Source: Paludibacter sp. (GTDB lineage Bacteria > Bacteroidota > Bacteroidia > Bacteroidales > Paludibacteraceae). From it: a stretch of DNA of 64,000 nt. Location of the stretch: NCBI GenBank assembly GCA_028710895.1, contig JAQTTH010000006.1, positions 1 to 64,000 of the forward strand, in the 5' to 3' direction. Position numbers and translations under genes: made by a program. Below the pieces are notes generated by a model that saw only the letters and a program-made list of their open reading frames with translations, did no database searches and was not told where the DNA came from. This document shows positions 1 through 64,000 of the stretch, piece by piece. Within the stretch, counting starts at the first letter, position 1. Each line of letters starts with the position of its first letter.

Positions 1-281
1 AAATCTATGGTTCGATATACATTGCTGTTATCAGGCGTGTGTTGCTATTCCCTTTGCTAATTCTTCCCTGTTTGATTGCAAATATCTCAATTTTTTATTG
101 ATTTGAAATATTATGCAAACATACGAGCTAATGCGGGAGCAAAACTGCCGGAATGCACAGCTTGTCCCGATCTATCGGGGTCAGCCAGCCAATGAACATA
201 GAGCGTGTGTTAGGGGTTTGTAGCTTCGTGTTTTCCTGTCGTGTTTTCTGTCAGGTGTTTAATGCTAAAAATCCCTTAAAC
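1..281. other. Left edge, no gene recognised
   Basis: No reading frame here looks like a real gene. The short frame starting at 153 on the plus strand overlaps the 3' end of the minus-strand gene that follows and has no recognisable protein features. No RNA gene, palindrome or insertion-sequence end was recognised. Confidence 0.4.
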
Positions 282-701
282 TCACTTTCCTGTCAAATCG
301 TTCTGATATTTTTCAATGTATTCTTTGAGTTCTTCAGCATCTTCAATTTGAATTACTCTTCTTAGTTGATTATTCTTCATTTTTATGTCTAACAGTGTAT
401 TGCTAAATCGTTGCTTAACTTTTATAGATTTTACGTTGTCTAATAAAATTAAACTATTCGTAGATCTTAAAAATGTAACAAAAAAGATTAGAAGTGACAA
501 TATCACAAGAACGATCCAAAATGAATGAAAGAATTCGTCACCTGATTGTTCAAATTTACCTATGTTTACAATTCCCCATATTGAAGTTACTCCTGTAGAA
601 AGGAGAGTCATGGATTTTTGTTTTTTCGCATCATCTGAAATGACAATTCTATCTTCCGCAAATGAAATTTGTCCTTTTTTTAGTCTAAATGTTTGTGTCA
701 T
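282..701 (-). CDS. Hypothetical membrane protein with two membrane segments
   Basis: A 139-residue protein that I cannot assign to a named family. A soluble N-terminal strand-rich stretch (about residues 1-28) is followed by two hydrophobic segments near 30-47 and 57-78, then a basic/acidic soluble tail that ends in a predicted helix. The layout (short N-terminus, two helices, PH-like beta-rich tail) resembles small bacterial PH-domain-like membrane proteins, but that is a shape comparison only. It stands alone on the minus strand in a gene-poor flank, and the next gene upstream is more than 1 kb away in unrelated DNA, so it is probably accessory. No partner is visible. The ATG start is the first in frame. 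Confidence 0.55.
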   Translation of the reverse strand: MTQTFRLKKGQISFAEDRIVISDDAKKQKSMTLLSTGVTSIWGIVNIGKFEQSGDEFFHSFWIVLVILSLLIFFVTFLRSTNSLILLDNVKSIKVKQRFSNTLLDIKMKNNQLRRVIQIEDAEELKEYIEKYQNDLTGK

Positions 702-1345
702 TACTTTAAGTTTATAAATTCCTTTTTTATTCTTCAGTCGTTACGCTCATAGTCGGAACTAAAAGTCGTTTTCTTGTCTTTTCTTTCCATAAAAATCTGC
801 GAAGAATTGTCCGCCAAGCAAATGTCCGAAACCGAGAAAAGTTGTCACGTTTTGCTCGTCAAGTCGAGTCACGAAGTGGGCAGTTCGTCAAAGACTTTAT
901 ACCAAATTGCAGAACTGTCTTTTTTTCTGCTATAACCCATAACATATGTATATGGGAACTCTAAGTTGGGTATGAGAACCTGAGGTAGACATATATTTAC
1001 AGTATAGTGCAAATTTATCTTGGTTATCTTACTGATATTCTGAAGATAATAAAATTTATCAATATTTAATGAGGTTCCCATATCAAACCTGTCAGTTAGC
1101 CGACCGTTGTTTTTCTTTTTAATTAAAATCCAAAGATAAATACTATTATTTAGATTAACAAGATTTTATTTAATTAATTTCAATTTATTTTAGCTATTTA
1201 GTTGCAAAACCAATTCTTCAGCCAAAAAACGAAAGTAGGTTTAATTGTTTGCACAATTAAACCTACTTCACTTTGTTTCCTTTTTTCCACTCCTAGCTTT
1301 TCCGGTGTTTAAACCGGCGGAAAGGGTATCGGAATAAACAGGTTC
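702..1345. other. Gene-poor stretch of about 640 bp
   Basis: No convincing gene. A 70-codon minus-strand frame (869-1081) lacks a family signature and neighbours. The only clear structure is the perfect hairpin at 1233-1268. The GC-richer patch around 720-900 differs in composition from its surroundings and may be decayed coding DNA; I recognise nothing specific in it. Confidence 0.4.
1233..1268 (-). terminator. Intrinsic terminator after FN3-like paralogue 1
   Basis: A perfect 16-bp inverted repeat (1233-1248 with 1253-1268, loop TTGC), followed on the minus strand by TTTCGTTTTTT. It lies 78 bp after the stop of the minus-strand gene at 1346-2011 and would end that transcript. Confidence 0.75.
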
Positions 1346-2011
1346 TTACCCCACTATCATGGCACTCACCACAGTGCTCCAGGGCCCTGTTTCCCCTTTG
1401 CGGTTTACCCAGCGCAGCCAGTACCACGCAGTTTTACCTGCTTTTGCGCTTTCGAACTTCACTACTAAAGGAGAAGCAGTGCATGTTCCCTGAAAATTCA
1501 TTTCCTCAACGCTTTTGGGAGCTTCGCCATCTACTTTGAGGTAAATTTCGCATCCCGATACTCCTTCGGGCTTGGCATTACTGTGTGCCGAGGCCTGGTC
1601 GTAGAAAGAAATGCTGTGCTGCAAACGCAAGGAGAAATCGACACTGCCCACCGGAAACGTTGAAGGTGGAGGCACAGGCGTGTGGGTGTTGGTTCGCACG
1701 GTAATGCCAAGCCTTGCGCGGTCGGCATCCGTCACTTTCGGGTTGCGCACAAGCCATTGTTGCACCACGTCACGAATTTCTTTTGTAAAATCTTCACCTG
1801 CTTCGTTTTTGGTAATCACATCAGCAGTCGTACGGTTTTGTTTGTTGCTGGTCTTGTCATACGCAGTTGTCCACCGGGTCTGAGAAGCTTTTAATGACGT
1901 AATCACCTCTGCAGAAATACCCCATGCAGTTGCATTTTCAGATAGAAGAGCAATCAAATTAAATTGCCAAACATTATATTCGGCATCTGTTTTTGGAATG
2001 TAATCAGACAT
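1346..2011 (-). CDS. FN3-like conserved protein, paralogue 1
   Basis: A 221-residue cytoplasmic-looking protein (no signal peptide) of a family common in Bacteroidota and other bacteria but without an assigned function. The N-terminal half (about 1-105) is helical and starts with a DYIPKTDAEYNVWQ motif. The C-terminal half (about 120-221) contains the KPEGVSGCEIYLKVDG segment and ends in a WYWLRWVNRKGETGPWS strand pattern typical of fibronectin-III-like sandwiches. It is a clear paralogue of the plus-strand gene at 27357-28028: many residues match throughout, including TSNKQNRT/ASNKQNRT, KPEGVxGCEIY and RGExGPWST. Both genes sit alone about 85-90 bp downstream of an array of seventeen 21-bp repeats and both have their own terminator. 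Role unknown. Confidence 0.75.
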   Translation of the reverse strand: MSDYIPKTDAEYNVWQFNLIALLSENATAWGISAEVITSLKASQTRWTTAYDKTSNKQNRTTADVITKNEAGEDFTKEIRDVVQQWLVRNPKVTDADRARLGITVRTNTHTPVPPPSTFPVGSVDFSLRLQHSISFYDQASAHSNAKPEGVSGCEIYLKVDGEAPKSVEEMNFQGTCTASPLVVKFESAKAGKTAWYWLRWVNRKGETGPWSTVVSAMIVG

Positions 2012-2096
2012 AATTTTAATTTTTAAAAGTTTATATATAGTTTACAAATCGCTTCTATTCATTTGTTTACACACGTTATCCGAACAATCTTATCTA

Positions 2097-2453
2097 TTCT
2101 CAGAACATATTCTCAAACTCTCAGAACATATTCTCCAACTCTCAGAATATATTCTCTAACTCTCAGAACATAGTCTCTAACTCTCAGAATATATTCTCCA
2201 ACTCTCAGAACATATTCTCCAACTCTCAGAACGTAGTCTCCAACTCTCAGAACATATTCTCCAACTCTCAGAATATATTCTCTAACTCTCAGAATATATT
2301 CTCTAACTCTCAGAATATATTCTCTAACTCTCAGAATATATTCTCCAACTCTCAGAACATATTCTCAAACTCTCAGAATATATTCTCCAACTCTCAGAAT
2401 ATATTCTCTAACTCTCAGAACATATTCTCAAACTCTCAGAATATATTTATTTT
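2097..2453. repeat. Tandem array, 17 units of 21 bp, upstream of FN3-like paralogue 1
   Basis: The sequence CAGAA recurs at exactly 21-bp steps from 2101 to 2437, giving 17 consecutive units. Unit consensus on the plus strand is CTCTCAGAATATATTCTCTAA with variants (AACATATTC, AACGTAGTC; linker CTAA, CCAA or CAAA). Each unit holds a 12-bp palindrome AGAATATATTCT or a close variant. Every unit is 21 bp long, two helical turns or seven codons. On the strand of the downstream gene the frames contain stops; the plus-strand frame is open as a heptapeptide repeat (NSQNIFS) but has no start codon. It ends about 85 bp before the start codon at 2011. Confidence 0.95.
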
Positions 2454-2539
2454 CTGAAATACGCTCTTTGTAAAGCAGATTCATTTAGCACTATCACTTG
2501 CGCCTTTATATTCCGGCCACAAATCTACAATTCCGCATT

Positions 2540-2579
2540 AACAAAAATGTCCCATTTCAAGAAATGGGACATTTTTGTT
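2540..2579. terminator. Strong bidirectional hairpin
   Basis: Inverted repeat of at least 17 bp: 2541-2557 pairs with 2562-2578 around the tetranucleotide CAAG. It is flanked by an A-run on one side and a T-run on the other, as in intrinsic terminators active on either strand. It separates the 21-bp array from the AraC-family regulator. Confidence 0.8.
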
Positions 2580-2743
2580 GAACTGACACACGCGCTAAGT
2601 CGAAAAAAGAGCCGGACAATCAATGGAATATTTTAGCTATTTTACTGTTTTACTTATAGTTATTGAAAAACAACTGCAGTTTACCCGAAGACAGCAAACA
2701 CACTGTTAATGTTTCTAAACACGGGGGAAAGGATGGGAATAAT

Positions 2744-2773
2744 TTTTGTCTCATTTTACGAAATGAGACAAAA
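2744..2773 (-). terminator. Hairpin downstream of AraC-family gene
   Basis: Perfect 13-bp arms (2744-2756 and 2761-2773) with loop TACG and T/A-rich ends. It lies about 90 bp after the stop of the AraC-family gene and may end its transcript. Further overlapping inverted repeats (CCGACAG with CTGTCGG, GACAGGG with CCCTGTC) lie between 2820 and 2865, immediately after the gene. Confidence 0.6.
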
Positions 2774-2865
2774 TGAGGAGTTTTAGTATTCGCAAAGTAT
2801 CTTTTTTTGCTACGATTAAGTGCCGACAGGGTCTTTCGATCGCTGTCGGAGTTGTCGCATCCCTG

Positions 2866-3999
2866 TCAGCGGTCGGAAGACTTTGTTGGTAGATTTACAT
2901 GTGCCTTTCGATAAGCATCGGGTGAAGTAGCGTAAACCTTGTCGAAAGCTCTGTAAAACGAACTCCGTGACCCAAAACCACATTCAAGGGCTATCGTGTC
3001 AATTGTTTTTCGTTGTTTACTTCGGTCTTCCAAATAGATAATTGCTTCTTTAAGTCGGTATTCAATAATAAAATCGGCAAAAGATATTCCGCCATGGGCA
3101 TTGAGCAGGAAGGATAGCTGATATTCGGGTATATTCGTTTGTTTAGCCAACGATCGTAGCGAACAGTTTTCATCCCGGTAAGGCTTATGCGTATCCATAT
3201 AGGCTGTAAGCGTTTTCCAATACAACAAAGCCTGTTCTTCTTTCAACTTGTTAGTCAGTTTCTTTTCTTCCACCTTTGCGGTATCGGTTGTTCCAATCTT
3301 AAGAGCTGCCATGACAAACAGAAATATAAAATCAATATTCACGGCCGTTTGTCCTATAAATATACTTGTTCGTTCATTGTTTATCAAAAAACAAACGGGT
3401 AATGATAGCAGCACAACTATAATATTGACTACCAAAAATAGTTTAACCCACGTAATATTGGTTCTGAATCCGTTCTTCTCGATATACACAGACTTTTTCT
3501 CCCGGGCTCTTACGGCACGAAAACTTATTAGCAGGTAAAAAATAAGCTGGAGATACAATACAACATTGATAACTGTCATTTCGGGGCTTCCTGAATAGAA
3601 ATCGTGTATTAACCAGTTTATTCTGTCGGTGGGTGGTCGGAGCGAAAATATAAGATTAAATATCAAACAGGGCAGTAAAGGTATCAGGTGTAAAAGCATG
3701 GTCCAACGACCAGATTTTACCGGACGGTTTAGCAACATTAGAACATAAAAATACAAACATGGACTCATCAACATGAGCAACAATGCGTCAAGCGGGATAT
3801 AATACGAAAGAAACGATACATTGTTGGTATGAACCGTATTGAAATGGAAGCTGGCAAGCTCGCTGTAGGAAGCTATTAACACGAAAAGTAAGCCCAGAAA
3901 ATTGTTCGATTTTTTATTGGGCGAACGCCTTGTAAACAGAATCAAGGCCAATATTAAAAACAACAAACTGCTGGATAAATTGAATAATTTTGTTTCCAT
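2866..3999 (-). CDS. Membrane-anchored AraC-family transcriptional regulator
   Basis: 377 residues. The first two thirds (about residues 1-240) carry seven or so hydrophobic helices, the first near 5-22, with a short cytoplasmic loop around 165-178. The C-terminal AraC/XylS DNA-binding domain (about 275-370) has two helix-turn-helix units; the second is well conserved (DTIALECGFGSRSSFYRAFDKV, near 335-357, then SPDAYRK). This multi-helix sensor plus AraC output is a layout frequent in Bacteroidota. It probably senses a membrane or extracellular signal directly. No target operon is adjacent, as it stands alone between hairpins, so its regulon cannot be read from context. Start ATG is the first in frame and directly precedes the first helix. 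Confidence 0.88.
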   Translation of the reverse strand: METKLFNLSSSLLFLILALILFTRRSPNKKSNNFLGLLFVLIASYSELASFHFNTVHTNNVSFLSYYIPLDALLLMLMSPCLYFYVLMLLNRPVKSGRWTMLLHLIPLLPCLIFNLIFSLRPPTDRINWLIHDFYSGSPEMTVINVVLYLQLIFYLLISFRAVRAREKKSVYIEKNGFRTNITWVKLFLVVNIIVVLLSLPVCFLINNERTSIFIGQTAVNIDFIFLFVMAALKIGTTDTAKVEEKKLTNKLKEEQALLYWKTLTAYMDTHKPYRDENCSLRSLAKQTNIPEYQLSFLLNAHGGISFADFIIEYRLKEAIIYLEDRSKQRKTIDTIALECGFGSRSSFYRAFDKVYATSPDAYRKAHVNLPTKSSDR

Positions 4000-4080
4000 A
4001 GTATAATACAGGTTGAATTTATCTTAAATAACGACAAAAATAACAAAATTTATTAGATTATGAGATGTTTTGCAAAAAAA

Positions 4081-4122
4081 ATCGACATCAAAGAATTAAT
4101 AAAATAATTCTTTGATGTCGAT
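4081..4122. terminator. Perfect 18-bp hairpin between AraC gene and rimM
   Basis: 4081-4098 is the exact reverse complement of 4105-4122 with a 6-nt loop; A-runs precede and T-rich sequence follows. It sits 38 bp after the rimM stop and ends the minus-strand rimM-side transcript before the AraC-family gene. Confidence 0.85.
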
Positions 4123-4159
4123 AAATTTAAAACGAATATGCTACAGCAGTGCTAGCCCG

Positions 4160-4678
4160 CTACAAATCCAACAAACCCTCAGGGAGTTTTACGTAAATAA
4201 TCTTCTTATCGTGGTCAATTTCCTCGATATACTCCTCACCTGCCGGAATCAACAATTCATCGTCCTTTATTGGAATAACAAAAAGGACATTGTCGGTAGT
4301 TTGATCTACTTCGGAGATAACGCCCAGCAAGCCTTTTTCGGAGTCTACCAGACTAAATCCGGCAAAATAATCCAGTTCAATTTCGGTATCTTCTACTTTT
4401 TCGAGGTACGATTTGGGTAAGTAAACTGTCAGGCCGGCAAAATTACGTGCCTGCTCGTCATTTTCAACCCCCTCAAGCTTTAGCAGGGCTGTTGTATTAC
4501 TTTTAAAGCGATATTCCGTCAGAAAAAAAGGAACCAAAATACCTTCCAGTTCAAAAATAAAATACGGTACCTCTTCCCTGTCGAAAATATCGGTTGTAAA
4601 CGAAAATGACATTTCGCCACTAATACCATGAGGTTTCGTAATTTGTCCTATCGGAATAACTTCGGTTTTGAGTATCAT
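4160..4678 (-). CDS. rimM: Ribosome maturation factor RimM
   Basis: 172 residues, normal length for RimM, which binds ribosomal protein S19 and assists 30S head assembly and 16S rRNA processing. The N-terminal RimM barrel (about 8-90) opens with IGQITKPHGISGEM, the family signature. A PRC-barrel domain follows (about 100-168: DYFAGFSLVD ... LLIPAGEEYIEEID ... IYVKLPEGLLDL). It is the last gene of the minus-strand run that starts at aroB, with 248 bp of low-complexity DNA between it and ilvE, so it may be transcribed separately. Start at the ATG at 4678 gives the expected N-terminus. Confidence 0.97.
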   Translation of the reverse strand: MILKTEVIPIGQITKPHGISGEMSFSFTTDIFDREEVPYFIFELEGILVPFFLTEYRFKSNTTALLKLEGVENDEQARNFAGLTVYLPKSYLEKVEDTEIELDYFAGFSLVDSEKGLLGVISEVDQTTDNVLFVIPIKDDELLIPAGEEYIEEIDHDKKIIYVKLPEGLLDL

Positions 4679-4680
4679 GC

Positions 4681-4925
4681 TGTTGATGTGATGATGTGGT
4701 GATTAGGTGATGTGATGATACGTTGATGTGATAATTAGGTGATGCGATGATGTGAAGATTAGATGAGGAAAAAATGATGTGTCAATTGATTAATTAGATA
4801 ATAAGTACTTAATTTTATATTGTGCGATACAAAAAACAGAATAATTCGTTGTATCAATACAACTTTCCAAAATCAACGTATCAACAATTCAACACATTAT
4901 CACAACAACAAATCATCACATCAAA
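4681..4925. repeat. Low-complexity intergenic GATGTGATGAT-type repeats
   Basis: The rimM-ilvE spacer holds degenerate copies of GATGTGATGAT/GTGATTAG (4681-4775), and the complementary-sense motif TCATCACATC with related words at 4865-4922. Related words recur at 9222-9240 between dapB and the CoA-binding gene. No coding potential; it looks like replication-slippage DNA that has spread to several spacers. Confidence 0.7.
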
Positions 4926-4926
4926 A

Positions 4927-5946
4927 TTACTCAACAACAGTAACCCAACCGTGTGTATCGGGTTCATCGCCGTATTGAATGCCGCGAAGTTTATGGTATA
5001 ACTTATCGCAAACAGGACCCGGCTTACCATCGTGGGAGAAGATATACGATTTATTTTCATCATAATCGTCGATACGCTCAATCGGGCTGATAACGGCTGC
5101 AGTTCCACATGCACCTGCTTCTTCAAAGGTTTCAAGCTCTTCAACCGGAACATGACGCTCTTCTACAGTCATTCCAAGGTCTTCGGCCAACACCATCAAA
5201 CTCTTGTTGGTTATAGAAGGCAATATAGACGTAGACTTTGGTGTAACATAGGTATTATTCTTTATTCCAAAGAAATTAGCTGCACCACATTCATCAATGT
5301 ATTTCTTTTCCTTAGCATCTAAATAAAAGATATTCGAATAGCCTAATTCATGTGCCTTTTGACCCGCAACCAGACTGGCAGCATAGTTTCCACCTACTTT
5401 GTATTTCCCCATACCAAGTGGAGCCGAGCGGTCGAATTCGCGCATGATAACAAACGGAGTTGTTTGAAAACCACCCTTGAAATATGGTCCAACAGGCGTA
5501 ACAAATACGATAAACAGATATTCATCAGCCGGACGCACACCCACTTGTGGGCCAGTGCCAAACAGGAACGGACGAATGTACAGGGAAGCTCCCGACTCGT
5601 AAGGTGGAATAAAACGTTCGTTCAACTTCACGGCTTTAAGCACAGCTTCTTCAAATTTCTCAACAGGAAGCTGAGCCATCATAGTTCCCGCACAGGAATC
5701 CTGCATACGCAATGCATTATCCTTCATACGGAAAATACGAATTTTCCCATCCTGACCACGAAAAGCTTTTAATCCCTCGAACACTTCCTGCCCGTAATGA
5801 ATGCAGGTTGCAGCCATGTGCAAATTCAGATACTCTGTATCATGTATTTCCAGGTCGCCCCAACCACCGTTGCTAAATCTGCAGCGAACATTGTAATCGG
5901 TTTTAATGTAACCGAATCCTATATTTCCCCAATCTATCTGTTCCAT
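4927..5946 (-). CDS. ilvE: Branched-chain amino acid aminotransferase
   Basis: 339 residues, class IV PLP aminotransferase, the usual length. It interconverts Leu, Ile and Val with their 2-oxo acids in the cytoplasm. The PLP lysine is Lys183 in KVGGNYAAS; the Y-hxG-x-x-xFEGLKAF segment (about 50-62) and the EECGAANFF-like segment (DECGAANFFGI, about 215-225) are in place, as is the late EEAGACGTAAVISPI motif. It lies between WbqC-like and rimM genes on the same strand with only 49 bp to the upstream gene, so co-transcription with that gene is likely. The linkage is not functionally obvious. Confidence 0.97.
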   Translation of the reverse strand: MEQIDWGNIGFGYIKTDYNVRCRFSNGGWGDLEIHDTEYLNLHMAATCIHYGQEVFEGLKAFRGQDGKIRIFRMKDNALRMQDSCAGTMMAQLPVEKFEEAVLKAVKLNERFIPPYESGASLYIRPFLFGTGPQVGVRPADEYLFIVFVTPVGPYFKGGFQTTPFVIMREFDRSAPLGMGKYKVGGNYAASLVAGQKAHELGYSNIFYLDAKEKKYIDECGAANFFGIKNNTYVTPKSTSILPSITNKSLMVLAEDLGMTVEERHVPVEELETFEEAGACGTAAVISPIERIDDYDENKSYIFSHDGKPGPVCDKLYHKLRGIQYGDEPDTHGWVTVVE

Positions 5947-5995
5947 AATAATTCTATTTTCAATTATTTAATTTTCAATTCCCAATTATGAATTA

Positions 5996-6646
5996 TTAAT
6001 TGTGAATTATCAATTGACTTTCATTGCCCATATTAAACAGCAAATCAATAATACTCAGGTTTGGTTGAAAACCAAATCGTTGCTCAAACACCTGATAATA
6101 AGGTTTTGAAACGTACAAACCAGTTTCCTTTTTGGGATGAATGCTTTCGCGCAAATCCACTGTTTCAGCATCAAACTCTGGTTGATATGCCATGCTGTAT
6201 TTAATTGTTGGTTGTATATCAAGCAATTCCAACACTTTAGCCTGTATCTCAACGTTGTAATCAAACAAAAATGTCCATTTCTTCTCAAAAAAAGGAAGTA
6301 AATCATCTTTGTAATACTCAAAGAAAGGCGTTGAGTTATAGGCTGATTCAATTGAACGCCAATGTTGCACTTGCCAGTCATTGTGGTCCGAAATGCGCAC
6401 ATCGCGCGTCAGCATTTTCTCTCCTGAAGATTTCTCAACCGGAATACTCAGTGCCATTACTCCATTTGCCGCAGCAATATGGCATCTGTTTCGGTATGTT
6501 TGCTTCACGTAATAGTCGCAATGTTCAAGAAAAACAGTTTCGGCTTTTGCCAGGGCAGAATAATACTCCACCGGAGCTAAATATGCACTTGATAAACAAA
6601 CTATTGACCCCCAACCCCCTAAAGGGGGCTCTTGCTGTTGCAACAT
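5996..6646 (-). CDS. WbqC-like family protein
   Basis: 216 residues of the WbqC-like family, which is often found by lepB in Bacteroidota; biochemical role unproven (relatives occur in polysaccharide clusters). Family hallmarks are CLSSAYLAPVEYYSALAKAE near residues 17-36, YxKQTYRNRCHI (about 46-57), and WQVQHWRSIESAYNSTPFFEYY (about 91-112). The family normally begins a residue or two before the LSSAYLAPxxYY motif. Here no ATG, GTG or TTG occurs there, and the only in-frame ATG is 14 codons upstream, inside a CCCCCTAAAGGGGG palindromic element that encodes the odd EPPLGGWGS stretch. The native start therefore seems replaced by repeat-derived sequence. Gap to lepB is 98 bp. Confidence 0.85.
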   Translation of the reverse strand: MLQQQEPPLGGWGSIVCLSSAYLAPVEYYSALAKAETVFLEHCDYYVKQTYRNRCHIAAANGVMALSIPVEKSSGEKMLTRDVRISDHNDWQVQHWRSIESAYNSTPFFEYYKDDLLPFFEKKWTFLFDYNVEIQAKVLELLDIQPTIKYSMAYQPEFDAETVDLRESIHPKKETGLYVSKPYYQVFEQRFGFQPNLSIIDLLFNMGNESQLIIHN

Positions 6647-6735
6647 TAAAACTATTTTAAATTGAACATGAACATCCTGGTTTCATTCTTAAAGTCCCCT
6701 TTAGGGGAACCAACGGTCAGCGACCGAAGGGAGAT
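6609..6735. repeat. Pair of C4-6TAAAG palindromic elements
   Basis: Two GC-rich palindromes of the same type: CCCCCTAAAGGGGG at 6615-6628 and TCCCCTTTAGGGGA at 6695-6708. They read CTAAAG and CTTTAG at their centres, i.e. opposite orientation, and each is followed by related words (GGCTCTTG; GGAACCAACGG). They occupy the lepB-WbqC spacer and supply the first codons of the WbqC-like gene. Confidence 0.75.
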
Positions 6736-6744
6736 AATTAGGGA

Positions 6745-8211
6745 TTACTTTTCTGCATTTTTAAAGAAGCGGTTCCAACGGATTTTTCCATCAAACAAAC
6801 TCTTATCTTTATTCAACGACAACCAAACCAATACCGGACGACCCACAATATGATCTTCGGGTACAAATCCCCAATAACGGGAATCGGCCGAATTGTGGCG
6901 ATTATCGCCCATCATCCAATAATAATCCATTTTGAAAGTATAGGTTTTTGCAGGTTTGTCATTAATATAAAACTCATTCCCTTTTACTTCAAGTTTATTA
7001 TGCTCATAAACACGAATTATACGTTCATAAATTGGAAGATTATACGTATTCAATGCCAGGCTCATGCCTTTTTTCGGAATCCAAATGGGTCCGTAATTAT
7101 CACGTGTCCATTTTTTGCCACCACCCAATGGAAATACATCCGGCATATTTGATGCTTCGATTACAAGTTTTGTAACACCTGTAAGCTTTTGTAACTTCAT
7201 ATAGGTTTCCTCATTCAATGGGAAATGATAAACAGGCAGGTTCGGATCCATTCCTATAGATTTCAACCCACTCCCAAACTGTGTATTATCAACCATTTGT
7301 CTGTCTTCAACACTAATATTGAGTTTATCCAGCATTGGATCTGTCAATTGAGTTCCATCGGTTTGAACAAAGTAATTAAACTGAATTCCCGGAATCTTTT
7401 CCTGAGGTACATTATTTACATATACCTGATTATCTTTGATTTTCATCCAATCACCCGCAATGGCCACACAACGCTTCACGTAATTTTCACGTCTGTCAAC
7501 CGGACGGTAAACAATATCACCATATTCATTATTAGCGTTTGCGCGAACAATTTCACGTCCGATACTATAGCATTGGTCGGTTGCAGGTTGTTGGTTTGGA
7601 TTTTGATTAATCAGCACCTTATAACCTGCCCAGTAACAACTTGAATAATAATCAGGGTTTTGTTTATTTACAGCAACAGTATCACCGGTTGGGAAATTAA
7701 ATACAACGATATCATTTCGTTTTACCGAATCAAAACCTTTCAGGCGTTTGTAATCCCACTGTGGGTGCTCGATAAACGATTTACAATTCAACAGCGGGAA
7801 AGTATGTTGCACCAGTGGAAACGACAAAGGAGTATTAGGAACACGAGGGCCATAACTAGCCTTACTTACAAACAGAAAATCGCCCACCAACAAGCTCTTT
7901 TCGAGCGAAGAACTTGGAATCTGGTAGTTTTGAAACAAATAGGTATTTATAAAATAGACTGCTACCAATGCAAAAACAATGGCATCCACCCAACCCATAA
8001 AACTCAATACAGCTTTATTTTTGGATTTTTTCCACCAGGTCCATGGAATAAAATGAGTTATAAACGCATCAAAAACTACCGGTAAACCTAAAATCCACCA
8101 GAAATTACCAACCCAGGCGATAAAAAGCACATAAACTAAACTCCATACTCCGGCTTTAATCCATTGCTTAACTGGCTGATTGAAACGCGATGATTCTTTT
8201 TCTGTATTCAT
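6745..8211 (-). CDS. lepB: Signal peptidase I
   Basis: 488 residues, longer than the E. coli enzyme (about 324) but usual for Bacteroidota. Cleaves signal peptides of exported proteins at the outer face of the inner membrane. Two or three N-terminal hydrophobic segments (about 21-50 and 75-92) precede the catalytic domain. Ser102 in QIPSSSLEKSLLVGD is the nucleophile and Lys246 in NYVKRCVAIAGD the general base. The late GDNRHNSADSRYWGFVPEDHIVG box is intact. Long insertions between the boxes (about 110-240 and 265-420) account for the length. It follows dapB on the same strand after a 192-bp spacer; dapB-lepB-WbqC is a recurrent order in this phylum. Confidence 0.97.
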   Translation of the reverse strand: MNTEKESSRFNQPVKQWIKAGVWSLVYVLFIAWVGNFWWILGLPVVFDAFITHFIPWTWWKKSKNKAVLSFMGWVDAIVFALVAVYFINTYLFQNYQIPSSSLEKSLLVGDFLFVSKASYGPRVPNTPLSFPLVQHTFPLLNCKSFIEHPQWDYKRLKGFDSVKRNDIVVFNFPTGDTVAVNKQNPDYYSSCYWAGYKVLINQNPNQQPATDQCYSIGREIVRANANNEYGDIVYRPVDRRENYVKRCVAIAGDWMKIKDNQVYVNNVPQEKIPGIQFNYFVQTDGTQLTDPMLDKLNISVEDRQMVDNTQFGSGLKSIGMDPNLPVYHFPLNEETYMKLQKLTGVTKLVIEASNMPDVFPLGGGKKWTRDNYGPIWIPKKGMSLALNTYNLPIYERIIRVYEHNKLEVKGNEFYINDKPAKTYTFKMDYYWMMGDNRHNSADSRYWGFVPEDHIVGRPVLVWLSLNKDKSLFDGKIRWNRFFKNAEK

Positions 8212-8403
8212 GTTTTTATTTTATAAATTGTGAAGCTAATAGTTAGTTAACTGCACAAATATAGCAACGAATTCCAGTACTGTGCAATACATAGTACTAT
8301 ATTTTAAAATTCTTGTAAATTTTTAATATATTTATCCAATTAAATCATTCAAATCCGAAATAAAAGCCTGATTTTGAATTGAAATTAATGAGAAAACACT
8401 ATT

Positions 8404-9120
8404 TTAAAATTTGAATAAATCCTGCATACCAAGCAGTCCTTTTTTCCCTGCAGTGAATTCTGCAGCCACAACAGCTCCAAGTGCAAATCCTTCGCGGCTC
8501 TTTGCATCGTGGGTAATTTCAATCGAATCCACTTCCGATTCGTAGCGAATTGTATGAATACCCGGAACCTGACCTTCACGAATTGATTTAATGGCCATAT
8601 CATCTGATTTAGCTTCAACTTCTTTCACCCAACCACTTTTTCTGTCCAGATTTTCCAGAATACCTTCGGCCAGGGTAATAGCTGTTCCACTTGGCGCATC
8701 CAGCTTTTGAGTATGGTGAACTTCGGTCATTTCCACATTGTAATTCGGAAATTGGTTCATAATGCTTGCCAGGTATTTATTGACAGCCATGAAAATATTC
8801 ACCCCAATACTGAAGTTCGACGACCAAAACAAGGTTTTGCCACCTTCTTCAATTTCTTTTTTCAATTGAGGCAACTCTTCTGTCCAACCCGTTGTACCCG
8901 AAACTACCGCTACACCCGATGCAAACGCACGGCGATAATTGCTCAACGCCACCTGAGGAACAGTAAACTCAATCGCCACTTCAGCACTTTTAAATGCTTC
9001 CGAATCAAAATCGTCGATATTATCCACATCAATTACCGAAACTATTTCATGTCCGCGTTCCAACGCAATTCGCTCAATGGTTTTACCCATTTTGCCATAT
9101 CCTATTAAAGCTATTTTCAT
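8404..9120 (-). CDS. dapB: 4-hydroxy-tetrahydrodipicolinate reductase
   Basis: 238 residues. NAD(P)H-dependent reduction in the lysine/diaminopimelate pathway, supplying cell-wall precursor. Rossmann motif GYGKMGKTIE at 7-16; substrate and catalytic motif EVHHTQKLDAPSGTA (about 143-157, with the HH pair and DAPSGTA loop); SIREGQVPGIHTIRYESEVDSIEITHDAKSREGFALGA towards the end matches the tetramerisation and substrate segment. It is shorter than the E. coli protein (273) but typical for Bacteroidota. Neighbours on the same strand are lepB and a CoA-binding protein; spacing (115 bp upstream) contains a heptamer microsatellite. Confidence 0.97.
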   Translation of the reverse strand: MKIALIGYGKMGKTIERIALERGHEIVSVIDVDNIDDFDSEAFKSAEVAIEFTVPQVALSNYRRAFASGVAVVSGTTGWTEELPQLKKEIEEGGKTLFWSSNFSIGVNIFMAVNKYLASIMNQFPNYNVEMTEVHHTQKLDAPSGTAITLAEGILENLDRKSGWVKEVEAKSDDMAIKSIREGQVPGIHTIRYESEVDSIEITHDAKSREGFALGAVVAAEFTAGKKGLLGMQDLFKF

Positions 9121-9123
9121 TTA

Positions 9124-9152
9124 GTTACAAGTTACAAGTTACAAGTTACAAG
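9124..9152. repeat. GTTACAA heptamer microsatellite
   Basis: Four perfect head-to-tail copies of GTTACAA directly upstream of the dapB start (4 to 32 bp before it). The number of heptamers could vary by slippage and change the spacing between promoter and start codon. Confidence 0.8.
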
Positions 9153-9235
9153 CCAGTAATGACATACAAATTACAACTCATTATTACTACATTAGTCAAA
9201 ATGACTATTCATTCTCAAATTATCACATCAGCACA

Positions 9236-9595
9236 TCAATACTGTCCACTTCCCAGCAAAACCAACGTACATGCTTCTTCTACATGTATGTCATTCTGAA
9301 TCAGCAGTTCTTCAAATTCCGGATTTTCTGTTCCCGGATTAAAAATAACACGACGTGGATTCAATGAAACAACATATTCGTAATATTCCTTTTGAAATTT
9401 GTCTGAAATATACATTGTCACAGTATCGATATCTTCAAAATCTTTCTTTTCAGTATCTATTGTTCTGTCAAAAATTACATCAGGTTTTCTACCAATCAAT
9501 TCAATTTCATATCCATGAGCTAATAAACGCTCTGCTGCCATGTAAGAGTAGCGTTCAGGGTTATTACTTGCTCCAATAATCAACGTTTTTTCCAT
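9236..9595 (-). CDS. CoA-binding (YccU-like) protein
   Basis: 119 residues forming a single Rossmann-like CoA_binding_2 domain. TLIIGASNNPERYSYMAAERLLAHGY (about 4-29) is the nucleotide-binding loop; VTMYIS, NPGTENPEF and EEACTLVLL are the later conserved strands. Relatives bind CoA or similar nucleotides; a specific substrate is not established. It sits between aroB (50 bp upstream) and dapB on the same strand and is probably co-transcribed with aroB. Confidence 0.88.
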   Translation of the reverse strand: MEKTLIIGASNNPERYSYMAAERLLAHGYEIELIGRKPDVIFDRTIDTEKKDFEDIDTVTMYISDKFQKEYYEYVVSLNPRRVIFNPGTENPEFEELLIQNDIHVEEACTLVLLGSGQY

Positions 9596-9645
9596 AAAAA
9601 ATCAATTTCCAGTCGTAAGTTTTAATGTATTAGTTATATATTTTT

Positions 9646-10698
9646 TCAACCTTCTCTGAAAAAGTCGAAACATTCAAAAATTTCTTCTTTAGTAGCTGTT
9701 TGATTAATATGAATATCTCCCACATTAGCCAAAAGCGTAAAATTTATTTCTTTCGAGTCATTCTTTTTATCATGAGTCATCAACTCAAACAGCGCATCGT
9801 ATTCCTGACAGCTAAACTCAAACGTTCCATAAAACTCTTTCGTCAGGTATTTCAACCGCAACAACTCATCCTTGGGAAAATTCAGTTTCACAAACGACAA
9901 ATACAATTCGCAAAGCAATCCCCACATCACTGCATATCCGTGTAATACGGGGTTCTCTATTTTGTACGACCAACTTTCGAATGCATGTCCAAATGTATGT
10001 CCGAGGTTTAATGCTTTACGAATATTGGCTTCAAACGGATCCTGCTCAACCACGCGTTCTTTAATGCGAATACTTCTGGCGAGTAACTCTTTCAATTCGA
10101 TAAAATCCAACTTTTCCAAATCATATTTCAACACTCTCTCCCACTCTTCGCGGGTATCAATCAAAGCATGTTTCACCATTTCGGCATAACCCGAGCGAAG
10201 ATTAGCATCGTCCAGCGTTTTAAAAAAGTCGATATTAATCAAGACCGTTTCGGCCGGTGCAAAAACACCTATTTCGTTTTTCAGTCCTAAAAAATTTATT
10301 CCGGTCTTCCCTCCCGTTGCCGCATCAACAGCTCCAAGCAAAGTAGTCGAAACATTTATATAACGCATCCCCCTCTTAAAGGTTGAAGCTGTGAATCCAC
10401 CAATATCGGTAATCATGCCACCACCAAGGCTTATCAACAGTGATTTTCGGGTGGCACCGTTCTCACTTAAATACTTCCATATCTCTACAGCCGAATTGAT
10501 ATTTTTATTTTCATCTCCACTTGGAATGCAAATTATATGGCAACCTTCAAGTTTTGGTGATTTTAAAGCAAGGGGCAAACAGAATTTTCGTGTATTTTCG
10601 TCTGTCAGAACAAAAATGCTATCTGCAGATTGCTCACCAATGGCTTGATTCAGTTCGGAAAGAAAATCCTCACATATCTTTGTAATCGAATGACTCAT
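9646..10698 (-). CDS. aroB: 3-dehydroquinate synthase
   Basis: 350 residues, normal length. Converts DAHP to 3-dehydroquinate (second step of the shikimate pathway), NAD+ and metal dependent, cytoplasmic. SLGGGMITDIGGFTASTFKRG (about 90-110), the STTLLGAVDAATGGKTGINF loop (about 116-135), YAEMVKHALI and NLGHTFGHAFE (zinc ligands) are all present. A TATCTTTG -7 box on the minus strand at 10717-10724 suggests that a promoter lies just ahead. It heads the minus-strand housekeeping run and faces the ArsR-type gene on the other side of a 175-bp divergent spacer. Confidence 0.97.
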   Translation of the reverse strand: MSHSITKICEDFLSELNQAIGEQSADSIFVLTDENTRKFCLPLALKSPKLEGCHIICIPSGDENKNINSAVEIWKYLSENGATRKSLLISLGGGMITDIGGFTASTFKRGMRYINVSTTLLGAVDAATGGKTGINFLGLKNEIGVFAPAETVLINIDFFKTLDDANLRSGYAEMVKHALIDTREEWERVLKYDLEKLDFIELKELLARSIRIKERVVEQDPFEANIRKALNLGHTFGHAFESWSYKIENPVLHGYAVMWGLLCELYLSFVKLNFPKDELLRLKYLTKEFYGTFEFSCQEYDALFELMTHDKKNDSKEINFTLLANVGDIHINQTATKEEIFECFDFFREG

Positions 10699-10827
10699 CT
10701 TTTGAATTTTAGCTCACAAAGATACTTTATTCTTTAAAATTAGCCGCCAAATTTCACAGGAAACTACATGAAATTTTCAGGCATTTTGCAATTAAATCTC
10801 TTTTTGTATTAAAAATATAGAAAATAC

Positions 10828-10858
10828 TTTGTTATATGAATGCATGTTCATATATTTG
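10828..10858 (+). promoter_or_regulatory. ArsR-type promoter with embedded operator
   Basis: TTTG at 10828-10831, a 19-bp spacer and TATATTTG at 10851-10858 match the Bacteroidota promoter pattern. The palindrome ATATGAA-TGCATG-TTCATAT (10834-10853) fills the spacer, so a bound repressor would block polymerase. An ATGAA-N6-TTCAT copy recurs at 11191-11206. Confidence 0.8.
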
Positions 10859-10873
10859 CAGGAAATTTACAAG

Positions 10874-11173
10874 ATGACTCAAAAACTAAATACAGAACTT
10901 ATGGAGCAAGCAGCCTATACGCTTAAGGCTATTTCTCAGGGAACGCGCTTGTGTGTCATATCCTTACTGGCCGAAAAGGATGAAATGAATGTGAGTCAAC
11001 TGGTGGAAGAACTGAAATGCGAACAATCATTACTTTCGCATCACTTAACCGATATGCGCGCCAAGGGCATTCTGAATTGTCGGCGCGAAGGCAAAAATTG
11101 CTACTACTCGCTTAAGAATAAACAAATGATACAAATTATTGATTGCATTCGTTCGTGCAATTGTGTTGTGTGA
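10874..11173 (+). CDS. ArsR-family winged-helix repressor
   Basis: 99 residues from the ATG at 10874. The in-frame ATG at 10829 lies inside the promoter and cannot be the start. ArsR/SmtB fold: QGTRLCVISLLAEKDEMNVSQLVEELKCEQSLLSHHLTDMRAKGILNCRREGKNCYYSL, with the recognition helix around CEQSLLSHHLTDM. The protein is cysteine-rich (Cys27 region, KCEQ, LNC, KNC, and a C-terminal CIRSCNC cluster). An early Cys in RLCVI plus a C-terminal Cys is reminiscent of the BigR/SqrR persulfide sensors, but metal or arsenite sensing is equally open. It is probably autoregulated through the palindrome in its promoter and represses the gene set that follows. Confidence 0.9.
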   Translation: MTQKLNTELMEQAAYTLKAISQGTRLCVISLLAEKDEMNVSQLVEELKCEQSLLSHHLTDMRAKGILNCRREGKNCYYSLKNKQMIQIIDCIRSCNCVV

Positions 11174-11190
11174 TTTTTTTGCATACATAC

Positions 11191-11206
11191 ATGAATACAT
11201 GTTCAT
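11191..11206 (+). promoter_or_regulatory. Second ArsR-type operator
   Basis: ATGAA-TACATG-TTCAT, the same half-sites and 6-bp gap as the palindrome in the regulator's own promoter. It lies 34 bp upstream of the next gene (11240), with a TTTG element at 11178-11181, and would place the downstream genes under the same repressor. Confidence 0.75.
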
Positions 11207-11239
11207 ATATATTCTAAAAACATCTATAAACTCAGAAAT

Positions 11240-11446
11240 ATGAAAGAATTTATCCGTAAACATATACTCAAAATTGCAGGGATCACCCTTGGAGGGATTG
11301 GAGGATTTGCTTATTACTACTTTATAGGCTGTGCAAGTGGCACTTGCCCAATAACATCTAATCCCTACATTACAGTAATTTACGGAGCTTTGATGGGCTA
11401 TTTATTATTAGACATGTTTAAAAAGAAAGAACATGGAACAAATTAA
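11240..11446 (+). CDS. DUF6132-type small membrane protein
   Basis: 68 residues with two hydrophobic segments (about 10-30 and 43-60) joined by a loop containing GCASGTCPITSNPY, the signature of DUF6132 proteins. The two cysteines in that loop (C-x4-C) could be redox active or bind a metal; this is inferred. It is the first gene of the ArsR-controlled set and its 3' end overlaps the next start by 14 bp, so translation is probably coupled. Confidence 0.82.
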   Translation: MKEFIRKHILKIAGITLGGIGGFAYYYFIGCASGTCPITSNPYITVIYGALMGYLLLDMFKKKEHGTN

Positions 11447-11675
11447 AAAATACTTCAAAGAATGGGGTGCTGCGCGCATCATTCGTTTAATTTTTGCGAT
11501 TGTTTTAGGCATTGCATTTGCAAACAGTGGAGAACAGTTTTACCTGTTTTTTGGCCTGATTCTATTCGTACAAGCAGCGTTTAATATCAGCTGTCCGGGC
11601 GGAAGTTGTAGCACCGGAACTGAAAGAGCAACAAAAACAATTATCAAAACAGAAAAATACGAACCTAAAAAGTAA
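11433..11675 (+). CDS. Small inner-membrane protein, DUF2892/YgaP-tail-like
   Basis: 80 residues. Two hydrophobic segments (about 16-32 and 36-54) resemble the two-helix DUF2892 domain that in YgaP is joined to a rhodanese. A CPGGSCSTG motif follows the second helix. Overlaps the previous gene by 14 bp and is separated from the HMA-like gene by 5 bp. Context suggests a role in thiol/sulfur or metal handling at the membrane; no catalytic domain is present, so the function is inferred. Confidence 0.75.
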   Translation: MEQIKKYFKEWGAARIIRLIFAIVLGIAFANSGEQFYLFFGLILFVQAAFNISCPGGSCSTGTERATKTIIKTEKYEPKK

Positions 11676-11680
11676 CAGAT

Positions 11681-11947
11681 ATGTACAGCACATTTATCAT
11701 TTCAAAATCGGATTGCATGACCTGCACGAACAAAACGCTGAAAAGTTTAGGAACATTACGAGGGGTGTTTGGAGCAGAAATAGATCAAATTGACGGTAAG
11801 GTAATCGTTTCGCACACCGACGAAATTACCCGTAAAGAAATAGCCGACATGCTATTAACACTCGGTTATCCCGAGCTGGAAAATGAATCGGAACAAAAGG
11901 AAGAAATAAACTACGACGAACCCTCTATCTGGGGATGCGCATTATAA
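11681..11947 (+). CDS. Heavy-metal-associated (HMA-like) domain protein
   Basis: 88 residues with a ferredoxin-like betaalphabeta fold pattern. Cys12 and Cys15 in SKSDCMTCTNKTLKSL match the CxxC metal- or thiol-binding loop of HMA domains; the chain continues to LGYPELENE as in MerP/CopZ-like proteins and ends with an acidic tail plus a last cysteine (WGCAL). It may carry a soft metal or act as a thiol protein for the thioredoxin encoded 11 bp downstream. Same operon as the preceding genes. Confidence 0.75.
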   Translation: MYSTFIISKSDCMTCTNKTLKSLGTLRGVFGAEIDQIDGKVIVSHTDEITRKEIADMLLTLGYPELENESEQKEEINYDEPSIWGCAL

Positions 11948-11958
11948 ATTCAGGATAT

Positions 11959-12435
11959 ATGAGAAAAACAATCTTTGCAGCCTTGCTGCTTGCACTTACA
12001 TTATCGGCCTGCGCCGGAACAAACAAAGAGAATAAAACGTTAGACGAAAACAAATCAAAAGAAGTAAAAAAAATGGGAACAATACATTTGACCAAAGCGG
12101 AATTTTTATCAAAAGTAGCTAATATTGAAGCCAATCCAACAGAGTGGAAATACCTGGGCGACAAACCTTGTATAATCGATTTCTACGCATCGTGGTGTGG
12201 ACCTTGTAAGACAATTGCACCAATTCTGGAGGATTTAGCCAAAGAATATGAAGGACAAATTTACATTTATAAAGTAAACACAGAAGAAGAGCAAGAACTG
12301 GCTGGTGCATTTGGCATCCGCAGCATTCCTTCCATTTTATTCTGTCCAATGAACGGTGCTCCGCAAATGGCTCAGGGTGCAATGCCTAAAGAATCATTTA
12401 AGCAAGCCATAACTGAAGTTTTACTGAAAAAATAA
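11959..12435 (+). CDS. Periplasmic lipoprotein thioredoxin
   Basis: 158 residues from the ATG at 11959; an upstream in-frame ATG at 11935 overlaps the previous gene and lacks signal-peptide logic. Signal peptide with lipobox LSAC (Cys18), so probably anchored in a membrane facing the periplasm. The thioredoxin domain runs from about 45 to 158 with WCGPC (active Cys80 and Cys83), the cis-proline loop IRSIPSILF and the C-terminal helix. It likely acts as a reductant or disulfide exchanger for the cysteine-rich proteins encoded with it. Fourth gene after the second ArsR-type operator. Confidence 0.92.
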   Translation: MRKTIFAALLLALTLSACAGTNKENKTLDENKSKEVKKMGTIHLTKAEFLSKVANIEANPTEWKYLGDKPCIIDFYASWCGPCKTIAPILEDLAKEYEGQIYIYKVNTEEEQELAGAFGIRSIPSILFCPMNGAPQMAQGAMPKESFKQAITEVLLKK

Positions 12436-12503
12436 AATTTCATTCGCCATTTTATTGTCTGCGTTGTTATAACTGCAACACGTAATCAACAAACAAATTC
12501 ATT

Positions 12504-12896
12504 ATGGAAAACATGTTTTTAGAATATCAAAGCAAATATGCATTTGACGAGACAATAGAAATACTGGCCGAAACAATTTCGAACGGAGGTTGGAAAATTT
12601 CCATCATTCACGACTTGCAGCAAACATTGAAGAACAACTCGATTGATGTTTTGCCGCTGAAAGTAATTGAGCTTTGCAATCCGAAGTATTCTTCGCAGAT
12701 TCTCAAAGAAAGCGATTTGCGAATTTATTCAGCCATGATGCCTTGCAGAATTTCTGTTTATGAAAAAGCGGATGGCAAAGTTTATATATCAACTATCAAT
12801 TCAGGGCTAATGTCTGAACAGATAGGTGGACTGGTTCAACAGGTAATGACTGCTGCATTTCACGATGCAAAGCATTTCATATCCGTTGTAATTTAG
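12504..12896 (+). CDS. DUF302-family protein
   Basis: 130 residues. The FDETIEILAETISNGGWKISIIHDLQQTL segment and later LKVIELCNP, MMPCRISVYEKADGKVYIS match DUF302, a small alpha/beta domain frequent near sulfide, thiosulfate and thioredoxin genes in anaerobes. No catalytic activity established. 68 bp after the thioredoxin gene, so either the last gene of the ArsR-controlled operon or a separate unit. Cys57-region and Cys86-region cysteines are in family positions. Confidence 0.82.
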   Translation: MENMFLEYQSKYAFDETIEILAETISNGGWKISIIHDLQQTLKNNSIDVLPLKVIELCNPKYSSQILKESDLRIYSAMMPCRISVYEKADGKVYISTINSGLMSEQIGGLVQQVMTAAFHDAKHFISVVI

Positions 12897-13022
12897 GCAA
12901 TTAAACACTTGGGTTAAATAATCAAAACAAATCAGCAAGGATTAAACTATTGAGAACAAGCGGAGTCAATACTAGCAAATACCAAATTATTTTATTAGTA
13001 ACAATCATTAAAAAATTGCATT

Positions 13023-13514
13023 ATGAAAAAGTATGGAATGTTAGTATTAGTTTCGGCTTTTATGTTTAGTTTAGTTGTTTCGGCACAAGACCAACCAACC
13101 CCTCCTCCAGTTAAAGAAGGACACAGAAAAGAATTTAAACAGCCCGAAAAACCAAAACTTTCAGCTCAGAAACGCGCAGGTTACCTGGCTGTTGATTTAG
13201 AACTTACGGATGCTCAACGCGCGAAAGTTCAGGCATTGTATGAAAAGCAGGACAAAGCCCGTGAAGAACGCCAAGCTGAAGTAAAAAAAATGAGAGAACA
13301 TGAAAAGGCTAAGTTTGAAGCTGAACGCAAAGCAAACGATGCTGAAATGGAAAAAATTCTCGGAGCAGAAAAATTTCAACAGTTGAAAGCCAAACAAGCT
13401 GAACGTCAGCACAAAATGATGGACAGAATGAAAGAAAGACGATTTAAAGGTCCAAAAGGTCCTGCCTTTCACGAAAATCAGGAACAGCCGGCTGAAAAAG
13501 AAGTTCAGAAGTAA
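13023..13514 (+). CDS. Spy/DUF4890-like periplasmic protein A
   Basis: 163 residues with a signal peptide (about 1-21, cleavage after VSA) and a highly charged, almost entirely helical mature chain. LAVDLELTDAQRAKVQALYEKQ (about 54-75) is an LTxxQ-like segment as in Spy/CpxP stress proteins and Bacteroidota DUF4890. His/Pro/Lys-rich tail. Probably a periplasmic chaperone or metal-binding stress protein (inference). It is a tandem paralogue of the next gene: the first eight residues (MKKYGMLxL) and the LTxAQxxxVQALYEKQ block are nearly identical. Ends 28 bp before a strong terminator. Confidence 0.82.
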   Translation: MKKYGMLVLVSAFMFSLVVSAQDQPTPPPVKEGHRKEFKQPEKPKLSAQKRAGYLAVDLELTDAQRAKVQALYEKQDKAREERQAEVKKMREHEKAKFEAERKANDAEMEKILGAEKFQQLKAKQAERQHKMMDRMKERRFKGPKGPAFHENQEQPAEKEVQK

Positions 13515-13541
13515 TTCTATTCGGAAATTTTAATCCAAAAC

Positions 13542-13577
13542 AAATACACCCGTCAATTAATTTGACGGGTGTATTTT
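13542..13577 (+). terminator. Intrinsic terminator after Spy-like A
   Basis: 15-bp perfect arms, 13542-13556 and 13562-13576, loop TTAAT, with a T-rich 3' edge. It separates the two tandem Spy-like genes into individual transcription units. Confidence 0.9.
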
Positions 13578-13725
13578 GTATATATGCCTGGTTGAGACCA
13601 CCCGTTCAGTTGAACACAAAAAAAGCCACCACAAAAAATAATTATCGTGATTAAACTCTCAACTCACTAAATAGTCAAAGTACTGTATTCGATTTTATTA
13701 TTATCAACAAAATAAAAAATGTATT

Positions 13726-14169
13726 ATGAAAAAGTATGGAATGTTAGCTTTAGCTTTTAGCTTTATTTTGAGTTTAGCCGTTACGGCACAAGATCAAACG
13801 CCACAACAGGGACAAGGCGAAAGAGGACCAAGACCCGAAATGCGTCAGGGCGGTGACAGACAACAAATGACTCCACAGGTACGTGCCGAGAGATTGGCAA
13901 AACAATTGGACTTGACTGCCGACCAACAAGCACAGGTTCAGGCTTTGTATGAAAAACAAAATGCTGAACGCCAGAAAAAACTTGCTGAAGCAAAAACATC
14001 AGGTGAAGATATGAGAGCTAAATTTGAAGCTGATCGTAAAGCTCAGGACACTGAATTGGAAAAAATCATTGGCCCTGAAAAGATGAAAAAACTTCAGGAT
14101 ATGCGTGCTGAACGCATGAAACAAAGAGGTGAAAATGGTCCAAGACCACAACAAAACGAAGTAAAGTAA
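13726..14169 (+). CDS. Spy/DUF4890-like periplasmic protein B
   Basis: 147 residues, tandem paralogue of the gene 212 bp upstream. Signal peptide about 1-21 (MKKYGMLALAFSFILSLAVTA), then a Gln/Arg-rich charged chain with LAKQLDLTADQQAQVQALYEKQ (about 58-79), the LTxxQ-like block. The 5' leaders of the two genes are also alike (AT-rich, same sequence through MKKYGML), showing a recent local duplication that copied upstream DNA too. Own terminator at 14193-14228. Likely a periplasmic stress or chaperone protein. Confidence 0.82.
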   Translation: MKKYGMLALAFSFILSLAVTAQDQTPQQGQGERGPRPEMRQGGDRQQMTPQVRAERLAKQLDLTADQQAQVQALYEKQNAERQKKLAEAKTSGEDMRAKFEADRKAQDTELEKIIGPEKMKKLQDMRAERMKQRGENGPRPQQNEVK

Positions 14170-14192
14170 GTAAACAGACGGCTTTATGAGTG

Positions 14193-14228
14193 AAAACTCC
14201 CGCCAATCAATCGATTGGCGGGAGTTTT
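14193..14228. terminator. Bidirectional terminator between Spy-like B and the aromatic operon
   Basis: 16-bp perfect arms (14193-14208 and 14213-14228, loop AATC) bounded by A- and T-runs on both sides, placed between convergent genes, so it can serve both. Confidence 0.92.
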
Positions 14229-14254
14229 ATTTTTTATCAAATTAAAGCTCTGAG

Positions 14255-15313
14255 TTATTTCATAATCTCTTGTTGATGACGAACAGATTCTTCGTGAATG
14301 GCAACAAGTACCGTTTTCATGAATTCACCATCCATGCCCATTTGTTCAGCCTGAGTGATGCGGTTTTTCAAAATTTCATCATAACGCTGTGATTGTAAAA
14401 TCGGCATATTATGCTCTTTCTTGTATGTTCCGATTTCCTCAGAAACACGCATACGACGAGCTAACAATTCGAGCAAGCTGTTATCCAGTTCATCGATCTG
14501 ACGACGTAAAGCTGTCAGATTTTCTGTTGACTGTGACATATCACGAATCACCAATGTGCTTAGAATTAAATCCAATACCTCAGGGGTAACCTGCTGAGCT
14601 GCATCACTCCATGCTTTTTCGGGATTGCAGTGCGACTCAATAATCAAACCATCAAAGTTCAGGTCCATAGCTTGCTGGCAAAGTGGAGCAATCAGTTCAC
14701 GTTTCCCACCAATGTGACTTGGATCACAAATAATCGGCAAATTAGGAATCTGACGTTTCAATTCGATTGGAATATGCCATTGTGGAAGGTTACGGTAAAT
14801 CTTTTTGTCATAGGTACTGAAACCACGATGAATAGCACCAATTTTACGAACTCCTGCATTGTAGATACGCTCAATGGCTCCAATCCACAAATCCAAATCA
14901 GGATTCACAGGATTTTTTACTAATACCGGAATATCAACACCTTCAAGCGCATCAGCAATTTCCTGTACAGCAAAAGGGTTAGCTGAAGTACGTGCACCTA
15001 CCCAAAGAATATCAACTCCATGTGCCAAACATTCACGAACATGGGCAGCTGTAGCAACTTCTACGGCAGTATACATTCCTAATTCAGATTGTACGCGCTT
15101 AAGCCATGGTAGCCCTTGCACGCCAATTCCTTCGAACCCACCCGGTTTGGTACGTGGTTTCCAGATTCCGGCACGAAATATTTTTATGCCACGGGCATGC
15201 AATCTGCGTGCCGATTCCATTACCTGTTCTTCAGTTTCCGCACTACAAGGTCCGGCTATTACAAGAGGACGCTTGGCGTCAACTCCGGGGAGTAAAATTG
15301 ATTCTAATTCCAT
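14255..15313 (-). CDS. Bifunctional DAHP synthase / chorismate mutase (type II)
   Basis: 352 residues. Residues 1 to about 250 form a KDO8P-synthase-like DAHP synthase (VIAGPCSAETEEQVMESARRL, KPRTKPGGFEGIGVQGL, VGARTSANPFAVQEIA, VKNPVNPDLDLWIGA, ICDPSHIGGKRELI). Residues about 262-352 form an AroQ-type chorismate mutase (TALRRQIDELDNSLLELLARRMRVSEEIGTYKKEHNMPILQ ... SVRHQQ). The fusion joins the first committed reaction of the shikimate pathway to the first one of the Phe/Tyr branch. Third gene of the operon pheA - aminotransferase - this gene; 51 bp after the aminotransferase. No prephenate dehydrogenase (tyrA) follows, unlike the usual Bacteroides arrangement. Confidence 0.95.
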   Translation of the reverse strand: MELESILLPGVDAKRPLVIAGPCSAETEEQVMESARRLHARGIKIFRAGIWKPRTKPGGFEGIGVQGLPWLKRVQSELGMYTAVEVATAAHVRECLAHGVDILWVGARTSANPFAVQEIADALEGVDIPVLVKNPVNPDLDLWIGAIERIYNAGVRKIGAIHRGFSTYDKKIYRNLPQWHIPIELKRQIPNLPIICDPSHIGGKRELIAPLCQQAMDLNFDGLIIESHCNPEKAWSDAAQQVTPEVLDLILSTLVIRDMSQSTENLTALRRQIDELDNSLLELLARRMRVSEEIGTYKKEHNMPILQSQRYDEILKNRITQAEQMGMDGEFMKTVLVAIHEESVRHQQEIMK

Positions 15314-15364
15314 ATATTTTTTATTGTTTTTACATTGTAGAACTTTTCCATTGTATCGGAAAGT

Positions 15365-16531
15365 TTAGTTGACTAATTGTTTCACTCTCTCCAATGCTTC
15401 AGAGAGCATGTTGTCGTTTGCACAAAGCGAAAGTCGGATATATTGATTTCCTTTATCTCCAAAAATAAATCCGGGTGTAATAAATACCTTTGCTTCATAA
15501 AGCACTTTGTCGGCCAGCTCACCGCTATCGGCATAAGTAGAAGGAATTTTACCCCAAAGGAACATTCCCACCTGCGTTTCGTCAAATGTACAACCTAATA
15601 CAGTCATAATTTCTTCGGCTAAATGACGACGGTGTTTGTATAAATTGATATTCATTTCGCGATGCCATTCTTCCGAATTGTTTAATGCTGCAATAGCAGC
15701 TACCTGCATAGGTTTAAACTGACCGCTATCAATATTGCTCTTCACTTTCAGTACCCATTGTACGAATTCTGCATTCGAAGCTAACACTCCCATACGCCAA
15801 CCCGGCATATTGTGCGACTTACTCATCGAGTTCAGTTCAATACAAATATCTTTTGCTCCTTCAACTTGTAAAATGCTCAGTCTGTTTTCGTTCAGAATGA
15901 AGCTGTACGGATTATCATTACAAATAACGATGCTGTGTTTTTTCCCAAAAGCCACCAGTTTTTCAAAAAGTTCGGGAGTGGCACTTGCACCTGTAGGCAT
16001 ATTCGGATAATTGACCCACATTAATTTAACGCCTGACAAATCCATTTGTTCAAGTGCATCAAAATCGGGTTGCCAATTATTATTCTCATCCAAATCGTAG
16101 GTCAAAACCTTTGCCTGAACCAGATTACTAACCGATGAATAAGTAGGATAGCCCGGATTGGGTACCAAAACCCCATCACCCGGATTGAGAAAGGCCAATG
16201 AAATATGCAAAATACCTTCCTTTGAGCCAATAAGTGGTTGCAATTCATTTGCCGGGTTCAATTCCACCTTGAACCATTTTTTGTACCAGTCGGCAAAAGC
16301 TTTACGCAGTTCAGGAATTCCCACATAAGGCATATAACCATGTGCGTTCGGTTCTAAAGCCGATTTGCTCAGTGCTTCTACAGTTTCTTTCGAAGGTGGC
16401 AGGTCGGGACTTCCAATACCCAGGCTGATTACATTCATGCCTTTGGCATTCATTTCGGCCACTTCTTTTAGCTTAGTCGAAAAATAGTATTCAGAGATTG
16501 AATTTAATCTTTCAGCAGGTTTAATATTCAT
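15365..16531 (-). CDS. Class I PLP aminotransferase of aromatic operon
   Basis: 388 residues, fold type I aminotransferase close to the LL-DAP/aspartate group. PLP-binding lysine lies in ELNSMSKSHNMPGWRMG (about 233-249); NPNMPTGA-type asparagine segment WVNYPNMPTGASATP (about 167-181) and the C-terminal FIRLSLCANDNMLSEAL-like arginine segment are present. Placed between pheA (27 bp upstream) and the DAHP synthase-chorismate mutase, it most likely transaminates prephenate, phenylpyruvate or hydroxyphenylpyruvate. Substrate cannot be settled from sequence alone; diaminopimelate aminotransferase activity is the alternative. Confidence 0.9.
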   Translation of the reverse strand: MNIKPAERLNSISEYYFSTKLKEVAEMNAKGMNVISLGIGSPDLPPSKETVEALSKSALEPNAHGYMPYVGIPELRKAFADWYKKWFKVELNPANELQPLIGSKEGILHISLAFLNPGDGVLVPNPGYPTYSSVSNLVQAKVLTYDLDENNNWQPDFDALEQMDLSGVKLMWVNYPNMPTGASATPELFEKLVAFGKKHSIVICNDNPYSFILNENRLSILQVEGAKDICIELNSMSKSHNMPGWRMGVLASNAEFVQWVLKVKSNIDSGQFKPMQVAAIAALNNSEEWHREMNINLYKHRRHLAEEIMTVLGCTFDETQVGMFLWGKIPSTYADSGELADKVLYEAKVFITPGFIFGDKGNQYIRLSLCANDNMLSEALERVKQLVN

Positions 16532-16558
16532 AATATAGTTATTTTTTATTCCCTAAAA

Positions 16559-17404
16559 TTATTCAGTCGGCGTAACTCCTTCAGGATATTCACCTAAACT
16601 TTTCAATTCGTTTATAAGTGGCTTAATAGCAGCTAATGATTGTTTGTAGCGCTCCAGATCGTCGAATTTAAAATCGACGTAGAACTGATATTCCCATTCC
16701 CGACCAATAATCGGCAGAGATTGAATTTTTGTCAGATTAATACCATAAAACGAGAAAACAGACAACACTTTCGACAAACTTCCTTCGGCATGTGGTAAAG
16801 TAAAAACGATAGAAGCTTTATTAATTGCATCATCCTTTTGAATTTCATCCACAACCCACGAATTACCAAAAATGAGAAACCGCGTAAAATTACGTTTATT
16901 TGTTTCAATACCCCTTGCAAGAATATTTAATCCATAAATTTCGGCTGCTCTCACACTACAAATAGCTGCATTTCCCATTAGATTCTGAGCAGCAATATCG
17001 CGTGCAGCAAGCGCAGTATCTTCATGTTCAACCACTTTCACACCCGGCAATGTTCCCAAAAAATCGGCACATTGCATCAACGCTATCGGGTGCGATTGCA
17101 CTTCTTTTATATCGTGAATTGTTTGTCCGGGTAATGCTGCCAGACAGTGTGAAACACGTAATTTATATTCGCCGGCAATCGGAAGTTTATGCTCTTTGAG
17201 TAATTCGTAGTTTGGCAACAGGCTCCCGGCGATTGTATTTTCGATAGCCATAATGCCCACCACATTGGAATCTTTTTTTATGGCCGAAAAGATATCTTTA
17301 AAAGTAATACATGGAATGATTTCAACTTCTTCACCTGCAAAAAAATTCTCTGCTGCAATGCCGTGATAGGCTCCCAATCCTCCCTGAATAGCTACTCGTT
17401 TCAT
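16559..17404 (-). CDS. pheA: Prephenate dehydratase
   Basis: 281 residues, stand-alone prephenate dehydratase, converting prephenate to phenylpyruvate. Catalytic domain about 1-185: IQGGLGAYHGIAAENFF, MAIENTIAGSLLPNYELL and the TRF motif (Thr174-Arg175-Phe176). ACT domain about 195-270 with EGSLSKVLSVFSFYGINLTKIQSLP, the usual Phe-feedback site. It is the first structural gene of the aromatic operon. Upstream lies a promoter (17585-17614), a Phe/Tyr-rich leader peptide (17503-17556) and a terminator hairpin (17419-17453) just ahead of its ATG, so expression is expected to be set by attenuation. Confidence 0.97.
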   Translation of the reverse strand: MKRVAIQGGLGAYHGIAAENFFAGEEVEIIPCITFKDIFSAIKKDSNVVGIMAIENTIAGSLLPNYELLKEHKLPIAGEYKLRVSHCLAALPGQTIHDIKEVQSHPIALMQCADFLGTLPGVKVVEHEDTALAARDIAAQNLMGNAAICSVRAAEIYGLNILARGIETNKRNFTRFLIFGNSWVVDEIQKDDAINKASIVFTLPHAEGSLSKVLSVFSFYGINLTKIQSLPIIGREWEYQFYVDFKFDDLERYKQSLAAIKPLINELKSLGEYPEGVTPTE

Positions 17405-17418
17405 ATTGTTTGTTGACT

Positions 17419-17453
17419 AAAAAAAAATCCCACTCATAATTGAGCAGGATTTT
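17419..17453 (-). terminator. Attenuator terminator of the aromatic operon
   Basis: On the minus strand the RNA would fold AAAAUCCUGCUCA-AUUA-UGAGUGGGAUUUU, a 13-bp stem with two G.U pairs, followed directly by a run of nine U (17427-17419). This sits 15 bp before pheA. Its 5' arm (17450-17442, AUCCUGCUC) is exactly complementary to GAGCAGGAU at 17502-17494, immediately after the leader-peptide stop, which provides a competing antiterminator (9 bp perfect, 12 of 13 when extended). Confidence 0.88.
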
Positions 17454-17493
17454 CATGTATTGTTTATTTATAGTTGTTTTTTACATAAAGAAT

Positions 17494-17502
17494 ATCCTGC
17501 TC
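17494..17502 (-). promoter_or_regulatory. Antiterminator segment 2 of aromatic attenuator
   Basis: GAGCAGGAU starts at the first base after the leader-peptide stop codon. It can pair with the 5' arm of the terminator at 17442-17450. A ribosome resting on the stop codon would cover this segment and let the terminator form; a ribosome stalled upstream on Phe/Tyr codons would leave it free to form the antiterminator. Confidence 0.8.
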
Positions 17503-17556
17503 TCACTTACTAAAGTAAAAGTAAAAATAAAAGTATGTAAAAAATCGGTTTACCAT
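17503..17556 (-). CDS. Aromatic operon leader peptide (Phe/Tyr attenuator)
   Basis: A 17-codon frame, MVNRFFTYFYFYFYFSK and stop, too short for ordinary gene finding. Ten of 17 residues are Phe or Tyr (six Phe, four Tyr), arranged as FF then YFYFYFYF, the composition expected of a leader peptide that measures charged tRNA-Phe and tRNA-Tyr. It lies 29 bp downstream of a good promoter and just upstream of competing antiterminator and terminator stems, in front of pheA, an aminotransferase and the DAHP synthase-chorismate mutase. Classical attenuation logic fits: scarcity of Phe or Tyr stalls the ribosome in codons 5-15 and opens the operon. The peptide itself needs no function. Confidence 0.87.
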   Translation of the reverse strand: MVNRFFTYFYFYFYFSK

Positions 17557-17584
17557 AATTGTGTCTTTTTTTGCTTAGACGCTG

Positions 17585-17614
17585 CAAAAGTAATATATTT
17601 TTCAGTTATTACAA
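17585..17614 (-). promoter_or_regulatory. Promoter of the aromatic operon
   Basis: On the minus strand TTG (17614-17612), 19-bp spacer, TACTTTTG (17592-17585) fits the Bacteroidota TTG-N19-21-TAnnTTTG pattern. It gives a leader of about 170 nt that contains the Phe/Tyr peptide and the attenuator stems. Confidence 0.8.
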
Positions 17615-17712
17615 CGAAACCAACAAAAAATTGTTCGAAAAACTTTCAAATTAATATAGTTCCCTTGCCGTTTAGGGGCAAAAGACAACTATTTTATATA
17701 CACATTATATGA

Positions 17713-17907
17713 TTATAACTCTTTAGCCATTCTGTTTCTCATATCCCTGAGGATATAAATGATTGGCAAAATACCAATTGTATTGAAAACAGCGATGCAA
17801 ATAAACCAAGCAAGTTGGTTATTACGGGCAGCTTTCCAAAGAGCAATTACCTTCCATGTAAAATCCCAAAGAATTAAAATTACAAACAGCCATTCATAAG
17901 GAGCCAT
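17713..17907 (-). CDS. DUF5652-like small membrane protein
   Basis: 64 residues if started at the ATG at 17907 (MAPYEWLF), or 75 if started at 17940 (MCCNLENFHWKMAP). Two hydrophobic helices: PYEWLFVILILWDFTWKVIALWKAAR and QLAWFICIAVFNTIGILPIIYI. The WKVIALWKAARNNQLAWFI segment and the NTxGILPIIYI end match DUF5652 and PLD-nuclease N-terminal two-helix domains. Function unknown. Stands alone between the aromatic operon promoter region and the arabinose regulator, pointing away from the latter. Confidence 0.75.
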   Translation of the reverse strand: MAPYEWLFVILILWDFTWKVIALWKAARNNQLAWFICIAVFNTIGILPIIYILRDMRNRMAKEL

Positions 17908-17940
17908 TTTCCAATGAAAATTTTCAAGATTGCAGCACAT

Positions 17941-18290
17941 AGTGTTTTAATTTATAAGTTAATACCTTTAATTTGCAATATAGAATTACCGGACAAATAT
18001 AATCATTTATCAGCATGTGTATCACATTTTAATCAATAAGTAGATGAATTTATAACCGCTATTATCTTTTCACAACTTCATTGACAATTTCAAATAAAAT
18101 ACAAACCGACCATTCATACTTTTTTTTTAAATTTCAAGTAATTGTTGCGAAATTCTGTTGTAGAACATAAAAAATGATATTCAATCTTTCGAAAACAAGT
18201 GTTTTCTTTACACTTGTTTTAAAACAAAAAGTAATTGTTTGAAATCAAAAACACATAACGCTAATTTACAACACATTACAATTCGCCGGG
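17941..18290. other. Divergent spacer upstream of araR
   Basis: About 350 bp without a gene. It contains the AAGTGT-N7-ACACTT palindrome described separately and otherwise very AT-rich DNA; no further structure was recognised. Confidence 0.5.
18192..18220 (+). promoter_or_regulatory. AraR operator candidate 1
   Basis: Perfect inverted repeat AAAACAAGTGT - TTTCTTT - ACACTTGTTTT. The core AAGTGT-N7-ACACTT (18197-18215) recurs with one mismatch before araD (19025-19043). Position about 100 bp upstream of araR suggests autoregulation. Confidence 0.78.
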
Positions 18291-18314
18291 TTGAATTGTA
18301 AACTATACAAACTA

Positions 18315-19007
18315 ATGACTGCTACTTTTTATCAAAATAAAGACTCTTTTCTGGTTGCTGCCGATTGTATCATTATGGGGTTTCATGAAAATGAATTAAA
18401 CATATTGGTTTCACGCCGGCAAATTGAGCCTTTAAAAGGAGGTTGGTCGTTGATGGGTGGATTCGTTAATGCTCCTGAGAGTATTGATGAAGCTGCAGAA
18501 CGTATTTTTGGTGAATTTACGGGCATCAAAGATATTTTCATGGAACAGGTTGGAGCTTATGGCGAAATTAACCGTGACCTTGGTGAACGTGTAATCTCCA
18601 TTGCGTATTATGCGCTTGTAAATATTGATGAATTTGATACTTCGCTTGCAGAAAAATATGATGCTCGATGGGTACGTTTGACTCAATTGCCCGAGTTGGT
18701 TTTTGACCACAATAAAATGGTAAAAGATACAATTGGAATTTTGCAACGCAAAGCAGCAGTAAAACCAATCGGATTTAATCTGCTGGGTGATCAATTTACA
18801 TTGCCGACTTTGCAAAGCCTGTATGAGTCTATTTATCAGGAGAGTATCGATAAACGAAATTTCCGCAAGAAGCTCATGACGATGGACATTCTGGAAAAGT
18901 TGGATGAGAAAGACAAAAGCTCATCGAAAAAAGGGGCTTTCTATTATAAGTTCAACAAAGAAAAATACGATCAGCTCATTCAACAGGGCCTGCACTTTTC
19001 GCTCTGA
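18315..19007 (+). CDS. araR: Nudix-type L-arabinose regulator AraR
   Basis: 230 residues from ATG at 18315; an in-frame ATG at 18291 would add eight residues. Nudix domain (about 10-150) plus a C-terminal winged helix-turn-helix (about 160-230). The Nudix box GFVNAPESIDEAAERIFGEF keeps the G-x5-E frame but lacks the REUxEE catalytic glutamates (RIFGEF), so it should be a ligand sensor, not a hydrolase. This matches the Bacteroides AraR family of arabinose-responsive repressors described from gut Bacteroidetes. Directly upstream of araD-araA-araB-symporter on the same strand, with the same palindrome in front of itself and of the operon. Confidence 0.93.
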   Translation: MTATFYQNKDSFLVAADCIIMGFHENELNILVSRRQIEPLKGGWSLMGGFVNAPESIDEAAERIFGEFTGIKDIFMEQVGAYGEINRDLGERVISIAYYALVNIDEFDTSLAEKYDARWVRLTQLPELVFDHNKMVKDTIGILQRKAAVKPIGFNLLGDQFTLPTLQSLYESIYQESIDKRNFRKKLMTMDILEKLDEKDKSSSKKGAFYYKFNKEKYDQLIQQGLHFSL

Positions 19008-19024
19008 AAAATTTTTATTGGATT

Positions 19025-19043
19025 AAGTGTAATTTGAACGCTT
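19025..19043 (+). promoter_or_regulatory. AraR operator candidate 2 (ara operon)
   Basis: AAGTGT-AATTTGA-ACGCTT: same half-sites and 7-bp gap as the palindrome upstream of araR, with one mismatch. Lies 48 bp upstream of araD, where a repressor would control the catabolic operon. Confidence 0.75.
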
Positions 19044-19090
19044 ATACAAAAAGACAGCAAATAGTAACTGATTAAATAGTAAATAATTTT

Positions 19091-19774
19091 ATGTTAGAAG
19101 CATTAAAAGAAGAAGTATTTCACGCTAATCTGGATTTAGTAAAACACGGATTGGTGATTTTCACATGGGGAAATGTGAGTGCTATCGACCGTGCTACCGG
19201 ACTTGTGGTAATCAAACCTTCGGGCGTTTCGTACGAAGATATGAAAGCCGAAGATATGGTGGTGGTTGATTTGGATGGCAAAGTAATTGAAGGAAAGCTG
19301 AAACCATCGTCGGATACTGCCACTCACCTTGTATTCTACAAAGCATTCCCGAACATTGGCGGTGTGGTTCACACCCACTCCACTTACGCAACAGCATGGG
19401 CGCAGGCCGGCTGTGACATTCCAAACATTGGAACAACGCACGCTGATTATTTCAGCGATGGCATTCCTTGCACCCGCGACATGACACAAGCTGAAGTTGA
19501 AGGTGAATACGAGCTGGAAACAGGAAATGTGGTAGTTGAGAAATTCAATGGATTAAATCCCGACTTTATCCCCGGCGTGTTGGTGAAAAACCACGGTCCA
19601 TTCTCATGGGGTAAAAATGCACACGATGCAGTCCACAATGCAGTGGTAATGGAGCAAGTCGGTAAAATGGCGTACATCGCTTACGGTGTAAATCCAAATC
19701 TGACTATGAATCCGCACCTTATCAAAAAACATTTTTATCGCAAACACGGACCGGGAGCATATTACGGCCAATAA
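19091..19774 (+). CDS. araD: L-ribulose-5-phosphate 4-epimerase
   Basis: 227 residues, class II aldolase fold. Converts L-ribulose 5-phosphate to D-xylulose 5-phosphate. [21 protein letters not shown] (substrate/phosphate loop, about 26-46), the zinc histidines in [15 protein letters not shown] (about 95-109), the conserved GTTHADYF motif, and [10 protein letters not shown] (about 167-176) with the last metal histidine in the family position. First gene of the arabinose operon, 77 bp before araA; the order araD-araA-araB-transporter gives the full route from arabinose to the pentose phosphate pathway. Confidence 0.97.
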
Positions 19775-19851
19775 AAAACTCACCTAAGAGTAATTTCAAT
19801 CACGAGATATAACAACTAATTAAAAGATAAAACAAATAAAATTAAATTATC

Positions 19852-21360
19852 ATGGAATTCAAATTTGAAAATTTAGAAGTATGGTTCATTACCGGAGCTC
19901 AATTGCTTTATGGTGGTGACGCAGTAGTAAGTGTAGATGCACACTCAAACGAAATGGTTAAAGGTCTGAACGATTCAGGTAACCTTCCTGTAAAAGTTGT
20001 TTACAAAGGAACAGCTAATTCTTCTTCAGAAATTTCTGAAATTATGCGTGCTGCGAACGGAGATACAAAATGTATCGGTATGATTACGTGGATGCACACT
20101 TTCTCACCTGCAAAAATGTGGATTCATGGTTTGATGGACTACAAAAAACCATTGTTACACCTTCACACTCAATTCAACGAACAAATTCCATGGTCGGAAA
20201 TCGACATGGATTATATGAACCTGAACCAGTCGGCTCATGGTGACCGTGAATTCGGTTTCATCACAAGCCGTTTGCGCAAGCCACGCAAAGTGGTAGTTGG
20301 TTTCTGGAAAGATAAATCGACTCACGATAAAATTTCGGGCTGGATGCGTGTTTGTGCTGGTTGGGCTGATGCTCAAAACATGCAAATTATCCGTTTTGGT
20401 GACAACATGAACAATGTGGCTGTAACCGATGGTGATAAAGTTGAAGCTGAAATCCGTTTGGGTTACCACGTTGACAATGCACCTATCGCTAAATTGGTTC
20501 CTTTTGTAAACGCTGTTACTGAAGCTGAAATCGATGCATTGGTTGCTGAATACGAAAAAATATATGACTTTGCTGATGATTGTAAACGTGGTGCTGAAAA
20601 ACACATTTCAGTACGTCAGGCTGCTGCTCAGGAAATTGGTCTGCGTCGTTTCCTTGAATCAAAAAATGCAACTGCGTTCTGTACAAGCTTCAACGAATTG
20701 GAAGGTATGTCTCAACTGATGGGATTTGCTTCTCAACGTTTGATGGCAGAAGGTTACGGATTTGGAGCTGAAGGTGACTGGAAAACTGCTGCTTTGGTAC
20801 GTACCATGTGGGTAATGGGTCAGGGACTTCCTGGTGGCCAATCATTCCTTGAAGATTATGTATTGAACTTCGACGGTGCCAACAGCGCTATTCTTCAATC
20901 TCATATGTTGGAAATCAATCCACAAATTACAGGTGTAAAACCACGTATTGAAGTTCATTTCTTAGGAATTGGTGATGCAGGTGTTTGTGCACGTTTGGTA
21001 TTCCAGGCTCACGAAGGTGAAGGTATTGCTGCAACTATCGTTGATATGGGTAACCGTTTCCGTATGATTGTAAACGAAGTGAAAGTAATTGAGCCAAAGG
21101 CGTTACCTAAATTACCTGTTGCTTGTGCATTGTGGATTCCACAACCAAACCTTGAAGTAGGTGCAGGTGCATGGATTGTTGCCGGTGGTACTCACCACTC
21201 AAGCTTCTCTTTCGCTATCACAACTGAAATGATGGAAGATTATGCTGAAATAGCTGATTTGGAAATGTTGATTATCGACAAAGACACCAATATCCGCAAC
21301 TTCAAACAAGACATTCGTAACAACGAAGTGTATTACATGTTGAATAAAGCACTTAGATAA
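19852..21360 (+). CDS. araA: L-arabinose isomerase
   Basis: 502 residues, normal length. Isomerises L-arabinose to L-ribulose with Mn2+. The N-terminal FKFENLEVWFITGAQLLYGGDAV, the ITWMHTFSPAKMWIHGL segment (about 90-106), FNELEGMSQLMGFASQRLMAEGYGFGAEGDWK (Glu metal ligands, about 282-313) and the late ASFRM-like GNRFRMIVNEV and AGGTHHSSFS (His ligands, about 443-452) are all present. Well-expressed-gene codon pattern. Second gene of the operon, followed by a hairpin-bearing spacer before araB. Confidence 0.98.
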   Translation: MEFKFENLEVWFITGAQLLYGGDAVVSVDAHSNEMVKGLNDSGNLPVKVVYKGTANSSSEISEIMRAANGDTKCIGMITWMHTFSPAKMWIHGLMDYKKPLLHLHTQFNEQIPWSEIDMDYMNLNQSAHGDREFGFITSRLRKPRKVVVGFWKDKSTHDKISGWMRVCAGWADAQNMQIIRFGDNMNNVAVTDGDKVEAEIRLGYHVDNAPIAKLVPFVNAVTEAEIDALVAEYEKIYDFADDCKRGAEKHISVRQAAAQEIGLRRFLESKNATAFCTSFNELEGMSQLMGFASQRLMAEGYGFGAEGDWKTAALVRTMWVMGQGLPGGQSFLEDYVLNFDGANSAILQSHMLEINPQITGVKPRIEVHFLGIGDAGVCARLVFQAHEGEGIAATIVDMGNRFRMIVNEVKVIEPKALPKLPVACALWIPQPNLEVGAGAWIVAGGTHHSSFSFAITTEMMEDYAEIADLEMLIIDKDTNIRNFKQDIRNNEVYYMLNKALR

Positions 21361-21372
21361 TTCACAATTAGT

Positions 21373-21411
21373 AATTCATAATGCATAATTTTGAATTGTG
21401 CATTATGAATT
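21373..21411 (+). repeat. Inverted repeat in the araA-araB spacer
   Basis: 13-bp perfect arms AATTCATAATGCA / TGCATTATGAATT with a 13-nt loop. No T-run follows, so it is more likely an mRNA-stability or processing hairpin or a slippage-derived palindrome than a terminator. Related AATTATGAATT words occur in spacers at 5985-6010 and 60745-60760. Confidence 0.7.
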
Positions 21412-21427
21412 ATGCATTAAAAATATT

Positions 21428-23098
21428 ATGAACAAATACGTTATAGGTTTAGATTACGGAAGCGATTCAGCCCGCGCGGTTGTTGTAAACGCCGAAACTG
21501 GCGAAGAACTGGCTTCATCAGTAAAATATTATCCACGCTGGATGGAAGGCAAATACTGCGTTCCCACCGCCAACCAATACCGTCAACATCCACAGGATTA
21601 CATTGATGCGTTGGAATACACAGTAAAAGATGCACTTTCAAAATGTCCTGCCGGAACAGGCGAACAAGTTGTAGGTATTGCATTCGACACAACCGGAAGT
21701 ACTCCTGTATTTACCGACAAAGAAGGTACTCCGTTAGCACTGCTTCCTGAATTTGCTGAAAACCCAAATGCCATGTTCGTGTTATGGAAAGATCATACAG
21801 CTATTAAAGAGGCTGAAGAAATCAACAACTTGTGTGCACGTTGGGATATTGACTACTCATCGTACGAAGGTGGTATTTATTCTTCGGAATGGTTCTGGGC
21901 AAAAGCACTACACGTACTTCGTTCAGACGAAAAAGTACGCAATGCTGCTTATTCTATCGTAGAACACTGCGACTGGTTACCGGGTCTCATAGTTGGAAAA
22001 ACAAATCCACATGAAATTTGCCGTAGCCGTTGTGCTTCAGGTCATAAAGCTATGTGGTTGGAGAAATGGGGCGGACTTCCTGCCGAAAACTTCCTTGTAG
22101 AACTGGATCCACTGTTGGCCGGTTATCGTGATCGACTTTACACAAGCACTTGCCCTAGCGACAAGAAAACAGGTGAATTGACTGAAGAATGGGCTGCACG
22201 TCTTGGCTTGACCACTAAAGTTGCCGTTGCCGTTGGTGCATTCGATTGTCACATGGGTGCTGTAGGTGCCGAAGTAAAGCCGGGTGCGTTGGTACGTGTT
22301 ATCGGAACTTCTACCTGCGACATTATGGTTTCGAGCTACGAAGAAATGGGTCATAAACTTATTCCGGGCATTTGCGGACAGGTTGACGGTTCGGTTATTC
22401 CGGGCATGGTCGGGTTAGAAGCAGGTCAATCGGCATTTGGTGATGTATACGCATGGTTCAAAAACGTAGTGGCATGGCCTGTAGTAAATGTTCTTTCAAA
22501 AACAACGTTGATTGATGAAGCTACCAAACAAAAACTGATCGACGAAACTATGGATCAAATCATTCCGGCTTTATCTATTGAAGCGGCAAAAGTTCCTGTT
22601 TCTGAATCAACAATTCTGGCAACCGACTGGATGAACGGTCGTCGTACTCCGGATGCTAACCAAAAAGTAAAAGGAACAATCACCGGATTGAATTTGGGTA
22701 GCTCTGCTCCTCTTATCTTCCGCGCATTGGTTGAAGCTACTGCTTACGGTTCAAAAGCAATTGTTGATCGCTTTATCGAAAACGGCGTTGTTATCAACGA
22801 AATCATCGGTATTGGCGGTATCGCTTTGAAATCACCTTTCGTTATGCAAACATTGGCAGACGTATTGAATATGCCTATCAAAGTGGCGAAGGCTGAACAG
22901 GCTTGTGCATTTGGAACATCCATGTTTGCTGCAGTAGTAGCAGGCGTTTACGAAAAAGTAGAAGATGCTCAGGCTGCTATGGGTATGGGCTTTGCACAGG
23001 AATTTTACCCAAATCCTGCCAATGTAGTTTTGTATGCTGAATTGTACAAAGACTATATCAAATTGGGACAATTTACAGAGAAAGAATTATTTTCTTAA
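21428..23098 (+). CDS. araB: L-ribulokinase
   Basis: 556 residues from the ATG at 21428, which begins the canonical MNKYVIGLDYGSDSARAVV; an upstream in-frame ATG at 21398 lies within the spacer palindrome and would add ten unrelated residues. FGGY carbohydrate kinase, phosphorylating L-ribulose. N-terminal domain: ATP/sugar loop GLDYGSDSARAVV, IAFDTTGSTP, WKDHTA, catalytic Asp in GAFDCHMGAVGA (about residue 270). C-terminal domain: RVIGTSTCDIM, DWMNGRRTPDAN, EATAYGSKAIVDRF and GIGGIALKSPFVMQTLADVL. Third gene of the arabinose operon. Confidence 0.97.
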   Translation: MNKYVIGLDYGSDSARAVVVNAETGEELASSVKYYPRWMEGKYCVPTANQYRQHPQDYIDALEYTVKDALSKCPAGTGEQVVGIAFDTTGSTPVFTDKEGTPLALLPEFAENPNAMFVLWKDHTAIKEAEEINNLCARWDIDYSSYEGGIYSSEWFWAKALHVLRSDEKVRNAAYSIVEHCDWLPGLIVGKTNPHEICRSRCASGHKAMWLEKWGGLPAENFLVELDPLLAGYRDRLYTSTCPSDKKTGELTEEWAARLGLTTKVAVAVGAFDCHMGAVGAEVKPGALVRVIGTSTCDIMVSSYEEMGHKLIPGICGQVDGSVIPGMVGLEAGQSAFGDVYAWFKNVVAWPVVNVLSKTTLIDEATKQKLIDETMDQIIPALSIEAAKVPVSESTILATDWMNGRRTPDANQKVKGTITGLNLGSSAPLIFRALVEATAYGSKAIVDRFIENGVVINEIIGIGGIALKSPFVMQTLADVLNMPIKVAKAEQACAFGTSMFAAVVAGVYEKVEDAQAAMGMGFAQEFYPNPANVVLYAELYKDYIKLGQFTEKELFS

Positions 23099-23122
23099 TA
23101 ACAAATCTAATATTATCACAAA

Positions 23123-24868
23123 ATGAATTGGAGTTCACATGAATTTATTTGGCTCGACTGGGTTATTCTCGCAGTCGGAATATGTGCTGTAACATGGGCC
23201 GTATGGCGCGCAGTACAAAAAGATAAACGTTTGCAACAAGGTGCCAACAGCGAAGACTACCTGTTCGGAAAAGGCGAACCATGGTATATCATTGGTGCAG
23301 CTATCTTTGCAGCAAACATCGGTTCCGAACACTTAGTAGGGCTTGCCGGAACAGGTGCAAAATCGGGTGTAGGGATGGCACACTGGGAAATGCAAGGATG
23401 GATGATCCTTATTCTGGGCTGGTTATTTGTACCATTTTACCAACACATGAACATGAAGCTGGGAAAAATCATTACAATGCCCGACTTCCTGAAAAATCGT
23501 TACACACCTCGTACTGGTTCGTGGCTTTCAATCATCACACTGATTGCATATGTGCTTACCAAAGTAAGTGTTACAGCATTCACCGGCGGTATTTTTATGG
23601 AAAGTCTTCTTGGTTTGCCTTTCTGGTACGGAGCTATCGGTCTGATTGTATTAACCGGTGTATTTACCGTATTTGGTGGTATGAAGGGTGTTATGACACT
23701 GTCGGCCATTCAAACTCCGATTCTTATCATTGGTTCATTCCTTGTACTTTTCTTGGGATTGTCGGCGTTGGGAGATGGTAATGTAGTTCACGGTTGGACT
23801 GCTATGATGGATCACGCCAGAGCGATGAGTATCGGAACTGATGGACATGCTTATGGTACTAACCACATGTTCCACTTAGAAACTGGTGACCCGCTGTATG
23901 ACGACTATCCTGGTTTCTGGGTATTTATCGGAGCTTCCATTATCGGTTTTTGGTATTGGGCTACTGACCAACATATCGTTCAACGTGTACTCGGACAAAC
24001 AAAAGGTGAGGCTAACGATGTGGTAATGAAACGTGCACGTCGTGGTACAATTGCTGCAGGTTATTTCAAAATTCTACCGGTATTTATGTTCCTTATTCCG
24101 GGTATGATCGCAGCTGCCTTAGCAGCACGTCCGGGCAGTGGCTTTGCATTGACAAACCCTGATACTGCTTTTGGTTCAATGGTTAAGTTTGTATTACCAG
24201 CCGGTGTGAAAGGTATTGTAACAATCGGTTTTGTGTCAGCATTGGTTGCTTCTTTGGCAGCATTTTTCAACTCTTGTGCTACCTTGTTTACTGAAGACTT
24301 TTATAAACCAATGTTCAAAGGTAAGAGCGAAGCAAGATATGTATTTGTAGGTCGTGCTGCAACAATTGTTGTGGTAGTACTTGGTATAATCTGGATTCCT
24401 GTTATGATGAGTCTTGGTAGCCTTTATTCATATCTGCAAGGCATTCAATCGTTGCTTGCTCCGGCCATGGTAGCCGTATTCGTAATGGGTATATTCTCCA
24501 AAAGAATTACACCAAAAGCTGGTGAAGCAGGTTTGATCGTAGGTTTCCTTATTGGTATGGCACGTTTGCTAACAAACGTATTTACAAATACAGGTAAAAA
24601 TGTAATGACAGGTTGGGGCTGGGAATCTACTCATTGGTTCTGGCACACTAACTGGCTAATCTTTGAAATCTGGTTATTAGTATTCATCATGTTAATGATG
24701 GTTGTTGTTTCGTTCTTCACAGCGAAACCAACCGCTCAACAGATTGATGCCATCACTTTCAATGGCGACTATAAAACACTTATCAAAAACAGCTGGAACA
24801 AGTGGGATATCATTGCTTCACTTGGTGTTGTAGCTATTTGCGCTGCATTCTACTGGTATTTTTGGTAA
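23123..24868 (+). CDS. Sodium:solute symporter (probable arabinose uptake)
   Basis: 581 residues with about 14 hydrophobic helices, SSS family, SGLT-like. GSEHLVGLAGTGAKSGVGMAHWEMQGW (about 67-93) and the WYWATDQHIVQRVLGQTKGEANDVVMKRARRG segment (about 278-309) are characteristic. The last gene of the arabinose operon, 24 bp after araB, so Na+-driven uptake of L-arabinose is the natural role, inferred from context. Ends just before a strong terminator at 24893-24930. Confidence 0.92.
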   Translation: MNWSSHEFIWLDWVILAVGICAVTWAVWRAVQKDKRLQQGANSEDYLFGKGEPWYIIGAAIFAANIGSEHLVGLAGTGAKSGVGMAHWEMQGWMILILGWLFVPFYQHMNMKLGKIITMPDFLKNRYTPRTGSWLSIITLIAYVLTKVSVTAFTGGIFMESLLGLPFWYGAIGLIVLTGVFTVFGGMKGVMTLSAIQTPILIIGSFLVLFLGLSALGDGNVVHGWTAMMDHARAMSIGTDGHAYGTNHMFHLETGDPLYDDYPGFWVFIGASIIGFWYWATDQHIVQRVLGQTKGEANDVVMKRARRGTIAAGYFKILPVFMFLIPGMIAAALAARPGSGFALTNPDTAFGSMVKFVLPAGVKGIVTIGFVSALVASLAAFFNSCATLFTEDFYKPMFKGKSEARYVFVGRAATIVVVVLGIIWIPVMMSLGSLYSYLQGIQSLLAPAMVAVFVMGIFSKRITPKAGEAGLIVGFLIGMARLLTNVFTNTGKNVMTGWGWESTHWFWHTNWLIFEIWLLVFIMLMMVVVSFFTAKPTAQQIDAITFNGDYKTLIKNSWNKWDIIASLGVVAICAAFYWYFW

Positions 24869-24892
24869 TTAGTTACCGATATTTAAACAATT

Positions 24893-24932
24893 ACAGGACT
24901 GACTATTTATTTAGTCAGTCCTGTTTTTTTTT
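24893..24932 (+). terminator. Terminator of the arabinose operon
   Basis: 13-bp perfect arms ACAGGACTGACTA / TAGTCAGTCCTGT with loop TTTATT, followed by nine T. It lies 24 bp after the symporter stop. Confidence 0.93.
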
Positions 24933-24959
24933 GCAGATACAATTAATTTGTTAATTTTG
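24931..24959 (+). promoter_or_regulatory. Promoter of the TPR/HTH regulator
   Basis: TTG at 24931-24933 and TAATTTTG at 24952-24959 (18-bp gap) give a Bacteroidota-type promoter starting right at the end of the arabinose terminator, 23 bp before the next ATG. Confidence 0.6.
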
Positions 24960-24981
24960 CAAATCTATAAGAAAAGGGGCT

Positions 24982-26583
24982 ATGATTCGATTAATACATA
25001 CGTATATTATATTATTGATTTGCCTATGCATGGTTGGTTGTTCACTCACACCCAATGAGCTGAAAAGAGCTGAAAAGCTAATGAAAACGTCACCCGATTC
25101 GGCTTTGACCGTGCTCAAGGGCGTACGACGTCTCCAACTCATCAATCCTGCCGACAAGGCTTTGTATGCGCTTTTAATGAGTAAGGCCTTATACAAAACA
25201 AATTCTGAAATTACTTCAGACTCTCTTATTTCCATTGCCACAAACTATTATGATGCAAAAGACCCAGTGAGAGCCGGCTACTCGTGGCTATACTCCTCGC
25301 GTTGTGCCAAGAATCGTGGCGATGCAGAAGTACAGGCAGCCAATCTACTTAAAGCTCAGGAATTTGCTCAAATGTCTGATGATTATAAACTGCGGGCACT
25401 TATATACTGTGATAAAGCCGACATGTACCAATCGCAGGGACAAATGGATAGCTCAATTATCCTGAACAAAAAAGGATTATTGGCATTCCGCAAAGTTAAC
25501 GATGCATACAATGCAGCGCTGACAATTTATACTATCGGTTATATTTATTCAAGTATGCGTCAAAATGACAGCGCATTATTTTACCTCCTTTTAGCAGAAA
25601 AACTGGCAAGACCTCTCAATAAAATAATACTCTCACAAACTATCTACAAAGGACTTGGTAATAATTATTTTCACCACAAAGACTACAAAAAAGCCTTGTA
25701 TTATTATCAGGCTGCGCCTATCACGCATACAAGTGTGTATGATTACAATAAATGGTATTTAATAGGATATACATTTATAGAACTAAACAAATTGGATTCT
25801 GCCAAATTCTATCTTAGAAAAGTAAAAAGTGCTAATAAATTCTCGCCGAGCTATTATTCGCTTTGGCAAAGAATCTACGAAAAAGAAGGTAATTACACGA
25901 AAGCTTTAGACTTCTCCAAGCAAGTTAATTCAGCCCAGGACTCAGCTTACAGACATTCATTATCGACTAGTTTTGCGGGTATTGAACGGAAATATAACTA
26001 TGAACACTTGCAACTGGAGAACAAAAACCTGATTATCAATAACAAAGAACGCGGAATAATCATTCTCGCATTCTTATTGATATTAAGCATCATTATCATT
26101 ATATCACTCTACCTGAGTGCCCGCGTACGAAAACAGCAGTTAATAATTCAACAGGAACTCACCGAAAAAGAAAAAGCATTACTGGAGAAAGCAAACGAAA
26201 ACAATGAATTATTACTTCGACAAACCAAGTTGCAACAATATCTGCTTCGGAACATTAAGAAATCTCATCTCCCCAAAAGGGGAGTTTCAAGCGCTGACAC
26301 AAAAAGTACCGCCTCGTCAGATAAAAAAATAGGTGACGAAATTATTACTCATGTTGATTTTCTATACCAAAACATTTCTACCAGACTTGGCGAGCAATAT
26401 CCAAATCTTACTGCTAACGACATCTTGCTATGTTGCATGTTACTGGCCGACTTTGATTCGGGTATGATTGCTACTTTTTTAAATATTCGACTAGACTCCG
26501 TGCTCACTCAACGTGCCCGACTCCGCAAAAGACTTCAACTCAAAAACGAACAAAGTCTGACCGATTTCCTGTCTCATTTTTGA
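24982..26583 (+). CDS. Lipoprotein TPR regulator with transmembrane helix and HTH output
   Basis: 533 residues. Signal peptide with lipobox MVGC (Cys near 20); a long TPR-type helical repeat region (about 25-330, e.g. DKADMYQSQGQMDSSIILNKKGL, YKGLGNNYFHHKDYKKALYYYQ); one strong membrane helix about 353-373; a coiled-coil stretch (QQELTEKEKALLEKANENNELLLRQ); and a C-terminal LuxR-like HTH (about 475-533: YPNLTANDILLCCMLLADFDSGMIATFLNIRLDSVLTQRARLRKRL). A periplasmic sensor tied to a cytoplasmic DNA-binding domain is a Bacteroidota design. It sits right upstream of a palindrome-rich control region that is duplicated at 37.3 kb together with a decayed copy of this gene's own 3' end, so those elements are likely targets. 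Confidence 0.88.
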   Translation: MIRLIHTYIILLICLCMVGCSLTPNELKRAEKLMKTSPDSALTVLKGVRRLQLINPADKALYALLMSKALYKTNSEITSDSLISIATNYYDAKDPVRAGYSWLYSSRCAKNRGDAEVQAANLLKAQEFAQMSDDYKLRALIYCDKADMYQSQGQMDSSIILNKKGLLAFRKVNDAYNAALTIYTIGYIYSSMRQNDSALFYLLLAEKLARPLNKIILSQTIYKGLGNNYFHHKDYKKALYYYQAAPITHTSVYDYNKWYLIGYTFIELNKLDSAKFYLRKVKSANKFSPSYYSLWQRIYEKEGNYTKALDFSKQVNSAQDSAYRHSLSTSFAGIERKYNYEHLQLENKNLIINNKERGIIILAFLLILSIIIIISLYLSARVRKQQLIIQQELTEKEKALLEKANENNELLLRQTKLQQYLLRNIKKSHLPKRGVSSADTKSTASSDKKIGDEIITHVDFLYQNISTRLGEQYPNLTANDILLCCMLLADFDSGMIATFLNIRLDSVLTQRARLRKRLQLKNEQSLTDFLSHF

Positions 26584-26624
26584 CCATTTCTACAGCATTT
26601 CCCATTTCTTAAAATAGGCTGTAC

Positions 26625-26760
26625 ATATAATTATTAACACTTCCAGTCATATAACACTGTAAAACAATTATTTACAGCGATTAATTTCACACACCTGTAC
26701 ATGTAATAAATATCGGATATTCGAAAAATATTCGATCTATTTTATTTTACTTTACCCGAA
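26625..26760 (+). promoter_or_regulatory. Control region, copy 1
   Basis: Ordered elements: TGTACATATAA at 26630-26640; inverted repeat CTGTAAA-N7-TTTACAG at 26657-26677; TGTACATGTAA at 26696-26706; direct repeat ATATTCGA, 11 bp apart, at 26717-26735; then a TACTTTAC -7-like box at 26748-26755. The 49 bp 26695-26743 are identical to 37408-37456, whereas flanking DNA of the two copies agrees only partially. Confidence 0.85.
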
Positions 26761-26793
26761 AATTTTAGATAAACTTTCACACACAATCAATTC

Positions 26794-27258
26794 ACGAAAG
26801 CAAAGAAATTGGCTGCCGATGACCAGCAACTATTCTTTTCTAGTGAATCAAATTCGAAAAATCGGTGTGTAAAGGAGAACAATGCTACAAATTCGGAGAA
26901 AGAGTTTAAACTTCCGTAGACTTCTGCAGAACTTCTGTATAAAGATATGAGACTTTCGCAAACTTATGCGGAACTTCCGCATAAAGATACGAGACTTCCG
27001 CAGACTTATGCGAAACAACAGTATAACAATACAAAACGGCCGTATAGTAATCTGAAAGATTCGGATAAGAATGCCGATTACTTGCAGACCTATATAACGA
27101 AATATCTAAACCCACGGAACTTCCGTGGAGTTATACGAAACTTCCGCAGACTTATACGGAACATTCTTTTAAAGATAAAAAACGTTAGAATAGCTCTATT
27201 AAAACAGATCAGAATTATACCGGACATTCGGGAAGCTACCCGAAACACCTGTATATAA
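26794..27258 (+). pseudogene. Broken copy of the small NQQLRFS-type protein, fused to the 21-bp array frame
   Basis: The frame KKLAADDQQLFFSSESNSKNR aligns with KRFSLENNQQLRFSNLAYR of the intact small protein at 37509. Here about 14 bp including the ATG are missing, the first codon being ACG, and the frame meets TAG at 26917-26919. That TAG occupies the place of CAG or CAA in later repeat units. The same frame then remains open through the 21-bp array to 27258 as heptapeptide repeats (RLSQTYA, ELPHKDT, RLPQTYA). An ATG at 26947 could start translation of the rest, but the peptide has no recognised fold. Confidence 0.6.
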
Positions 27259-27266
27259 ACAAGATA
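26911..27266. repeat. Degenerate tandem array, 17 units of 21 bp, upstream of FN3-like paralogue 2
   Basis: Consecutive units aligned on CTTCCGCAGACTTATACGGAA: for example CTTCCGCATAAAGATACGAGA, CTTCCGCAGACTTATGCGAAA and CTTCCGTGGAGTTATACGAAA. Seventeen units can be laid end to end; one (near 27101-27120) is 20 bp. Several adjacent units form inverted repeats (CTTATGCGG / CCGCATAAG). The array ends about 90 bp before the ATG at 27357. Period, unit number and distance to the gene equal those of the array at 2097-2453, although the unit sequence differs. Confidence 0.88.
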
Positions 27267-27356
27267 CAATCGCAGACAAGGCACATTGCCTGATATACCA
27301 AAATAATTTATTCACAACATAGTAATTTTCAATTGTATAACTAAAACAAAAAATGT

Positions 27357-28028
27357 ATGAGTACTGCAGATTTTATTCCACGTAGCGATTCTGAATTCAA
27401 CTTGTGGCAAGGAACATTAGTTGAATATGTAGCCCTGAATTTAGTTGCTTGGGGAATTCCAGAACCTGATTTTGCAGCGGTAAAATCAAAACAAAACGCT
27501 TGGATAACGGCATATGCCAAAGCAAGTAACAAACAAAACCGTACGTCAGTTGATGTAGTGGCAAAAGATGACGCACACACTGACTATGTAACTTCTATTC
27601 GCCCATTTGTTGCTGAATGGTTGGCTAGCAACAGTAAGGTAACCGATAGCGACCGTACCCTCATGGGTTTGACGGTAAAATCAGGCACACATACACCTGT
27701 AGCGAAACCAACAACTATCCCTGTAGCTTCTATTGACTTTTCTGTACGGAAACAACACACAATTAATTTTCACGACGAAACCTCAAGTCGTAGCAAGGCA
27801 AAACCCGAAGGTGTACACGGTTGCGAGATTTACACGAAGGTAGATGGCGATCCTCCTAAAGATGTTTCTGAAATGAATTATGTAGGCATCTGTACCGCTA
27901 CACCCTATACTATATTATTTGATGGTGCAAAGGTGGGTAAGATAGTTTATTATTGGCTTCGGTGGATTAACACCCGTGGCGAGTGCGGTCCGTGGAGTAC
28001 CCCGGTTAGTGCTATCGTAGTAGGTTGA
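27357..28028 (+). CDS. FN3-like conserved protein, paralogue 2
   Basis: 223 residues, paralogue of the minus-strand gene at 1346-2011. Helical N-terminal part (about 1-105) beginning ADFIPRSDSEFNLWQ, then a beta-rich part (about 120-223) with FHDETSSRSKAKPEGVHGCEIYTKVDGDPPKDVSEMNY and the closing YYWLRWINTRGECGPWSTPVSAIVVG, fibronectin-III-like. No signal peptide. Preceded by a 21-bp repeat array and followed by its own terminator, exactly as paralogue 1. Lies between the TPR/HTH regulator and the T9SS/YD-repeat genes on the same strand. Function unknown. Confidence 0.75.
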   Translation: MSTADFIPRSDSEFNLWQGTLVEYVALNLVAWGIPEPDFAAVKSKQNAWITAYAKASNKQNRTSVDVVAKDDAHTDYVTSIRPFVAEWLASNSKVTDSDRTLMGLTVKSGTHTPVAKPTTIPVASIDFSVRKQHTINFHDETSSRSKAKPEGVHGCEIYTKVDGDPPKDVSEMNYVGICTATPYTILFDGAKVGKIVYYWLRWINTRGECGPWSTPVSAIVVG

Positions 28029-28056
28029 AAAAATAACTGAATGAGAAATTGAAGTC

Positions 28057-28090
28057 TTTTCCAATCTCGAATTATCGGGATTGGAAAATT
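28057..28090 (+). terminator. Terminator after FN3-like paralogue 2
   Basis: 14-bp stem TTTTCCAATCTCGA / TCGGGATTGGAAAA with one G.U pair and loop ATTA, then TTTT. It lies 29 bp after the stop. Confidence 0.8.
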
Positions 28091-28128
28091 TTAAAATAAT
28101 TTTATCTATTAACTAATACTTCTCAATT

Positions 28129-29196
28129 ATGAACAAACTTACACTAACCTTATTTTTTTGCAGTATCATGCTTAGTGCTGCAGCGCAGCACAGTCTTACT
28201 TCGGAGTATAACTCCTACCGAGCTGCCGACCAGCTGGTAAAGCAACAGGTTGAATTTAAAGACCCCGAATCCTCGGGTAAAGATTTACACTGGGACTTTA
28301 GTATGGTACAACCCATAAACGAGGACTACAAACTTGATTATTTTATCCCGGATTCTACCCAAATGAACCGACTCTGTGGTATGGAACACAATACGCGTTA
28401 TTACTACCTCCAAAAGAATGATAGCCTATGGGCTACGGGGTTTGAAAACTCAACCACCTATATGGAATATGTAACACCTGAATTGAAGTTGAAATTTCCT
28501 TTTGCCTATGGAGATACACTGTACAGCCAATTTAAGGGAGCAGGTGAGTATTGCCATCGCGATTCTATCTATGTGAAAGGCTATACCCGTGTAATAGCCG
28601 ATGCCGAAGGTGAGTTGAAGTTACCCGAATTTGAAACTGTAAAAAAGGCTCTGCGAGTACGAACGCTGCGACATTATACGAAAACTGGAAAAGACAGCGT
28701 GGAAATGACACTAGACACTTACTCATGGTATGCCGCAGGAATCCGTTATCCGGTATTTGAAAGCATTAAAACCACCCTCAGTAAAAAAGGAGACAAAAAA
28801 GATGAACTGGGTGAAAGCATGAATGATACGACAGTATTCTCGACCTCGTTTTATTACCCGCCCGAAAAACAAATATCGGTGGGGCAAGCAACTACAACAA
28901 CCGACACAGGGACGACGCTTACGCAGGATATATCGAGAGTGTTTACCGAAGGGCAATATATGCCTAATCCAGTGATAGATAACCTCTATGTAACATATAA
29001 ACTTACCCGACCAGCCAAAGTGTGGTTTACACTCCATAATAACATTGGAGTAGCTCAATGCAGCACCTCGCCTGAAAACAGAATCGAAGGTTATAGTGCA
29101 ACCACTATAAATATGGGTAACCTACTAACAGGAACCTACACGTTGTATGTACATGTGGACGATATGGTGATGCAGAGAGTGGTGGTTAAGAAATGA
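28129..29196 (+). CDS. Secreted protein with type IX sorting domain
   Basis: 355 residues. Signal peptide about 1-19 (cleaved near SAAAQ), a beta-rich body without recognised enzymatic motifs, and a C-terminal domain of about 80 residues (YMPNPVIDNLYVTYKLTRPAKVWFTLHNNIGVAQ ... GNLLTGTYTLYVHVDDMVMQRVVVKK) that fits the type A T9SS sorting signal: PNP start, alternating strands, a GTYxLxV turn and a basic end. It should cross the outer membrane by T9SS and be surface attached or released. It lies 33 bp upstream of a YD-repeat protein and is probably co-transcribed. Confidence 0.85.
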   Translation: MNKLTLTLFFCSIMLSAAAQHSLTSEYNSYRAADQLVKQQVEFKDPESSGKDLHWDFSMVQPINEDYKLDYFIPDSTQMNRLCGMEHNTRYYYLQKNDSLWATGFENSTTYMEYVTPELKLKFPFAYGDTLYSQFKGAGEYCHRDSIYVKGYTRVIADAEGELKLPEFETVKKALRVRTLRHYTKTGKDSVEMTLDTYSWYAAGIRYPVFESIKTTLSKKGDKKDELGESMNDTTVFSTSFYYPPEKQISVGQATTTTDTGTTLTQDISRVFTEGQYMPNPVIDNLYVTYKLTRPAKVWFTLHNNIGVAQCSTSPENRIEGYSATTINMGNLLTGTYTLYVHVDDMVMQRVVVKK

Positions 29197-29229
29197 AATA
29201 ATATGAAAATTTAAATAAATATCTTTATT

Positions 29230-32200
29230 ATGAAAAGGACAATATTTTTAGTAATTTGTATTGGTTTTTATTTTACAAATCAAGCTCAAATTCCAAAGGC
29301 ACCTACTAGTCTGCTTAGTCCAACTACTGCAAATTTAGGCCTATATGGTGAAGTGCCAGTTTCTTTATATACAGGTACTCCTTCTATAGAAATTCCAATA
29401 TACGAAGTAAGTCAAAATCGTTTCAAATTACCCATTAGTTTAAGTTATCATGCATCAGGAATACGACCTGATCAACATCCCGGTTGGACAGGGTTAGGTT
29501 GGAATTTAAATACGGGAGGAGTAATTACTCGCATAGTAAATGATCTTCCGGACGAGAATATAAATACAAATCTAACACCTGCAAATGGTAGCTATTATTA
29601 TTGTGGATATTTTTACAATCACAATATATTAAATGGAAGTAATTGGAATCGGCGAACATATTTACGGCAAATTGCACAAGGAGATGAATCATTATTTAAA
29701 GATACACAACCGGATGAATTTTCTTTTAATTTTTTAGACTATCATGGAAAATTCCTAATTGGATCAGATGGAAGTTGGAAAGTACAATGCGATAAACCAC
29801 TTAAAATCATTTTTGATAATCAGTACCTAAATATTCCATTTGATATTTCTGGAACTGAACTTCAAAATGTCGGCTGTCCCCCTTCATTTAAAGGATTTAC
29901 AATTATTTCAGAAAATGGCACTAAATATTTTTTTGGAGGTGATAACACTTCTTTGGAATATTCAATTGATTTTTTCAATCAATCAGGAGGCAACTGGGTT
30001 GCTACCACATGGCATCTAACTAAAATAATTCTTCCAAACGGCAGTGAAATTAATTATACTTACGAAAGAGATAATTTTATAAATCAAATGTATCTCTCAA
30101 TAAATCATGATTTGGGAACCTTTGGTGAATACACATTCAATAATGGGATATTTAACCTGAATCTTGGATGTTCATCAACAAGTTATACTTCAATTGAATA
30201 TGGGTACGGGGGAAATCTAATTTCTCCAATATATTTGAAAACAATCACAACTCCAGATTGTATCATTTCTTTTGATAGAAGTTTTACGATGGAATTAAGG
30301 TACAGCAATTCGATTTATAATTACGCATATACTAATTGGTATAATTCAACTTCTTCTTTTCAATTTCTCAAATATTTAAATTCAACACAACAAGGGTACC
30401 CCCAATGTTTAGAGAATCTCAAATGGTATAAATTGGATAAAATATCTATTAAGAGGAAAGACGATTCTATTTTAAAATCATTCAATTTTATATACAACAA
30501 TACAGGTGTTGATCGCTTGTTTTTAACAAGTGTGGTTGAAAAAGGGACAGATGGGCAGAGCAAACTATATACATTTGATTACTATAATAAGACTCTGTTA
30601 CCACCTTATTTGTCAAATAAAGTTGATCATTGGGGATTTTTCAACAACAAATATGCAGCAATAGACAACTATTCAAACTATTATAATTTAAGAGAAGCAG
30701 ACCCGAATTATACTTTATATGGTGTCTTGTCAAAGATTACTTACCCTACAGGAGGATATACTCGTTTTATATTTGAACCACACAATTATAGAAAACAATT
30801 AAGTCTTAAGAGATGGGAAAGTTGTAACGAACTTCCAGTAAATAAACTTGCAGGTGGAGTACGAATTAAACAAATTATTAATTCTCCAACAGGTAATATA
30901 CAAGATGAGTATATAAATAAAGAATATTACTATACAAGCGATTATTTGCAAAATAAAGAAAACAGCATTAAATCGAGTGGTGTTTTAGGAGGGCAAATAC
31001 AATATTTTTTTGATCAATATATAGTATATTCATTTAACGACAATAATGCAAGAATGAGTAAAACACTTTTTTCTTCTCAATCCGTTTTACCCTGCTCTAA
31101 TAATACGTATGGAAACCATATTGGTTACACTGAGGTGATTGAGAAATGTAATGATAGTACATTTACCAGATATATATTCACAAATTTTGATAATGGAAGA
31201 ATGGATGAAGCAGCTGATACAATCATACAGTTGTCAAGTACACCTTATGAACCTTATGCTTCGAAAGATCAGGAACGTGGACTTTTACTTTTTAAGGAAG
31301 ATTATAATACTAATGGTGTAAAGGTTAAAAAGAGTGTTATGGATTATGTAAAAAGTGACAATTCAAGCTTTAATTATGTGAGATCAATGAAAGCAAGCAA
31401 TTCTAACATTTGTCCTACTATTTCAACATCCTACGATGAAGGGTCAGCATATAAAATATATACATATTCAATGTTGTTAAGCCACAAAAAAGAAATTACT
31501 TACAACAACACGGATTCATTAATTAATGAAACAAAGTTCAAATATGACACCAACTACCCTATAATCGTCAATCAAACGGAGAAAGATAGTCATGGAGATT
31601 CTATAACGACTGTTTATACATATCCATTCCATGTTGATGGTCAATATTATGCCCCCGCTCCCGGAACTAGTAGTTCGGCAGGATCAAGAGTTATTTCAAC
31701 TACATTGGCAACAAACTGTAAAAGTATGAAGTATCTCAACTTCCTAAATTCACCAATTGAAATTCTCATCTATAAAAACAGGAATGTAATTGGAGGTAAA
31801 CTCTTTTATTATGGTATGCATGGGACGAGTAACTATTTGCCGGATTCAATTTATTCAATTGAAACTTCTTCGCCACTTTCAACTTTTTGTCGTTACTCTA
31901 CACCCACTTTTCCTCAATACATAGTTGATGGAAGATATGAAAAATCGCCATCAATATCATATAAATATGATTCAAAATCGAATATAACCCAAATAACAGA
32001 AAAAGGTATTTCGACAGCTTATCTCTGGGGTTATAACTATCAGTATCCCATAGCAGAAATAAAGAATGCAACAATAGATAAGGTGACATCGTTACTCGGA
32101 GGCATATCGGTAGTTAATAACTTAGCTTTAAGCAATACGATAACTGATGAAAATATTGCAACACTAAATTCATTGAAATCCAATCTTCCCACTTCTCAAA

Positions 32201-32364
32201 TTACTATATATACATACAAGCAACTTGTCGGAATAGTTAGGAAGATAGATCCTAATGGTGTTGTCACGAATTACGAATATGATAATTTCAATCGTTTAAA
32301 GTGGATTACGGATACAAATGATAATCTTATGAAGGAATATCAATACCATTATTATAATCAGTAA
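29230..32364 (+). CDS. Large secreted YD-repeat/RHS-like protein (N-terminal type)
   Basis: 1044 residues. Signal peptide about 1-19 (FTNQAQ). The N-terminus (APTSLLSPTTANLGLYGEVPVSLYTGTPSIEIPIYEV ... PGWTGLGWNLNTGGVITRIVNDLPD) matches the first module of Bacteroidota SpvB/RHS-type shell proteins. The chain is Tyr/Asn/Ser-rich with repeated beta strands and ends in YD-like repeats (NGVVTNYEYDNFNRLKWITDTNDNLMKEYQYHYY). It has no RHS core and no toxin domain; those lie on the next gene 42 bp downstream. The two together may make one shell, a split RHS. Base composition is noticeably more AT-rich than the arabinose operon, consistent with transfer. Confidence 0.85.
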   Translation: MKRTIFLVICIGFYFTNQAQIPKAPTSLLSPTTANLGLYGEVPVSLYTGTPSIEIPIYEVSQNRFKLPISLSYHASGIRPDQHPGWTGLGWNLNTGGVITRIVNDLPDENINTNLTPANGSYYYCGYFYNHNILNGSNWNRRTYLRQIAQGDESLFKDTQPDEFSFNFLDYHGKFLIGSDGSWKVQCDKPLKIIFDNQYLNIPFDISGTELQNVGCPPSFKGFTIISENGTKYFFGGDNTSLEYSIDFFNQSGGNWVATTWHLTKIILPNGSEINYTYERDNFINQMYLSINHDLGTFGEYTFNNGIFNLNLGCSSTSYTSIEYGYGGNLISPIYLKTITTPDCIISFDRSFTMELRYSNSIYNYAYTNWYNSTSSFQFLKYLNSTQQGYPQCLENLKWYKLDKISIKRKDDSILKSFNFIYNNTGVDRLFLTSVVEKGTDGQSKLYTFDYYNKTLLPPYLSNKVDHWGFFNNKYAAIDNYSNYYNLREADPNYTLYGVLSKITYPTGGYTRFIFEPHNYRKQLSLKRWESCNELPVNKLAGGVRIKQIINSPTGNIQDEYINKEYYYTSDYLQNKENSIKSSGVLGGQIQYFFDQYIVYSFNDNNARMSKTLFSSQSVLPCSNNTYGNHIGYTEVIEKCNDSTFTRYIFTNFDNGRMDEAADTIIQLSSTPYEPYASKDQERGLLLFKEDYNTNGVKVKKSVMDYVKSDNSSFNYVRSMKASNSNICPTISTSYDEGSAYKIYTYSMLLSHKKEITYNNTDSLINETKFKYDTNYPIIVNQTEKDSHGDSITTVYTYPFHVDGQYYAPAPGTSSSAGSRVISTTLATNCKSMKYLNFLNSPIEILIYKNRNVIGGKLFYYGMHGTSNYLPDSIYSIETSSPLSTFCRYSTPTFPQYIVDGRYEKSPSISYKYDSKSNITQITEKGISTAYLWGYNYQYPIAEIKNATIDKVTSLLGGISVVNNLALSNTITDENIATLNSLKSNLPTSQITIYTYKQLVGIVRKIDPNGVVTNYEYDNFNRLKWITDTNDNLMKEYQYHYYNQ

Positions 32365-32406
32365 GTAACAATCAGAACACAGGGCTTTTTAAGTAAATAT
32401 ATTCTT

Positions 32407-35400
32407 ATGAAACATTCAATATACATAATCAGTTTAATGCTTGTGCCCGTATGGATATTGGCACAGAGTAGCACTCAGAACTATGTTCTGACCAAGACCT
32501 ATCAGGATGCTAATGCAAGTAGTTCGATCGATGTGATTCAATACTTCGATGGACTGGGACGGCCTGTAGAAACAGTGCAAAAAGGAGTAACACCAACGGG
32601 TGGTGACCTTGTAAGCCTTGTAGAATACGACGTGGCCGGGCGGCAGTATCGTAACTGGCTTCCGTTTGTTTTTGGAGGCACCCCGGGTGCATATGTGACA
32701 CCAACCGCCATAACTCAGGGAAGCCCGAGGAGCTATTATAATTACGATAACAAGCCGTATGCCACCACTGAATATGAGAACTCTCCCTTAAGCAGAGTAA
32801 CCGGACAATACGGGACAGGTACTGACTGGTATGCTAATTCTAAGAAAAAGAGTATTGCTTTTCATACAAACGTATCGAACGAAGTGCCCTACTATTTTGT
32901 GGGCAGCACAAAACAATTGCAGCGCAACGGATATTTTGATGCAAATACTCTGTATAAAACAGTGACAACCGACGAAGACAGCAAACCCACCACGGAATAT
33001 AAAGACAAACTGGGACGGGTGGTGATGACTCAAAGCAGCACCGATGTGCGAACCTGCTACGTGTATAACGATTTGGGGCAATTGAGTTATGTGCTACCTC
33101 CTATAGCCACCGACTCGCTGCCCACATCGGGTGTAATTGATGATAACCATGGCGTGCTGAAACGGTATGCCTACGTGTATAAATACGACGAACGTGACAA
33201 CCAAAGTATGAAACGCCTGCCGGGTTGTGATAGTATTTGTATGGTTTATGATAAGGCAGATAGATTAGTACTCTCGCAAGATGGTAACCAACGACAGAAA
33301 AATAAATGGACTGTTACAAAATATGATGTTTTTGGGAGGGTGCTCTATACAGGAATTATGACACGAAACAATTCGCGAACTCAACTGAAAACGGAAATTA
33401 ACGGGAAGGTTTTAACTGAAAGCTTTAATGGTACAACCGGATTTTATAACACTGGCTATAGTAACAATTATTTTTCGGGTGAAATAACACCCCTTGTTGT
33501 GAATTATTACGACAATTATAATTTCCGAAAAATGCAAACAGCTATAGATAGCCTGAAACTAATTTATTCTAGTCTTACCGGATACGATGCTATGTATAGT
33601 TTTGGTAAAGCCAATGGACTGCTTACTGGAACCCGTACATATATTTTAGATAAAACTGGAAATTATTTGGTAACAGCCTTATATTACGATGACAAAGGAC
33701 AAGTGGTTCAGACACGTTCAAATAACCAAGCGGGAGGCTATGATATTGTATATAATCATTACGACTTTGCGGGACGATTGCGTGGCAATCGCAAAGAACA
33801 CAATACTTCTTTCCAAACCATGTTACCTGAAGTATATACCTATGATTATGACAATGCCGGGCGACCTACCACAACCTATTATCAATATAGTACGAAACCA
33901 ACAGTTTTGCTTTGTAGTAAGTATTATGATGAGCTGGGTAGATTGACCACTAACTTCAGACATAATACCACTGATACGGTAAGTTACACTTACAATATTC
34001 GAAATTGGGTGAGTAGTATTAAGAGTGGAGGCTTTAAAGAAGAGTTGTTTTATAATACATCCAATCTTTGTTCAACGACTACACCCTGCTACAATGGCAA
34101 TATTGCTGCTTCCACATGGCTATACAACGGAGTTAAGAAAGCTTATGTGTATAATTATGACCAGCTAAACCGATTGAGATTAGCTACCGGATATCAAACT
34201 TCGGGTTGTACGTTGTATGCTCCGAATAACAGAGAACAGTTTGATTTTGATAAGCAGGGGAACGTACAACGTCTTTGGCGCGATAAGGATTATAGCGGCA
34301 TTGATTTTCTGCAAATGACATACAATGGCAATCAGGTGAAAGCTATAAGTGATGCATACACCAACCTTAATTTATCGTCGGTTAAGGAGTATAACAATGG
34401 GGCAAATCAGACAACAGAGTTTCTGTACGATAAAAATGGAAATATGATCAAAGATTATGATAGGAATATTGTTACTATTCGGTATAATTTATTAAATTTG
34501 CCGGACTCTATTCAATTTGCCAATGGCAATCAGATTATTAATCGCTATGCCGCCGACGGGCGGAAGCTCGGAACAGAATATTTCACAAGGGTAGTTTCTA
34601 CTGTAATTCCGATGGATAAAGACTCTGTGTGTAACTGGACGTATCAATCCGGAGTGACTAACCAGAGTGGAACAATATATATTGGTAACATTGAATATCA
34701 AACACTTAATGGAAGCCCATATAACTTGTTTTATATGAAATTTAAAAATCCAGAAGGATATTCCAATAAGTTTCTTATGTATTATAACCGATACGATCAT
34801 TTGGGAAATGTACGGGAAGTGTGGCAGGCTGGTACATCAACAAACTCTGCTTACCAACGTACACAGTATTATCCTAGTGGGCTACCTTGGGCAAGTAATA
34901 CAAGTGATTATCCGGGACATCAGCCATATAAATACAACAATAAGGAGTTTGTAGAAATGCATGGGTATGACACCTATGACTACGGAGCTAGAGGATATTA
35001 CCCTGCTGCTGACTTTATCCCAACTGTGGATCCGCTGGCAGAATTAACTCCAAGTATAAGTCCATATGCATATTGCAAAGGTAATCCAGTAAATATGATT
35101 GATCCTACGGGAATGTATTCTACTAAAGAATGGATGGATGATCATGGTTTAACGGACAATGATGTAACGACTATTTATAAAGCTCCTAGTGAAAATAAAG
35201 ACGACAATATTAAGAAACCGGATTTATTAGAGAATTTAAAAAACGATTTCTTAAGCTACTTTGGTTGGGGTCTTAATCCAGATGATCCAAAAGATAGAAA
35301 GAAATTAGATGAAGGTTCAAAAAACAGGGTAAAAGCTGCTGAAAAAATTGATGAAGCAAATAGATTTTTAATTATACAAGGTACGTTGTTTTTCGTGGGA

Positions 35401-35790
35401 GAGGGAGCGGCTTATTGTATAGAAGAAGTTGGGGGAACTATTTTAGTTAGAATAGTTGGGAAAGAAGCTGTCCAGGCAGCTGAAGAAGGAACTAATGTCG
35501 TGTATCTTTCTGTGGAAAATAAGGTAACACAATATGTTGGCATTACTGGTGATTTTGCAAGAAGAGCAGCTCAACACGCTGATAGATTTATTATAAATCC
35601 ATTAATAAAGAACATATCTAGATATGACGCAAGATCTGTCGAACAAGCTTTAATAGAAATTCACAAATTAGGTAAAAACGGCGGCACTTTGTTAAATAAA
35701 ATCAATAGTATTGCTACTTCTAATCCAATATACAAACAAAGTTTAGAAAGAGGATATCAAATTTTAAAGTCAATAGGATATGAATTCTAG
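32407..35790 (+). CDS. RHS-repeat polymorphic toxin with DUF6443 start and GIY-YIG-like C-terminus
   Basis: 1127 residues. Signal peptide about 1-19; DUF6443-type start (NYVLTKTYQDANASSSIDVIQYFDGLGRPVETVQKG); many YD repeats; then the RHS-associated core near 855-900 (YDYGARGYYPAADFIPTVDPLAELTPSISPYAYCKGNPVNMIDPTG). Beyond it lies a 228-residue variable tail: a hydrophobic stretch (about 990-1020), then VVYLSVENKVTQYVGITGDFARRAAQH (about 1032-1058), ARSVEQALIE and LLNKINSI. That is the Y, Y-(I/V)-G, R, H, E and N order of a GIY-YIG nuclease. Toxin activity is inferred from architecture and from the overlapping immunity-like gene. AT content rises in the tail, as expected for exchanged toxin cassettes. 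Confidence 0.88.
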   Translation: MKHSIYIISLMLVPVWILAQSSTQNYVLTKTYQDANASSSIDVIQYFDGLGRPVETVQKGVTPTGGDLVSLVEYDVAGRQYRNWLPFVFGGTPGAYVTPTAITQGSPRSYYNYDNKPYATTEYENSPLSRVTGQYGTGTDWYANSKKKSIAFHTNVSNEVPYYFVGSTKQLQRNGYFDANTLYKTVTTDEDSKPTTEYKDKLGRVVMTQSSTDVRTCYVYNDLGQLSYVLPPIATDSLPTSGVIDDNHGVLKRYAYVYKYDERDNQSMKRLPGCDSICMVYDKADRLVLSQDGNQRQKNKWTVTKYDVFGRVLYTGIMTRNNSRTQLKTEINGKVLTESFNGTTGFYNTGYSNNYFSGEITPLVVNYYDNYNFRKMQTAIDSLKLIYSSLTGYDAMYSFGKANGLLTGTRTYILDKTGNYLVTALYYDDKGQVVQTRSNNQAGGYDIVYNHYDFAGRLRGNRKEHNTSFQTMLPEVYTYDYDNAGRPTTTYYQYSTKPTVLLCSKYYDELGRLTTNFRHNTTDTVSYTYNIRNWVSSIKSGGFKEELFYNTSNLCSTTTPCYNGNIAASTWLYNGVKKAYVYNYDQLNRLRLATGYQTSGCTLYAPNNREQFDFDKQGNVQRLWRDKDYSGIDFLQMTYNGNQVKAISDAYTNLNLSSVKEYNNGANQTTEFLYDKNGNMIKDYDRNIVTIRYNLLNLPDSIQFANGNQIINRYAADGRKLGTEYFTRVVSTVIPMDKDSVCNWTYQSGVTNQSGTIYIGNIEYQTLNGSPYNLFYMKFKNPEGYSNKFLMYYNRYDHLGNVREVWQAGTSTNSAYQRTQYYPSGLPWASNTSDYPGHQPYKYNNKEFVEMHGYDTYDYGARGYYPAADFIPTVDPLAELTPSISPYAYCKGNPVNMIDPTGMYSTKEWMDDHGLTDNDVTTIYKAPSENKDDNIKKPDLLENLKNDFLSYFGWGLNPDDPKDRKKLDEGSKNRVKAAEKIDEANRFLIIQGTLFFVGEGAAYCIEEVGGTILVRIVGKEAVQAAEEGTNVVYLSVENKVTQYVGITGDFARRAAQHADRFIINPLIKNISRYDARSVEQALIEIHKLGKNGGTLLNKINSIATSNPIYKQSLERGYQILKSIGYEF

Positions 35791-36241
35791 AAAAATAAAG
35801 TTAGGAGATGTTTTTGAAATAGAAACATCAAAAGGAAAGTCTTATTTGCATTATATTTATAAAGATAAAACTTTAGGGAATTTAATTAGAGTATTACCTA
35901 GTATTTTTAAAGAAAAGCCAGATAATATGGATGAAATAATTTCTCAAAAGGAAGATTATATGATTTTTTTTGCTTTACCAATCTCAATAAAAATGAAAAT
36001 AGTTAGATTTGTAGGATTTTATCCAAGTGATAATTTTACAAAACCAGAGTTTATGCGTACTGAACATAATATACGTGGAAATCATTTGGGTTGGGACATT
36101 GTAAACACTGAAACTTGGAATATACAGTTTGTTGAAGAATTGAATGAAAAACAAAAGAAACTCTCTCCATGGGGAATTTGGAGTGGTAATTCATTAAAAG
36201 AAAATATTGAAAGGGGCTGGAATTTAGATAATTGGTGTTAA
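35780..36241 (+). CDS. Probable immunity protein (Imm26-like) of the RHS toxin
   Basis: 153 residues, starting 11 bp before the end of the toxin gene, so it is translationally coupled to it. IKLGDVFEIETSKGKSYLHYIYKDKTLGNLIRVLP at the start resembles Imm26-type proteins (KxGDxFxIP...Y); NHLGWDIVNTETWNIQFVEELNEKQKKLSPWGIWSGNSLKENIERGW follows. Cytoplasmic, no signal peptide. Position and size fit neutralisation of the GIY-YIG-like tail encoded directly upstream. Family assignment is tentative; immunity role is inferred from the overlap. Confidence 0.75.
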   Translation: MNSRKIKLGDVFEIETSKGKSYLHYIYKDKTLGNLIRVLPSIFKEKPDNMDEIISQKEDYMIFFALPISIKMKIVRFVGFYPSDNFTKPEFMRTEHNIRGNHLGWDIVNTETWNIQFVEELNEKQKKLSPWGIWSGNSLKENIERGWNLDNWC

Positions 36242-36312
36242 AATGAGGTGATGTATTCCTTTTTTGTCCAAGTCTGTAGTTTTACATTCGGTGTCTAGTG
36301 CAGTCTGTCTAA

Positions 36313-36429
36313 AACGGAGACCCTGTTTCAGGCATTAACAAAGTTACGGGTGCATTCCGGAAAGAATTAGATTATTTAATTGAAAAAGGTTATAGATTAA
36401 TTCGTAATGGAACTCAACTTGTAAAATAA
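36313..36429 (+). pseudogene. Orphan toxin C-terminal tail
   Basis: Open frame without a start codon, bounded upstream by TAA at 36310-36312, reading NGDPVSGINKVTGAFRKELD then YLIEKGYRLIRNGTQLVK and stop. It looks like the last 38 residues of a displaced RHS toxin cassette; it stops 6 bp before the next gene, the spacing seen between toxin tails and immunity genes. No significance can be claimed for the fold. Confidence 0.6.
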
Positions 36430-36435
36430 ATTAAA

Positions 36436-36795
36436 ATGGACAACATAGTTATCAATAGGATCATAAGTCTTACTACGGAGTTTTATAAGAAGAGTAATGT
36501 GTCGATCTATACGTTATTAAAGGAAACAGGATATTTTGAAATGTATAATCAAATTAATGAAGCCTCCATTCTTAACGAACTTACAATTCATCCAGAGTTC
36601 ATCGACAAATGGGTTCGTTGGTCCGAAAATAAAAGGAGTAGCTCTGGGTGGTACTTGAAACAAAATGAAAATAGCACATATGCTGTTGGGTATTTTCCTT
36701 CAAATAGAGATATTGCACCAATAGAATACTTTGATATTAAAGAAGCTTGTGCGGCTTTCATTATAAGAGAAATTGAAGAAATTAGAATGAGTTAA
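36436..36795 (+). CDS. Probable orphan immunity protein
   Basis: 119 residues, soluble, no signal peptide, no family recognised. Features: mixed helix/strand pattern, SENKRSSSGWYLKQNENSTYAVGYFPSNRD and a C-terminal helix IKEACAAFIIREIEEIR. It starts 6 bp after an orphan toxin-like tail and lies just behind the intact toxin/immunity pair, which is where displaced immunity genes of polymorphic toxin loci are retained. Function inferred from location only. Confidence 0.6.
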   Translation: MDNIVINRIISLTTEFYKKSNVSIYTLLKETGYFEMYNQINEASILNELTIHPEFIDKWVRWSENKRSSSGWYLKQNENSTYAVGYFPSNRDIAPIEYFDIKEACAAFIIREIEEIRMS

Positions 36796-37149
36796 ATGAA
36801 TATGAAAACCCAGAGTCCTCAGGGATATGCAATAATCATCAAATGAGAAAATGGAGCGGCATGGTTGGTGGGATCTGCGATCCCACCTTCTTGTATTATA
36901 AGGATTTGAAATCCGAAACACGAAAATCGGCAGCACTACCGGATATGCTGCTGGATTAAAATTATTCCCTTCGGTCATGACCGTTGGTTCCAAAGAATAC
37001 AAAAACTGGAATTCTTGGCAAGCCAAGCTGTAAACCGAGCGACAAATCCCAGTGACAATGTGCAGATTTTATACATTTAATGAGTATATCCGCAAGGACA
37101 AGGGGCTTTTCTTTTTGTTTACAATGAAGCAGAATAGATTGCCAAACAT
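36796..37149. other. Decayed DNA with remnant reading frames
   Basis: No intact gene. A start-less frame at about 36900-37033 ends SKEYKNWNSWQAKL and may be another cassette remnant. It overlaps the REP-like palindromes at 36867-36914. Confidence 0.45.
36867..36914. repeat. REP-like double palindrome
   Basis: GGTGGGATC-TGC-GATCCCACC (perfect 9-bp arms, 36867-36887) followed 14 bp later by GGATTT-G-AAATCC (36902-36914). Both follow the GGATnTGnnATCC form seen in dispersed palindromic repeats of Bacteroidota. No transposase is nearby. Confidence 0.65.
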
Positions 37150-37293
37150 CTGTAAACCGAATTGTGATTCGGGGTATTTTTGCTACATTTTTAAGACCTT
37201 CAAATAGATTCTGTGACTACGCAACGCGGATGATTCCACAAAAGACTTCAATTCTAAAATGACCAAAGTCTCACCGACTTCCTGTCTAATTTT
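37150..37293 (+). pseudogene. Decayed 3' end of a TPR/HTH regulator gene
   Basis: Nucleotides align with the last part of the regulator gene at 24982-26583: GATTCGGG...TTGCTAC.TTTTTAA, CAAAAGACTTCAA, CAAAGTCT.ACCGA.TTCCTGTCT.ATTTTTGA. The end would read SLTDFLSNF versus SLTDFLSHF, but a TAA lies in frame and the upstream part is frameshifted or missing. It is a remnant of a second copy whose downstream control region is still intact. Confidence 0.75.
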
Positions 37294-37330
37294 TGATCAT
37301 TTTACTACTACTTTCTCATGTGCAAAATAG

Positions 37331-37470
37331 CCTGTACATGTAAACATTAAGATAACAAAACGTACATTGCTGTAAAACAAATATTTACAGAGGTCATAAC
37401 CATCACCCTGTACATGTAATAAATATCGGATATTCGAAAAATATTCGATCTATTTTGTTTTACTTTGCCT
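37331..37470 (+). promoter_or_regulatory. Control region, copy 2
   Basis: Same ordered elements as copy 1 at 26.6 kb: TGTACATGTAA (37333-37343), CTGTAAA-N7-TTTACAG (37370-37390), TGTACATGTAA (37409-37419), ATATTCGA twice at 11-bp spacing (37430-37448), then TTTTACTTTGC as -7-like box (37457-37467). It drives the small protein at 37509. 49 bp (37408-37456) are identical to copy 1. Confidence 0.85.
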
Positions 37471-37508
37471 CAGAATTTTTACTCACAATCAATTCAAGAT
37501 AATCACAC

Positions 37509-37655
37509 ATGGCAACAAAAAGATTCTCGTTGGAGAACAACCAACAATTACGTTTTTCAAACTTAGCGTACAGAATTCAGTTTAATACTGAGGGTGACAC
37601 TGGATCAACGACACCGGGTAAAGACCCAGTCATTATTCCGCCACCCAAAGCTTAG
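37509..37655 (+). CDS. Small 48-residue protein of NQQLRFSN type
   Basis: 48 residues, MATKRFSLENNQQLRFSNLA then YRIQFNTEGDTGSTTPGKDP and a proline-rich end VIIPPPKA. No membrane segment, no cysteine, no known family. Its gene lies about 40 bp downstream of the -7-like box of control region copy 2, and a damaged relative follows control region copy 1, so the pair regulator element + small protein has been duplicated as a unit. It might be a precursor peptide, a small regulator or a leader; the sequence does not decide. A loose hairpin at 37782-37816 may end the transcript. Confidence 0.6.
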   Translation: MATKRFSLENNQQLRFSNLAYRIQFNTEGDTGSTTPGKDPVIIPPPKA

Positions 37656-38018
37656 CTGGCTTTCAAAATAAATTACATTTCTTTCTAACATTCATTTCTC
37701 GTACTTTACATAGCGTTTAAATTTCTGACAAAACCTGATTAGCTATAAATTTCTCTGTTGTTTTTGATTCGTATTTCCAATATCCCGAAAAGATATAAAC
37801 CTTGTCATTTCGGGATGTAGGGAGTAAATTCTCAATCGTTTGTTTTAAATGGGTAGTAGTGGTAGTGAATTACACCCAAGTTCTTCCTGCAAGTGATATT
37901 AACACACTTGTGGGAAGTTTCCTTGACAAACAGCATCTCCACAAAAGAAAGACATGTAAATTGCACAAATTAAAATAACGGGCATGTACGTAAAAAATAG
38001 CCAAGAATAACCGAACAG
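37656..38018. other. Spacer with one terminator-like hairpin
   Basis: About 360 bp without a gene. Inverted repeat ATCCCGAAA / TTTCGGGAT (37782-37816, loop 17) could terminate the small-protein transcript. Nothing else recognised. Confidence 0.45.
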
Positions 38019-38267
38019 ATGGAGATCGACGAAAAAATCATTCAGGAAACCACTCACTGTAGAAGGCATTTTGAATGCCTGAAAGCCGACAAAACAGTGT
38101 GCTTAAATGGAAAAGTGAGTCATTGTGTGAATGGCGAATCGCGCTCGATAAAATGTAACGAAGTCATTTGCCACTATCGGATGAACTTTGGCAAATATAC
38201 AATTTGCAATTGCCCTACCCGAAAAGAAATTTACAGGATAAAAAAAACAATGACTCCCAACCATTAG
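38019..38267 (+). CDS. Small eight-cysteine protein
   Basis: 82 residues with eight cysteines (14, 20, 28, 36, 46, 51, 63, 65) in the pattern HCRRHFECL ... VCLNGKVSHCVNGE ... IKCNEVICHYRMNFGKYTICNCPTRKEIY. The ending FGxYxICxCPTRKEIY is shared by a conserved hypothetical family of Bacteroidota. No signal peptide, so the cysteines probably bind zinc or another metal in the cytoplasm. Alone, 51 bp before the M15 peptidase gene on the same strand. Function unknown. Confidence 0.7.
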   Translation: MEIDEKIIQETTHCRRHFECLKADKTVCLNGKVSHCVNGESRSIKCNEVICHYRMNFGKYTICNCPTRKEIYRIKKTMTPNH

Positions 38268-38318
38268 AGTAAATGAATATCGAATAACTGGAATAATTTT
38301 CAATCAAACTTTGTTCTT

Positions 38319-38753
38319 ATGAAATTCTCAAAAGATTTTTCCCTAGCCGAGCTTACAGCTACGAATTCTCCATTCCTCAATATTCCGACTGAAAATGACA
38401 TTGAACGCCTGTCAGAGCTTACTTACCACGTATTGCAACCTTTGCGGAATTTATTTGGCAAAGAAATTAAAATAAAGTCAGGGTTCCGCTCAGAAGAGGT
38501 AAACAAGCATAACCGGGGAGATCTCAACTCACAGCACTGCACAGGCGAAGCCGTAGACCTTACAAGCATTGACAACGCACAGCTCTTTCATCTCATCCGT
38601 CAGCACCTCCCCTTCGATCAACTTATATGGCAAGGTGGCGACGACCTCCGACCAGCTTGGGTACACGTTAGCTTTAGCAGTAATACCCCCAACCGCAAAC
38701 AAGTGTTGAGAATGAAAACCCACAAACGCAAAAAAGTATACGAACGGATTTGA
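38319..38753 (+). CDS. Peptidase M15-type D-Ala-D-Ala/phage-like peptidase
   Basis: 144 residues, M15A (Peptidase_M15_3) fold as found in small phage-type endolysins and cell-wall carboxypeptidases. Zinc ligands His73 and Asp80 in SQHCTGEAVDL and His116 in WVHVSF; Arg57 in SGFRSEEVNKH is in the substrate position. No signal peptide, so cytoplasmic unless released by other means, as for endolysins. Last gene of the accessory island; convergent with the cupredoxin gene, with an 8-bp inverted repeat (TGAATCAG/CTGATTCA) in the 44-bp gap. Confidence 0.85.
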   Translation: MKFSKDFSLAELTATNSPFLNIPTENDIERLSELTYHVLQPLRNLFGKEIKIKSGFRSEEVNKHNRGDLNSQHCTGEAVDLTSIDNAQLFHLIRQHLPFDQLIWQGGDDLRPAWVHVSFSSNTPNRKQVLRMKTHKRKKVYERI

Positions 38754-38797
38754 AAGTCTCTACTGAATCAGGTCAATTGCATCGATTCTGATTCACG

Positions 38798-39148
38798 TTA
38801 ATTCACAACAACCTTTGCGGTCATGGACGAATGATAAGTACAATGGTAGTTATATGTTCCGGCAGTTGTAAATGCGTGACTATATGTTCCGTTTGCACCA
38901 ACATTTCCACTATCGAATAGTCCGGTATCACAGGTTACCGTATGCGCAACACCATCTTTATTGGTCCATTTCACAGTAGTTCCAGCTGTTACAGTTAATG
39001 TTGCCGGAGAAAATGCCATGCCCTGTATAAAGACTTCGTTAGCAGCAGGTTCATTAGTACTCGTGCAACTGCTTATAAAAAACAATATAGATACAAGTAC
39101 AAAAGCCAAAAGGGCAATTTTAGGGTAAGCAATAGTTACTTTTTTCAT
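38798..39148 (-). CDS. Cupredoxin lipoprotein (plastocyanin-like)
   Basis: 116 residues. Signal peptide with lipobox ISSC (Cys28), so probably membrane anchored and facing the periplasm. The plastocyanin/amicyanin fold follows (about 37-116) with all type 1 copper ligands: His69 in DGVAHTV, then Cys103, His106 and Met109 in YHCTYHSSM. Likely a periplasmic electron carrier or copper-binding protein. It is on the same strand as, and downstream of, the TonB receptor gene, but a terminator lies between them. Confidence 0.92.
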   Translation of the reverse strand: MKKVTIAYPKIALLAFVLVSILFFISSCTSTNEPAANEVFIQGMAFSPATLTVTAGTTVKWTNKDGVAHTVTCDTGLFDSGNVGANGTYSHAFTTAGTYNYHCTYHSSMTAKVVVN

Positions 39149-39243
39149 TTGGGTAATTTTTCAGGTTGTTTTTAAAAGATAAAGTTAGTTTACTAACAAA
39201 GATCTCAATATAAATGTTTTATTCTTACGTTTCATAAACAAAA

Positions 39244-39271
39244 CAGCATCTTGAACTGAATCAAGATGCTG
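39244..39271 (-). terminator. Terminator after TonB receptor gene
   Basis: 11-bp perfect arms CAGCATCTTGA / TCAAGATGCTG with loop ACTGAA, followed on the minus strand by TTTTGTTT. It lies 53 bp after the receptor stop. Confidence 0.82.
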
Positions 39272-39323
39272 CCGTTTGTTTATTGAAGAAATATCCTCCT
39301 CACTGAAACTAATGTTTCTGGTT

Positions 39324-41171
39324 TTAAAACTTCACATTAAACCCTCCGTTGAAATTAATTCCCGGCATAGGGTAACCGTAATTGATTTGATATTGTCTAT
39401 TCAACAGGTTATTAGCAGCCACAAACACTTCAAGTTGCTTTAACGGGCGTACAGATAAACGGCTATTCAACAGAAAATAATCAGGAACAGTAACAATTAC
39501 CGGAGAAAACGGATTAGCTGAATTTAACGCGTATAACTTTTCGATATATTGTGATGATACATTCAGATTCCAAATTTTATAGCTGTAATTGGCACTTACA
39601 TTCAACTGTTGACGGGGTGCGGCAATAACTACTTTGCTCAGAGTCAAATAACTGTAATTGGCATGAATGAACAGGTTTTTAGTAACGGCATATTTAGCTG
39701 AGAATTCAATCCCCTGATTGTCAAACGAACCAACATTCTGTCTCTTTGGCGGAAATGGCGGTGCAACAACCTGAATAAGATTATCACCTTTTACCTTAAA
39801 TACTGTCAACTCGATATTCAATTTATTGTTCAGCAATGATTGCAACCAACTTATTTCATAGTTCATCATACGTTCCGGTTGCAAATCTGGATTTGGAGCA
39901 TACATATATAATTCCATAATGGTAGGACTACGGAAACCTTTCGACACCGAAGCTTTAAAGGTGGTAGCGTCAGTCAGATTATATGTCAATCCACCAATAG
40001 GAACAAGTTCAGTTCCAAATTTAGAGTTATTCTCCAATCGCAATCCGGCACTCACGGTCAGCTTATCAAACAATGTTTGTTGTGCGTAAGCATAAGCAGC
40101 CAGTTCATTTACTGTAATCAACGAGTCATTTACAGACAAAAAGGGTTGATTTGTTACCTTACCGCCATATTGTTTAAAATCAGCTCCAACAGTCACATTA
40201 GTTCCGGTAGCTAATTTAAAAGTCTGGAAAAGCATAGCACCGCTATTTCGGTCGGTAGAACGGAAACCGTCCGAAAGAATGTGATTACCAAAATTGTGAT
40301 AGATCTTCAAACCACCTTCCGAGTGTTCGAACTTATTATCGACCGATATCGACGCTTTACCACGGGTAACATCGATATTGAACGGAGCAGGAGCCGGAAG
40401 ATAAATAGATCCATTATCGCTGGCATTAAACTTGGCTATACTAAAATCGGCTGTCAGATTAAACTTCTTATTCAGCTCATATCCTACCTTTGCGTATCCA
40501 TTGTTGATATTAAAATCAGTGTTTGCACGGGTTCCGTCGGTTTGGTCGTGATTTATCGAAGCAAAAAGGCTCAATTTATCTTTTTTATATCCAACTGTTC
40601 CGTAATACTTTTGCGTATTATAAGATCCGTAAGAAGCTCCAACATTCACTTTCAAACCTTCATCATGTTGTTTCTTTGTAATAATATTAATCACTCCGGC
40701 CATAGCGTTTGATCCATAAAGAAACGAAGCCGGTCCGTGTATAATTTCTACTTTTTCTACGTCAGAAGCCACATAAGCATCCCCAAGCGGATGGCCAAAA
40801 ATACCCTGATATTGTGGATTTCCATCAATCAACACCAACACATCAGTATTTGGCGAACTACTTATACCGCGCATGGTAATTGAACCAGCAGCTGTACTCG
40901 ATACCCCGAAGCCAAGCGCATTGCGTTCAGTCACAAAAACACCGGGCACATAGGTATTCAAAGCAGGCAGAATATTCATTTGCCCACTGCGTTCGATATC
41001 TTTCTGCGATATTTGTGAAACCGAAAGCGGAACGACCTTGCGCGACACTTGCGTTTTTGAACCTGTAACCACCACTTCATCAAGTCTAAGAGAGTCCTTT
41101 GAATTGTTTTGAGAAAAACTCAAATTGGCTATCAGAGCCATTATTATCAAGAAATTGATTTTCTGCTTCAT
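39324..41171 (-). CDS. TonB-dependent outer-membrane receptor
   Basis: 615 residues. Signal peptide about 1-20; TonB-box-like DSLRLDEVVVTGSK (about 26-39); plug domain (about 45-160: VPLSVSQISQKDIERSGQMNILPALNTYVPGVFVTERN ... IHGPASFLYGSNAMAGVINIITKK); then a beta-barrel with the C-terminal strand ending INFNGGFNVKF. Cir/BtuB-like group. The compact size and neighbouring NikR-like regulator gene suggest uptake of a metal chelate. Cargo cannot be read from the sequence. Upstream 28-bp motif (41256-41283) is shared with the regulator's promoter, implying joint control. Confidence 0.93.
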   Translation of the reverse strand: MKQKINFLIIMALIANLSFSQNNSKDSLRLDEVVVTGSKTQVSRKVVPLSVSQISQKDIERSGQMNILPALNTYVPGVFVTERNALGFGVSSTAAGSITMRGISSSPNTDVLVLIDGNPQYQGIFGHPLGDAYVASDVEKVEIIHGPASFLYGSNAMAGVINIITKKQHDEGLKVNVGASYGSYNTQKYYGTVGYKKDKLSLFASINHDQTDGTRANTDFNINNGYAKVGYELNKKFNLTADFSIAKFNASDNGSIYLPAPAPFNIDVTRGKASISVDNKFEHSEGGLKIYHNFGNHILSDGFRSTDRNSGAMLFQTFKLATGTNVTVGADFKQYGGKVTNQPFLSVNDSLITVNELAAYAYAQQTLFDKLTVSAGLRLENNSKFGTELVPIGGLTYNLTDATTFKASVSKGFRSPTIMELYMYAPNPDLQPERMMNYEISWLQSLLNNKLNIELTVFKVKGDNLIQVVAPPFPPKRQNVGSFDNQGIEFSAKYAVTKNLFIHANYSYLTLSKVVIAAPRQQLNVSANYSYKIWNLNVSSQYIEKLYALNSANPFSPVIVTVPDYFLLNSRLSVRPLKQLEVFVAANNLLNRQYQINYGYPMPGINFNGGFNVKF

Positions 41172-41255
41172 TACTTGTTTATTATTTAATGTATTAGTAT
41201 TTATTCTATATAGTTGTTATTTTCAATTTAATCCGAATGCAAATTAAATGCTATC

Positions 41256-41283
41256 GTGTTATTAATAATAAAATTCGTGTCAC
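41256..41283 (-). promoter_or_regulatory. Shared 28-bp motif upstream of TonB receptor
   Basis: GTGTTA...CGTGTCaC; 22 of 28 positions match the motif at 41704-41731 in front of the NikR-like gene. It contains CGTGT twice at 24-bp distance. Probable binding site of the NikR-like regulator. Confidence 0.6.
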
Positions 41284-41300
41284 CATGAAAACAAAAAAAA

Positions 41301-41702
41301 TTAGTCCACTTTACTCATTATCAACTTACCATGCTCAACACCTTTAATGCCAATAATCGTTTCTGACAATTCAGTTAGCGTATGAGAAGGACCTTTCACA
41401 GCTATGATTTCCAAAGCTTTATCCGCTGAAATATAAAAGCACTGGGCCGATAGAATTTCATTGAGAGCTTTTTTCTTTATTTCAGACAACTTTGCCTGTA
41501 CATCATTCTTATTGTAATCGTAATTAATAATGATAGCACCGGCTACAATGTTATTACATTTCCACTTACTTTCTACAATATTTTTCTCTATAAGCTGCCG
41601 AATAGCCTGCGACCTGTTTGGAAATTTATTCTCCAGCACATAGGCATCCAATGCATCTAACAATTCATTTTCGAGTGAAACTCCAAAGCGGGCTACTGGC
41701 AT
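41301..41702 (-). CDS. NikR-like ribbon-helix-helix regulator lacking nickel ligands
   Basis: 133 residues from the ATG at 41702, which gives the canonical MPVARFGVSLENELLDALDAYV; a 13-residue longer frame starts inside the promoter. Ribbon-helix-helix domain (1-45, with FPNRSQAIRQLIEKN) and C-terminal ACT-like NikR domain (about 53-133). In alignment with NikR the nickel ligands (two histidines in LHVH, the cysteine in HDDC, and the upstream histidine) fall on Cys-Tyr, Ala and Lys/Ala (SAQCFYISADKALEI), so the high-affinity Ni site is absent. It probably senses another ligand. Sits 129 bp upstream of the TonB receptor on the same strand. Confidence 0.85.
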   Translation of the reverse strand: MPVARFGVSLENELLDALDAYVLENKFPNRSQAIRQLIEKNIVESKWKCNNIVAGAIIINYDYNKNDVQAKLSEIKKKALNEILSAQCFYISADKALEIIAVKGPSHTLTELSETIIGIKGVEHGKLIMSKVD

Positions 41703-41703
41703 G

Positions 41704-41738
41704 GTGTTACTATTATTTAAAATCGTGTCGCAAAAGTA
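41704..41738 (-). promoter_or_regulatory. Promoter and operator of NikR-like gene
   Basis: -7 box TACTTTTG at 41738-41731 (minus strand), directly followed by the 28-bp motif 41731-41704 that recurs at 41256-41283. The motif covers the expected transcription start, a repressor arrangement, and abuts the ATG. Confidence 0.65.
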
Positions 41739-41887
41739 CACATTTTTATTTAAAACCGGAAATTCAACATTAAACAGTGCTTTTTAATACAAATTAGTCA
41801 CATAATTGTTCATATTTAATTTGTTTTTATAATCAATAAGACAGTTTATTTTGTAAATTTGCGTCAGAATTCAAAAAACTCACGAAT

Positions 41888-42709
41888 ATGAATAAAATTG
41901 TCAGTAAAGAGAATTTCTCAGCCAATGTAATAAAATTTGAAGTGGAAGCACCTCTTATTGCAAAAGCGAGAAAAGCCGGTCACTTTGTCATGGTAAAAGT
42001 AGGTGTAAAAGGTGAGCGTATACCGCTAACTATAGCAGATGCCGATTTACAGAAAGGAACAATTACCCTTGTAGTGCAAAAAATGGGCGTTTCATCATCG
42101 AAATTATGTGCACTTGAAGCCGGTGATTATATTACTGACATGGTTGGCCCATTAGGAAAAGCGACACATATCGAGAACTTTGGAACGGTTGTTTGCGCTT
42201 GTGGTGGAGTTGGTACTGCACCCATGTTACCCATAGTCGCAGCTCTGAAAAAAGCTGGTAACCGCGTAATTACGGTAATAGCAGCGCGTAACAAAGACTT
42301 AATTATCCTTGAAGAACAAATGCGCCTGCATTCCGACGAAGTAATCGTTATGACAGATGATGGGTCTTACGGCACTAAGGGCTTGGTTACAAACGGAGTA
42401 GAATCGGTAATAAATCGCGAAAAAGTGGATTTATGCGTAACAATCGGGCCGGCTATTATGATGAAATTCGTAAGCTTACTGACGAAAAAATACGAAGTCC
42501 CCACCCTGGCATCGCTCAATACAATTATGGTAGATGGAACCGGAATGTGTGGTGCCTGCCGCGTAAGTGTAGGTGGAAAAACAAAATTTGTTTGTGTCGA
42601 TGGACCCGAGTTTGATGCACATTTGGTTGATTTTGATGAAATGTTGATGCGTTTGGGTGGATACAGAGATATTGAACGGGAAGAAATGGCTAATTTCAGT
42701 AATCATTAA
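41888..42709 (+). CDS. Ferredoxin-NADP+ reductase-type subunit (NfnA/SudB-like)
   Basis: 273 residues, sulfide/dihydroorotate dehydrogenase-like FAD/NAD-binding protein. FAD domain (about 1-95: RKAGHFVMVKVGVKGERIPLTIAD), NAD(P) domain (about 105-220: VCACGGVGTAPMLPIVAALKKAGNRV) and the [2Fe-2S] cysteine loop near the end (DGTGMCGACRVSVGGKTKFVCVDGPEFD, four Cys about 221-238). With the next gene it forms an NfnAB-like NADH-dependent ferredoxin:NADP+ oxidoreductase, a flavin-bifurcating enzyme of anaerobes. Promoter: TAAATTTG at 41854-41861. Confidence 0.9.
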   Translation: MNKIVSKENFSANVIKFEVEAPLIAKARKAGHFVMVKVGVKGERIPLTIADADLQKGTITLVVQKMGVSSSKLCALEAGDYITDMVGPLGKATHIENFGTVVCACGGVGTAPMLPIVAALKKAGNRVITVIAARNKDLIILEEQMRLHSDEVIVMTDDGSYGTKGLVTNGVESVINREKVDLCVTIGPAIMMKFVSLLTKKYEVPTLASLNTIMVDGTGMCGACRVSVGGKTKFVCVDGPEFDAHLVDFDEMLMRLGGYRDIEREEMANFSNH

Positions 42710-42728
42710 TCATAAAAGAGTAAATATT

Positions 42729-44189
42729 ATGAATCATAGTGAAGAAAGAGCATTGGCATGGCGTGATGAATTACGCAAATCGATGAAAGCCAAAGAACGT
42801 ACCGACATTCCCCGTGTTCACATGCCTGAACTCAATGCTGAATACCGCAGCCATAGCCGTTTGGAAGAGGTGAACCTTGGTTTAACTGCTGAAATGGCCA
42901 TGCTAGAGGCTAAACGTTGTCTCGACTGTGCAAATCCCACCTGCATGCAAGGTTGCCCTGTTGGAATTGACATTCCTCGCTTTGTAAAGAATATTGAACG
43001 TGGGGAATTTCTGGAAGCGGCCAAAGCTCTAAAAGAAACCTCTGCCCTACCCGCTGTATGCGGACGTGTTTGTCCACAAGAGAAACAGTGTGAAGGACAA
43101 TGCGTACATTTAAAAATGAAAAAAGAAGCTGTTGCCGTTGGACATCTGGAGCGTTTCGCTGCCGACTACGAACGTGAAAGTGGCAATATCTCGGTTCCTG
43201 AAACTGCAGAAGCTAATAATATCAAAATTGCCGCTGTTGGCTCTGGTCCTGCAGGACTCGCATTTGCAGGCGACATGGCCAAACTGGGTTATGAAGTTGT
43301 TGTTTTTGAAGCATTGCATGAAATTGGTGGTGTATTAAAATATGGAATTCCTGAATTCCGTTTACCAAATGATATTGTAGATGTGGAAATTCAGAATCTG
43401 CAATCCATGGGCGTTCATTTTGTAACGAACTGCGTTGTTGGAAAAACTATTTCAATAAAAGATTTGGAAGACGATGGATTCAAAGGCATTTTTGTTGCAA
43501 GTGGTGCTGGTTTACCACGCTTTATGAACATAAAAGGTGAAAATCTGGTTGGTGTAATGTCATCAAATGAATACCTCACCCGTGTGAACCTAATGGATGC
43601 AGCCAGTGAAGATTCCGATACTCCGGTATTCAAAGGTAAGAAAGTGGCAATTATTGGTGGTGGCAATACAGCCATGGATTCTGTGCGCACAGCTCGTCGC
43701 CTTGGAGCTGAACGTGCTATGATAGTGTATCGTAGATCGGAAGAAGAAATGCCGGCCCGTTTGGAAGAAGTAAAACATGCCAAAGAAGAAGGTATAGACT
43801 TTCTGACTTTGCACAATCCAATTGAATACCTTGGTAACGAACAGGGACGTGTAACTCACATGTTGCTTCAGGTAATGGAGCTGGGCGAGCCAGATGCTTC
43901 GGGTCGCCGATCACCTGTTGAAATTCCGGGTAAAACTGAATTAATTGAAGTAGACGAAGTCGTTGTAAGTGTTGGTGTGTCACCGAATCCACTTATTCCA
44001 CAATCGGTTGAAGGACTCGAAGTGACCAAATGGGGAACTGTTGTGGTAAACAATGATACTATGCAGTCCGCTGTCCCAATCATATTTGCAGGCGGTGACA
44101 TCGTTCGAGGTGGTGCTACAGTTATCCTGGCAATGGGTGATGGACGAAAGGCAGCCAAGTCGATGGACGAATGGATTAAGAATAACTAA
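42729..44189 (+). CDS. gltA: NADPH-dependent glutamate synthase small-chain type protein (NfnB-like)
   Basis: 486 residues from the ATG at 42729; a longer frame starting at 42657 overlaps the previous gene. N-terminal iron-sulfur domain with two cysteine clusters (KRCLDCANPTCMQGCPVGIDIP, about 63-84, and CGRVCPQEKQCEGQCV, about 110-125), then two nucleotide-binding domains (AAVGSGPAGLAFAGDMA about 170-186; VAIIGGGNTAMDSVRTARRLGAE about 307-329) and the closing GDIVRGGATVILAMGDGRKAA. Homotetrameric GltA or NfnB: the preceding NfnA-like gene, 19 bp away, favours the bifurcating NfnAB complex. Confidence 0.92.
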   Translation: MNHSEERALAWRDELRKSMKAKERTDIPRVHMPELNAEYRSHSRLEEVNLGLTAEMAMLEAKRCLDCANPTCMQGCPVGIDIPRFVKNIERGEFLEAAKALKETSALPAVCGRVCPQEKQCEGQCVHLKMKKEAVAVGHLERFAADYERESGNISVPETAEANNIKIAAVGSGPAGLAFAGDMAKLGYEVVVFEALHEIGGVLKYGIPEFRLPNDIVDVEIQNLQSMGVHFVTNCVVGKTISIKDLEDDGFKGIFVASGAGLPRFMNIKGENLVGVMSSNEYLTRVNLMDAASEDSDTPVFKGKKVAIIGGGNTAMDSVRTARRLGAERAMIVYRRSEEEMPARLEEVKHAKEEGIDFLTLHNPIEYLGNEQGRVTHMLLQVMELGEPDASGRRSPVEIPGKTELIEVDEVVVSVGVSPNPLIPQSVEGLEVTKWGTVVVNNDTMQSAVPIIFAGGDIVRGGATVILAMGDGRKAAKSMDEWIKNN

Positions 44190-44206
44190 TCCCAATTGAA
44201 AATATC

Positions 44207-44246
44207 AAAAAAGGAGCATATACCAATTGGTAAATGCTCCTTTTTT
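44207..44246 (+). terminator. Terminator after NfnB-like gene
   Basis: 13-bp arms AAAAAAGGAGCAT / ATGCTCCTTTTTT enclosing a second small palindrome ACCAATTGGT. Convergent with queA, so it can serve both. Confidence 0.9.
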
Positions 44247-44266
44247 ATATTATATATTTAAAATAA

Positions 44267-45316
44267 TTAGATAATCAACATCGCATCACCATACACTCCG
44301 AATTTATATTCTTCTTTTATAGCTAGCTCGTAAGCTTTCATAATCAAATCATAATCTCCAAAAGCTGCTGTGAGCATTATCAAGGTTGAATATGGTAAAT
44401 GAAAGTTTGTAATCATTGAATTAGCTACTGTAAAATCGTAAGGAGGGAAAATAAATTTGTTTGTCCAACCATCATAGGATTTTATTTTACCTTCAGTTCC
44501 AACTACTGTTTCCAAAGCACGCATAACAGTTACACCAACAGCACAAATACTCTTGTTTTCATCACGGGCTTTATTTACCTTTAATGCAGTTTCTTTGGTA
44601 ACTAGCATTTGCTCCGAGTCCATTTTATGCTTAGTCAAATCTTCTACATCGATATCACGGAAGTTGCCCAAACTCATATGAGAAGTTATATAGGTAGTGT
44701 CAATACCCTTAATTTCCATACGTTTCATCAACTCTCTACTAAAGTGCATACCTGCAGCAGGGGCAGAAACAGCACCTTCATTTTTCGCGAAAATAGTCTG
44801 GAAACGGTCAGCATCCTCCGGTTCTACCTGACGGGTAATATTGCGTGGAAGTGGAGTTTCACCTAATGAATAAAGACCTTTTCTGAATTCTTCGTGTGTT
44901 CCATCAAATAAGAAACGTAATGTACGACCACGAGAAGTTGTGTTGTCAATTACTTCAGCTACAATCGAATCGTCTTCACCAAAATAGAGTTTATTACCGA
45001 TACGTATTTTACGTGCAGGTTCAACCAGCACATCCCAAAGCCGCATTTCATGGTTCAACTCACGTAATAAAAAGACTTCAATCTGAGCTCCTGTTTTTTC
45101 TTTATTTCCATACAACCGTGCTGGAAAAACCTTTGTATCATTAAAAATGAACAAATCATGTTCGTTGAAATATTCAAGCACATCTTTAAAGGTTCTGTGC
45201 TCTATCTCGCCTGTTTTGCGATGCACTACCATCAAGCGCGACTCGTCGCGATGTTTTGCCGGATATTGCGCAATTAATTCATCCGGCAACTTGAACTTAA
45301 ACTTTGATAACTTCAT
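44267..45316 (-). CDS. queA: tRNA preQ1(34) S-adenosylmethionine ribosyltransferase-isomerase
   Basis: 349 residues, normal length. Transfers and isomerises ribose from AdoMet onto preQ1 at tRNA position 34, forming epoxyqueuosine. Start [70 protein letters not shown] (about 155-190) is the family core, followed by [16 protein letters not shown] and the late [17 protein letters not shown]. It is separated from truB by 3 bp, so co-transcribed. Another queuosine gene, tgt, lies at 58.5 kb. Confidence 0.97.
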
Positions 45317-45319
45317 ATT

Positions 45320-46075
45320 TTATTGTTTAATTGTTTCTAATTCATTATTTTCGATAACTGTCATGTTATCATTTTCATGTTGCGATTTGAGAATTTCAGC
45401 CTCAACATGTAGCACCAAATCATCTATTTGCCAGCAATCGGCAAGTCTAACCTCTCCAATTCGGGTTCTTTCCAATCCTATTAAATGAGCTCCGCTACCC
45501 AAAGCTAATCCAATATCACGTGCCAATGCTCTAATATAAGTTCCTTTACTGCATACCACCCTGATTTTCAACACAGGTAGCGTAAAGTCTAATACCTCAA
45601 TCTCATCTATAACCAATAATTTTGGTTTAAGTTCAACTTCCTGTCCGTCACGGGCATAATCGTAAGCTCGTTTACCATCCACTTTTACCGCAGAATAGGC
45701 CGGCGGAACCTGCCAAATCTCACCGATAAAACGTGGAATTACCTCGTCAACCAAAGCGCGCGTTATATGTTTAGTCGGAAAAGTAGCATCTACAGGCAAT
45801 TCAAGATCAAATGATGGTGTTGTGGCCCCCAATTCAAGAGTTGCAATGTATTCTTTTGTCTGATACTGAAATTCTTCAATAAGTTTTGTTGATTTTCCGG
45901 TACAAATTATCATCACGCCCGTTGCCAGAGGATCAAGTGTGCCAGCATGGCCCACTTTCAACTTTTTCATTTTAAGCGTCTTTTGCAACTTCCAACGCAA
46001 CTTACTCACTAAATTGAACGAAGTCCAATTCAATGGTTTAGCTACATACAACACTTCACCCTTTACAAAATCCAT
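45320..46075 (-). CDS. truB: tRNA pseudouridine(55) synthase
   Basis: 251 residues. Forms pseudouridine 55 in the T-loop of tRNAs. Catalytic aspartate in VGHAGTLDPLATGVMIICTGK (about 42-62); KPLNWTSFNLVSKLRWKL start; QVPPAYSAVKVDGKRAYDYAR and VVCSKGTYIRALARDIG are conserved. Shorter than E. coli TruB (314) because the C-terminal PUA domain is reduced, common in this phylum. Operon with uppP upstream (48 bp) and queA downstream (3 bp). Confidence 0.96.
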   Translation of the reverse strand: MDFVKGEVLYVAKPLNWTSFNLVSKLRWKLQKTLKMKKLKVGHAGTLDPLATGVMIICTGKSTKLIEEFQYQTKEYIATLELGATTPSFDLELPVDATFPTKHITRALVDEVIPRFIGEIWQVPPAYSAVKVDGKRAYDYARDGQEVELKPKLLVIDEIEVLDFTLPVLKIRVVCSKGTYIRALARDIGLALGSGAHLIGLERTRIGEVRLADCWQIDDLVLHVEAEILKSQHENDNMTVIENNELETIKQ

Positions 46076-46123
46076 TTTTTATTCGTTTAAGACGCACTAC
46101 TGACGTCTGAATAGGGACTCAAA

Positions 46124-46918
46124 TTATAAGATACTTAAATCAACTCCCAAGAGAAGTAATACTAAAATAGCGACACCTACCACAATTCTATAATATCCAA
46201 AAGCTTTGAATCCATTTTTGGTAATAAACCCAATAAAGAATTTTATAGCAATCATGGCGACAATAAATGCCACAATATTTCCGATTAGCAGGCTAACCAA
46301 ATTATCCGATAACATGGATATACCAGTAGGATCTTTTACAATTTTCAATAATTTATATCCCGAAGCTGCTGCCATAGTTGGAACAGCCAGAAAAAATGAA
46401 AATTCTGCAGCATTCTTACGTGAAAGTTTGGTTGTCATACCTCCCACAATAGTAGCCATGGAGCGGGAAACGCCGGGAATCATTGCAATACATTGAAAGA
46501 AACCAACTTTCAGAGATCGTTTCCAATCCATAGTCTGATCTTCTGTTGTTTTATCGAACCATTTATCGACAAACAACATTAAGATACCACCAAGAACTAA
46601 CATTATAGCTACAACCGTCACATTCTCGAGGAGGCTATCAATATAATCGCTTGCCAAAAATCCGATTACAGCTGCCGGCAGAAATGCAATAAGCAATTTC
46701 CAATAAAAATCAAGACTTTGAAAAAAGCGTTTCCAATATAAAACTATAACCGAAAGAATAGCTCCAAACTGAATGTTTACTGTAAAAGCTTTTACAAACT
46801 CTGTACTTTCTACATTTAAAATTTTTTCAGCAATAATCATATGCCCTGTCGACGAAACCGGCAAAAACTCTGTCAATCCTTCAACAATGGCTATAATAAT
46901 AGTTTGTATTATGCTCAT
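46124..46918 (-). CDS. uppP: Undecaprenyl-diphosphate phosphatase
   Basis: 264 residues, BacA/UppP family, seven to eight membrane helices. Recycles undecaprenyl diphosphate for peptidoglycan and polysaccharide synthesis. Signature motifs: AIVEGLTEFLPVSSTGHMII (about 10-29) and IPGVSRSMATIVGGM (about 147-161), with the Glu-rich and PGxSRS active-site residues. Two bases separate it from the DUF3098 gene upstream, so they form one transcript with ftsX further upstream. Confidence 0.97.
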   Translation of the reverse strand: MSIIQTIIIAIVEGLTEFLPVSSTGHMIIAEKILNVESTEFVKAFTVNIQFGAILSVIVLYWKRFFQSLDFYWKLLIAFLPAAVIGFLASDYIDSLLENVTVVAIMLVLGGILMLFVDKWFDKTTEDQTMDWKRSLKVGFFQCIAMIPGVSRSMATIVGGMTTKLSRKNAAEFSFFLAVPTMAAASGYKLLKIVKDPTGISMLSDNLVSLLIGNIVAFIVAMIAIKFFIGFITKNGFKAFGYYRIVVGVAILVLLLLGVDLSIL

Positions 46919-46920
46919 CC

Positions 46921-47148
46921 TTATTTACTTTTCGGTTTAAATAAGATAGCAAAAATAATGAAAACAAAACCGAATAATGAAACCATTGGTGCTACAGTTA
47001 TTCTACGTGCACTGAAAATATCCGGATTATATTCAACACCGGTTGTAGAACCACCCATAAGGAAAAATCCTAAAACGATAATAACAAAACCAACGGCAAT
47101 CAATATAAGATTGATTTTGCCCAACGTAAAACCTTTATTTTCTTCCAT
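46921..47148 (-). CDS. DUF3098 small membrane protein
   Basis: 75 residues with two hydrophobic helices (about 10-32 and 53-71). GKINLILIAVGFVIIVLGFFLMGG ... YNPDIFSARRITVAPMVSLFGFVFIIFAILFKPK is the DUF3098 pattern. Position between ftsX (35 bp) and uppP (2 bp) is conserved in Bacteroidota and suggests a cell-envelope role; function not established. Confidence 0.9.
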   Translation of the reverse strand: MEENKGFTLGKINLILIAVGFVIIVLGFFLMGGSTTGVEYNPDIFSARRITVAPMVSLFGFVFIIFAILFKPKSK

Positions 47149-47183
47149 ATTGTAATTGAATTTTTTAGAATGTACTATTGTAA

Positions 47184-48065
47184 TTAAATGATATGCAATT
47201 CATTCGAGTTCATACGCAGGTATCTTCCTACGGCAAAATAAGACGAAACTCCTGTAAGTAAAGCGCCTAAAAAGACAACTGAAAAACTTACCAGAAGAAT
47301 GTTTCCGGTTGGCATTATCATTCCCGGCACACCAAACTCTGTTTGCACAAAAACTATAACTCCGATTAATAAAACGATTGAAATAACAGCAGCTATGAGA
47401 CCATTTATAATACTACTTATCAAATAAGGCCTACGTATAAACCAGGGTGTTGCCCCGACAAGTTTCATTGTATTAATCAAGAAACGATTAGAATATAAAC
47501 CCAATCGAATAGTATTATTAATCAGAGCAATTGAAACAAAAAGTAAAATTGCTGCAATGCCCAGTAATACCAAGCTTAACTTCCTTACATTATCATTCAC
47601 CAGGCTTACCATATCTTTCTGATAAACAACCTGATTTATATTCTCAAATGCTTTAAGTTTAGATTGAATCAGAACTACACTTTCGTTATTTGCATATTGA
47701 GCATGTAGCTTGACTTCTATTGATGCCTTCAATGGATTGTAACCTAAAAATTCCTGTGGATTATCGCCTAAACTTGATATATGGTCTTTTAAAGCAGCTT
47801 CCTTTGAAATATATTCCACAGATTTGGCATAAGGAGATGCCTCCAGGTACTTCACCAATCGCTGTTCTTCGGCTGTAGAAATTTTATCTTCCAATATAAT
47901 TGACAAATTGATATTTTCTTTTACATAGGTACTCATATCCCGAGCCACCAACAATAACAGAAACACCATTCCAACCAAAAATAACACCAACGACATACTA
48001 ACAGTAGATGTTAGTTGTATATTTCTTAAACCCGGTTTCCCGATACTCATTTTTTCTTTAGTCAT
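47184..48065 (-). CDS. ftsX: Cell-division protein FtsX (ABC permease)
   Basis: 293 residues with four membrane helices (about 23-43, 168-190, 218-240 and 260-280) and a periplasmic loop between the first two (about 44-160), the FtsX layout. FtsX with FtsE activates peptidoglycan hydrolases during division. SMSLVLFLVGMVFLLL, the YNPLKASIEVKL segment and NTMKLVGATPWFIRRPYL are family features. ftsE is not adjacent. It lies 15 bp after the YfhO-like gene. Confidence 0.93.
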   Translation of the reverse strand: MTKEKMSIGKPGLRNIQLTSTVSMSLVLFLVGMVFLLLLVARDMSTYVKENINLSIILEDKISTAEEQRLVKYLEASPYAKSVEYISKEAALKDHISSLGDNPQEFLGYNPLKASIEVKLHAQYANNESVVLIQSKLKAFENINQVVYQKDMVSLVNDNVRKLSLVLLGIAAILLFVSIALINNTIRLGLYSNRFLINTMKLVGATPWFIRRPYLISSIINGLIAAVISIVLLIGVIVFVQTEFGVPGMIMPTGNILLVSFSVVFLGALLTGVSSYFAVGRYLRMNSNELHII

Positions 48066-48080
48066 ATCTTTCTGAGAATA

Positions 48081-50582
48081 TTATTTTTTGATTTCAGACT
48101 TTGCGATTTGATTTTTAGATTTTTTCCATTGAAAAAATAAATAAATCAAAATTGACAAGACTAATATTATTGACGAAATCAACGAGAGTATATTACCAAC
48201 ACTATAAGCTTTGGGTTCAAACTTAAATTCAATTTCGTAAGAACCGGCTTTTAGTGCCATTGCGCGCAACAGGTAATTTGCACGTACATACGGAACCTTT
48301 TGTCCATTTATATACGCATTCCAGCCTTTGTCGTAATATACCTCCGAGAATACTGCCACCTGATCGGTTTTAGAACTAAAGTTGTAAGTCAAATGATTTG
48401 GTTCGCTTTTAGTCAGAGAAATATGAGCCGAACTGTCAGCAGTAAGCGAAGTTGGCAATTGTGAAGCAAATGACTTATCAACAACCATTTCTGATTTAGT
48501 ATTAATCTCCCCAACCAATTTCATTTCTTCATTGGCGTCAGCAGCGATTCGGATATTTTTCACAAACCAGGCATTACCATTTGCATACGGATTTACCAAC
48601 GGTGCTGCTTCCTTATTGTAAATCAGATACTTCATGTTAAGCATATTCAACACGCCCAATGAGTCAAGAGTTGGTGCAATTTGGTCGAATGATTTAGCAT
48701 GTCCGAAAGCTCCAAAGAGTTGTCCCATCTCAGCAGTAATCTGCATATTAATCAGTTCCTGGTAACGACGAAGTTTTGCGGCATGGTACCCACCAATATT
48801 ATTATGAAAGTAGGACGGCTTAGCATCCTGAAAAACATCTGTAGTTGCATCCAATACACGGTAGTTAGATTTATCCTGAAGAATAATTTTGTCAGCAGTA
48901 GATGGCAAAATTAATGTTTCTATTTTACGTTTCTTTTGGAAATTATCGTTGCTCAAATACCGTTTTGATACAGGAGCTAAGTCAAAAATGATTAAGATCC
49001 CCAACAATACATAAGCAACATTCTTTTTCAACATTCCTTTAATGTACAAAAACAGCAAACCTACTGAACCAATGATAAATGCCAACGAACGAAATGCATC
49101 TGAACGTAACATCGACTCACGATCCAAAGGCAATGTTTCCTTTAGGAACGAATAATCACCTTTAAACTGAGCATCTGCAGGTGACACAAAGCTTCCCGCC
49201 AATGATGGAATAAGTGCAAAAATAAGCGCAATTCCACCGGTAATCGCTGCACTTATAAGTAATGGTCGAATCAATTTTTGTTTATCTGTTGATTCATTAA
49301 AGACTTCCTTAAGGGCCAAAATCGCCAGCAAAGTCATACCAAAACAAGTAGCCACCAAGGTCATTGAAACTGTACGGAACTTGTTGTACATAGGTACATA
49401 GTTGATAAATAAATCCGTGAGCCACATAAAGTTTTTACCCCACGAAAGCATTAATGTCAATGCAATCATTGGAAGTAGCCACCATTTAATTCTTTTCTCA
49501 ACAATAAAAAGGCCTAACACAAAAAGAAAGCAAATAATAGCACCAATATAAACAGGACCTGAAGTACCAGGTTGATCACCCCAATAAAGTGGCAATGGCA
49601 TTTCCTTTAGCATTTTTTCTACATTTGGCACTCCGAATCCGGAAAGTTTTTTACCAGTTTCACTCGTCGCATCCAATGCAACAGCACTTGCTCCACCTTT
49701 AAAATTGGGGATTAGCAATGTCATTGTTTCGTCTATGCCATAACTCCATTGAGTAATATAATCTTTATTAAGTCCTTGTTGTGAATTTTGAGTATCTACA
49801 GTAAGTCCGTTAGATTCTCCTCGCATTGTATATTGACCATATTCATATGTAGTCCACAAAGTCATAGCATTAATGCCAAGCGCAATTGCGGCAGCAATAA
49901 TCAACATCCCAACTGATTTGAAGAAACCTTTAAGTTCCTTTTCCTTTACACTAAAGATTAGTTCAGCAACAGCAAAAATAAGTAGAACTATGAGCGTATA
50001 ATAAAGAATTTGAACGTGATTAGCACGAATAGCTAAACTAAGGAAAAATGCAGTGAGGATACTACCCAACAATTTCTTATCCCTGAATGCCAGGAATACA
50101 CTACCAATTAATGGAGCCATATATGCTATTGTTATGGCTTTAGAATTATGTCCTGCAGCAATTATCACAAAATTATAAGAAGCAAAAGTAAATGCTATTG
50201 CCCCAACTATTGACAACCAGGGATTTACCCTGAAAGAAAGAAGTAAAATGTAAAATCCAATTAGATATAAAATGACAAAAAAGACTGGACCTGGGAATAT
50301 TGTCAGTATTTTTTCAACATAATTCATAACATTATAAGGTTGCTTCAATGATATCTGGTATGTTGGCATACCACCAAACATTGTATTAGACCATAAAGCT
50401 ACATCATTGTGTGAAGCATTATAATCAATAGTGGATTTAGCCATATATATCCAACTCTCAGTATCGTGCCCTATTAGTTGTTTACCCTCCAATACTGGGG
50501 TGAAATACATATATGAAATGCAGATAAAAAGAAGTATTGCAGCAATGTGCGGTACAAGTTTGGTAAGAGCAGTTTTATTCAT
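48081..50582 (-). CDS. YfhO-family large membrane protein
   Basis: 833 residues with an N-terminal helix and at least twelve further membrane segments, a large extracytoplasmic domain (about 590-790) and a final helix (about 795-817) followed by a basic tail. GHDTESWIYMAKSTIDY, SLKQPYN, and YDKGWNAYINGQKVPYVRANYLLRAMALKAGSYEIEFKFEPKAY are characteristic of YfhO proteins, which in Gram-positives are involved in glycosylating lipoteichoic acid or lipids. In Bacteroidota the substrate is unknown; GT-C glycosyltransferase activity is the likely function. First gene of the YfhO-ftsX-DUF3098-uppP-truB-queA run. Confidence 0.9.
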   Translation of the reverse strand: MNKTALTKLVPHIAAILLFICISYMYFTPVLEGKQLIGHDTESWIYMAKSTIDYNASHNDVALWSNTMFGGMPTYQISLKQPYNVMNYVEKILTIFPGPVFFVILYLIGFYILLLSFRVNPWLSIVGAIAFTFASYNFVIIAAGHNSKAITIAYMAPLIGSVFLAFRDKKLLGSILTAFFLSLAIRANHVQILYYTLIVLLIFAVAELIFSVKEKELKGFFKSVGMLIIAAAIALGINAMTLWTTYEYGQYTMRGESNGLTVDTQNSQQGLNKDYITQWSYGIDETMTLLIPNFKGGASAVALDATSETGKKLSGFGVPNVEKMLKEMPLPLYWGDQPGTSGPVYIGAIICFLFVLGLFIVEKRIKWWLLPMIALTLMLSWGKNFMWLTDLFINYVPMYNKFRTVSMTLVATCFGMTLLAILALKEVFNESTDKQKLIRPLLISAAITGGIALIFALIPSLAGSFVSPADAQFKGDYSFLKETLPLDRESMLRSDAFRSLAFIIGSVGLLFLYIKGMLKKNVAYVLLGILIIFDLAPVSKRYLSNDNFQKKRKIETLILPSTADKIILQDKSNYRVLDATTDVFQDAKPSYFHNNIGGYHAAKLRRYQELINMQITAEMGQLFGAFGHAKSFDQIAPTLDSLGVLNMLNMKYLIYNKEAAPLVNPYANGNAWFVKNIRIAADANEEMKLVGEINTKSEMVVDKSFASQLPTSLTADSSAHISLTKSEPNHLTYNFSSKTDQVAVFSEVYYDKGWNAYINGQKVPYVRANYLLRAMALKAGSYEIEFKFEPKAYSVGNILSLISSIILVLSILIYLFFQWKKSKNQIAKSEIKK

Positions 50583-50782
50583 GATTACATAAGTGGTTTA
50601 CTAAAAAGCAGTTTTGGGAAAAATCATACAAAAGTACATCATTTATTCACAATTGATATCCAGGTAGGGGTTAAAATAACAAAAAAGAAACAAGATTCCT
50701 TAGGGATTGACCATGATATAACATTTTTTCATAGATTCCATTACAACTTTAACGAACCAACTTTGATTCAGCAATTTTCAGA

Positions 50783-50813
50783 TTGTCAATTTTGCAAATT
50801 ATCCGTACCTTTG
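50783..50813 (+). promoter_or_regulatory. Promoter of sufS
   Basis: TTG (50783-50785), 20-bp spacer, TACCTTTG (50806-50813): an excellent Bacteroidota promoter, 35 bp before the sufS ATG. Confidence 0.82.
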
Positions 50814-50848
50814 TCGAACAAAAACACGTTCAAACAGTTTCTTTAAAC

Positions 50849-52072
50849 ATGAACACAGAAGAGATACAACATATTCGAGCTGATTTTCCAATTTTGGAAG
50901 AGAAGATTTACAATAAAGATCTGATATACTTTGATAATGGTGCCACAACTCAAAAACCATGTTGTGTAGTTGAGAAAATCGAAAATGGTTATTATCATCT
51001 AAATGCCAATATTCATCGTGGGGTACACTTTTTAAGCCAGAAAGCCACCGAAGAACATGAAGCTGCCAGGACCACTGTGGCTGATTTTTTAGGAGCAAAA
51101 AAACGTGAGGAAATAATCTTTACACGAGGAACTACAGAAGCAATAAACCTGGTAGCAACTTCATTTGGTGAGGTGTTTTGTGAAAAAGGCGACGAAATTG
51201 TTATCTCTGTTATGGAACACCACTCAAACATCGTTCCATGGCAAATGCTTTGTGAGAGGAAAGGACTGGTGCTACGTGTTATTCAAATGAATGATAAAGG
51301 CGAACTGGATATTCAAAATTTCAAAACACTTCTCAACCCCAAAACCCGTATTGTTTCAGTAACCCATGTTTCTAACGTTTTGGGAACCGTGAATCCGGTT
51401 GCAGAAATCATAAAGATAGCTCACGAACAAAATATCCCTGTATTAGTTGACGGAGCTCAGGCTGTTCCTCATGTAAAAGTAAATGTAACTGAACTTGATG
51501 CTGACTTTTATGTGTTTTCCGGCCACAAAATCTACGGTCCAACCGGAATAGGAGCATTGTACGGCAAAGAGAAATGGCTAAACCAAATGCCTCCGTATCA
51601 AGGTGGTGGCGAAATGATTCAAACTGTTACGTTTGAGAAAACAACATATAACGAATTACCGTTCAAATTCGAAGCTGGCACACCCGATTATATTGGTTCA
51701 ACAGCTTTGGCAGAAGCTTTACGCTACGTTGAAAAAATAGGAATATCCAATATTGCTGCCTATGAACATGAATTATTAGTTTACGGCACTCAACGATTAA
51801 TGGAGATTGATGGGATGAGAATTATTGGTACTGCAACAGAAAAAAGTTCTGTAATTTCGTTTCTTGTTGATGAAATTCATCCATACGACATTGGCATTCT
51901 GCTCGATAAGCTTGGGATTGCTGTTCGTACTGGACATCACTGCGCACAACCATTAATTGACTCACTTGGAATACCCGGAACTGTACGCGCATCATTTGCA
52001 TTTTACAATACCAAAGAAGAAATTGATAACTTTGTGGCTGCATTAAAAAGGGTAGTCACAATGCTTAGCTAA
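50849..52072 (+). CDS. sufS: SufS-type cysteine desulfurase
   Basis: 407 residues from the ATG at 50849 (MNTEEIQHIRADFPILEEK). A longer frame from 50783 would begin inside the promoter and is rejected. PLP enzyme that takes sulfur from cysteine for Fe-S cluster assembly. FDNGATTQKP, GTTEAINLVATSFG, MEHHSNIVPWQ, VDGAQAVPH, the PLP lysine in FSGHKIYGPTGIGALYG, and the active-site cysteine in RTGHHCAQPL (about 367-376) identify group II desulfurases. Next gene is its partner sufE, so they act together. Confidence 0.96.
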   Translation: MNTEEIQHIRADFPILEEKIYNKDLIYFDNGATTQKPCCVVEKIENGYYHLNANIHRGVHFLSQKATEEHEAARTTVADFLGAKKREEIIFTRGTTEAINLVATSFGEVFCEKGDEIVISVMEHHSNIVPWQMLCERKGLVLRVIQMNDKGELDIQNFKTLLNPKTRIVSVTHVSNVLGTVNPVAEIIKIAHEQNIPVLVDGAQAVPHVKVNVTELDADFYVFSGHKIYGPTGIGALYGKEKWLNQMPPYQGGGEMIQTVTFEKTTYNELPFKFEAGTPDYIGSTALAEALRYVEKIGISNIAAYEHELLVYGTQRLMEIDGMRIIGTATEKSSVISFLVDEIHPYDIGILLDKLGIAVRTGHHCAQPLIDSLGIPGTVRASFAFYNTKEEIDNFVAALKRVVTMLS

Positions 52073-52110
52073 AACAACAAATGACATTCAACAAAATATT
52101 AATTGCAAAA

Positions 52111-52536
52111 ATGACAATCAACGAATTACAAGACAATATCATTGAAGAGTTCAGTATGTTTGACGACTGGATGGACAAATACGCATTACTGATTGAATTA
52201 GGAAATTCACTCGTACCGTTAGACGAAAAGCATAAATCACCTCAAAACATTATTGAAGGCTGTCAAAGTCGTGTTTGGTTGAATGCCGAGCTGAATAATG
52301 GTATTATCACATATCAGGGCGAAAGCGATGCGGTACTTGTAAAAGGAATTGTATCGCTGCTGATTCAGGTTTTGTCTGGTCACACCCCTGAGGAAGTGAT
52401 AAACACTGAACTTTATTTTATTGACAAAATAGGACTGCGCGAACACCTTTCTCCGACTCGCTCAAATGGGCTATTAGCAATGATAAAACAGATGAAAATG
52501 TTTGCTTTAGCCTTTAACGCGTCCAACGCAAAATAA
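52111..52536 (+). CDS. sufE: SufE-family sulfur acceptor
   Basis: 141 residues from the ATG at 52111 (MTINELQDNIIEEFSMFDDWMDKYALLIELG, the family's normal start); the ATG at 52081 would add ten residues. SufE accepts persulfide from SufS. The active cysteine is in IIEGCQSRVWLNAEL (about 47-61). Directly downstream of sufS. Terminator at 52535-52570. Confidence 0.94.
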   Translation: MTINELQDNIIEEFSMFDDWMDKYALLIELGNSLVPLDEKHKSPQNIIEGCQSRVWLNAELNNGIITYQGESDAVLVKGIVSLLIQVLSGHTPEEVINTELYFIDKIGLREHLSPTRSNGLLAMIKQMKMFALAFNASNAK

Positions 52537-52572
52537 AAATAGTCAGGAAATTTATTCCTGACTATTTTTTTA
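52535..52572. terminator. Terminator between sufE and marC-like gene
   Basis: 15-bp perfect arms (52535-52549 and 52555-52569, loop ATTTA) bounded by A- and T-runs; overlaps the sufE stop and serves the convergent gene pair. Confidence 0.92.
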
Positions 52573-52578
52573 TTTATA

Positions 52579-53157
52579 CTAGCGCAAAAGAGACCCAATA
52601 TTAGTTGTAAATAATTTTACGGCTATTGCCAAAAGAATTATTCCAAAGAATTTTCGAAGTATATAAATTCCACCCTCTCCTATTAGTTTTTCGATTCTGG
52701 AAGTTGATTTCAGAACAAGAAAAACAAATATCATATTCAGCACAAGTGCAATTATAATATTCTCTGTTGCATATTCGGCTCGTAGTGAAAGTAGTGTAGT
52801 AAATGAACCCGGACCAGCAATTAACGGAAATGCAATTGGGACTATAGATGAACCACCTTCAGGGCCTTTGTTACGGAAAATCTCAATGTCTAATATCATC
52901 TCCAAAGCAAAAATGAAAATTATCAAAGAGCCAGCCACAGCAAAGGACTCAATATCAACGCTAAAAAGTTTCAAAACAGCCTCACCTGTAAATAAAAACA
53001 AGATTAAAATAAACAACGCAACCGCACTGGCTCTTGAAGCGTGAACACTTTGACCTTTACTTTTGATATTCAAAATAATTGGAATCGATCCCAGAATATC
53101 GATTATCGCAAAGAGTACCATAAAGGCACTTGTAATTTGAATAAAGCTGAAGTTCAT
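52579..53157 (-). CDS. MarC-family membrane protein
   Basis: 192 residues, six hydrophobic helices, MarC/UPF0056 family. NFSFIQITSAFMVLFAIIDILGSIPIIL at the start and VPIAFPLIAGPGSFTTLLSL (about 107-126) are family motifs. No transport activity has been established; the old link to multiple antibiotic resistance has not held up. 16 bp downstream of a glycosyltransferase gene on the same strand. Confidence 0.9.
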   Translation of the reverse strand: MNFSFIQITSAFMVLFAIIDILGSIPIILNIKSKGQSVHASRASAVALFILILFLFTGEAVLKLFSVDIESFAVAGSLIIFIFALEMILDIEIFRNKGPEGGSSIVPIAFPLIAGPGSFTTLLSLRAEYATENIIIALVLNMIFVFLVLKSTSRIEKLIGEGGIYILRKFFGIILLAIAVKLFTTNIGSLLR

Positions 53158-53173
53158 GATTAATTATTGAGTC

Positions 53174-54064
53174 TTATAATATATGCTGCCTCTTCCGTTC
53201 CCCTTTTTGAATAAAGTATTCGCATGAAGATTGATGAATTAATTTATGCTTAGATTTTTGCTTTACAGGAATCTGCTTAAGAATCTCCCGATTTACAACT
53301 CTCCTTTCTTTGTCAAAAACCCACCCCCACTTATTGAAATATTTTATCATATTGACCATGTGAATCATCAACATCTTATAATCAATGTATGAACTCTGAG
53401 CATGGTGATGAATGATTTTTACATCAGGATAATAAACAGTTCGATACTTTTGATGAATTCTTCTGGTTAAATCGATATCTTCAGGATACATAAAAAATCG
53501 CTCATCAAAAATTCCAACATCTTTTAGTGCCTGAGTTCGAAGAAACATAAAACACCCAGAAAGATATGGCACATCGATCAGCTTATTATAACCAGAATCT
53601 CTTAATTCAAATTTACTGGTACGCTTTAACGTCAACTTATCTGGCAAAAATCTTCTGAAAATCAAATCAAAAGGGGTCGGAATTAATTTACAAAGATACT
53701 GAATTTCTCGGTTAGGATAGTACACTTTAGGCATAATATGTCCAATTCCCGTATTATTATTCATAAAGCACTTGATTTGGCCCAAAATTCTCGGATCAAA
53801 TGAAATGTCAGGATTTAAGACTAAATGGTAAGGAATATCTTGAGCTATTGTCTGTCGAATAGCCAGATTATGACCAGCTCCGTATCCAATATTCTTGCCT
53901 GTGAAATAATAATTCACACCAAGTGTTTCATACCCGGGAGTTAACTCTGGGGAATTATCTATTAAAAAGACAGTTGAAACAACTTCTGATTTATTCAACA
54001 TTTCAATTAGTGGTTTAACCTCCAAAATTGAATGTTTGTAGAGTACTATTGATACATTTACCAT
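53174..54064 (-). CDS. Family 2 glycosyltransferase (rhamnosyltransferase-like)
   Basis: 296 residues, GT-A fold. VNVSIVLYKHSILEVKPLIEML, FLIDNSP (about 33-39), GKNIGYGAGHNLAI (about 56-69), the metal-binding LVLNPDISFDP motif (about 82-92), and the acceptor-side DVPYLSGCFMFLRTQALKDVGIFDERFFMYPEDIDLTRR (about 164-202, with the catalytic ED). Sequence layout is that of polysaccharide rhamnosyltransferases; donor and acceptor unknown. Isolated from any polysaccharide cluster. Possibly co-transcribed with the marC-like gene. Confidence 0.92.
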   Translation of the reverse strand: MVNVSIVLYKHSILEVKPLIEMLNKSEVVSTVFLIDNSPELTPGYETLGVNYYFTGKNIGYGAGHNLAIRQTIAQDIPYHLVLNPDISFDPRILGQIKCFMNNNTGIGHIMPKVYYPNREIQYLCKLIPTPFDLIFRRFLPDKLTLKRTSKFELRDSGYNKLIDVPYLSGCFMFLRTQALKDVGIFDERFFMYPEDIDLTRRIHQKYRTVYYPDVKIIHHHAQSSYIDYKMLMIHMVNMIKYFNKWGWVFDKERRVVNREILKQIPVKQKSKHKLIHQSSCEYFIQKGERKRQHIL

Positions 54065-54121
54065 CCTGATTTTATTTTGACAATCAATTTAATCAGCCCT
54101 AAAAAATAAACAATTTAAAGT

Positions 54122-54412
54122 CTACTCATATTTGTGCATTTTGTCATCAATACTTACATCTATTTTTGAACTTTGAATCTTCACATAAGTCATTAGGCTA
54201 TCAGCACCTGCTGCATAACATGCATCTTGTGCCAATTTTATTACATTCATAATTTCATCGTAGCCACCTTCCATAACGGTTTCAAACGGAGTTACTTTAT
54301 ATCTTAGACCTGAAGTTGCAATTACTTCAATAGCTTTATCAACAAGGTCGTAAGGGTGGATATTTTTCGAAGTCGGTAAAATTTGCAGAGCGATATTTAC
54401 TGTATTGTTCAT
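54122..54412 (-). CDS. Thiamine-binding protein, MTH1187/YkoF-like
   Basis: 96 residues, ferredoxin-like fold of the thiamine-binding/MTH1187 family. NIALQILPTSKNIHPYDLVDKAIEVIATSGLRYKVTPFETVMEGGYDEIMNVIKLAQDACYAAGADSLMTYVKIQSS shows the usual beta-alpha-beta repeat and the conserved P-FET-hEG loop. Presumed cytoplasmic binding of thiamine or a precursor; not demonstrated here. Single gene between rpsP and the glycosyltransferase. Confidence 0.9.
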   Translation of the reverse strand: MNNTVNIALQILPTSKNIHPYDLVDKAIEVIATSGLRYKVTPFETVMEGGYDEIMNVIKLAQDACYAAGADSLMTYVKIQSSKIDVSIDDKMHKYE

Positions 54413-54520
54413 TTAGGAGTATTATTAGTTTTATCAATAGAATTAAACGCTGAATCAAAATAAAAATTGTGTAGAAATATAAAAAAGTGTAGATAAGCCT
54501 ACAAATACTTTGTAATCTAC

Positions 54521-54566
54521 TTGAAAAAACAAAACCCGAAATTTCTTTCGGGTTTTGTTTTTTCAA
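54521..54566 (-). terminator. Terminator of rpsP
   Basis: A perfect 21-bp stem (54521-54541 with 54546-54566, loop TTTC) containing A- and T-runs on its outer ends. It begins 15 bp after the rpsP stop. Confidence 0.95.
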
Positions 54567-54580
54567 GTTCTTAACTGATA

Positions 54581-55120
54581 TTATTCAGCAACTTCTTCTG
54601 TAGCAGTAGCTTCAACTGGTGCTTCTTCAACTACTTCAGCTTCGGCAGCTGCAGCAATTGCTTCAGCTTTTTTCTTTGCCAATTCAGCAGCCTTAGCTTT
54701 ATTAACTTCTACTTCGGCAGCTAGACGCGCTTTAGCAGCAGCTTGTTTATCAGCAGCTAATTGTTCTTTTGTTTTTACGAGATTTGATTCTTTACTTGCT
54801 TTCCAGGCGGCAAAACGTTTGTCAGCTTCAGCTGCATCGAATGCTCCTTTTTTTACTCCTTCGAGTAAGTGTTTTTTCATCAACACACCTTCAGCAGAAA
54901 GAATGTTACGAGTGGTATCAGTTGGTTGTGCACCCGTAGTTAACCAATATAAAGCACGCTCGAATTTTAAATCGATAGTTGCCGGGTTAGTGTTTGGGTT
55001 GTAAGAACCGATACGTTCGATGAATTTACCATCACGTGGTGCTTTGCTGTCTGCGATCACGATATGATAATAAGCATATCCCTTACGACCGTGACGTTGC
55101 AATCTAATTTTAGTTGGCAT
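54581..55120 (-). CDS. rpsP: 30S ribosomal protein S16
   Basis: 179 residues, twice the length of E. coli S16 (82). The first 80 or so residues are the S16 domain ([74 protein letters not shown]). The rest is a helical Ala/Lys/Glu tail ([39 protein letters not shown]) that is typical of Bacteroidota S16. Promoter -7 box TACCTTTG at 55180-55173 on the minus strand, 53 bp upstream. Monocistronic with a strong terminator. Confidence 0.97.
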
Positions 55121-55224
55121 TTTTTTATTTATTAAATGATTATACCTGATGCTTTTTCTCGAAAAGCGGTTGCAAAGGTAGTGCTTTTATTTTGAATGTA
55201 GAAATGTTTTGCAAAAAAAACATT

Positions 55225-56160
55225 TTACTTACAAAGTACCCAAGCAGTTTCAAACCGTGTATCAGTTTTTCGGAGATTTTCCATATACTTTATTGCTTCA
55301 TCTTTGTTAGAAAATGACTGTATTGCAACCCGATATGTTTTTTTGGGAGGTAGGACTTTTGCATCTGAGAAGTTAGCACCAATCAATTCTTTGCAATACT
55401 TATCTGCAGACTCCTGAGTGGGTAAACTTGCAACAACAACATGAAATTCATTTTCAGTTGAGGGGAGTGATTTTTCGTTGATTTTCTTTTCAACGGGAGT
55501 GCTAACTTCTAAATTTACTTTTTCATTTAAAGAATTTGCATCGGTTTTCCCTGCCACAGAATCAGAAATTGTATCGACAAATGATAATGACGATAAGCTG
55601 GCATATTCTGCTTGACGGACATCAGCGACTTTTGGAGAGATAAATAACAATCCAGCTATAATAGCTGCTGCTGTAGCAAACTTGTAAAATTTGGATGATG
55701 GCAACGATATTGTCAACTTTTTCCTTTCATCGTTTTGCTGTCTCGATACAATGGTAGAAACATACAATTCGTTCAGTTCAAAGTTTTGAGGCAAAAAAGA
55801 AGCTTTCATACTTGGCAAAAACGTCAGATTATTCATGCCACCATAGATCAATTTCCCCAGATCACCCAACTGAACGCGCCCGTTTTCTCTCAAATCTGAC
55901 CAAAGTTGTACCACTGAATTATCAATCACTTCAACTGCCTGACGATAACTGATTTGCTCCGAACGTGAGATTTCAATTGCAAGTAAACCATCGGCATATT
56001 GCATCAATGGATTAAAAGAAATAACACTCGTTGGCGGAGTAATACGATTGTGCAAAAGTTGAGCTGATTGTTTTTGAACGACAAATCCACCCAAATTTGG
56101 AACAACAACGTAATCGTGCTGCACCAATAAATTTTCTATATGATGACAAAAATTTTCCAC
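55225..56160 (-). CDS. HU-CCDC81 and SPOR domain protein
   Basis: 311 residues. Two CCDC81-like prokaryotic HU domains (about 1-60: HHIENLLVQHDYVVVPNLGGFVVQKQSAQL; about 60-125), a single membrane helix (about 158-176) and a C-terminal SPOR peptidoglycan-binding domain (about 235-311: EFHVVVASLPTQESADKYCKELI ... YRVAIQSFSNKDEAIKYMENLR). The family probably links DNA or cytoplasmic partners to the septal cell wall. Start is GTG at 56160-56158; the -7 box TACTTTTG (56172-56165) lies only 4 bp upstream, implying a nearly or fully leaderless mRNA. Confidence 0.9.
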   Translation of the reverse strand: MENFCHHIENLLVQHDYVVVPNLGGFVVQKQSAQLLHNRITPPTSVISFNPLMQYADGLLAIEISRSEQISYRQAVEVIDNSVVQLWSDLRENGRVQLGDLGKLIYGGMNNLTFLPSMKASFLPQNFELNELYVSTIVSRQQNDERKKLTISLPSSKFYKFATAAAIIAGLLFISPKVADVRQAEYASLSSLSFVDTISDSVAGKTDANSLNEKVNLEVSTPVEKKINEKSLPSTENEFHVVVASLPTQESADKYCKELIGANFSDAKVLPPKKTYRVAIQSFSNKDEAIKYMENLRKTDTRFETAWVLCK

Positions 56161-56222
56161 CGTGCAAAAGTAGATTAAAGGAATTAAACAGCATTTTTTT
56201 TCAACAAAAAGTTTTCAACAAG

Positions 56223-56253
56223 TTGTTAGACTAAAGAAAACGATGTATCTTTG
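56223..56253 (+). promoter_or_regulatory. Promoter of rfbB
   Basis: TTG (56223-56225), 20-bp spacer, TATCTTTG (56246-56253); 27 bp before the rfbB ATG. Divergent from the HU-CCDC81 promoter. Confidence 0.8.
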
Positions 56254-56279
56254 CCACTCCTCTAAAAAAACAATAATTA

Positions 56280-57338
56280 ATGAAAAAAACAATCTTAATA
56301 ACAGGTGGCGCTGGCTTTATTGGCTCGCACGTAGTACGTTTATTCGTAACCAAATACCCGGATTATCAAATCATTAATCTGGATGCATTGACCTATGCCG
56401 GAAATCTCGAAAATCTAAAAGATATTGCCGATGCACCGAATTACAAATTCGTAAAAGGTGACATTACTGACGATAAATTTATTCCGGAATTATTTAAAAC
56501 ATATCAATTCGATGGCGTCATTCATTTGGCGGCAGAATCACATGTTGACCGATCAATAACCGATCCCTTTGCATTTATACGCACAAATGTTTTTGGAACA
56601 GCAAATCTATTAAACGCCGCCAAAGAAGCCTGGAAAACAAATTTTGAAGGCAAACGTTTTTACCATGTTTCTACCGATGAAGTGTATGGGGCATTAGAAT
56701 TTGATGGAACGTTCTTTACCGAAACCACCAAATACGATCCACACTCACCATATTCGGCAAGTAAAGCTTCTTCCGATCACTTCGTTCGCTCTTACCACGA
56801 CACCTATGGTTTGCCAGTTGTTATTTCGAATTGTTCAAATAATTATGGCGCAAACCACTTTCCGGAGAAATTAATCCCACTCTCTATAAATAACATAAAA
56901 AACAACCGCCCTATTCCTATTTACGGAAAAGGAGAAAATGTACGTGACTGGTTATTTGTAAATGACCATGCACGCGCTATCGACACCATTTTTCACAATG
57001 GTAAGAATGGTGAAACATATAACATTGGCGGCAATAATGAGTGGTCTAATATCGACTTGATTCATGCACTTTGCAAAATTATGGATATTAAACTGGGTAG
57101 ACTTGAAGGAGAATCGGCTAAACTGATAACATTTGTAAAAGATCGCGCCGGCCATGATTTACGTTATGCCATTGATTCAACAAAACTACAACGTGAATTA
57201 GGTTGGAAACCATCACTTCAATTTGAAGAAGGCCTTGAGAAAACGGTAGATTGGTATCTTGAAAATCAGGCATGGATGGATAATATCATCAATGGAGATT
57301 ATCAAAAATATTACGAAAAGCAATACGCTGAAAGATAA
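56280..57338 (+). CDS. rfbB: dTDP-glucose 4,6-dehydratase
   Basis: 352 residues, extended SDR fold. Converts dTDP-glucose to dTDP-4-keto-6-deoxyglucose on the rhamnose pathway. ITGGAGFIGSHVVRLF (about 6-21) binds NAD+; LAAESHVDRSI (about 83-93); catalytic STDEVYGAL with T-D-E (about 131-139) and YSASKASSDHFVR (Tyr-Lys pair, about 161-173). C-terminal NxGGNNEWSNIDLIHALC and DRAGHDLRYAIDSTKLQRELGW are canonical. Other rhamnose genes are not adjacent. Its stop codon lies at the edge of the hairpin at 57338-57410. Confidence 0.97.
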   Translation: MKKTILITGGAGFIGSHVVRLFVTKYPDYQIINLDALTYAGNLENLKDIADAPNYKFVKGDITDDKFIPELFKTYQFDGVIHLAAESHVDRSITDPFAFIRTNVFGTANLLNAAKEAWKTNFEGKRFYHVSTDEVYGALEFDGTFFTETTKYDPHSPYSASKASSDHFVRSYHDTYGLPVVISNCSNNYGANHFPEKLIPLSINNIKNNRPIPIYGKGENVRDWLFVNDHARAIDTIFHNGKNGETYNIGGNNEWSNIDLIHALCKIMDIKLGRLEGESAKLITFVKDRAGHDLRYAIDSTKLQRELGWKPSLQFEEGLEKTVDWYLENQAWMDNIINGDYQKYYEKQYAER

Positions 57339-57410
57339 ATTAATAAATATACACAAAAACGGGCATATCAGAATCTCTGACATGCCCGTTTTTGTGTATA
57401 TTTATTAATT
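57338..57410. terminator. Very long bidirectional terminator hairpin
   Basis: 29-bp perfect arms (57338-57366 with 57382-57410), and the loop itself has a 5-bp stem TCAGA/TCTGA. The arms overlap the last base of the rfbB stop and two bases of the stop of the convergent lptF-like gene. Confidence 0.93.
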
Positions 57411-58515
57411 ATTTAGGTGCTGTATTGTAAAGGTAAACACCAATAATAAGAAACACAACATTTGGCAACCAAACTGCGGCAAAAGCTGACATTACACCCC
57501 CAACAGAAAAAGAGGTAGACATAGTAGTAAAAAGGATATAAAGAGAGCTAAGAGCTAAACCCACACCCATATGAAGCCCGATACCTCCGCGCACTTTTCG
57601 GGAAGAAAGTGACACTCCGATAAGCGTCATGATGAATGCAACAAATGGCATAGCATATCGCTTATAATACTCGTCCTGAAAACCCTGAATATTACCTACG
57701 CCACGGTCTTTTTGCCGATCTAAATATCGACTCAGTTTTGTTGTACTCATTTGAGGTGCCTCCTGAGCCGTCAGAAAAAACTCTTCGGGCTGCACCATAA
57801 TTGTTGTATCTTTACTCAATCCCTTTTTAATAGATTCACGCATTCCATTAAAGTCACGTTGCAAATAATTCGTTATTTTCCATCGGTAGAGTGAATCCCA
57901 CGATACGGTTTCAGCTGTCAACCTTGAGACCAGCCTTTTACCATCAAATTTTTCGAGAGAGAAACGATAACCTGTGTTATTCGTAATCTCGTAACGCTCA
58001 ATATACATGATAACCCCTTTTTGAACTTCCATCTGAATATTATGTGCATTATCCCTTTTTATGGGAGAAACATACTTATCTTCGAAGGCAATCTTTTTTT
58101 TGTTGCCCGGTGGAATTACATAGCCGCCAACCACAAAGGAAATAGAAGCAATGATAGCTGCAGAAATAAAATAGGGTAACATTAACCGGCGAAAGCTTAC
58201 ACCACTAGCCAAAATAGCAATTATCTCGGTATTTGTGGCCATTTTCGATGTAAAGAAAATTACAGCAATGAATGTGAACAGCGGACTGAACATATTCATA
58301 TAATATGGAATGAAATTCAGGTAGTAATCAAAAATAATGGCACTTAAAGGGGCATTATTATCGTAGAACTTATCAAGTTTTTCAGTCAGGTCAAAAACAA
58401 TGGAAATGCTCAGAATAAGCACAATGGAGAAAAAATACGTTCCCAAAAACTTTTTGATAATGTATGTATCAATTCGTTTTAGCCCCAATTTCCGATAATT
58501 GATTTTCGTTTTCAT
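57409..58515 (-). CDS. LptF/LptG-family permease
   Basis: 368 residues, YjgP/YjgQ family. Six membrane helices: one near 23-42, two to three at 60-120, and three at the C-terminus (about 287-366), with a periplasmic beta-jellyroll domain between. DTYIIKKFLGTYFFSIVLILSI start, PLFTFIAVIFFTSKMATNTEIIAILASGVSFRRLMLPY (about 80-117) and MPFVAFIMTLIGVSLSSRKVRGG (about 289-311) are family features. Part of the LPS transport permease LptBFG. 15 bp downstream of tgt, so co-transcribed. Confidence 0.93.
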   Translation of the reverse strand: MKTKINYRKLGLKRIDTYIIKKFLGTYFFSIVLILSISIVFDLTEKLDKFYDNNAPLSAIIFDYYLNFIPYYMNMFSPLFTFIAVIFFTSKMATNTEIIAILASGVSFRRLMLPYFISAAIIASISFVVGGYVIPPGNKKKIAFEDKYVSPIKRDNAHNIQMEVQKGVIMYIERYEITNNTGYRFSLEKFDGKRLVSRLTAETVSWDSLYRWKITNYLQRDFNGMRESIKKGLSKDTTIMVQPEEFFLTAQEAPQMSTTKLSRYLDRQKDRGVGNIQGFQDEYYKRYAMPFVAFIMTLIGVSLSSRKVRGGIGLHMGVGLALSSLYILFTTMSTSFSVGGVMSAFAAVWLPNVVFLIIGVYLYNTAPK

Positions 58516-58530
58516 TCAGTTGTAAATTAG

Positions 58531-59661
58531 TTACAGTCTTCGCCCCACTTGTTCCACCATGATTTTTTTCCACGAAGTGAAGTCACCAGCTTGAATGTGT
58601 TTTCTGGCCTCTCCAACTAACCAAAGGTAAAACGCCAAATTATGTATCGAGGCTATTTGCATAGCCAACAGCTCTTTACTAATAAATAAATGACGTAAAT
58701 AGGCTTTCGTATAAGCATGGTCAACGAACGAAGTTCCAAACTCATCGAGTGCCGAAAAATCATTTTTCCATCGTTCATTGCGGATATTAATTATACCTTG
58801 TGACGTAAAAAGCATTCCATTTCGTCCATTTCGGGTTGGCATAACGCAATCGAACATATCAATACCTCGCTCAATTCCTTCCAAAATATTTTGAGGTGTA
58901 CCAACTCCCATCAGATAGCGAGGCTTGTCTTTGGGAAGTATTTCGTTTACAACCTCTATCATTTCGTACATTTTCTCAGTTGGCTCGCCCACGGCCAAAC
59001 CTCCAATGGCATTACCATCACGATTCTGAGAGGCAATAAATTCGGCAGACTGACGACGCAGATCAGGATAAACGCAGCCCTGTACAATTGGGAAATAAGT
59101 TTGAGAATAGCCATATTTCGGCTCTGTTTCATCAAAATGCTTCAGCCCGCGCGTCAACCAACGGTGTGTCATCTCCATCGATTTTTTTGCATATTGATAA
59201 TCAGCAGTACCAGGAGTGCACTCATCAAAAGCCATAATAATATCCGCGCCTATCGAACGCTGTATATCAACAACATTTTCTGGTGTAAAAAGGTGTTTAC
59301 TTCCATCAATATGCGAACGAAATGTTGCACCCTCTTCTTTTAATTTTCTGTTTTCGGACAATGAAAAAACCTGAAAACCACCACTATCAGTCAGTATTGG
59401 ACGATCCCAGCCATTGAACTTGTGTAATCCGCCGGCACGTTCAAGCGTATCAATACCTGGTCGAAGATATAAATGATAGGTGTTGCCAAGTATGATTTGG
59501 GCTTTTATATCATCTTTGACTTCATGAATATGCACCGCTTTTACAGATGCAACTGTTCCGACAGGCATAAAAATTGGCGTTTCGATAACACCATGATCTG
59601 TTGTTATTTTTCCCGCCCGAGCATTACTGTTTATGTCGGTATGCTGAATTTCAAAAGTCAT
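58531..59661 (-). CDS. tgt: tRNA-guanine(34) transglycosylase
   Basis: 376 residues, usual length. Exchanges guanine 34 for preQ1 in tRNAs. Asp92 in LTDSGGFQVFSL and Asp271 in DMFDCVMPTRNGRNG are the catalytic residues; GGLAVGEP (about 220-227) binds substrate. The zinc site expected near 305-316 (Cys-x-Cys-x2-Cys) reads DEFGTSFVDHAY, with no cysteine; the later His340 (SIHNLAFY) is kept. It therefore lacks a canonical zinc centre. Upstream of the lptF-like gene by 15 bp. Confidence 0.96.
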   Translation of the reverse strand: MTFEIQHTDINSNARAGKITTDHGVIETPIFMPVGTVASVKAVHIHEVKDDIKAQIILGNTYHLYLRPGIDTLERAGGLHKFNGWDRPILTDSGGFQVFSLSENRKLKEEGATFRSHIDGSKHLFTPENVVDIQRSIGADIIMAFDECTPGTADYQYAKKSMEMTHRWLTRGLKHFDETEPKYGYSQTYFPIVQGCVYPDLRRQSAEFIASQNRDGNAIGGLAVGEPTEKMYEMIEVVNEILPKDKPRYLMGVGTPQNILEGIERGIDMFDCVMPTRNGRNGMLFTSQGIINIRNERWKNDFSALDEFGTSFVDHAYTKAYLRHLFISKELLAMQIASIHNLAFYLWLVGEARKHIQAGDFTSWKKIMVEQVGRRL

Positions 59662-59727
59662 TTTTTGAGTATAAAGTCAATATGCTAAAAAAGTAGTGGT
59701 AAAATATGCTAAAGGAGCGAAGTTTGA

Positions 59728-60315
59728 TTATTCTCCCTGTATGAAGTTTTCTAAAATCTTCTGACCAACCTCACCCGATTTTTCGGGGTGAAACTGAACA
59801 GCAAAGAAATTATTTTTTCGTATGGCAGAGCTGTATTCTATAACATAGTCAGTTTTAGCGATGGCATCCGCACAACTTTCAACATAGTAACTATGAACAA
59901 AATACATGTATGCATTCTCTGAAACATCACGCAATAAGTGGGTTTTCAAGTCCGTTATATTATTCCAGCCAATCTGCGGTATTTTGAGTCCCTGCTGAGG
60001 AAACAGCTTTACTTTCTGGTCGAAAATTCCCAAACATGGAGTGTCATTTTCTTCGGAATGTGAACACATAAGTTGCATTCCAAGACAAATACCCAAAACA
60101 GGTTGTTTAAGTGATGTAATCAATTTATCAAGACCTTTTTCCGTTAGGTATTTCATGGCCGAAGAAGCCTCTCCAACACCCGGAAAAATCACGCGATCAG
60201 CAGAGCGGATTTCGTCATGATCATCAGTAACAATAGCATTTACACCAATGCGCTCAAGTGCGAAAAGAACTGAGCGAATATTACCTGCATTGTACTTAAT
60301 GATAACTACTTTCAT
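59728..60315 (-). CDS. hisH: Imidazole glycerol phosphate synthase, glutaminase subunit
   Basis: 195 residues, class I glutamine amidotransferase. Nucleophile Cys77 in GICLGMQLM; His and Glu in VQFHPEKSGEVG near 175-183. Oxyanion-loop motif PGVGEASSAM (about 45-54). Provides ammonia to HisF in histidine synthesis, but no other his gene is present in this window. The sequence is complete, though a stand-alone hisH is uncommon. A paralogue serving an aminosugar pathway is the other option, as HisH-like proteins occur in LPS clusters. Confidence 0.9.
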   Translation of the reverse strand: MKVVIIKYNAGNIRSVLFALERIGVNAIVTDDHDEIRSADRVIFPGVGEASSAMKYLTEKGLDKLITSLKQPVLGICLGMQLMCSHSEENDTPCLGIFDQKVKLFPQQGLKIPQIGWNNITDLKTHLLRDVSENAYMYFVHSYYVESCADAIAKTDYVIEYSSAIRKNNFFAVQFHPEKSGEVGQKILENFIQGE

Positions 60316-60387
60316 GAATTGTCAGATATTGCTGTGTGATTTAATTTAAATTGATGATAATGAATAATCTAAAAGCAATGAATGCGT

Positions 60388-60738
60388 TTAAATTATTTTA
60401 TTTGTTGCTGTGTCCGGAAATACAATTGCAGGTTTGAATGTGCGGGCTTCTTCCATTTCCATCATTGCAAATGCCATGATTATAATAATATCGCCGGGTT
60501 GCACTTTTCGGGCAGCAGCACCATTAAGACAAACGACACCGGAACCACGTTTACCGGTTATGACGTAAGTTTCAAATCGTTCGCCATTATTGTTATTCAC
60601 AATGCTTACCTTTTCATTTGCAATAATATTAGCAGCTTCCATCAAATCTTCATCAATAGTGATACTCCCAATATAATTCAAATTTGCTTCAGTAACAGTT
60701 ACCCGATGAATTTTTGATTTTACTATATGTACTAACAT
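60388..60738 (-). CDS. panD: Aspartate 1-decarboxylase
   Basis: 116 residues, proenzyme of the pyruvoyl enzyme that makes beta-alanine for pantothenate. Self-cleavage site is the Gly-Ser pair in [13 protein letters not shown] (about 21-33); [57 protein letters not shown] are canonical. Directly downstream of panC (29 bp), forming a panC-panD operon. Confidence 0.97.
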
Positions 60739-60767
60739 AACTCTTTAATTTTCAATTATGAATCAGA

Positions 60768-61613
60768 TTAATATCTGATATTATCAATTAACCTTACTTC
60801 TCCGCAAAAAACTGCAACACACCCAACTGCAGGTTCTGTCCAATCATCAATAGATTGTAAAGTTGTTGAATCTACAATTTCGTAGTACTCGACTTCTAAC
60901 TCAGGCACTTCGTTTATTTTGTCAACAACCCATTGTGTGAGGTCAGCCGGAGACATTTGCGCTGCAAAGTTACGACTTTCGAACAAAACTTTGGAGATTT
61001 CAACTGCTTTTTTGCGTTGATCAATTGTCAGTCGCTCGTTTCTACTACTCATTGCCAATCCACTATCTTCGCGAACTATCGGACAATCAATGATTTCGAC
61101 ACTCAAACCGAACAATTTTACCATATGATGTATAATGGCCAACTGTTGAAAATCTTTTTCACCAAAGTAAGCTCTATCGGGTTGTACCAACTTAAATAGT
61201 TTACTCACAATTTGTACAACTCCATTGAAATGTCCTGGTCGAAATTTGCCTTCCATAACTTTGTCAAGACCGCCAAAATCAAAAGAAAAACGATTGTCAA
61301 GTTCTTCTGCATTATAAATCTCAGCTGCTTCGGGTGCAAAAATCAAATCACATCCAACTTGTTGAAGTAAATCAGCATCTTTTTTAAGATTTCTTGGATA
61401 TTTGTCTAAATCGGTTTTATTGTTAAACTGGGTTGGATTCACAAATACGCTTACAATTGTAATGTCGTTTTGGGCTACACTTTGTGAAACCAATGCAATG
61501 TGTCCGGCATGAAGCGCACCCATAGTAGGAACAAACCCAATCTTTTTACCTGAAATCTTAAGTGAATCAATTTCAGACAAAAGATCCTTTTTGAGTTGAA
61601 TAATTTTCATCAT
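60768..61613 (-). CDS. panC: Pantothenate synthetase
   Basis: 281 residues. ATP-dependent condensation of pantoate and beta-alanine. FVPTMGALHAGHIALV (about 28-43, HxGH motif), VFVNPTQFNNKTDLDKYPR (about 56-74), the GVVQIVSKLFKLVQPDRAYFGEKDFQQL segment (about 130-157) and the late VREDSGLAMSSRNERL are intact. Promoter -7 box TACTTTTG at 61679-61672 on the minus strand, 59 bp upstream. First gene of the panC-panD pair; divergent from the glycogen-synthase-like gene, a conserved arrangement in Bacteroidales. Confidence 0.97.
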   Translation of the reverse strand: MMKIIQLKKDLLSEIDSLKISGKKIGFVPTMGALHAGHIALVSQSVAQNDITIVSVFVNPTQFNNKTDLDKYPRNLKKDADLLQQVGCDLIFAPEAAEIYNAEELDNRFSFDFGGLDKVMEGKFRPGHFNGVVQIVSKLFKLVQPDRAYFGEKDFQQLAIIHHMVKLFGLSVEIIDCPIVREDSGLAMSSRNERLTIDQRKKAVEISKVLFESRNFAAQMSPADLTQWVVDKINEVPELEVEYYEIVDSTTLQSIDDWTEPAVGCVAVFCGEVRLIDNIRY

Positions 61614-62051
61614 TTTTAATTATGACTAAAGTTCAAGTGAACTGGCGATTTATAGTTGTAAAAATCGCGTGCAAAAGTAGTAAAACTTATTTGTATAATC
61701 ATTCAAAACGCACACATATCTGAAACAACAGAAGTTCAAACATTGTTGTTTGTCTGGAATTAGTTTGTCTAAAACGAAGCTATAAAACCATCACAAACTT
61801 CAAGTATACAATTCTTGGTTAAACTTTTATAATATCCTTAAAGTCATTTGGAAAGCATTTATAGTCACAATTCCGATAAGCGGCTGACTTTGTGCAAACT
61901 ACACAAAAAACGAATCTTTATTCTTTTTGTATAAGTTATTTATTTAGTAAGTCGGCTTAACATTCGGCACTAAAGGTCTTGTTTATATCCAATTTTTTTT
62001 ATATATCTTTGCATACCGAAAGTTTCTCACAAGCATCGGCCAAAGAAAAGC
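61614..62051. other. Divergent promoter spacer
   Basis: 438 bp without a gene. The panC promoter (-7 at 61672-61679, minus) and a plus-strand -7 box TATCTTTG at 62004-62011 for the glycogen-synthase-like gene are seen, with a possible TTG at 61979-61981 (22-bp gap). No riboswitch or other structure recognised. Confidence 0.55.
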
Positions 62052-62864
62052 ATGAAAAAGATTACTAAAGTTTTGTATATTTCGCAAGAAATATTCCCTT
62101 ATTTACCAGAATCCGAATTGTCGAATATGGGGAGGTATTTACCTCAAGCAGTGCAAGACCGCGGACGCGAAACACGCACATTTATGCCTAAGTTTGGAGC
62201 CGTAAATGAAAGACGAAACCAGTTACACGAAGTGATTCGCTTATCGGGCATGAACCTGATCATTGACGATACTGACCACCCGCTTATTATAAAAGTAGCT
62301 TCTATTCAGGCTGCCAGAATGCAGGTTTATTTTATTGATAACGATGATTATTTTCACAGAAAAAACACAATTGCTGACGAAAATGATGAAGAATACGAAG
62401 ACAATGATGAACGTACAATTTTCTTTGTCAGAGGTGTAATGGAAACGGTGAAAAAATTGCGTTGGACGCCCGATGTGATTCACTGCCAGGGTTGGATGAC
62501 TGCATTAGCTCCATTATACATAAAGAAAGCTTATAGCGACGACCCTTTCTTCAAACATTCAAAAGTTGTTTATTCTGTCTTTAACGATGACTTCAAAAAA
62601 CCATTCCGCAATTTATTTGCTGAAAGACTTTTACTTGAAGGTATCGAGAAAAAACATGTGGTTCAGGTCAAAGACAAAGTAATTGATTTTGTGGCACTTT
62701 CGAAATTAGCAATTGATTACTCGGATGCAGTTATTCAGTCGAGCCCGGAAGTAAACAGCGATGTATTAGAGTACATTGATTCAAAAAAAATAAAATTCTT
62801 ACCGTATCAGTCTGAAGAAGATTATGCAGATGCATACGTAAATTTTTATGACAGCATTTTATAA
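62052..62864 (+). CDS. Glycogen/starch synthase-like protein (N-terminal domain only)
   Basis: 270 residues. Matches only the N-terminal GT5 domain: ITKVLYISQEIFPYLPESELSNMGRYLPQAVQDRGRETRTFMPKFGAVNERRNQLHEVIRLSG and DVIHCQGWMTALAPLYIKK (about 139-157). Full-length GT5 enzymes are about 480-550 residues with a second Rossmann domain carrying the ADP-glucose site; here it is missing without a frameshift, and the protein ends in an acidic stretch. This short form is usual next to panC in Bacteroidales. Catalytic activity is doubtful; a regulatory or accessory role is possible. Confidence 0.88.
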   Translation: MKKITKVLYISQEIFPYLPESELSNMGRYLPQAVQDRGRETRTFMPKFGAVNERRNQLHEVIRLSGMNLIIDDTDHPLIIKVASIQAARMQVYFIDNDDYFHRKNTIADENDEEYEDNDERTIFFVRGVMETVKKLRWTPDVIHCQGWMTALAPLYIKKAYSDDPFFKHSKVVYSVFNDDFKKPFRNLFAERLLLEGIEKKHVVQVKDKVIDFVALSKLAIDYSDAVIQSSPEVNSDVLEYIDSKKIKFLPYQSEEDYADAYVNFYDSIL

Positions 62865-63013
62865 TTTTCCAACGATATCTCTGTTAGTATAACATTCAAT
62901 ATTCAATTTATTTTCATTATTGTCTGAAACGAGCACTTTAGAAACGTTCGCAAAAACCGTTGAACAACATTGCAAGTTACAAGCAACCTTGATGTAGAAA
63001 TAAACATTTACTC

Positions 63014-64000
63014 ATGAAATATTATCCTATCATTTTAATTTTGTTTTTGTCGTTAATCACTTACTCTTGTACAGATAGTTTAGCTGATCTCGGTAAAGGA
63101 ATTCAACCATCTTCTGATGCAATCGAAATTGGAGCAGACACAGTGCATTTAACATCGTCTGACTTATTCATTGATTCAGTAGAAATGAGCGTGAATCCTG
63201 ATTCATTTCTATTAGGAACTTACATTAATGCTAAATACGGTTCAACCCGGGCTGATATTTTGGCTCAGCTAAAATCACCAGTTGAATTCACATTACCGAA
63301 AGGTTCTGTTGCAGATTCAGCTAAAGTTTTTATGAGTTATTATTCTTATTTCGGGGATGCCTACTCACCTATTGAGGTTAGTATACACCAAATGGATAAA
63401 GGCTGGTTTGATTATTCAACGGCATACCCTACAAATCTAAATCCTGCAGATTATACAGATGTGACTAATCCCGCTTTATTGATGGGAAAAAAAGTTTTCA
63501 CAGCACGTAATGCTTCAAAACCAACGACTACCATCACGGGGGTTTCAATACCACTGACTACTGATTTTGTAAAACGGTTTTTTCCGGATACAACTACCGC
63601 AAATTATTACTCAGACACTAATTTCCGGAAAAACTTTAAAGGAATGTATATCACTACAAACTTTGGAAGTGCCACCATGCTAAATATTAGTCAGATAGAC
63701 CTTTTATATTACTATCATTACTCTTATACCTACAAAAAAGCTGATGGTGTAGATACTACAAGAAGAGTGAATAATGTATTAACTTTTCCGGCAAATGATG
63801 AAGTACGTCAGATAAACAGATTTACTCATGCTGACAGAAAGGCTGTTGTACAATTGGATGAGAAGTATAATTTCATAGCATCTCCTGCAAATATGCAGGC
63901 AAACATAACAATACCTTTGAAAAGAATTCAACAAAAAATCGATCTCAAATCCAAATTCAATGGTAAGAAGCAAGTGATCAACAATGCCGTAATAGAAGTT
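63014..64000 (+). CDS. DUF4270 lipoprotein, truncated by window end
   Basis: At least 329 residues from the ATG at 63014; runs off the right edge. Signal peptide with lipobox ITYSC (Cys near 20), followed by a beta-rich chain: TDSLADLGKGIQPSSDAIEIGADTVHLTSSDLFIDSVEMSVNPDSFLLGTYINAKYGSTRADILAQL, the characteristic DUF4270 beginning. Members of this family are outer-membrane lipoproteins common in Bacteroidota; function unknown. Follows the glycogen-synthase-like gene after 149 bp, an arrangement frequent in the order. Confidence 0.88.
   Translation, partial: MKYYPIILILFLSLITYSCTDSLADLGKGIQPSSDAIEIGADTVHLTSSDLFIDSVEMSVNPDSFLLGTYINAKYGSTRADILAQLKSPVEFTLPKGSVADSAKVFMSYYSYFGDAYSPIEVSIHQMDKGWFDYSTAYPTNLNPADYTDVTNPALLMGKKVFTARNASKPTTTITGVSIPLTTDFVKRFFPDTTTANYYSDTNFRKNFKGMYITTNFGSATMLNISQIDLLYYYHYSYTYKKADGVDTTRRVNNVLTFPANDEVRQINRFTHADRKAVVQLDEKYNFIASPANMQANITIPLKRIQQKIDLKSKFNGKKQVINNAVIEV

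Follow-up and report, generated by a model that had tools for sequence, protein, structure and literature searches.

We propose, with a probability of about 0.9, that the pheA operon of Paludibacter sp. is preceded by a ribosome-mediated transcription attenuator that would sense charged tRNA-Phe and tRNA-Tyr together. The switch would probably turn the genes on when Phe or Tyr runs short. Judged from the sequence and its comparison with relatives, the element is a real and conserved attenuator of the classical type with an unusual joint Phe/Tyr specificity, its response being predicted. Sequence and comparison show a leader and mutually exclusive helices, both of them conserved, covariation in the helices, and a Phe/Tyr codon content that tracks the genes under control. 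In our reading, the most informative part of this comparison, and its best evidence, is that of split operons.

The leader upstream of pheA

The element lies in the window, the whole 64,000-nt stretch of contig JAQTTH010000006.1 that was analysed. On the minus strand, the order is promoter, a 17-codon frame encoding MVNRFFTYFYFYFYFSK, GAGCAGGAU, terminator, pheA, and the genes of an aminotransferase and of a DAHP synthase-chorismate mutase (Table 1). Re-reading of the coordinates confirmed the promoter-like TTG-N19-TACTTTTG, the 17-codon frame, the segment after the stop codon and the complementary hairpin arm described in the original prediction. The nine T that had been ascribed to the hairpin are present, and the scan counts 14 pairs rather than 13. 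We take the promoter to be of the Bacteroidota TAnnTTTG type. The leader contains 4 Tyr codons, and the 5' arm of the terminator, ATCCTGCTC, is the exact complement of segment 2, GAGCAGGAT.

Table 1. Features of the pheA leader and operon in the window. 1:2, 2:3 and 3:4 denote helices between the numbered segments.
Feature	Position	Strand	Basis or comment
Promoter-like TTG-N19-TACTTTTG	TTG 17614-17612, 19 nt, TACTTTTG 17592-17585	-	Read from sequence
Leader ORF MVNRFFTYFYFYFYFSK, 17 codons, putative regulatory Phe/Tyr codons	ATG 17556-17554, TGA 17505-17503	-	
Segment 1, outer, UUUUUUACAUA, codons F-F-T-Y	17534..17544	-	Fold; pairs with 17477-17487
Segment 1, inner, F/Y codons	17520..17526	-	Pairs with 17500-17507 around stop codon
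Segment 2, GAGCAGGAU (DNA GAGCAGGAT), antiterminator 5' strand	17494..17502	-	Starts at first base after stop
UAUGUAAAAAA, 3' strand of outer 1:2 helix	17477..17487	-	Fold
Segment 3, AUCCUGCUC (DNA ATCCTGCTC), common to antiterminator and terminator	17442..17450	-	
Segment 4, GAGUGGGAU, terminator 3' arm	17427..17435	-	
Terminator hairpin, 14 pairs	17454-17423	-	Scan
U9 tract (nine T)	17419..17427	-	First U is last base of segment 4
pheA, prephenate dehydratase	16559..17404, ATG at 17404	-	PF00800, E 2.4e-53
aspC, aminotransferase class I/II	15365..16531	-	PF00155, E 3.6e-60
aroGQ, DAHP synthase-chorismate mutase fusion	14255..15313	-	PF00793 + PF01817
Gene of a 75-residue DUF5652 protein	17713-17940	-	PF18893; upstream of attenuator

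As in classical attenuators, a short ORF rich in the codons of the product lies behind the promoter, an intrinsic terminator precedes the first structural gene, pheA, and antiterminator and terminator are mutually exclusive, with one strand in common. The folding z-score of the leader was -5.17, and none of 200 shuffled sequences was as stable. In the fold made for the ribosome model below, part of UAUGUAAAAAA also joins a lengthened 2:3 hairpin. Scans of 8.5 kb returned 8 terminator sites versus 7.1 in shuffles and 24 promoter sites versus 24.1. The pattern of an 8-codon F/Y run matched five times in the 4.9-Mb genome, the remaining four matches being two F-only pyrimidine tracts; since a reversed control also gave five matches, the rarity of the run was dropped as an argument. 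Conservation, not rarity, is what we take as decisive for a real leader.

The operon in the window does not include tyrA, of which a single match sits on another contig without a leader. Because the aminotransferase and the DAHP synthase-chorismate mutase should serve the synthesis of both Phe and Tyr, a mixed Phe/Tyr leader fits such an operon. A genome of the same family (G528) is alike, with a leader of five Phe and five Tyr and without a tyrA match within 4.6 kb downstream. A search for other aromatic leaders in the genome of the window with model R1 gave one strong match (109 bits; the next, 47.7), and the weaker matches were inspected for F/Y-rich frames. Neither tyrA nor hisG of the window's genome has a matching leader, and trpE starts directly after another frame. 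Elsewhere in the genome, a likely branched-chain leader, MNSQRIYTVLVLVVLLLVQSQK, precedes ilvD (L212:1224-1292, contig C15 of G000); it stands behind a promoter-like TATCTTTG box and is followed by a terminator, judged by eye. This is probably another attenuator.

Conservation and covariation among near relatives

A scan of named genomes gave 563 confirmed pheA loci, of which the best 80 were used; their genera include Paludibacter, Dysgonomonas, Proteiniphilum, Fermentimonas, Parabacteroides and Bacteroides, among others. Two loci (L051 and L073) in which the contig ends less than 62 nt upstream of pheA were left out. The resulting alignment, A1, thus comprised 79 sequences: the window and 78 of the best 80 of 563 loci. 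An aromatic leader and a terminator precede pheA in all 79, with leaders such as MVNRFFTYFFFYFYFSR, MKNFSYTYFFFFYFYFKR, MNRFSFTYYFYYFYFSKVKAGVCM and MNLFTYTFYFFFYFYFSNKVEREFVCVK. The distance from the leader start codon to the end of the terminator is 130-165 nt throughout, and 78 of the 79 have TAnnTTTG within the 90 nt that precede the leader start, 73 of these with TTG 17-22 nt further up.

The alternation of Phe and Tyr to which the original prediction had pointed is not the constraint, since the aromatic runs of relatives read YYFYYFYF, FFFFYFYF or FFFFFF. The last three codons are TTT in 79/79, TAC in 75/79 and TTT in 79/79. The TAC fraction is 0.85 in the last five leader codons, 0.40 in earlier leader codons and 0.38 in pheA. 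As UUU-UAC-UUU is nearly fixed at synonymous sites, RNA pairing probably constrains the end of the run in addition to its coding role. Further upstream in the run, to judge from codon usage, the constraint is probably mainly one of coding.

In 18 of the 79 leaders (L024, L029, L030, L037, L061-L063, L068-L070, L072, L074-L078, L080 and L081, from Parabacteroides, Bacteroides, some Dysgonomonas and others), the frame reads on through segment 2, for example as SKVKAGVCM, so that segment 2 itself would be translated there. Nine leaders of Proteiniphilum/Fermentimonas type start with GTG (L040, L041, L042, L044, L047, L048, L049, L054 and L055). In seven of them the run is FWFYFYF, and the position of its Trp codon is occupied in relatives by Phe, Tyr, Gly or Cys.

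Segments 2, 3 and 4 co-vary, as exemplified by GAGCAGGAT/ATCCTGCTC, GGGCAGGAT/ATCCTGCCC, AGACAGGAT/ATCCTGTCA and GAGCGGGAG/ATCCCGCTC. In the 3:4 terminator, 98.4% of the cells of A1 were paired, versus 43-59% when the strands were slid and 89.5% in shuffles, none of 500 being as high; 112 cells had both sides changed. In the 2:3 antiterminator, 88.0% of the cells were paired, versus 27-46% when slid by 1-3 columns and 82.7% in column shuffles, again with none of 500 as high. Both sides had changed in 50 cells of this helix; however, the number of its pairs with double changes, four, was reached by 107 of 500 shuffles, which counts against covariation in 2:3. Both signs that the original prediction had expected of such an alignment, namely conserved aromatic codons (79/79) and compensatory changes in 2:3 and 3:4, were found.

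In the outer 1:2 helix, codons for Thr or Ala followed by an aromatic residue (ACA/GCA-UA) pair with UAUGU/UAUGC. Its five conserved pairs were paired in 97.2% of cells, versus 2.5-78% when slid, with 26 cells double-changed; one of these pairs is A-U in 40 of the 79 sequences, G-C in 23, G-U in 8 and U-A in 1. The inner 1:2 helix, which involves the last F-Y-F codons, was paired in 97.6% of cells, a value as high in 150 of 500 shuffles, and had one double-changed cell; its covariation score was 0.307 versus a shuffled mean of 0.300, with none of 500 shuffles as high. Of the candidate 1:2 protector hairpin, the outer helix shows covariation and the inner one hardly any. The 2:3 helix could be lengthened by at least 7 pairs in 46/79 leaders versus 39/1580 shuffles, a count that was not used as an argument because low-complexity A/T sequence may inflate it.

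Ribosome position and alternative folds

With both amino acids in ample supply, the ribosome would reach the stop codon and cover GAGCAGGAU, so that AUCCUGCUC would pair with segment 4 and transcription would end before pheA. With Phe or Tyr scarce, the ribosome would stall within the Phe/Tyr run and leave GAGCAGGAU free to pair with AUCCUGCUC before segment 4 is made. Once 2:3 had formed, RNA polymerase would continue into pheA and the genes of the aminotransferase and DAHP synthase-chorismate mutase. In this scheme, we infer the ribosome positions, the order of folding and the response to amino acids.

The scheme was modelled with a footprint assumed to comprise the A-site codon and 11 nt downstream. 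In a transcript reaching up to segment 4, the probability of 2:3 was 0.98 with the A site on any of codons 1-14, 0.76 on codon 15, 0.42 on codon 16 and 0 on codon 17 or the stop codon. Within this model, the antiterminator can form while the ribosome is held up in the Phe/Tyr run, and a ribosome at the stop codon prevents it. The zero at the stop codon agrees with the earlier proposal that a ribosome there masks exactly segment 2, given the assumed 11 nt.

Some folding results count against this scheme. Without a ribosome, the transcript up to segment 4 likewise prefers 2:3 (0.98), and the full leader prefers 1:2 plus 3:4. For the complete leader at equilibrium, the terminator wins with a ribosome on codons 1-8 (3:4, 0.96-1.00), and folds are mixed with one on codons 9-14 (2:3, 0.34-0.69). 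The model therefore needs 2:3 to form first and to persist. In 47 of the 79 leaders, the stability of 2:3 equals or exceeds that of 3:4. The window is not among them, with -13.8 (2:3) versus -15.0 (3:4); with other end points, its values are -16.6 versus -15.9.

Phe/Tyr content follows gene content

According to the gene order of the fetched loci, most leaders precede joint operons, in which pheA stands with the aminotransferase, DAHP synthase-chorismate mutase and/or tyrA. The first three leaders found before pheA alone, MTRFFTHFFFFFTQQ, MYFDFVFGFLFCFPKS and MRRNSFRFFFFFAFFFC..., are nearly Tyr-free in the aromatic run, the two Tyr of the last standing after the run. A prediction on the loss of Tyr was set down, and 19 further loci were then taken, 14 from the same order and five from other orders. 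In the same-order loci, 10/10 joint-operon leaders had at least two Tyr, and the sole pheA-alone leader, MITINNSFFFFFFRSDPEKGL, had none. The five loci from other orders, four of them pheA alone, yielded no leader.

The combined set held 53 leaders in 71 loci, with L268 left out at a contig end. At the threshold, a leader was present in 49 and absent in 11 of the 60 joint-operon loci, and present in four and absent in seven of the 11 pheA-alone loci. At most one Tyr occurred in the best 12 residues of 4/4 pheA-alone leaders versus 1/49 joint-operon leaders (Fisher p 1.7e-5, uncorrected for relatedness). Conversely, 48 of the 49 joint-operon leaders had at least two Phe and at least two Tyr in these residues; one joint-operon leader (L240) has one Tyr. 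On a PheA tree, an average of 3.9 of four independent pairs over random pairings pointed the same way; one of these pairs derives from the loci added after the prediction, and a sign test on four pairs has a p floor of 0.125.

If the codons are the sensors, genes split off from pheA should carry Tyr leaders. We sought aroGQ in eight genomes, comprising seven of the 11 pheA-alone genomes and the joint-operon genome G528, and examined seven aroGQ regions from six split genomes; the G525 copy, at a contig end, was left out. A leader stood on the separate aroGQ/tyrA operon in five of the six split genomes: MIKNISVFAYFYYYFYFSKK (G515), MNNTFGYYAFYYYFFYNN (G505), MVNFEFYYGFYYYLD (G585), MATQLFVYSYYFYFSWTS (G593) and MKFTAVNGFYFWFYYFGGFTGAER (G558). 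All five are followed by a terminator, judged by eye. For L302, L303 and L306, an internal ATG behind a promoter-like box was taken as the start; the longest frame gives the same best 12 residues. No leader was found on the aroGQ/tyrA side of G012 or at a second DAHP synthase locus of G585 (L305).

Tyr outnumbered Phe in the best 12 residues of four of these five leaders, the exception being that of G558 (L306; five Phe, three Tyr). The median Y/(F+Y) was 0.00 for pheA alone (n=4), 0.44 for joint operons (n=49) and 0.57 for the aroGQ/tyrA side (n=5); the latter differed from pheA alone with p 0.009 and from joint operons with p 0.018, relatedness ignored in both. Three genomes (G515, G505 and G585) carry leaders on both halves, each with its own bias; G593 and G558 had no detectable leader before pheA alone. 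Overall, the suggestion of the original prediction that the leader senses both Phe and Tyr is supported by the loss of Tyr on pheA-alone leaders and by more Tyr on most split-off tyrA/aroGQ operons.

These data bear on the alternative that the leader senses mainly one amino acid, or a general slowing of translation, and that the second aromatic residue is merely tolerated. Such tolerance might arise because a single base separates UUU from UAU/UAC and either codon fits a U-rich RNA strand, and the near-fixation of the end codons, even synonymously, points to constraint by RNA pairing. By contrast, synonymous codons vary freely further upstream in the leader (TAC 0.40), hardly any Tyr occurs in the best 12 residues of all four pheA-alone leaders, and the Tyr share is higher on split-off tyrA/aroGQ operons. 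We consider this alternative unlikely and favour joint sensing of Phe and Tyr.

Two further observations concern these loci. In G585, the leader MVNFEFYYGFYYYLD before aspC-tyrA-aroGQ has just upstream of it another aromatic frame, MMTTYTFSYFYYWFRTP, which carries its own terminator-like hairpin (L304, contig C22); L304 is perhaps two attenuators in tandem. By raw count, a Trp codon occurs in 15 of the 49 joint-operon leaders (e.g. L182, L183, L194 and L173). Since Trp synthesis also draws on DAHP synthase, the leader might sense all three aromatic amino acids.

Distribution in the class

For a wider sample, pheA upstream regions were taken from genomes found with PF00800. Leaders with at least seven F/Y in 12 residues occurred in 24/27 loci of the same order (25/27 at a threshold of at least six) and in 11/24 loci of other orders of the class (14/24 at least six). 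Outside the class, none of 30 loci had at least seven; these were selected as the top scorers among 340 phylum genomes with pheA rather than at random. In dinucleotide shuffles, the threshold of at least seven was reached by 0/162 for the same order, 2/144 for other orders and 0/180 outside. By raw count, all 39 leaders with at least six F/Y are followed by a T-run hairpin (-10.8 to -25.3 kcal/mol). A 2:3 duplex beyond shuffles (p<=0.05) was found in 31/39, and in 35/39 the start of the best duplex falls in the interval from 34 nt upstream to 8 nt downstream of the end of the leader stop codon.

Of 44 same-order genomes with pheA, 27 were in the first survey, 14 in the follow-up and three (that of the window, G230 and G347) already in the set. 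Among the 14 follow-up loci, 11 have a leader (at least six F/Y), two have none and one is cut by a contig end. A phylum scan with R1 at E<=0.01 matched 58 of 395 genomes, many weakly; 25 of the 29 loci from the scan (L090-L118) carry pheA by tblastn. The joint operons with no leader at threshold (L232, L255, L256, L258, L261, L262, L263, L265, L272, L277 and L283) may have other regulation or a sub-threshold leader, of which MKLTQTYFWFYPTLSTGG at L255 may be one.

The peptides of the wider sample vary widely in sequence, length and C-terminus. This variation bears on the possibility that the nascent peptide FYFYFYF itself arrests the ribosome, as in TnaC-type systems, in which the nascent peptide causes arrest, rather than scarcity of charged tRNA doing so. 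The repetitive aromatic peptide is unusual, and its C-terminal end is similar across the 79 aligned leaders. Nevertheless, the wide differences in the larger sample, a Phe/Tyr make-up that tracks gene content, and a frame that may either stop before segment 2 or read through it make arrest by the peptide very improbable, less likely still than sensing of one amino acid. It is hardly credible that an F/Y-rich frame stands by chance next to an ordinary terminator or a structured 5' UTR that does not attenuate: runs of eight F/Y codons are no rarity in this genome, but the element is conserved across much of the class and its alternative helices covary, which contradicts chance.

In extending attenuation by Phe and Tyr codons beyond the near relatives, we lean towards a class-wide Bacteroidia family, so far unnamed. 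The leader of such a family would act as a modular codon counter whose Phe/Tyr, and perhaps Trp, content is reset by evolution to the downstream enzymes, so that split halves would keep mostly the codons of their own product.

Relation to known systems

A textbook counterpart, pheL-pheA of E. coli, is a leader-peptide attenuator that works by classical attenuation, with Phe as the sole control amino acid. The present element resembles it in its short Phe-rich leader, exclusive helices, U-tract terminator and downstream prephenate dehydratase. It differs in having Phe and Tyr codons together, another sequence and a promoter of Bacteroidota type, and its operon includes the aminotransferase and DAHP synthase-chorismate mutase and, in many relatives, tyrA. 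Mixed-codon leaders are known from E. coli thrL (Thr and Ile) and ilvL (Ile, Val and Leu). As in these, one leader would serve several amino acids of one operon; the amino acids are others, and in the present case the set of codons tracks the operon when it is split. Vitreschak and colleagues reportedly mention Bacteroidetes/Chlorobi in a 2004 survey.

In the window, no Rfam family matched at gathering score. Two candidates were rejected on this basis: the E. coli Phe leader family, with no match at gathering score in a window whose leader has four Tyr codons and not Phe alone, and the T-box riboswitch, with no match of any kind at that score. Six relatives gave four sub-threshold Rfam matches only, to unrelated families (E 0.32-0.92).

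In the literature, pheA is named among the attenuators of E. coli and Salmonella (PMC1183508). The remark in the original prediction that it knew of no described leader with this YFYFYFYF pattern in Bacteroidota is too strong. Table 7 of a 2005 study lists a putative attenuator, predicted and taken from a website, before B. thetaiotaomicron pheA>hisHb>aroAIb-aroQ>tyrA (PMC1173090). The operon is of the same type as here and belongs to a bacterium of the same taxonomic order, and the attenuator is very likely the same element. The entry names no leader peptide, codons or distribution, and the word 'leader' occurs 0 times in the main text of that study. A 2021 study of Flavobacterium psychrophilum describes a structured 5' element before pheA that is conserved in Flavobacteriaceae and has no Rfam hits, and finds strong indications that amino-acid operons are preceded by leader-peptide attenuators (PMC9723704). 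That element shares with ours the gene and the lack of an Rfam hit; its description in that study states no peptide, Bacteroidales link or joint Phe/Tyr sensing.

Other published elements stand nearby. Bacteroid-trp RNA (RF01692) is a candidate cis-regulatory RNA of Bacteroidetes (PMC2864571); its name suggests a trp operon, and the window has no Rfam match to it. In B. thetaiotaomicron, 5' UTRs with small frames are reminiscent of leader peptides (PMC7366714). The authors of a 2010 paper stated that they were aware of no leader-peptide system beyond Proteobacteria and Actinobacteria (PMC2965389). Among the matches listed in our search, most of them judged by title and the start of the abstract, there was no published description of a joint Phe/Tyr leader in Bacteroidota. 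Overall, the kind of attenuator is known, and this member is largely undescribed in the searched literature.

Significance

Sensing of aromatic amino acids in Bacteroidota is little described in the literature searched. The conserved leader provides a direct handle on the regulation of Phe and Tyr synthesis in these bacteria, a phylum prominent in the gut. The split operons amount to a natural experiment in which codon content tracks gene content, and their comparison tests the central premise of attenuation, namely that sensing is done by the codons. The leader codons thereby offer a DNA-based reading of which amino acid an operon answers to.
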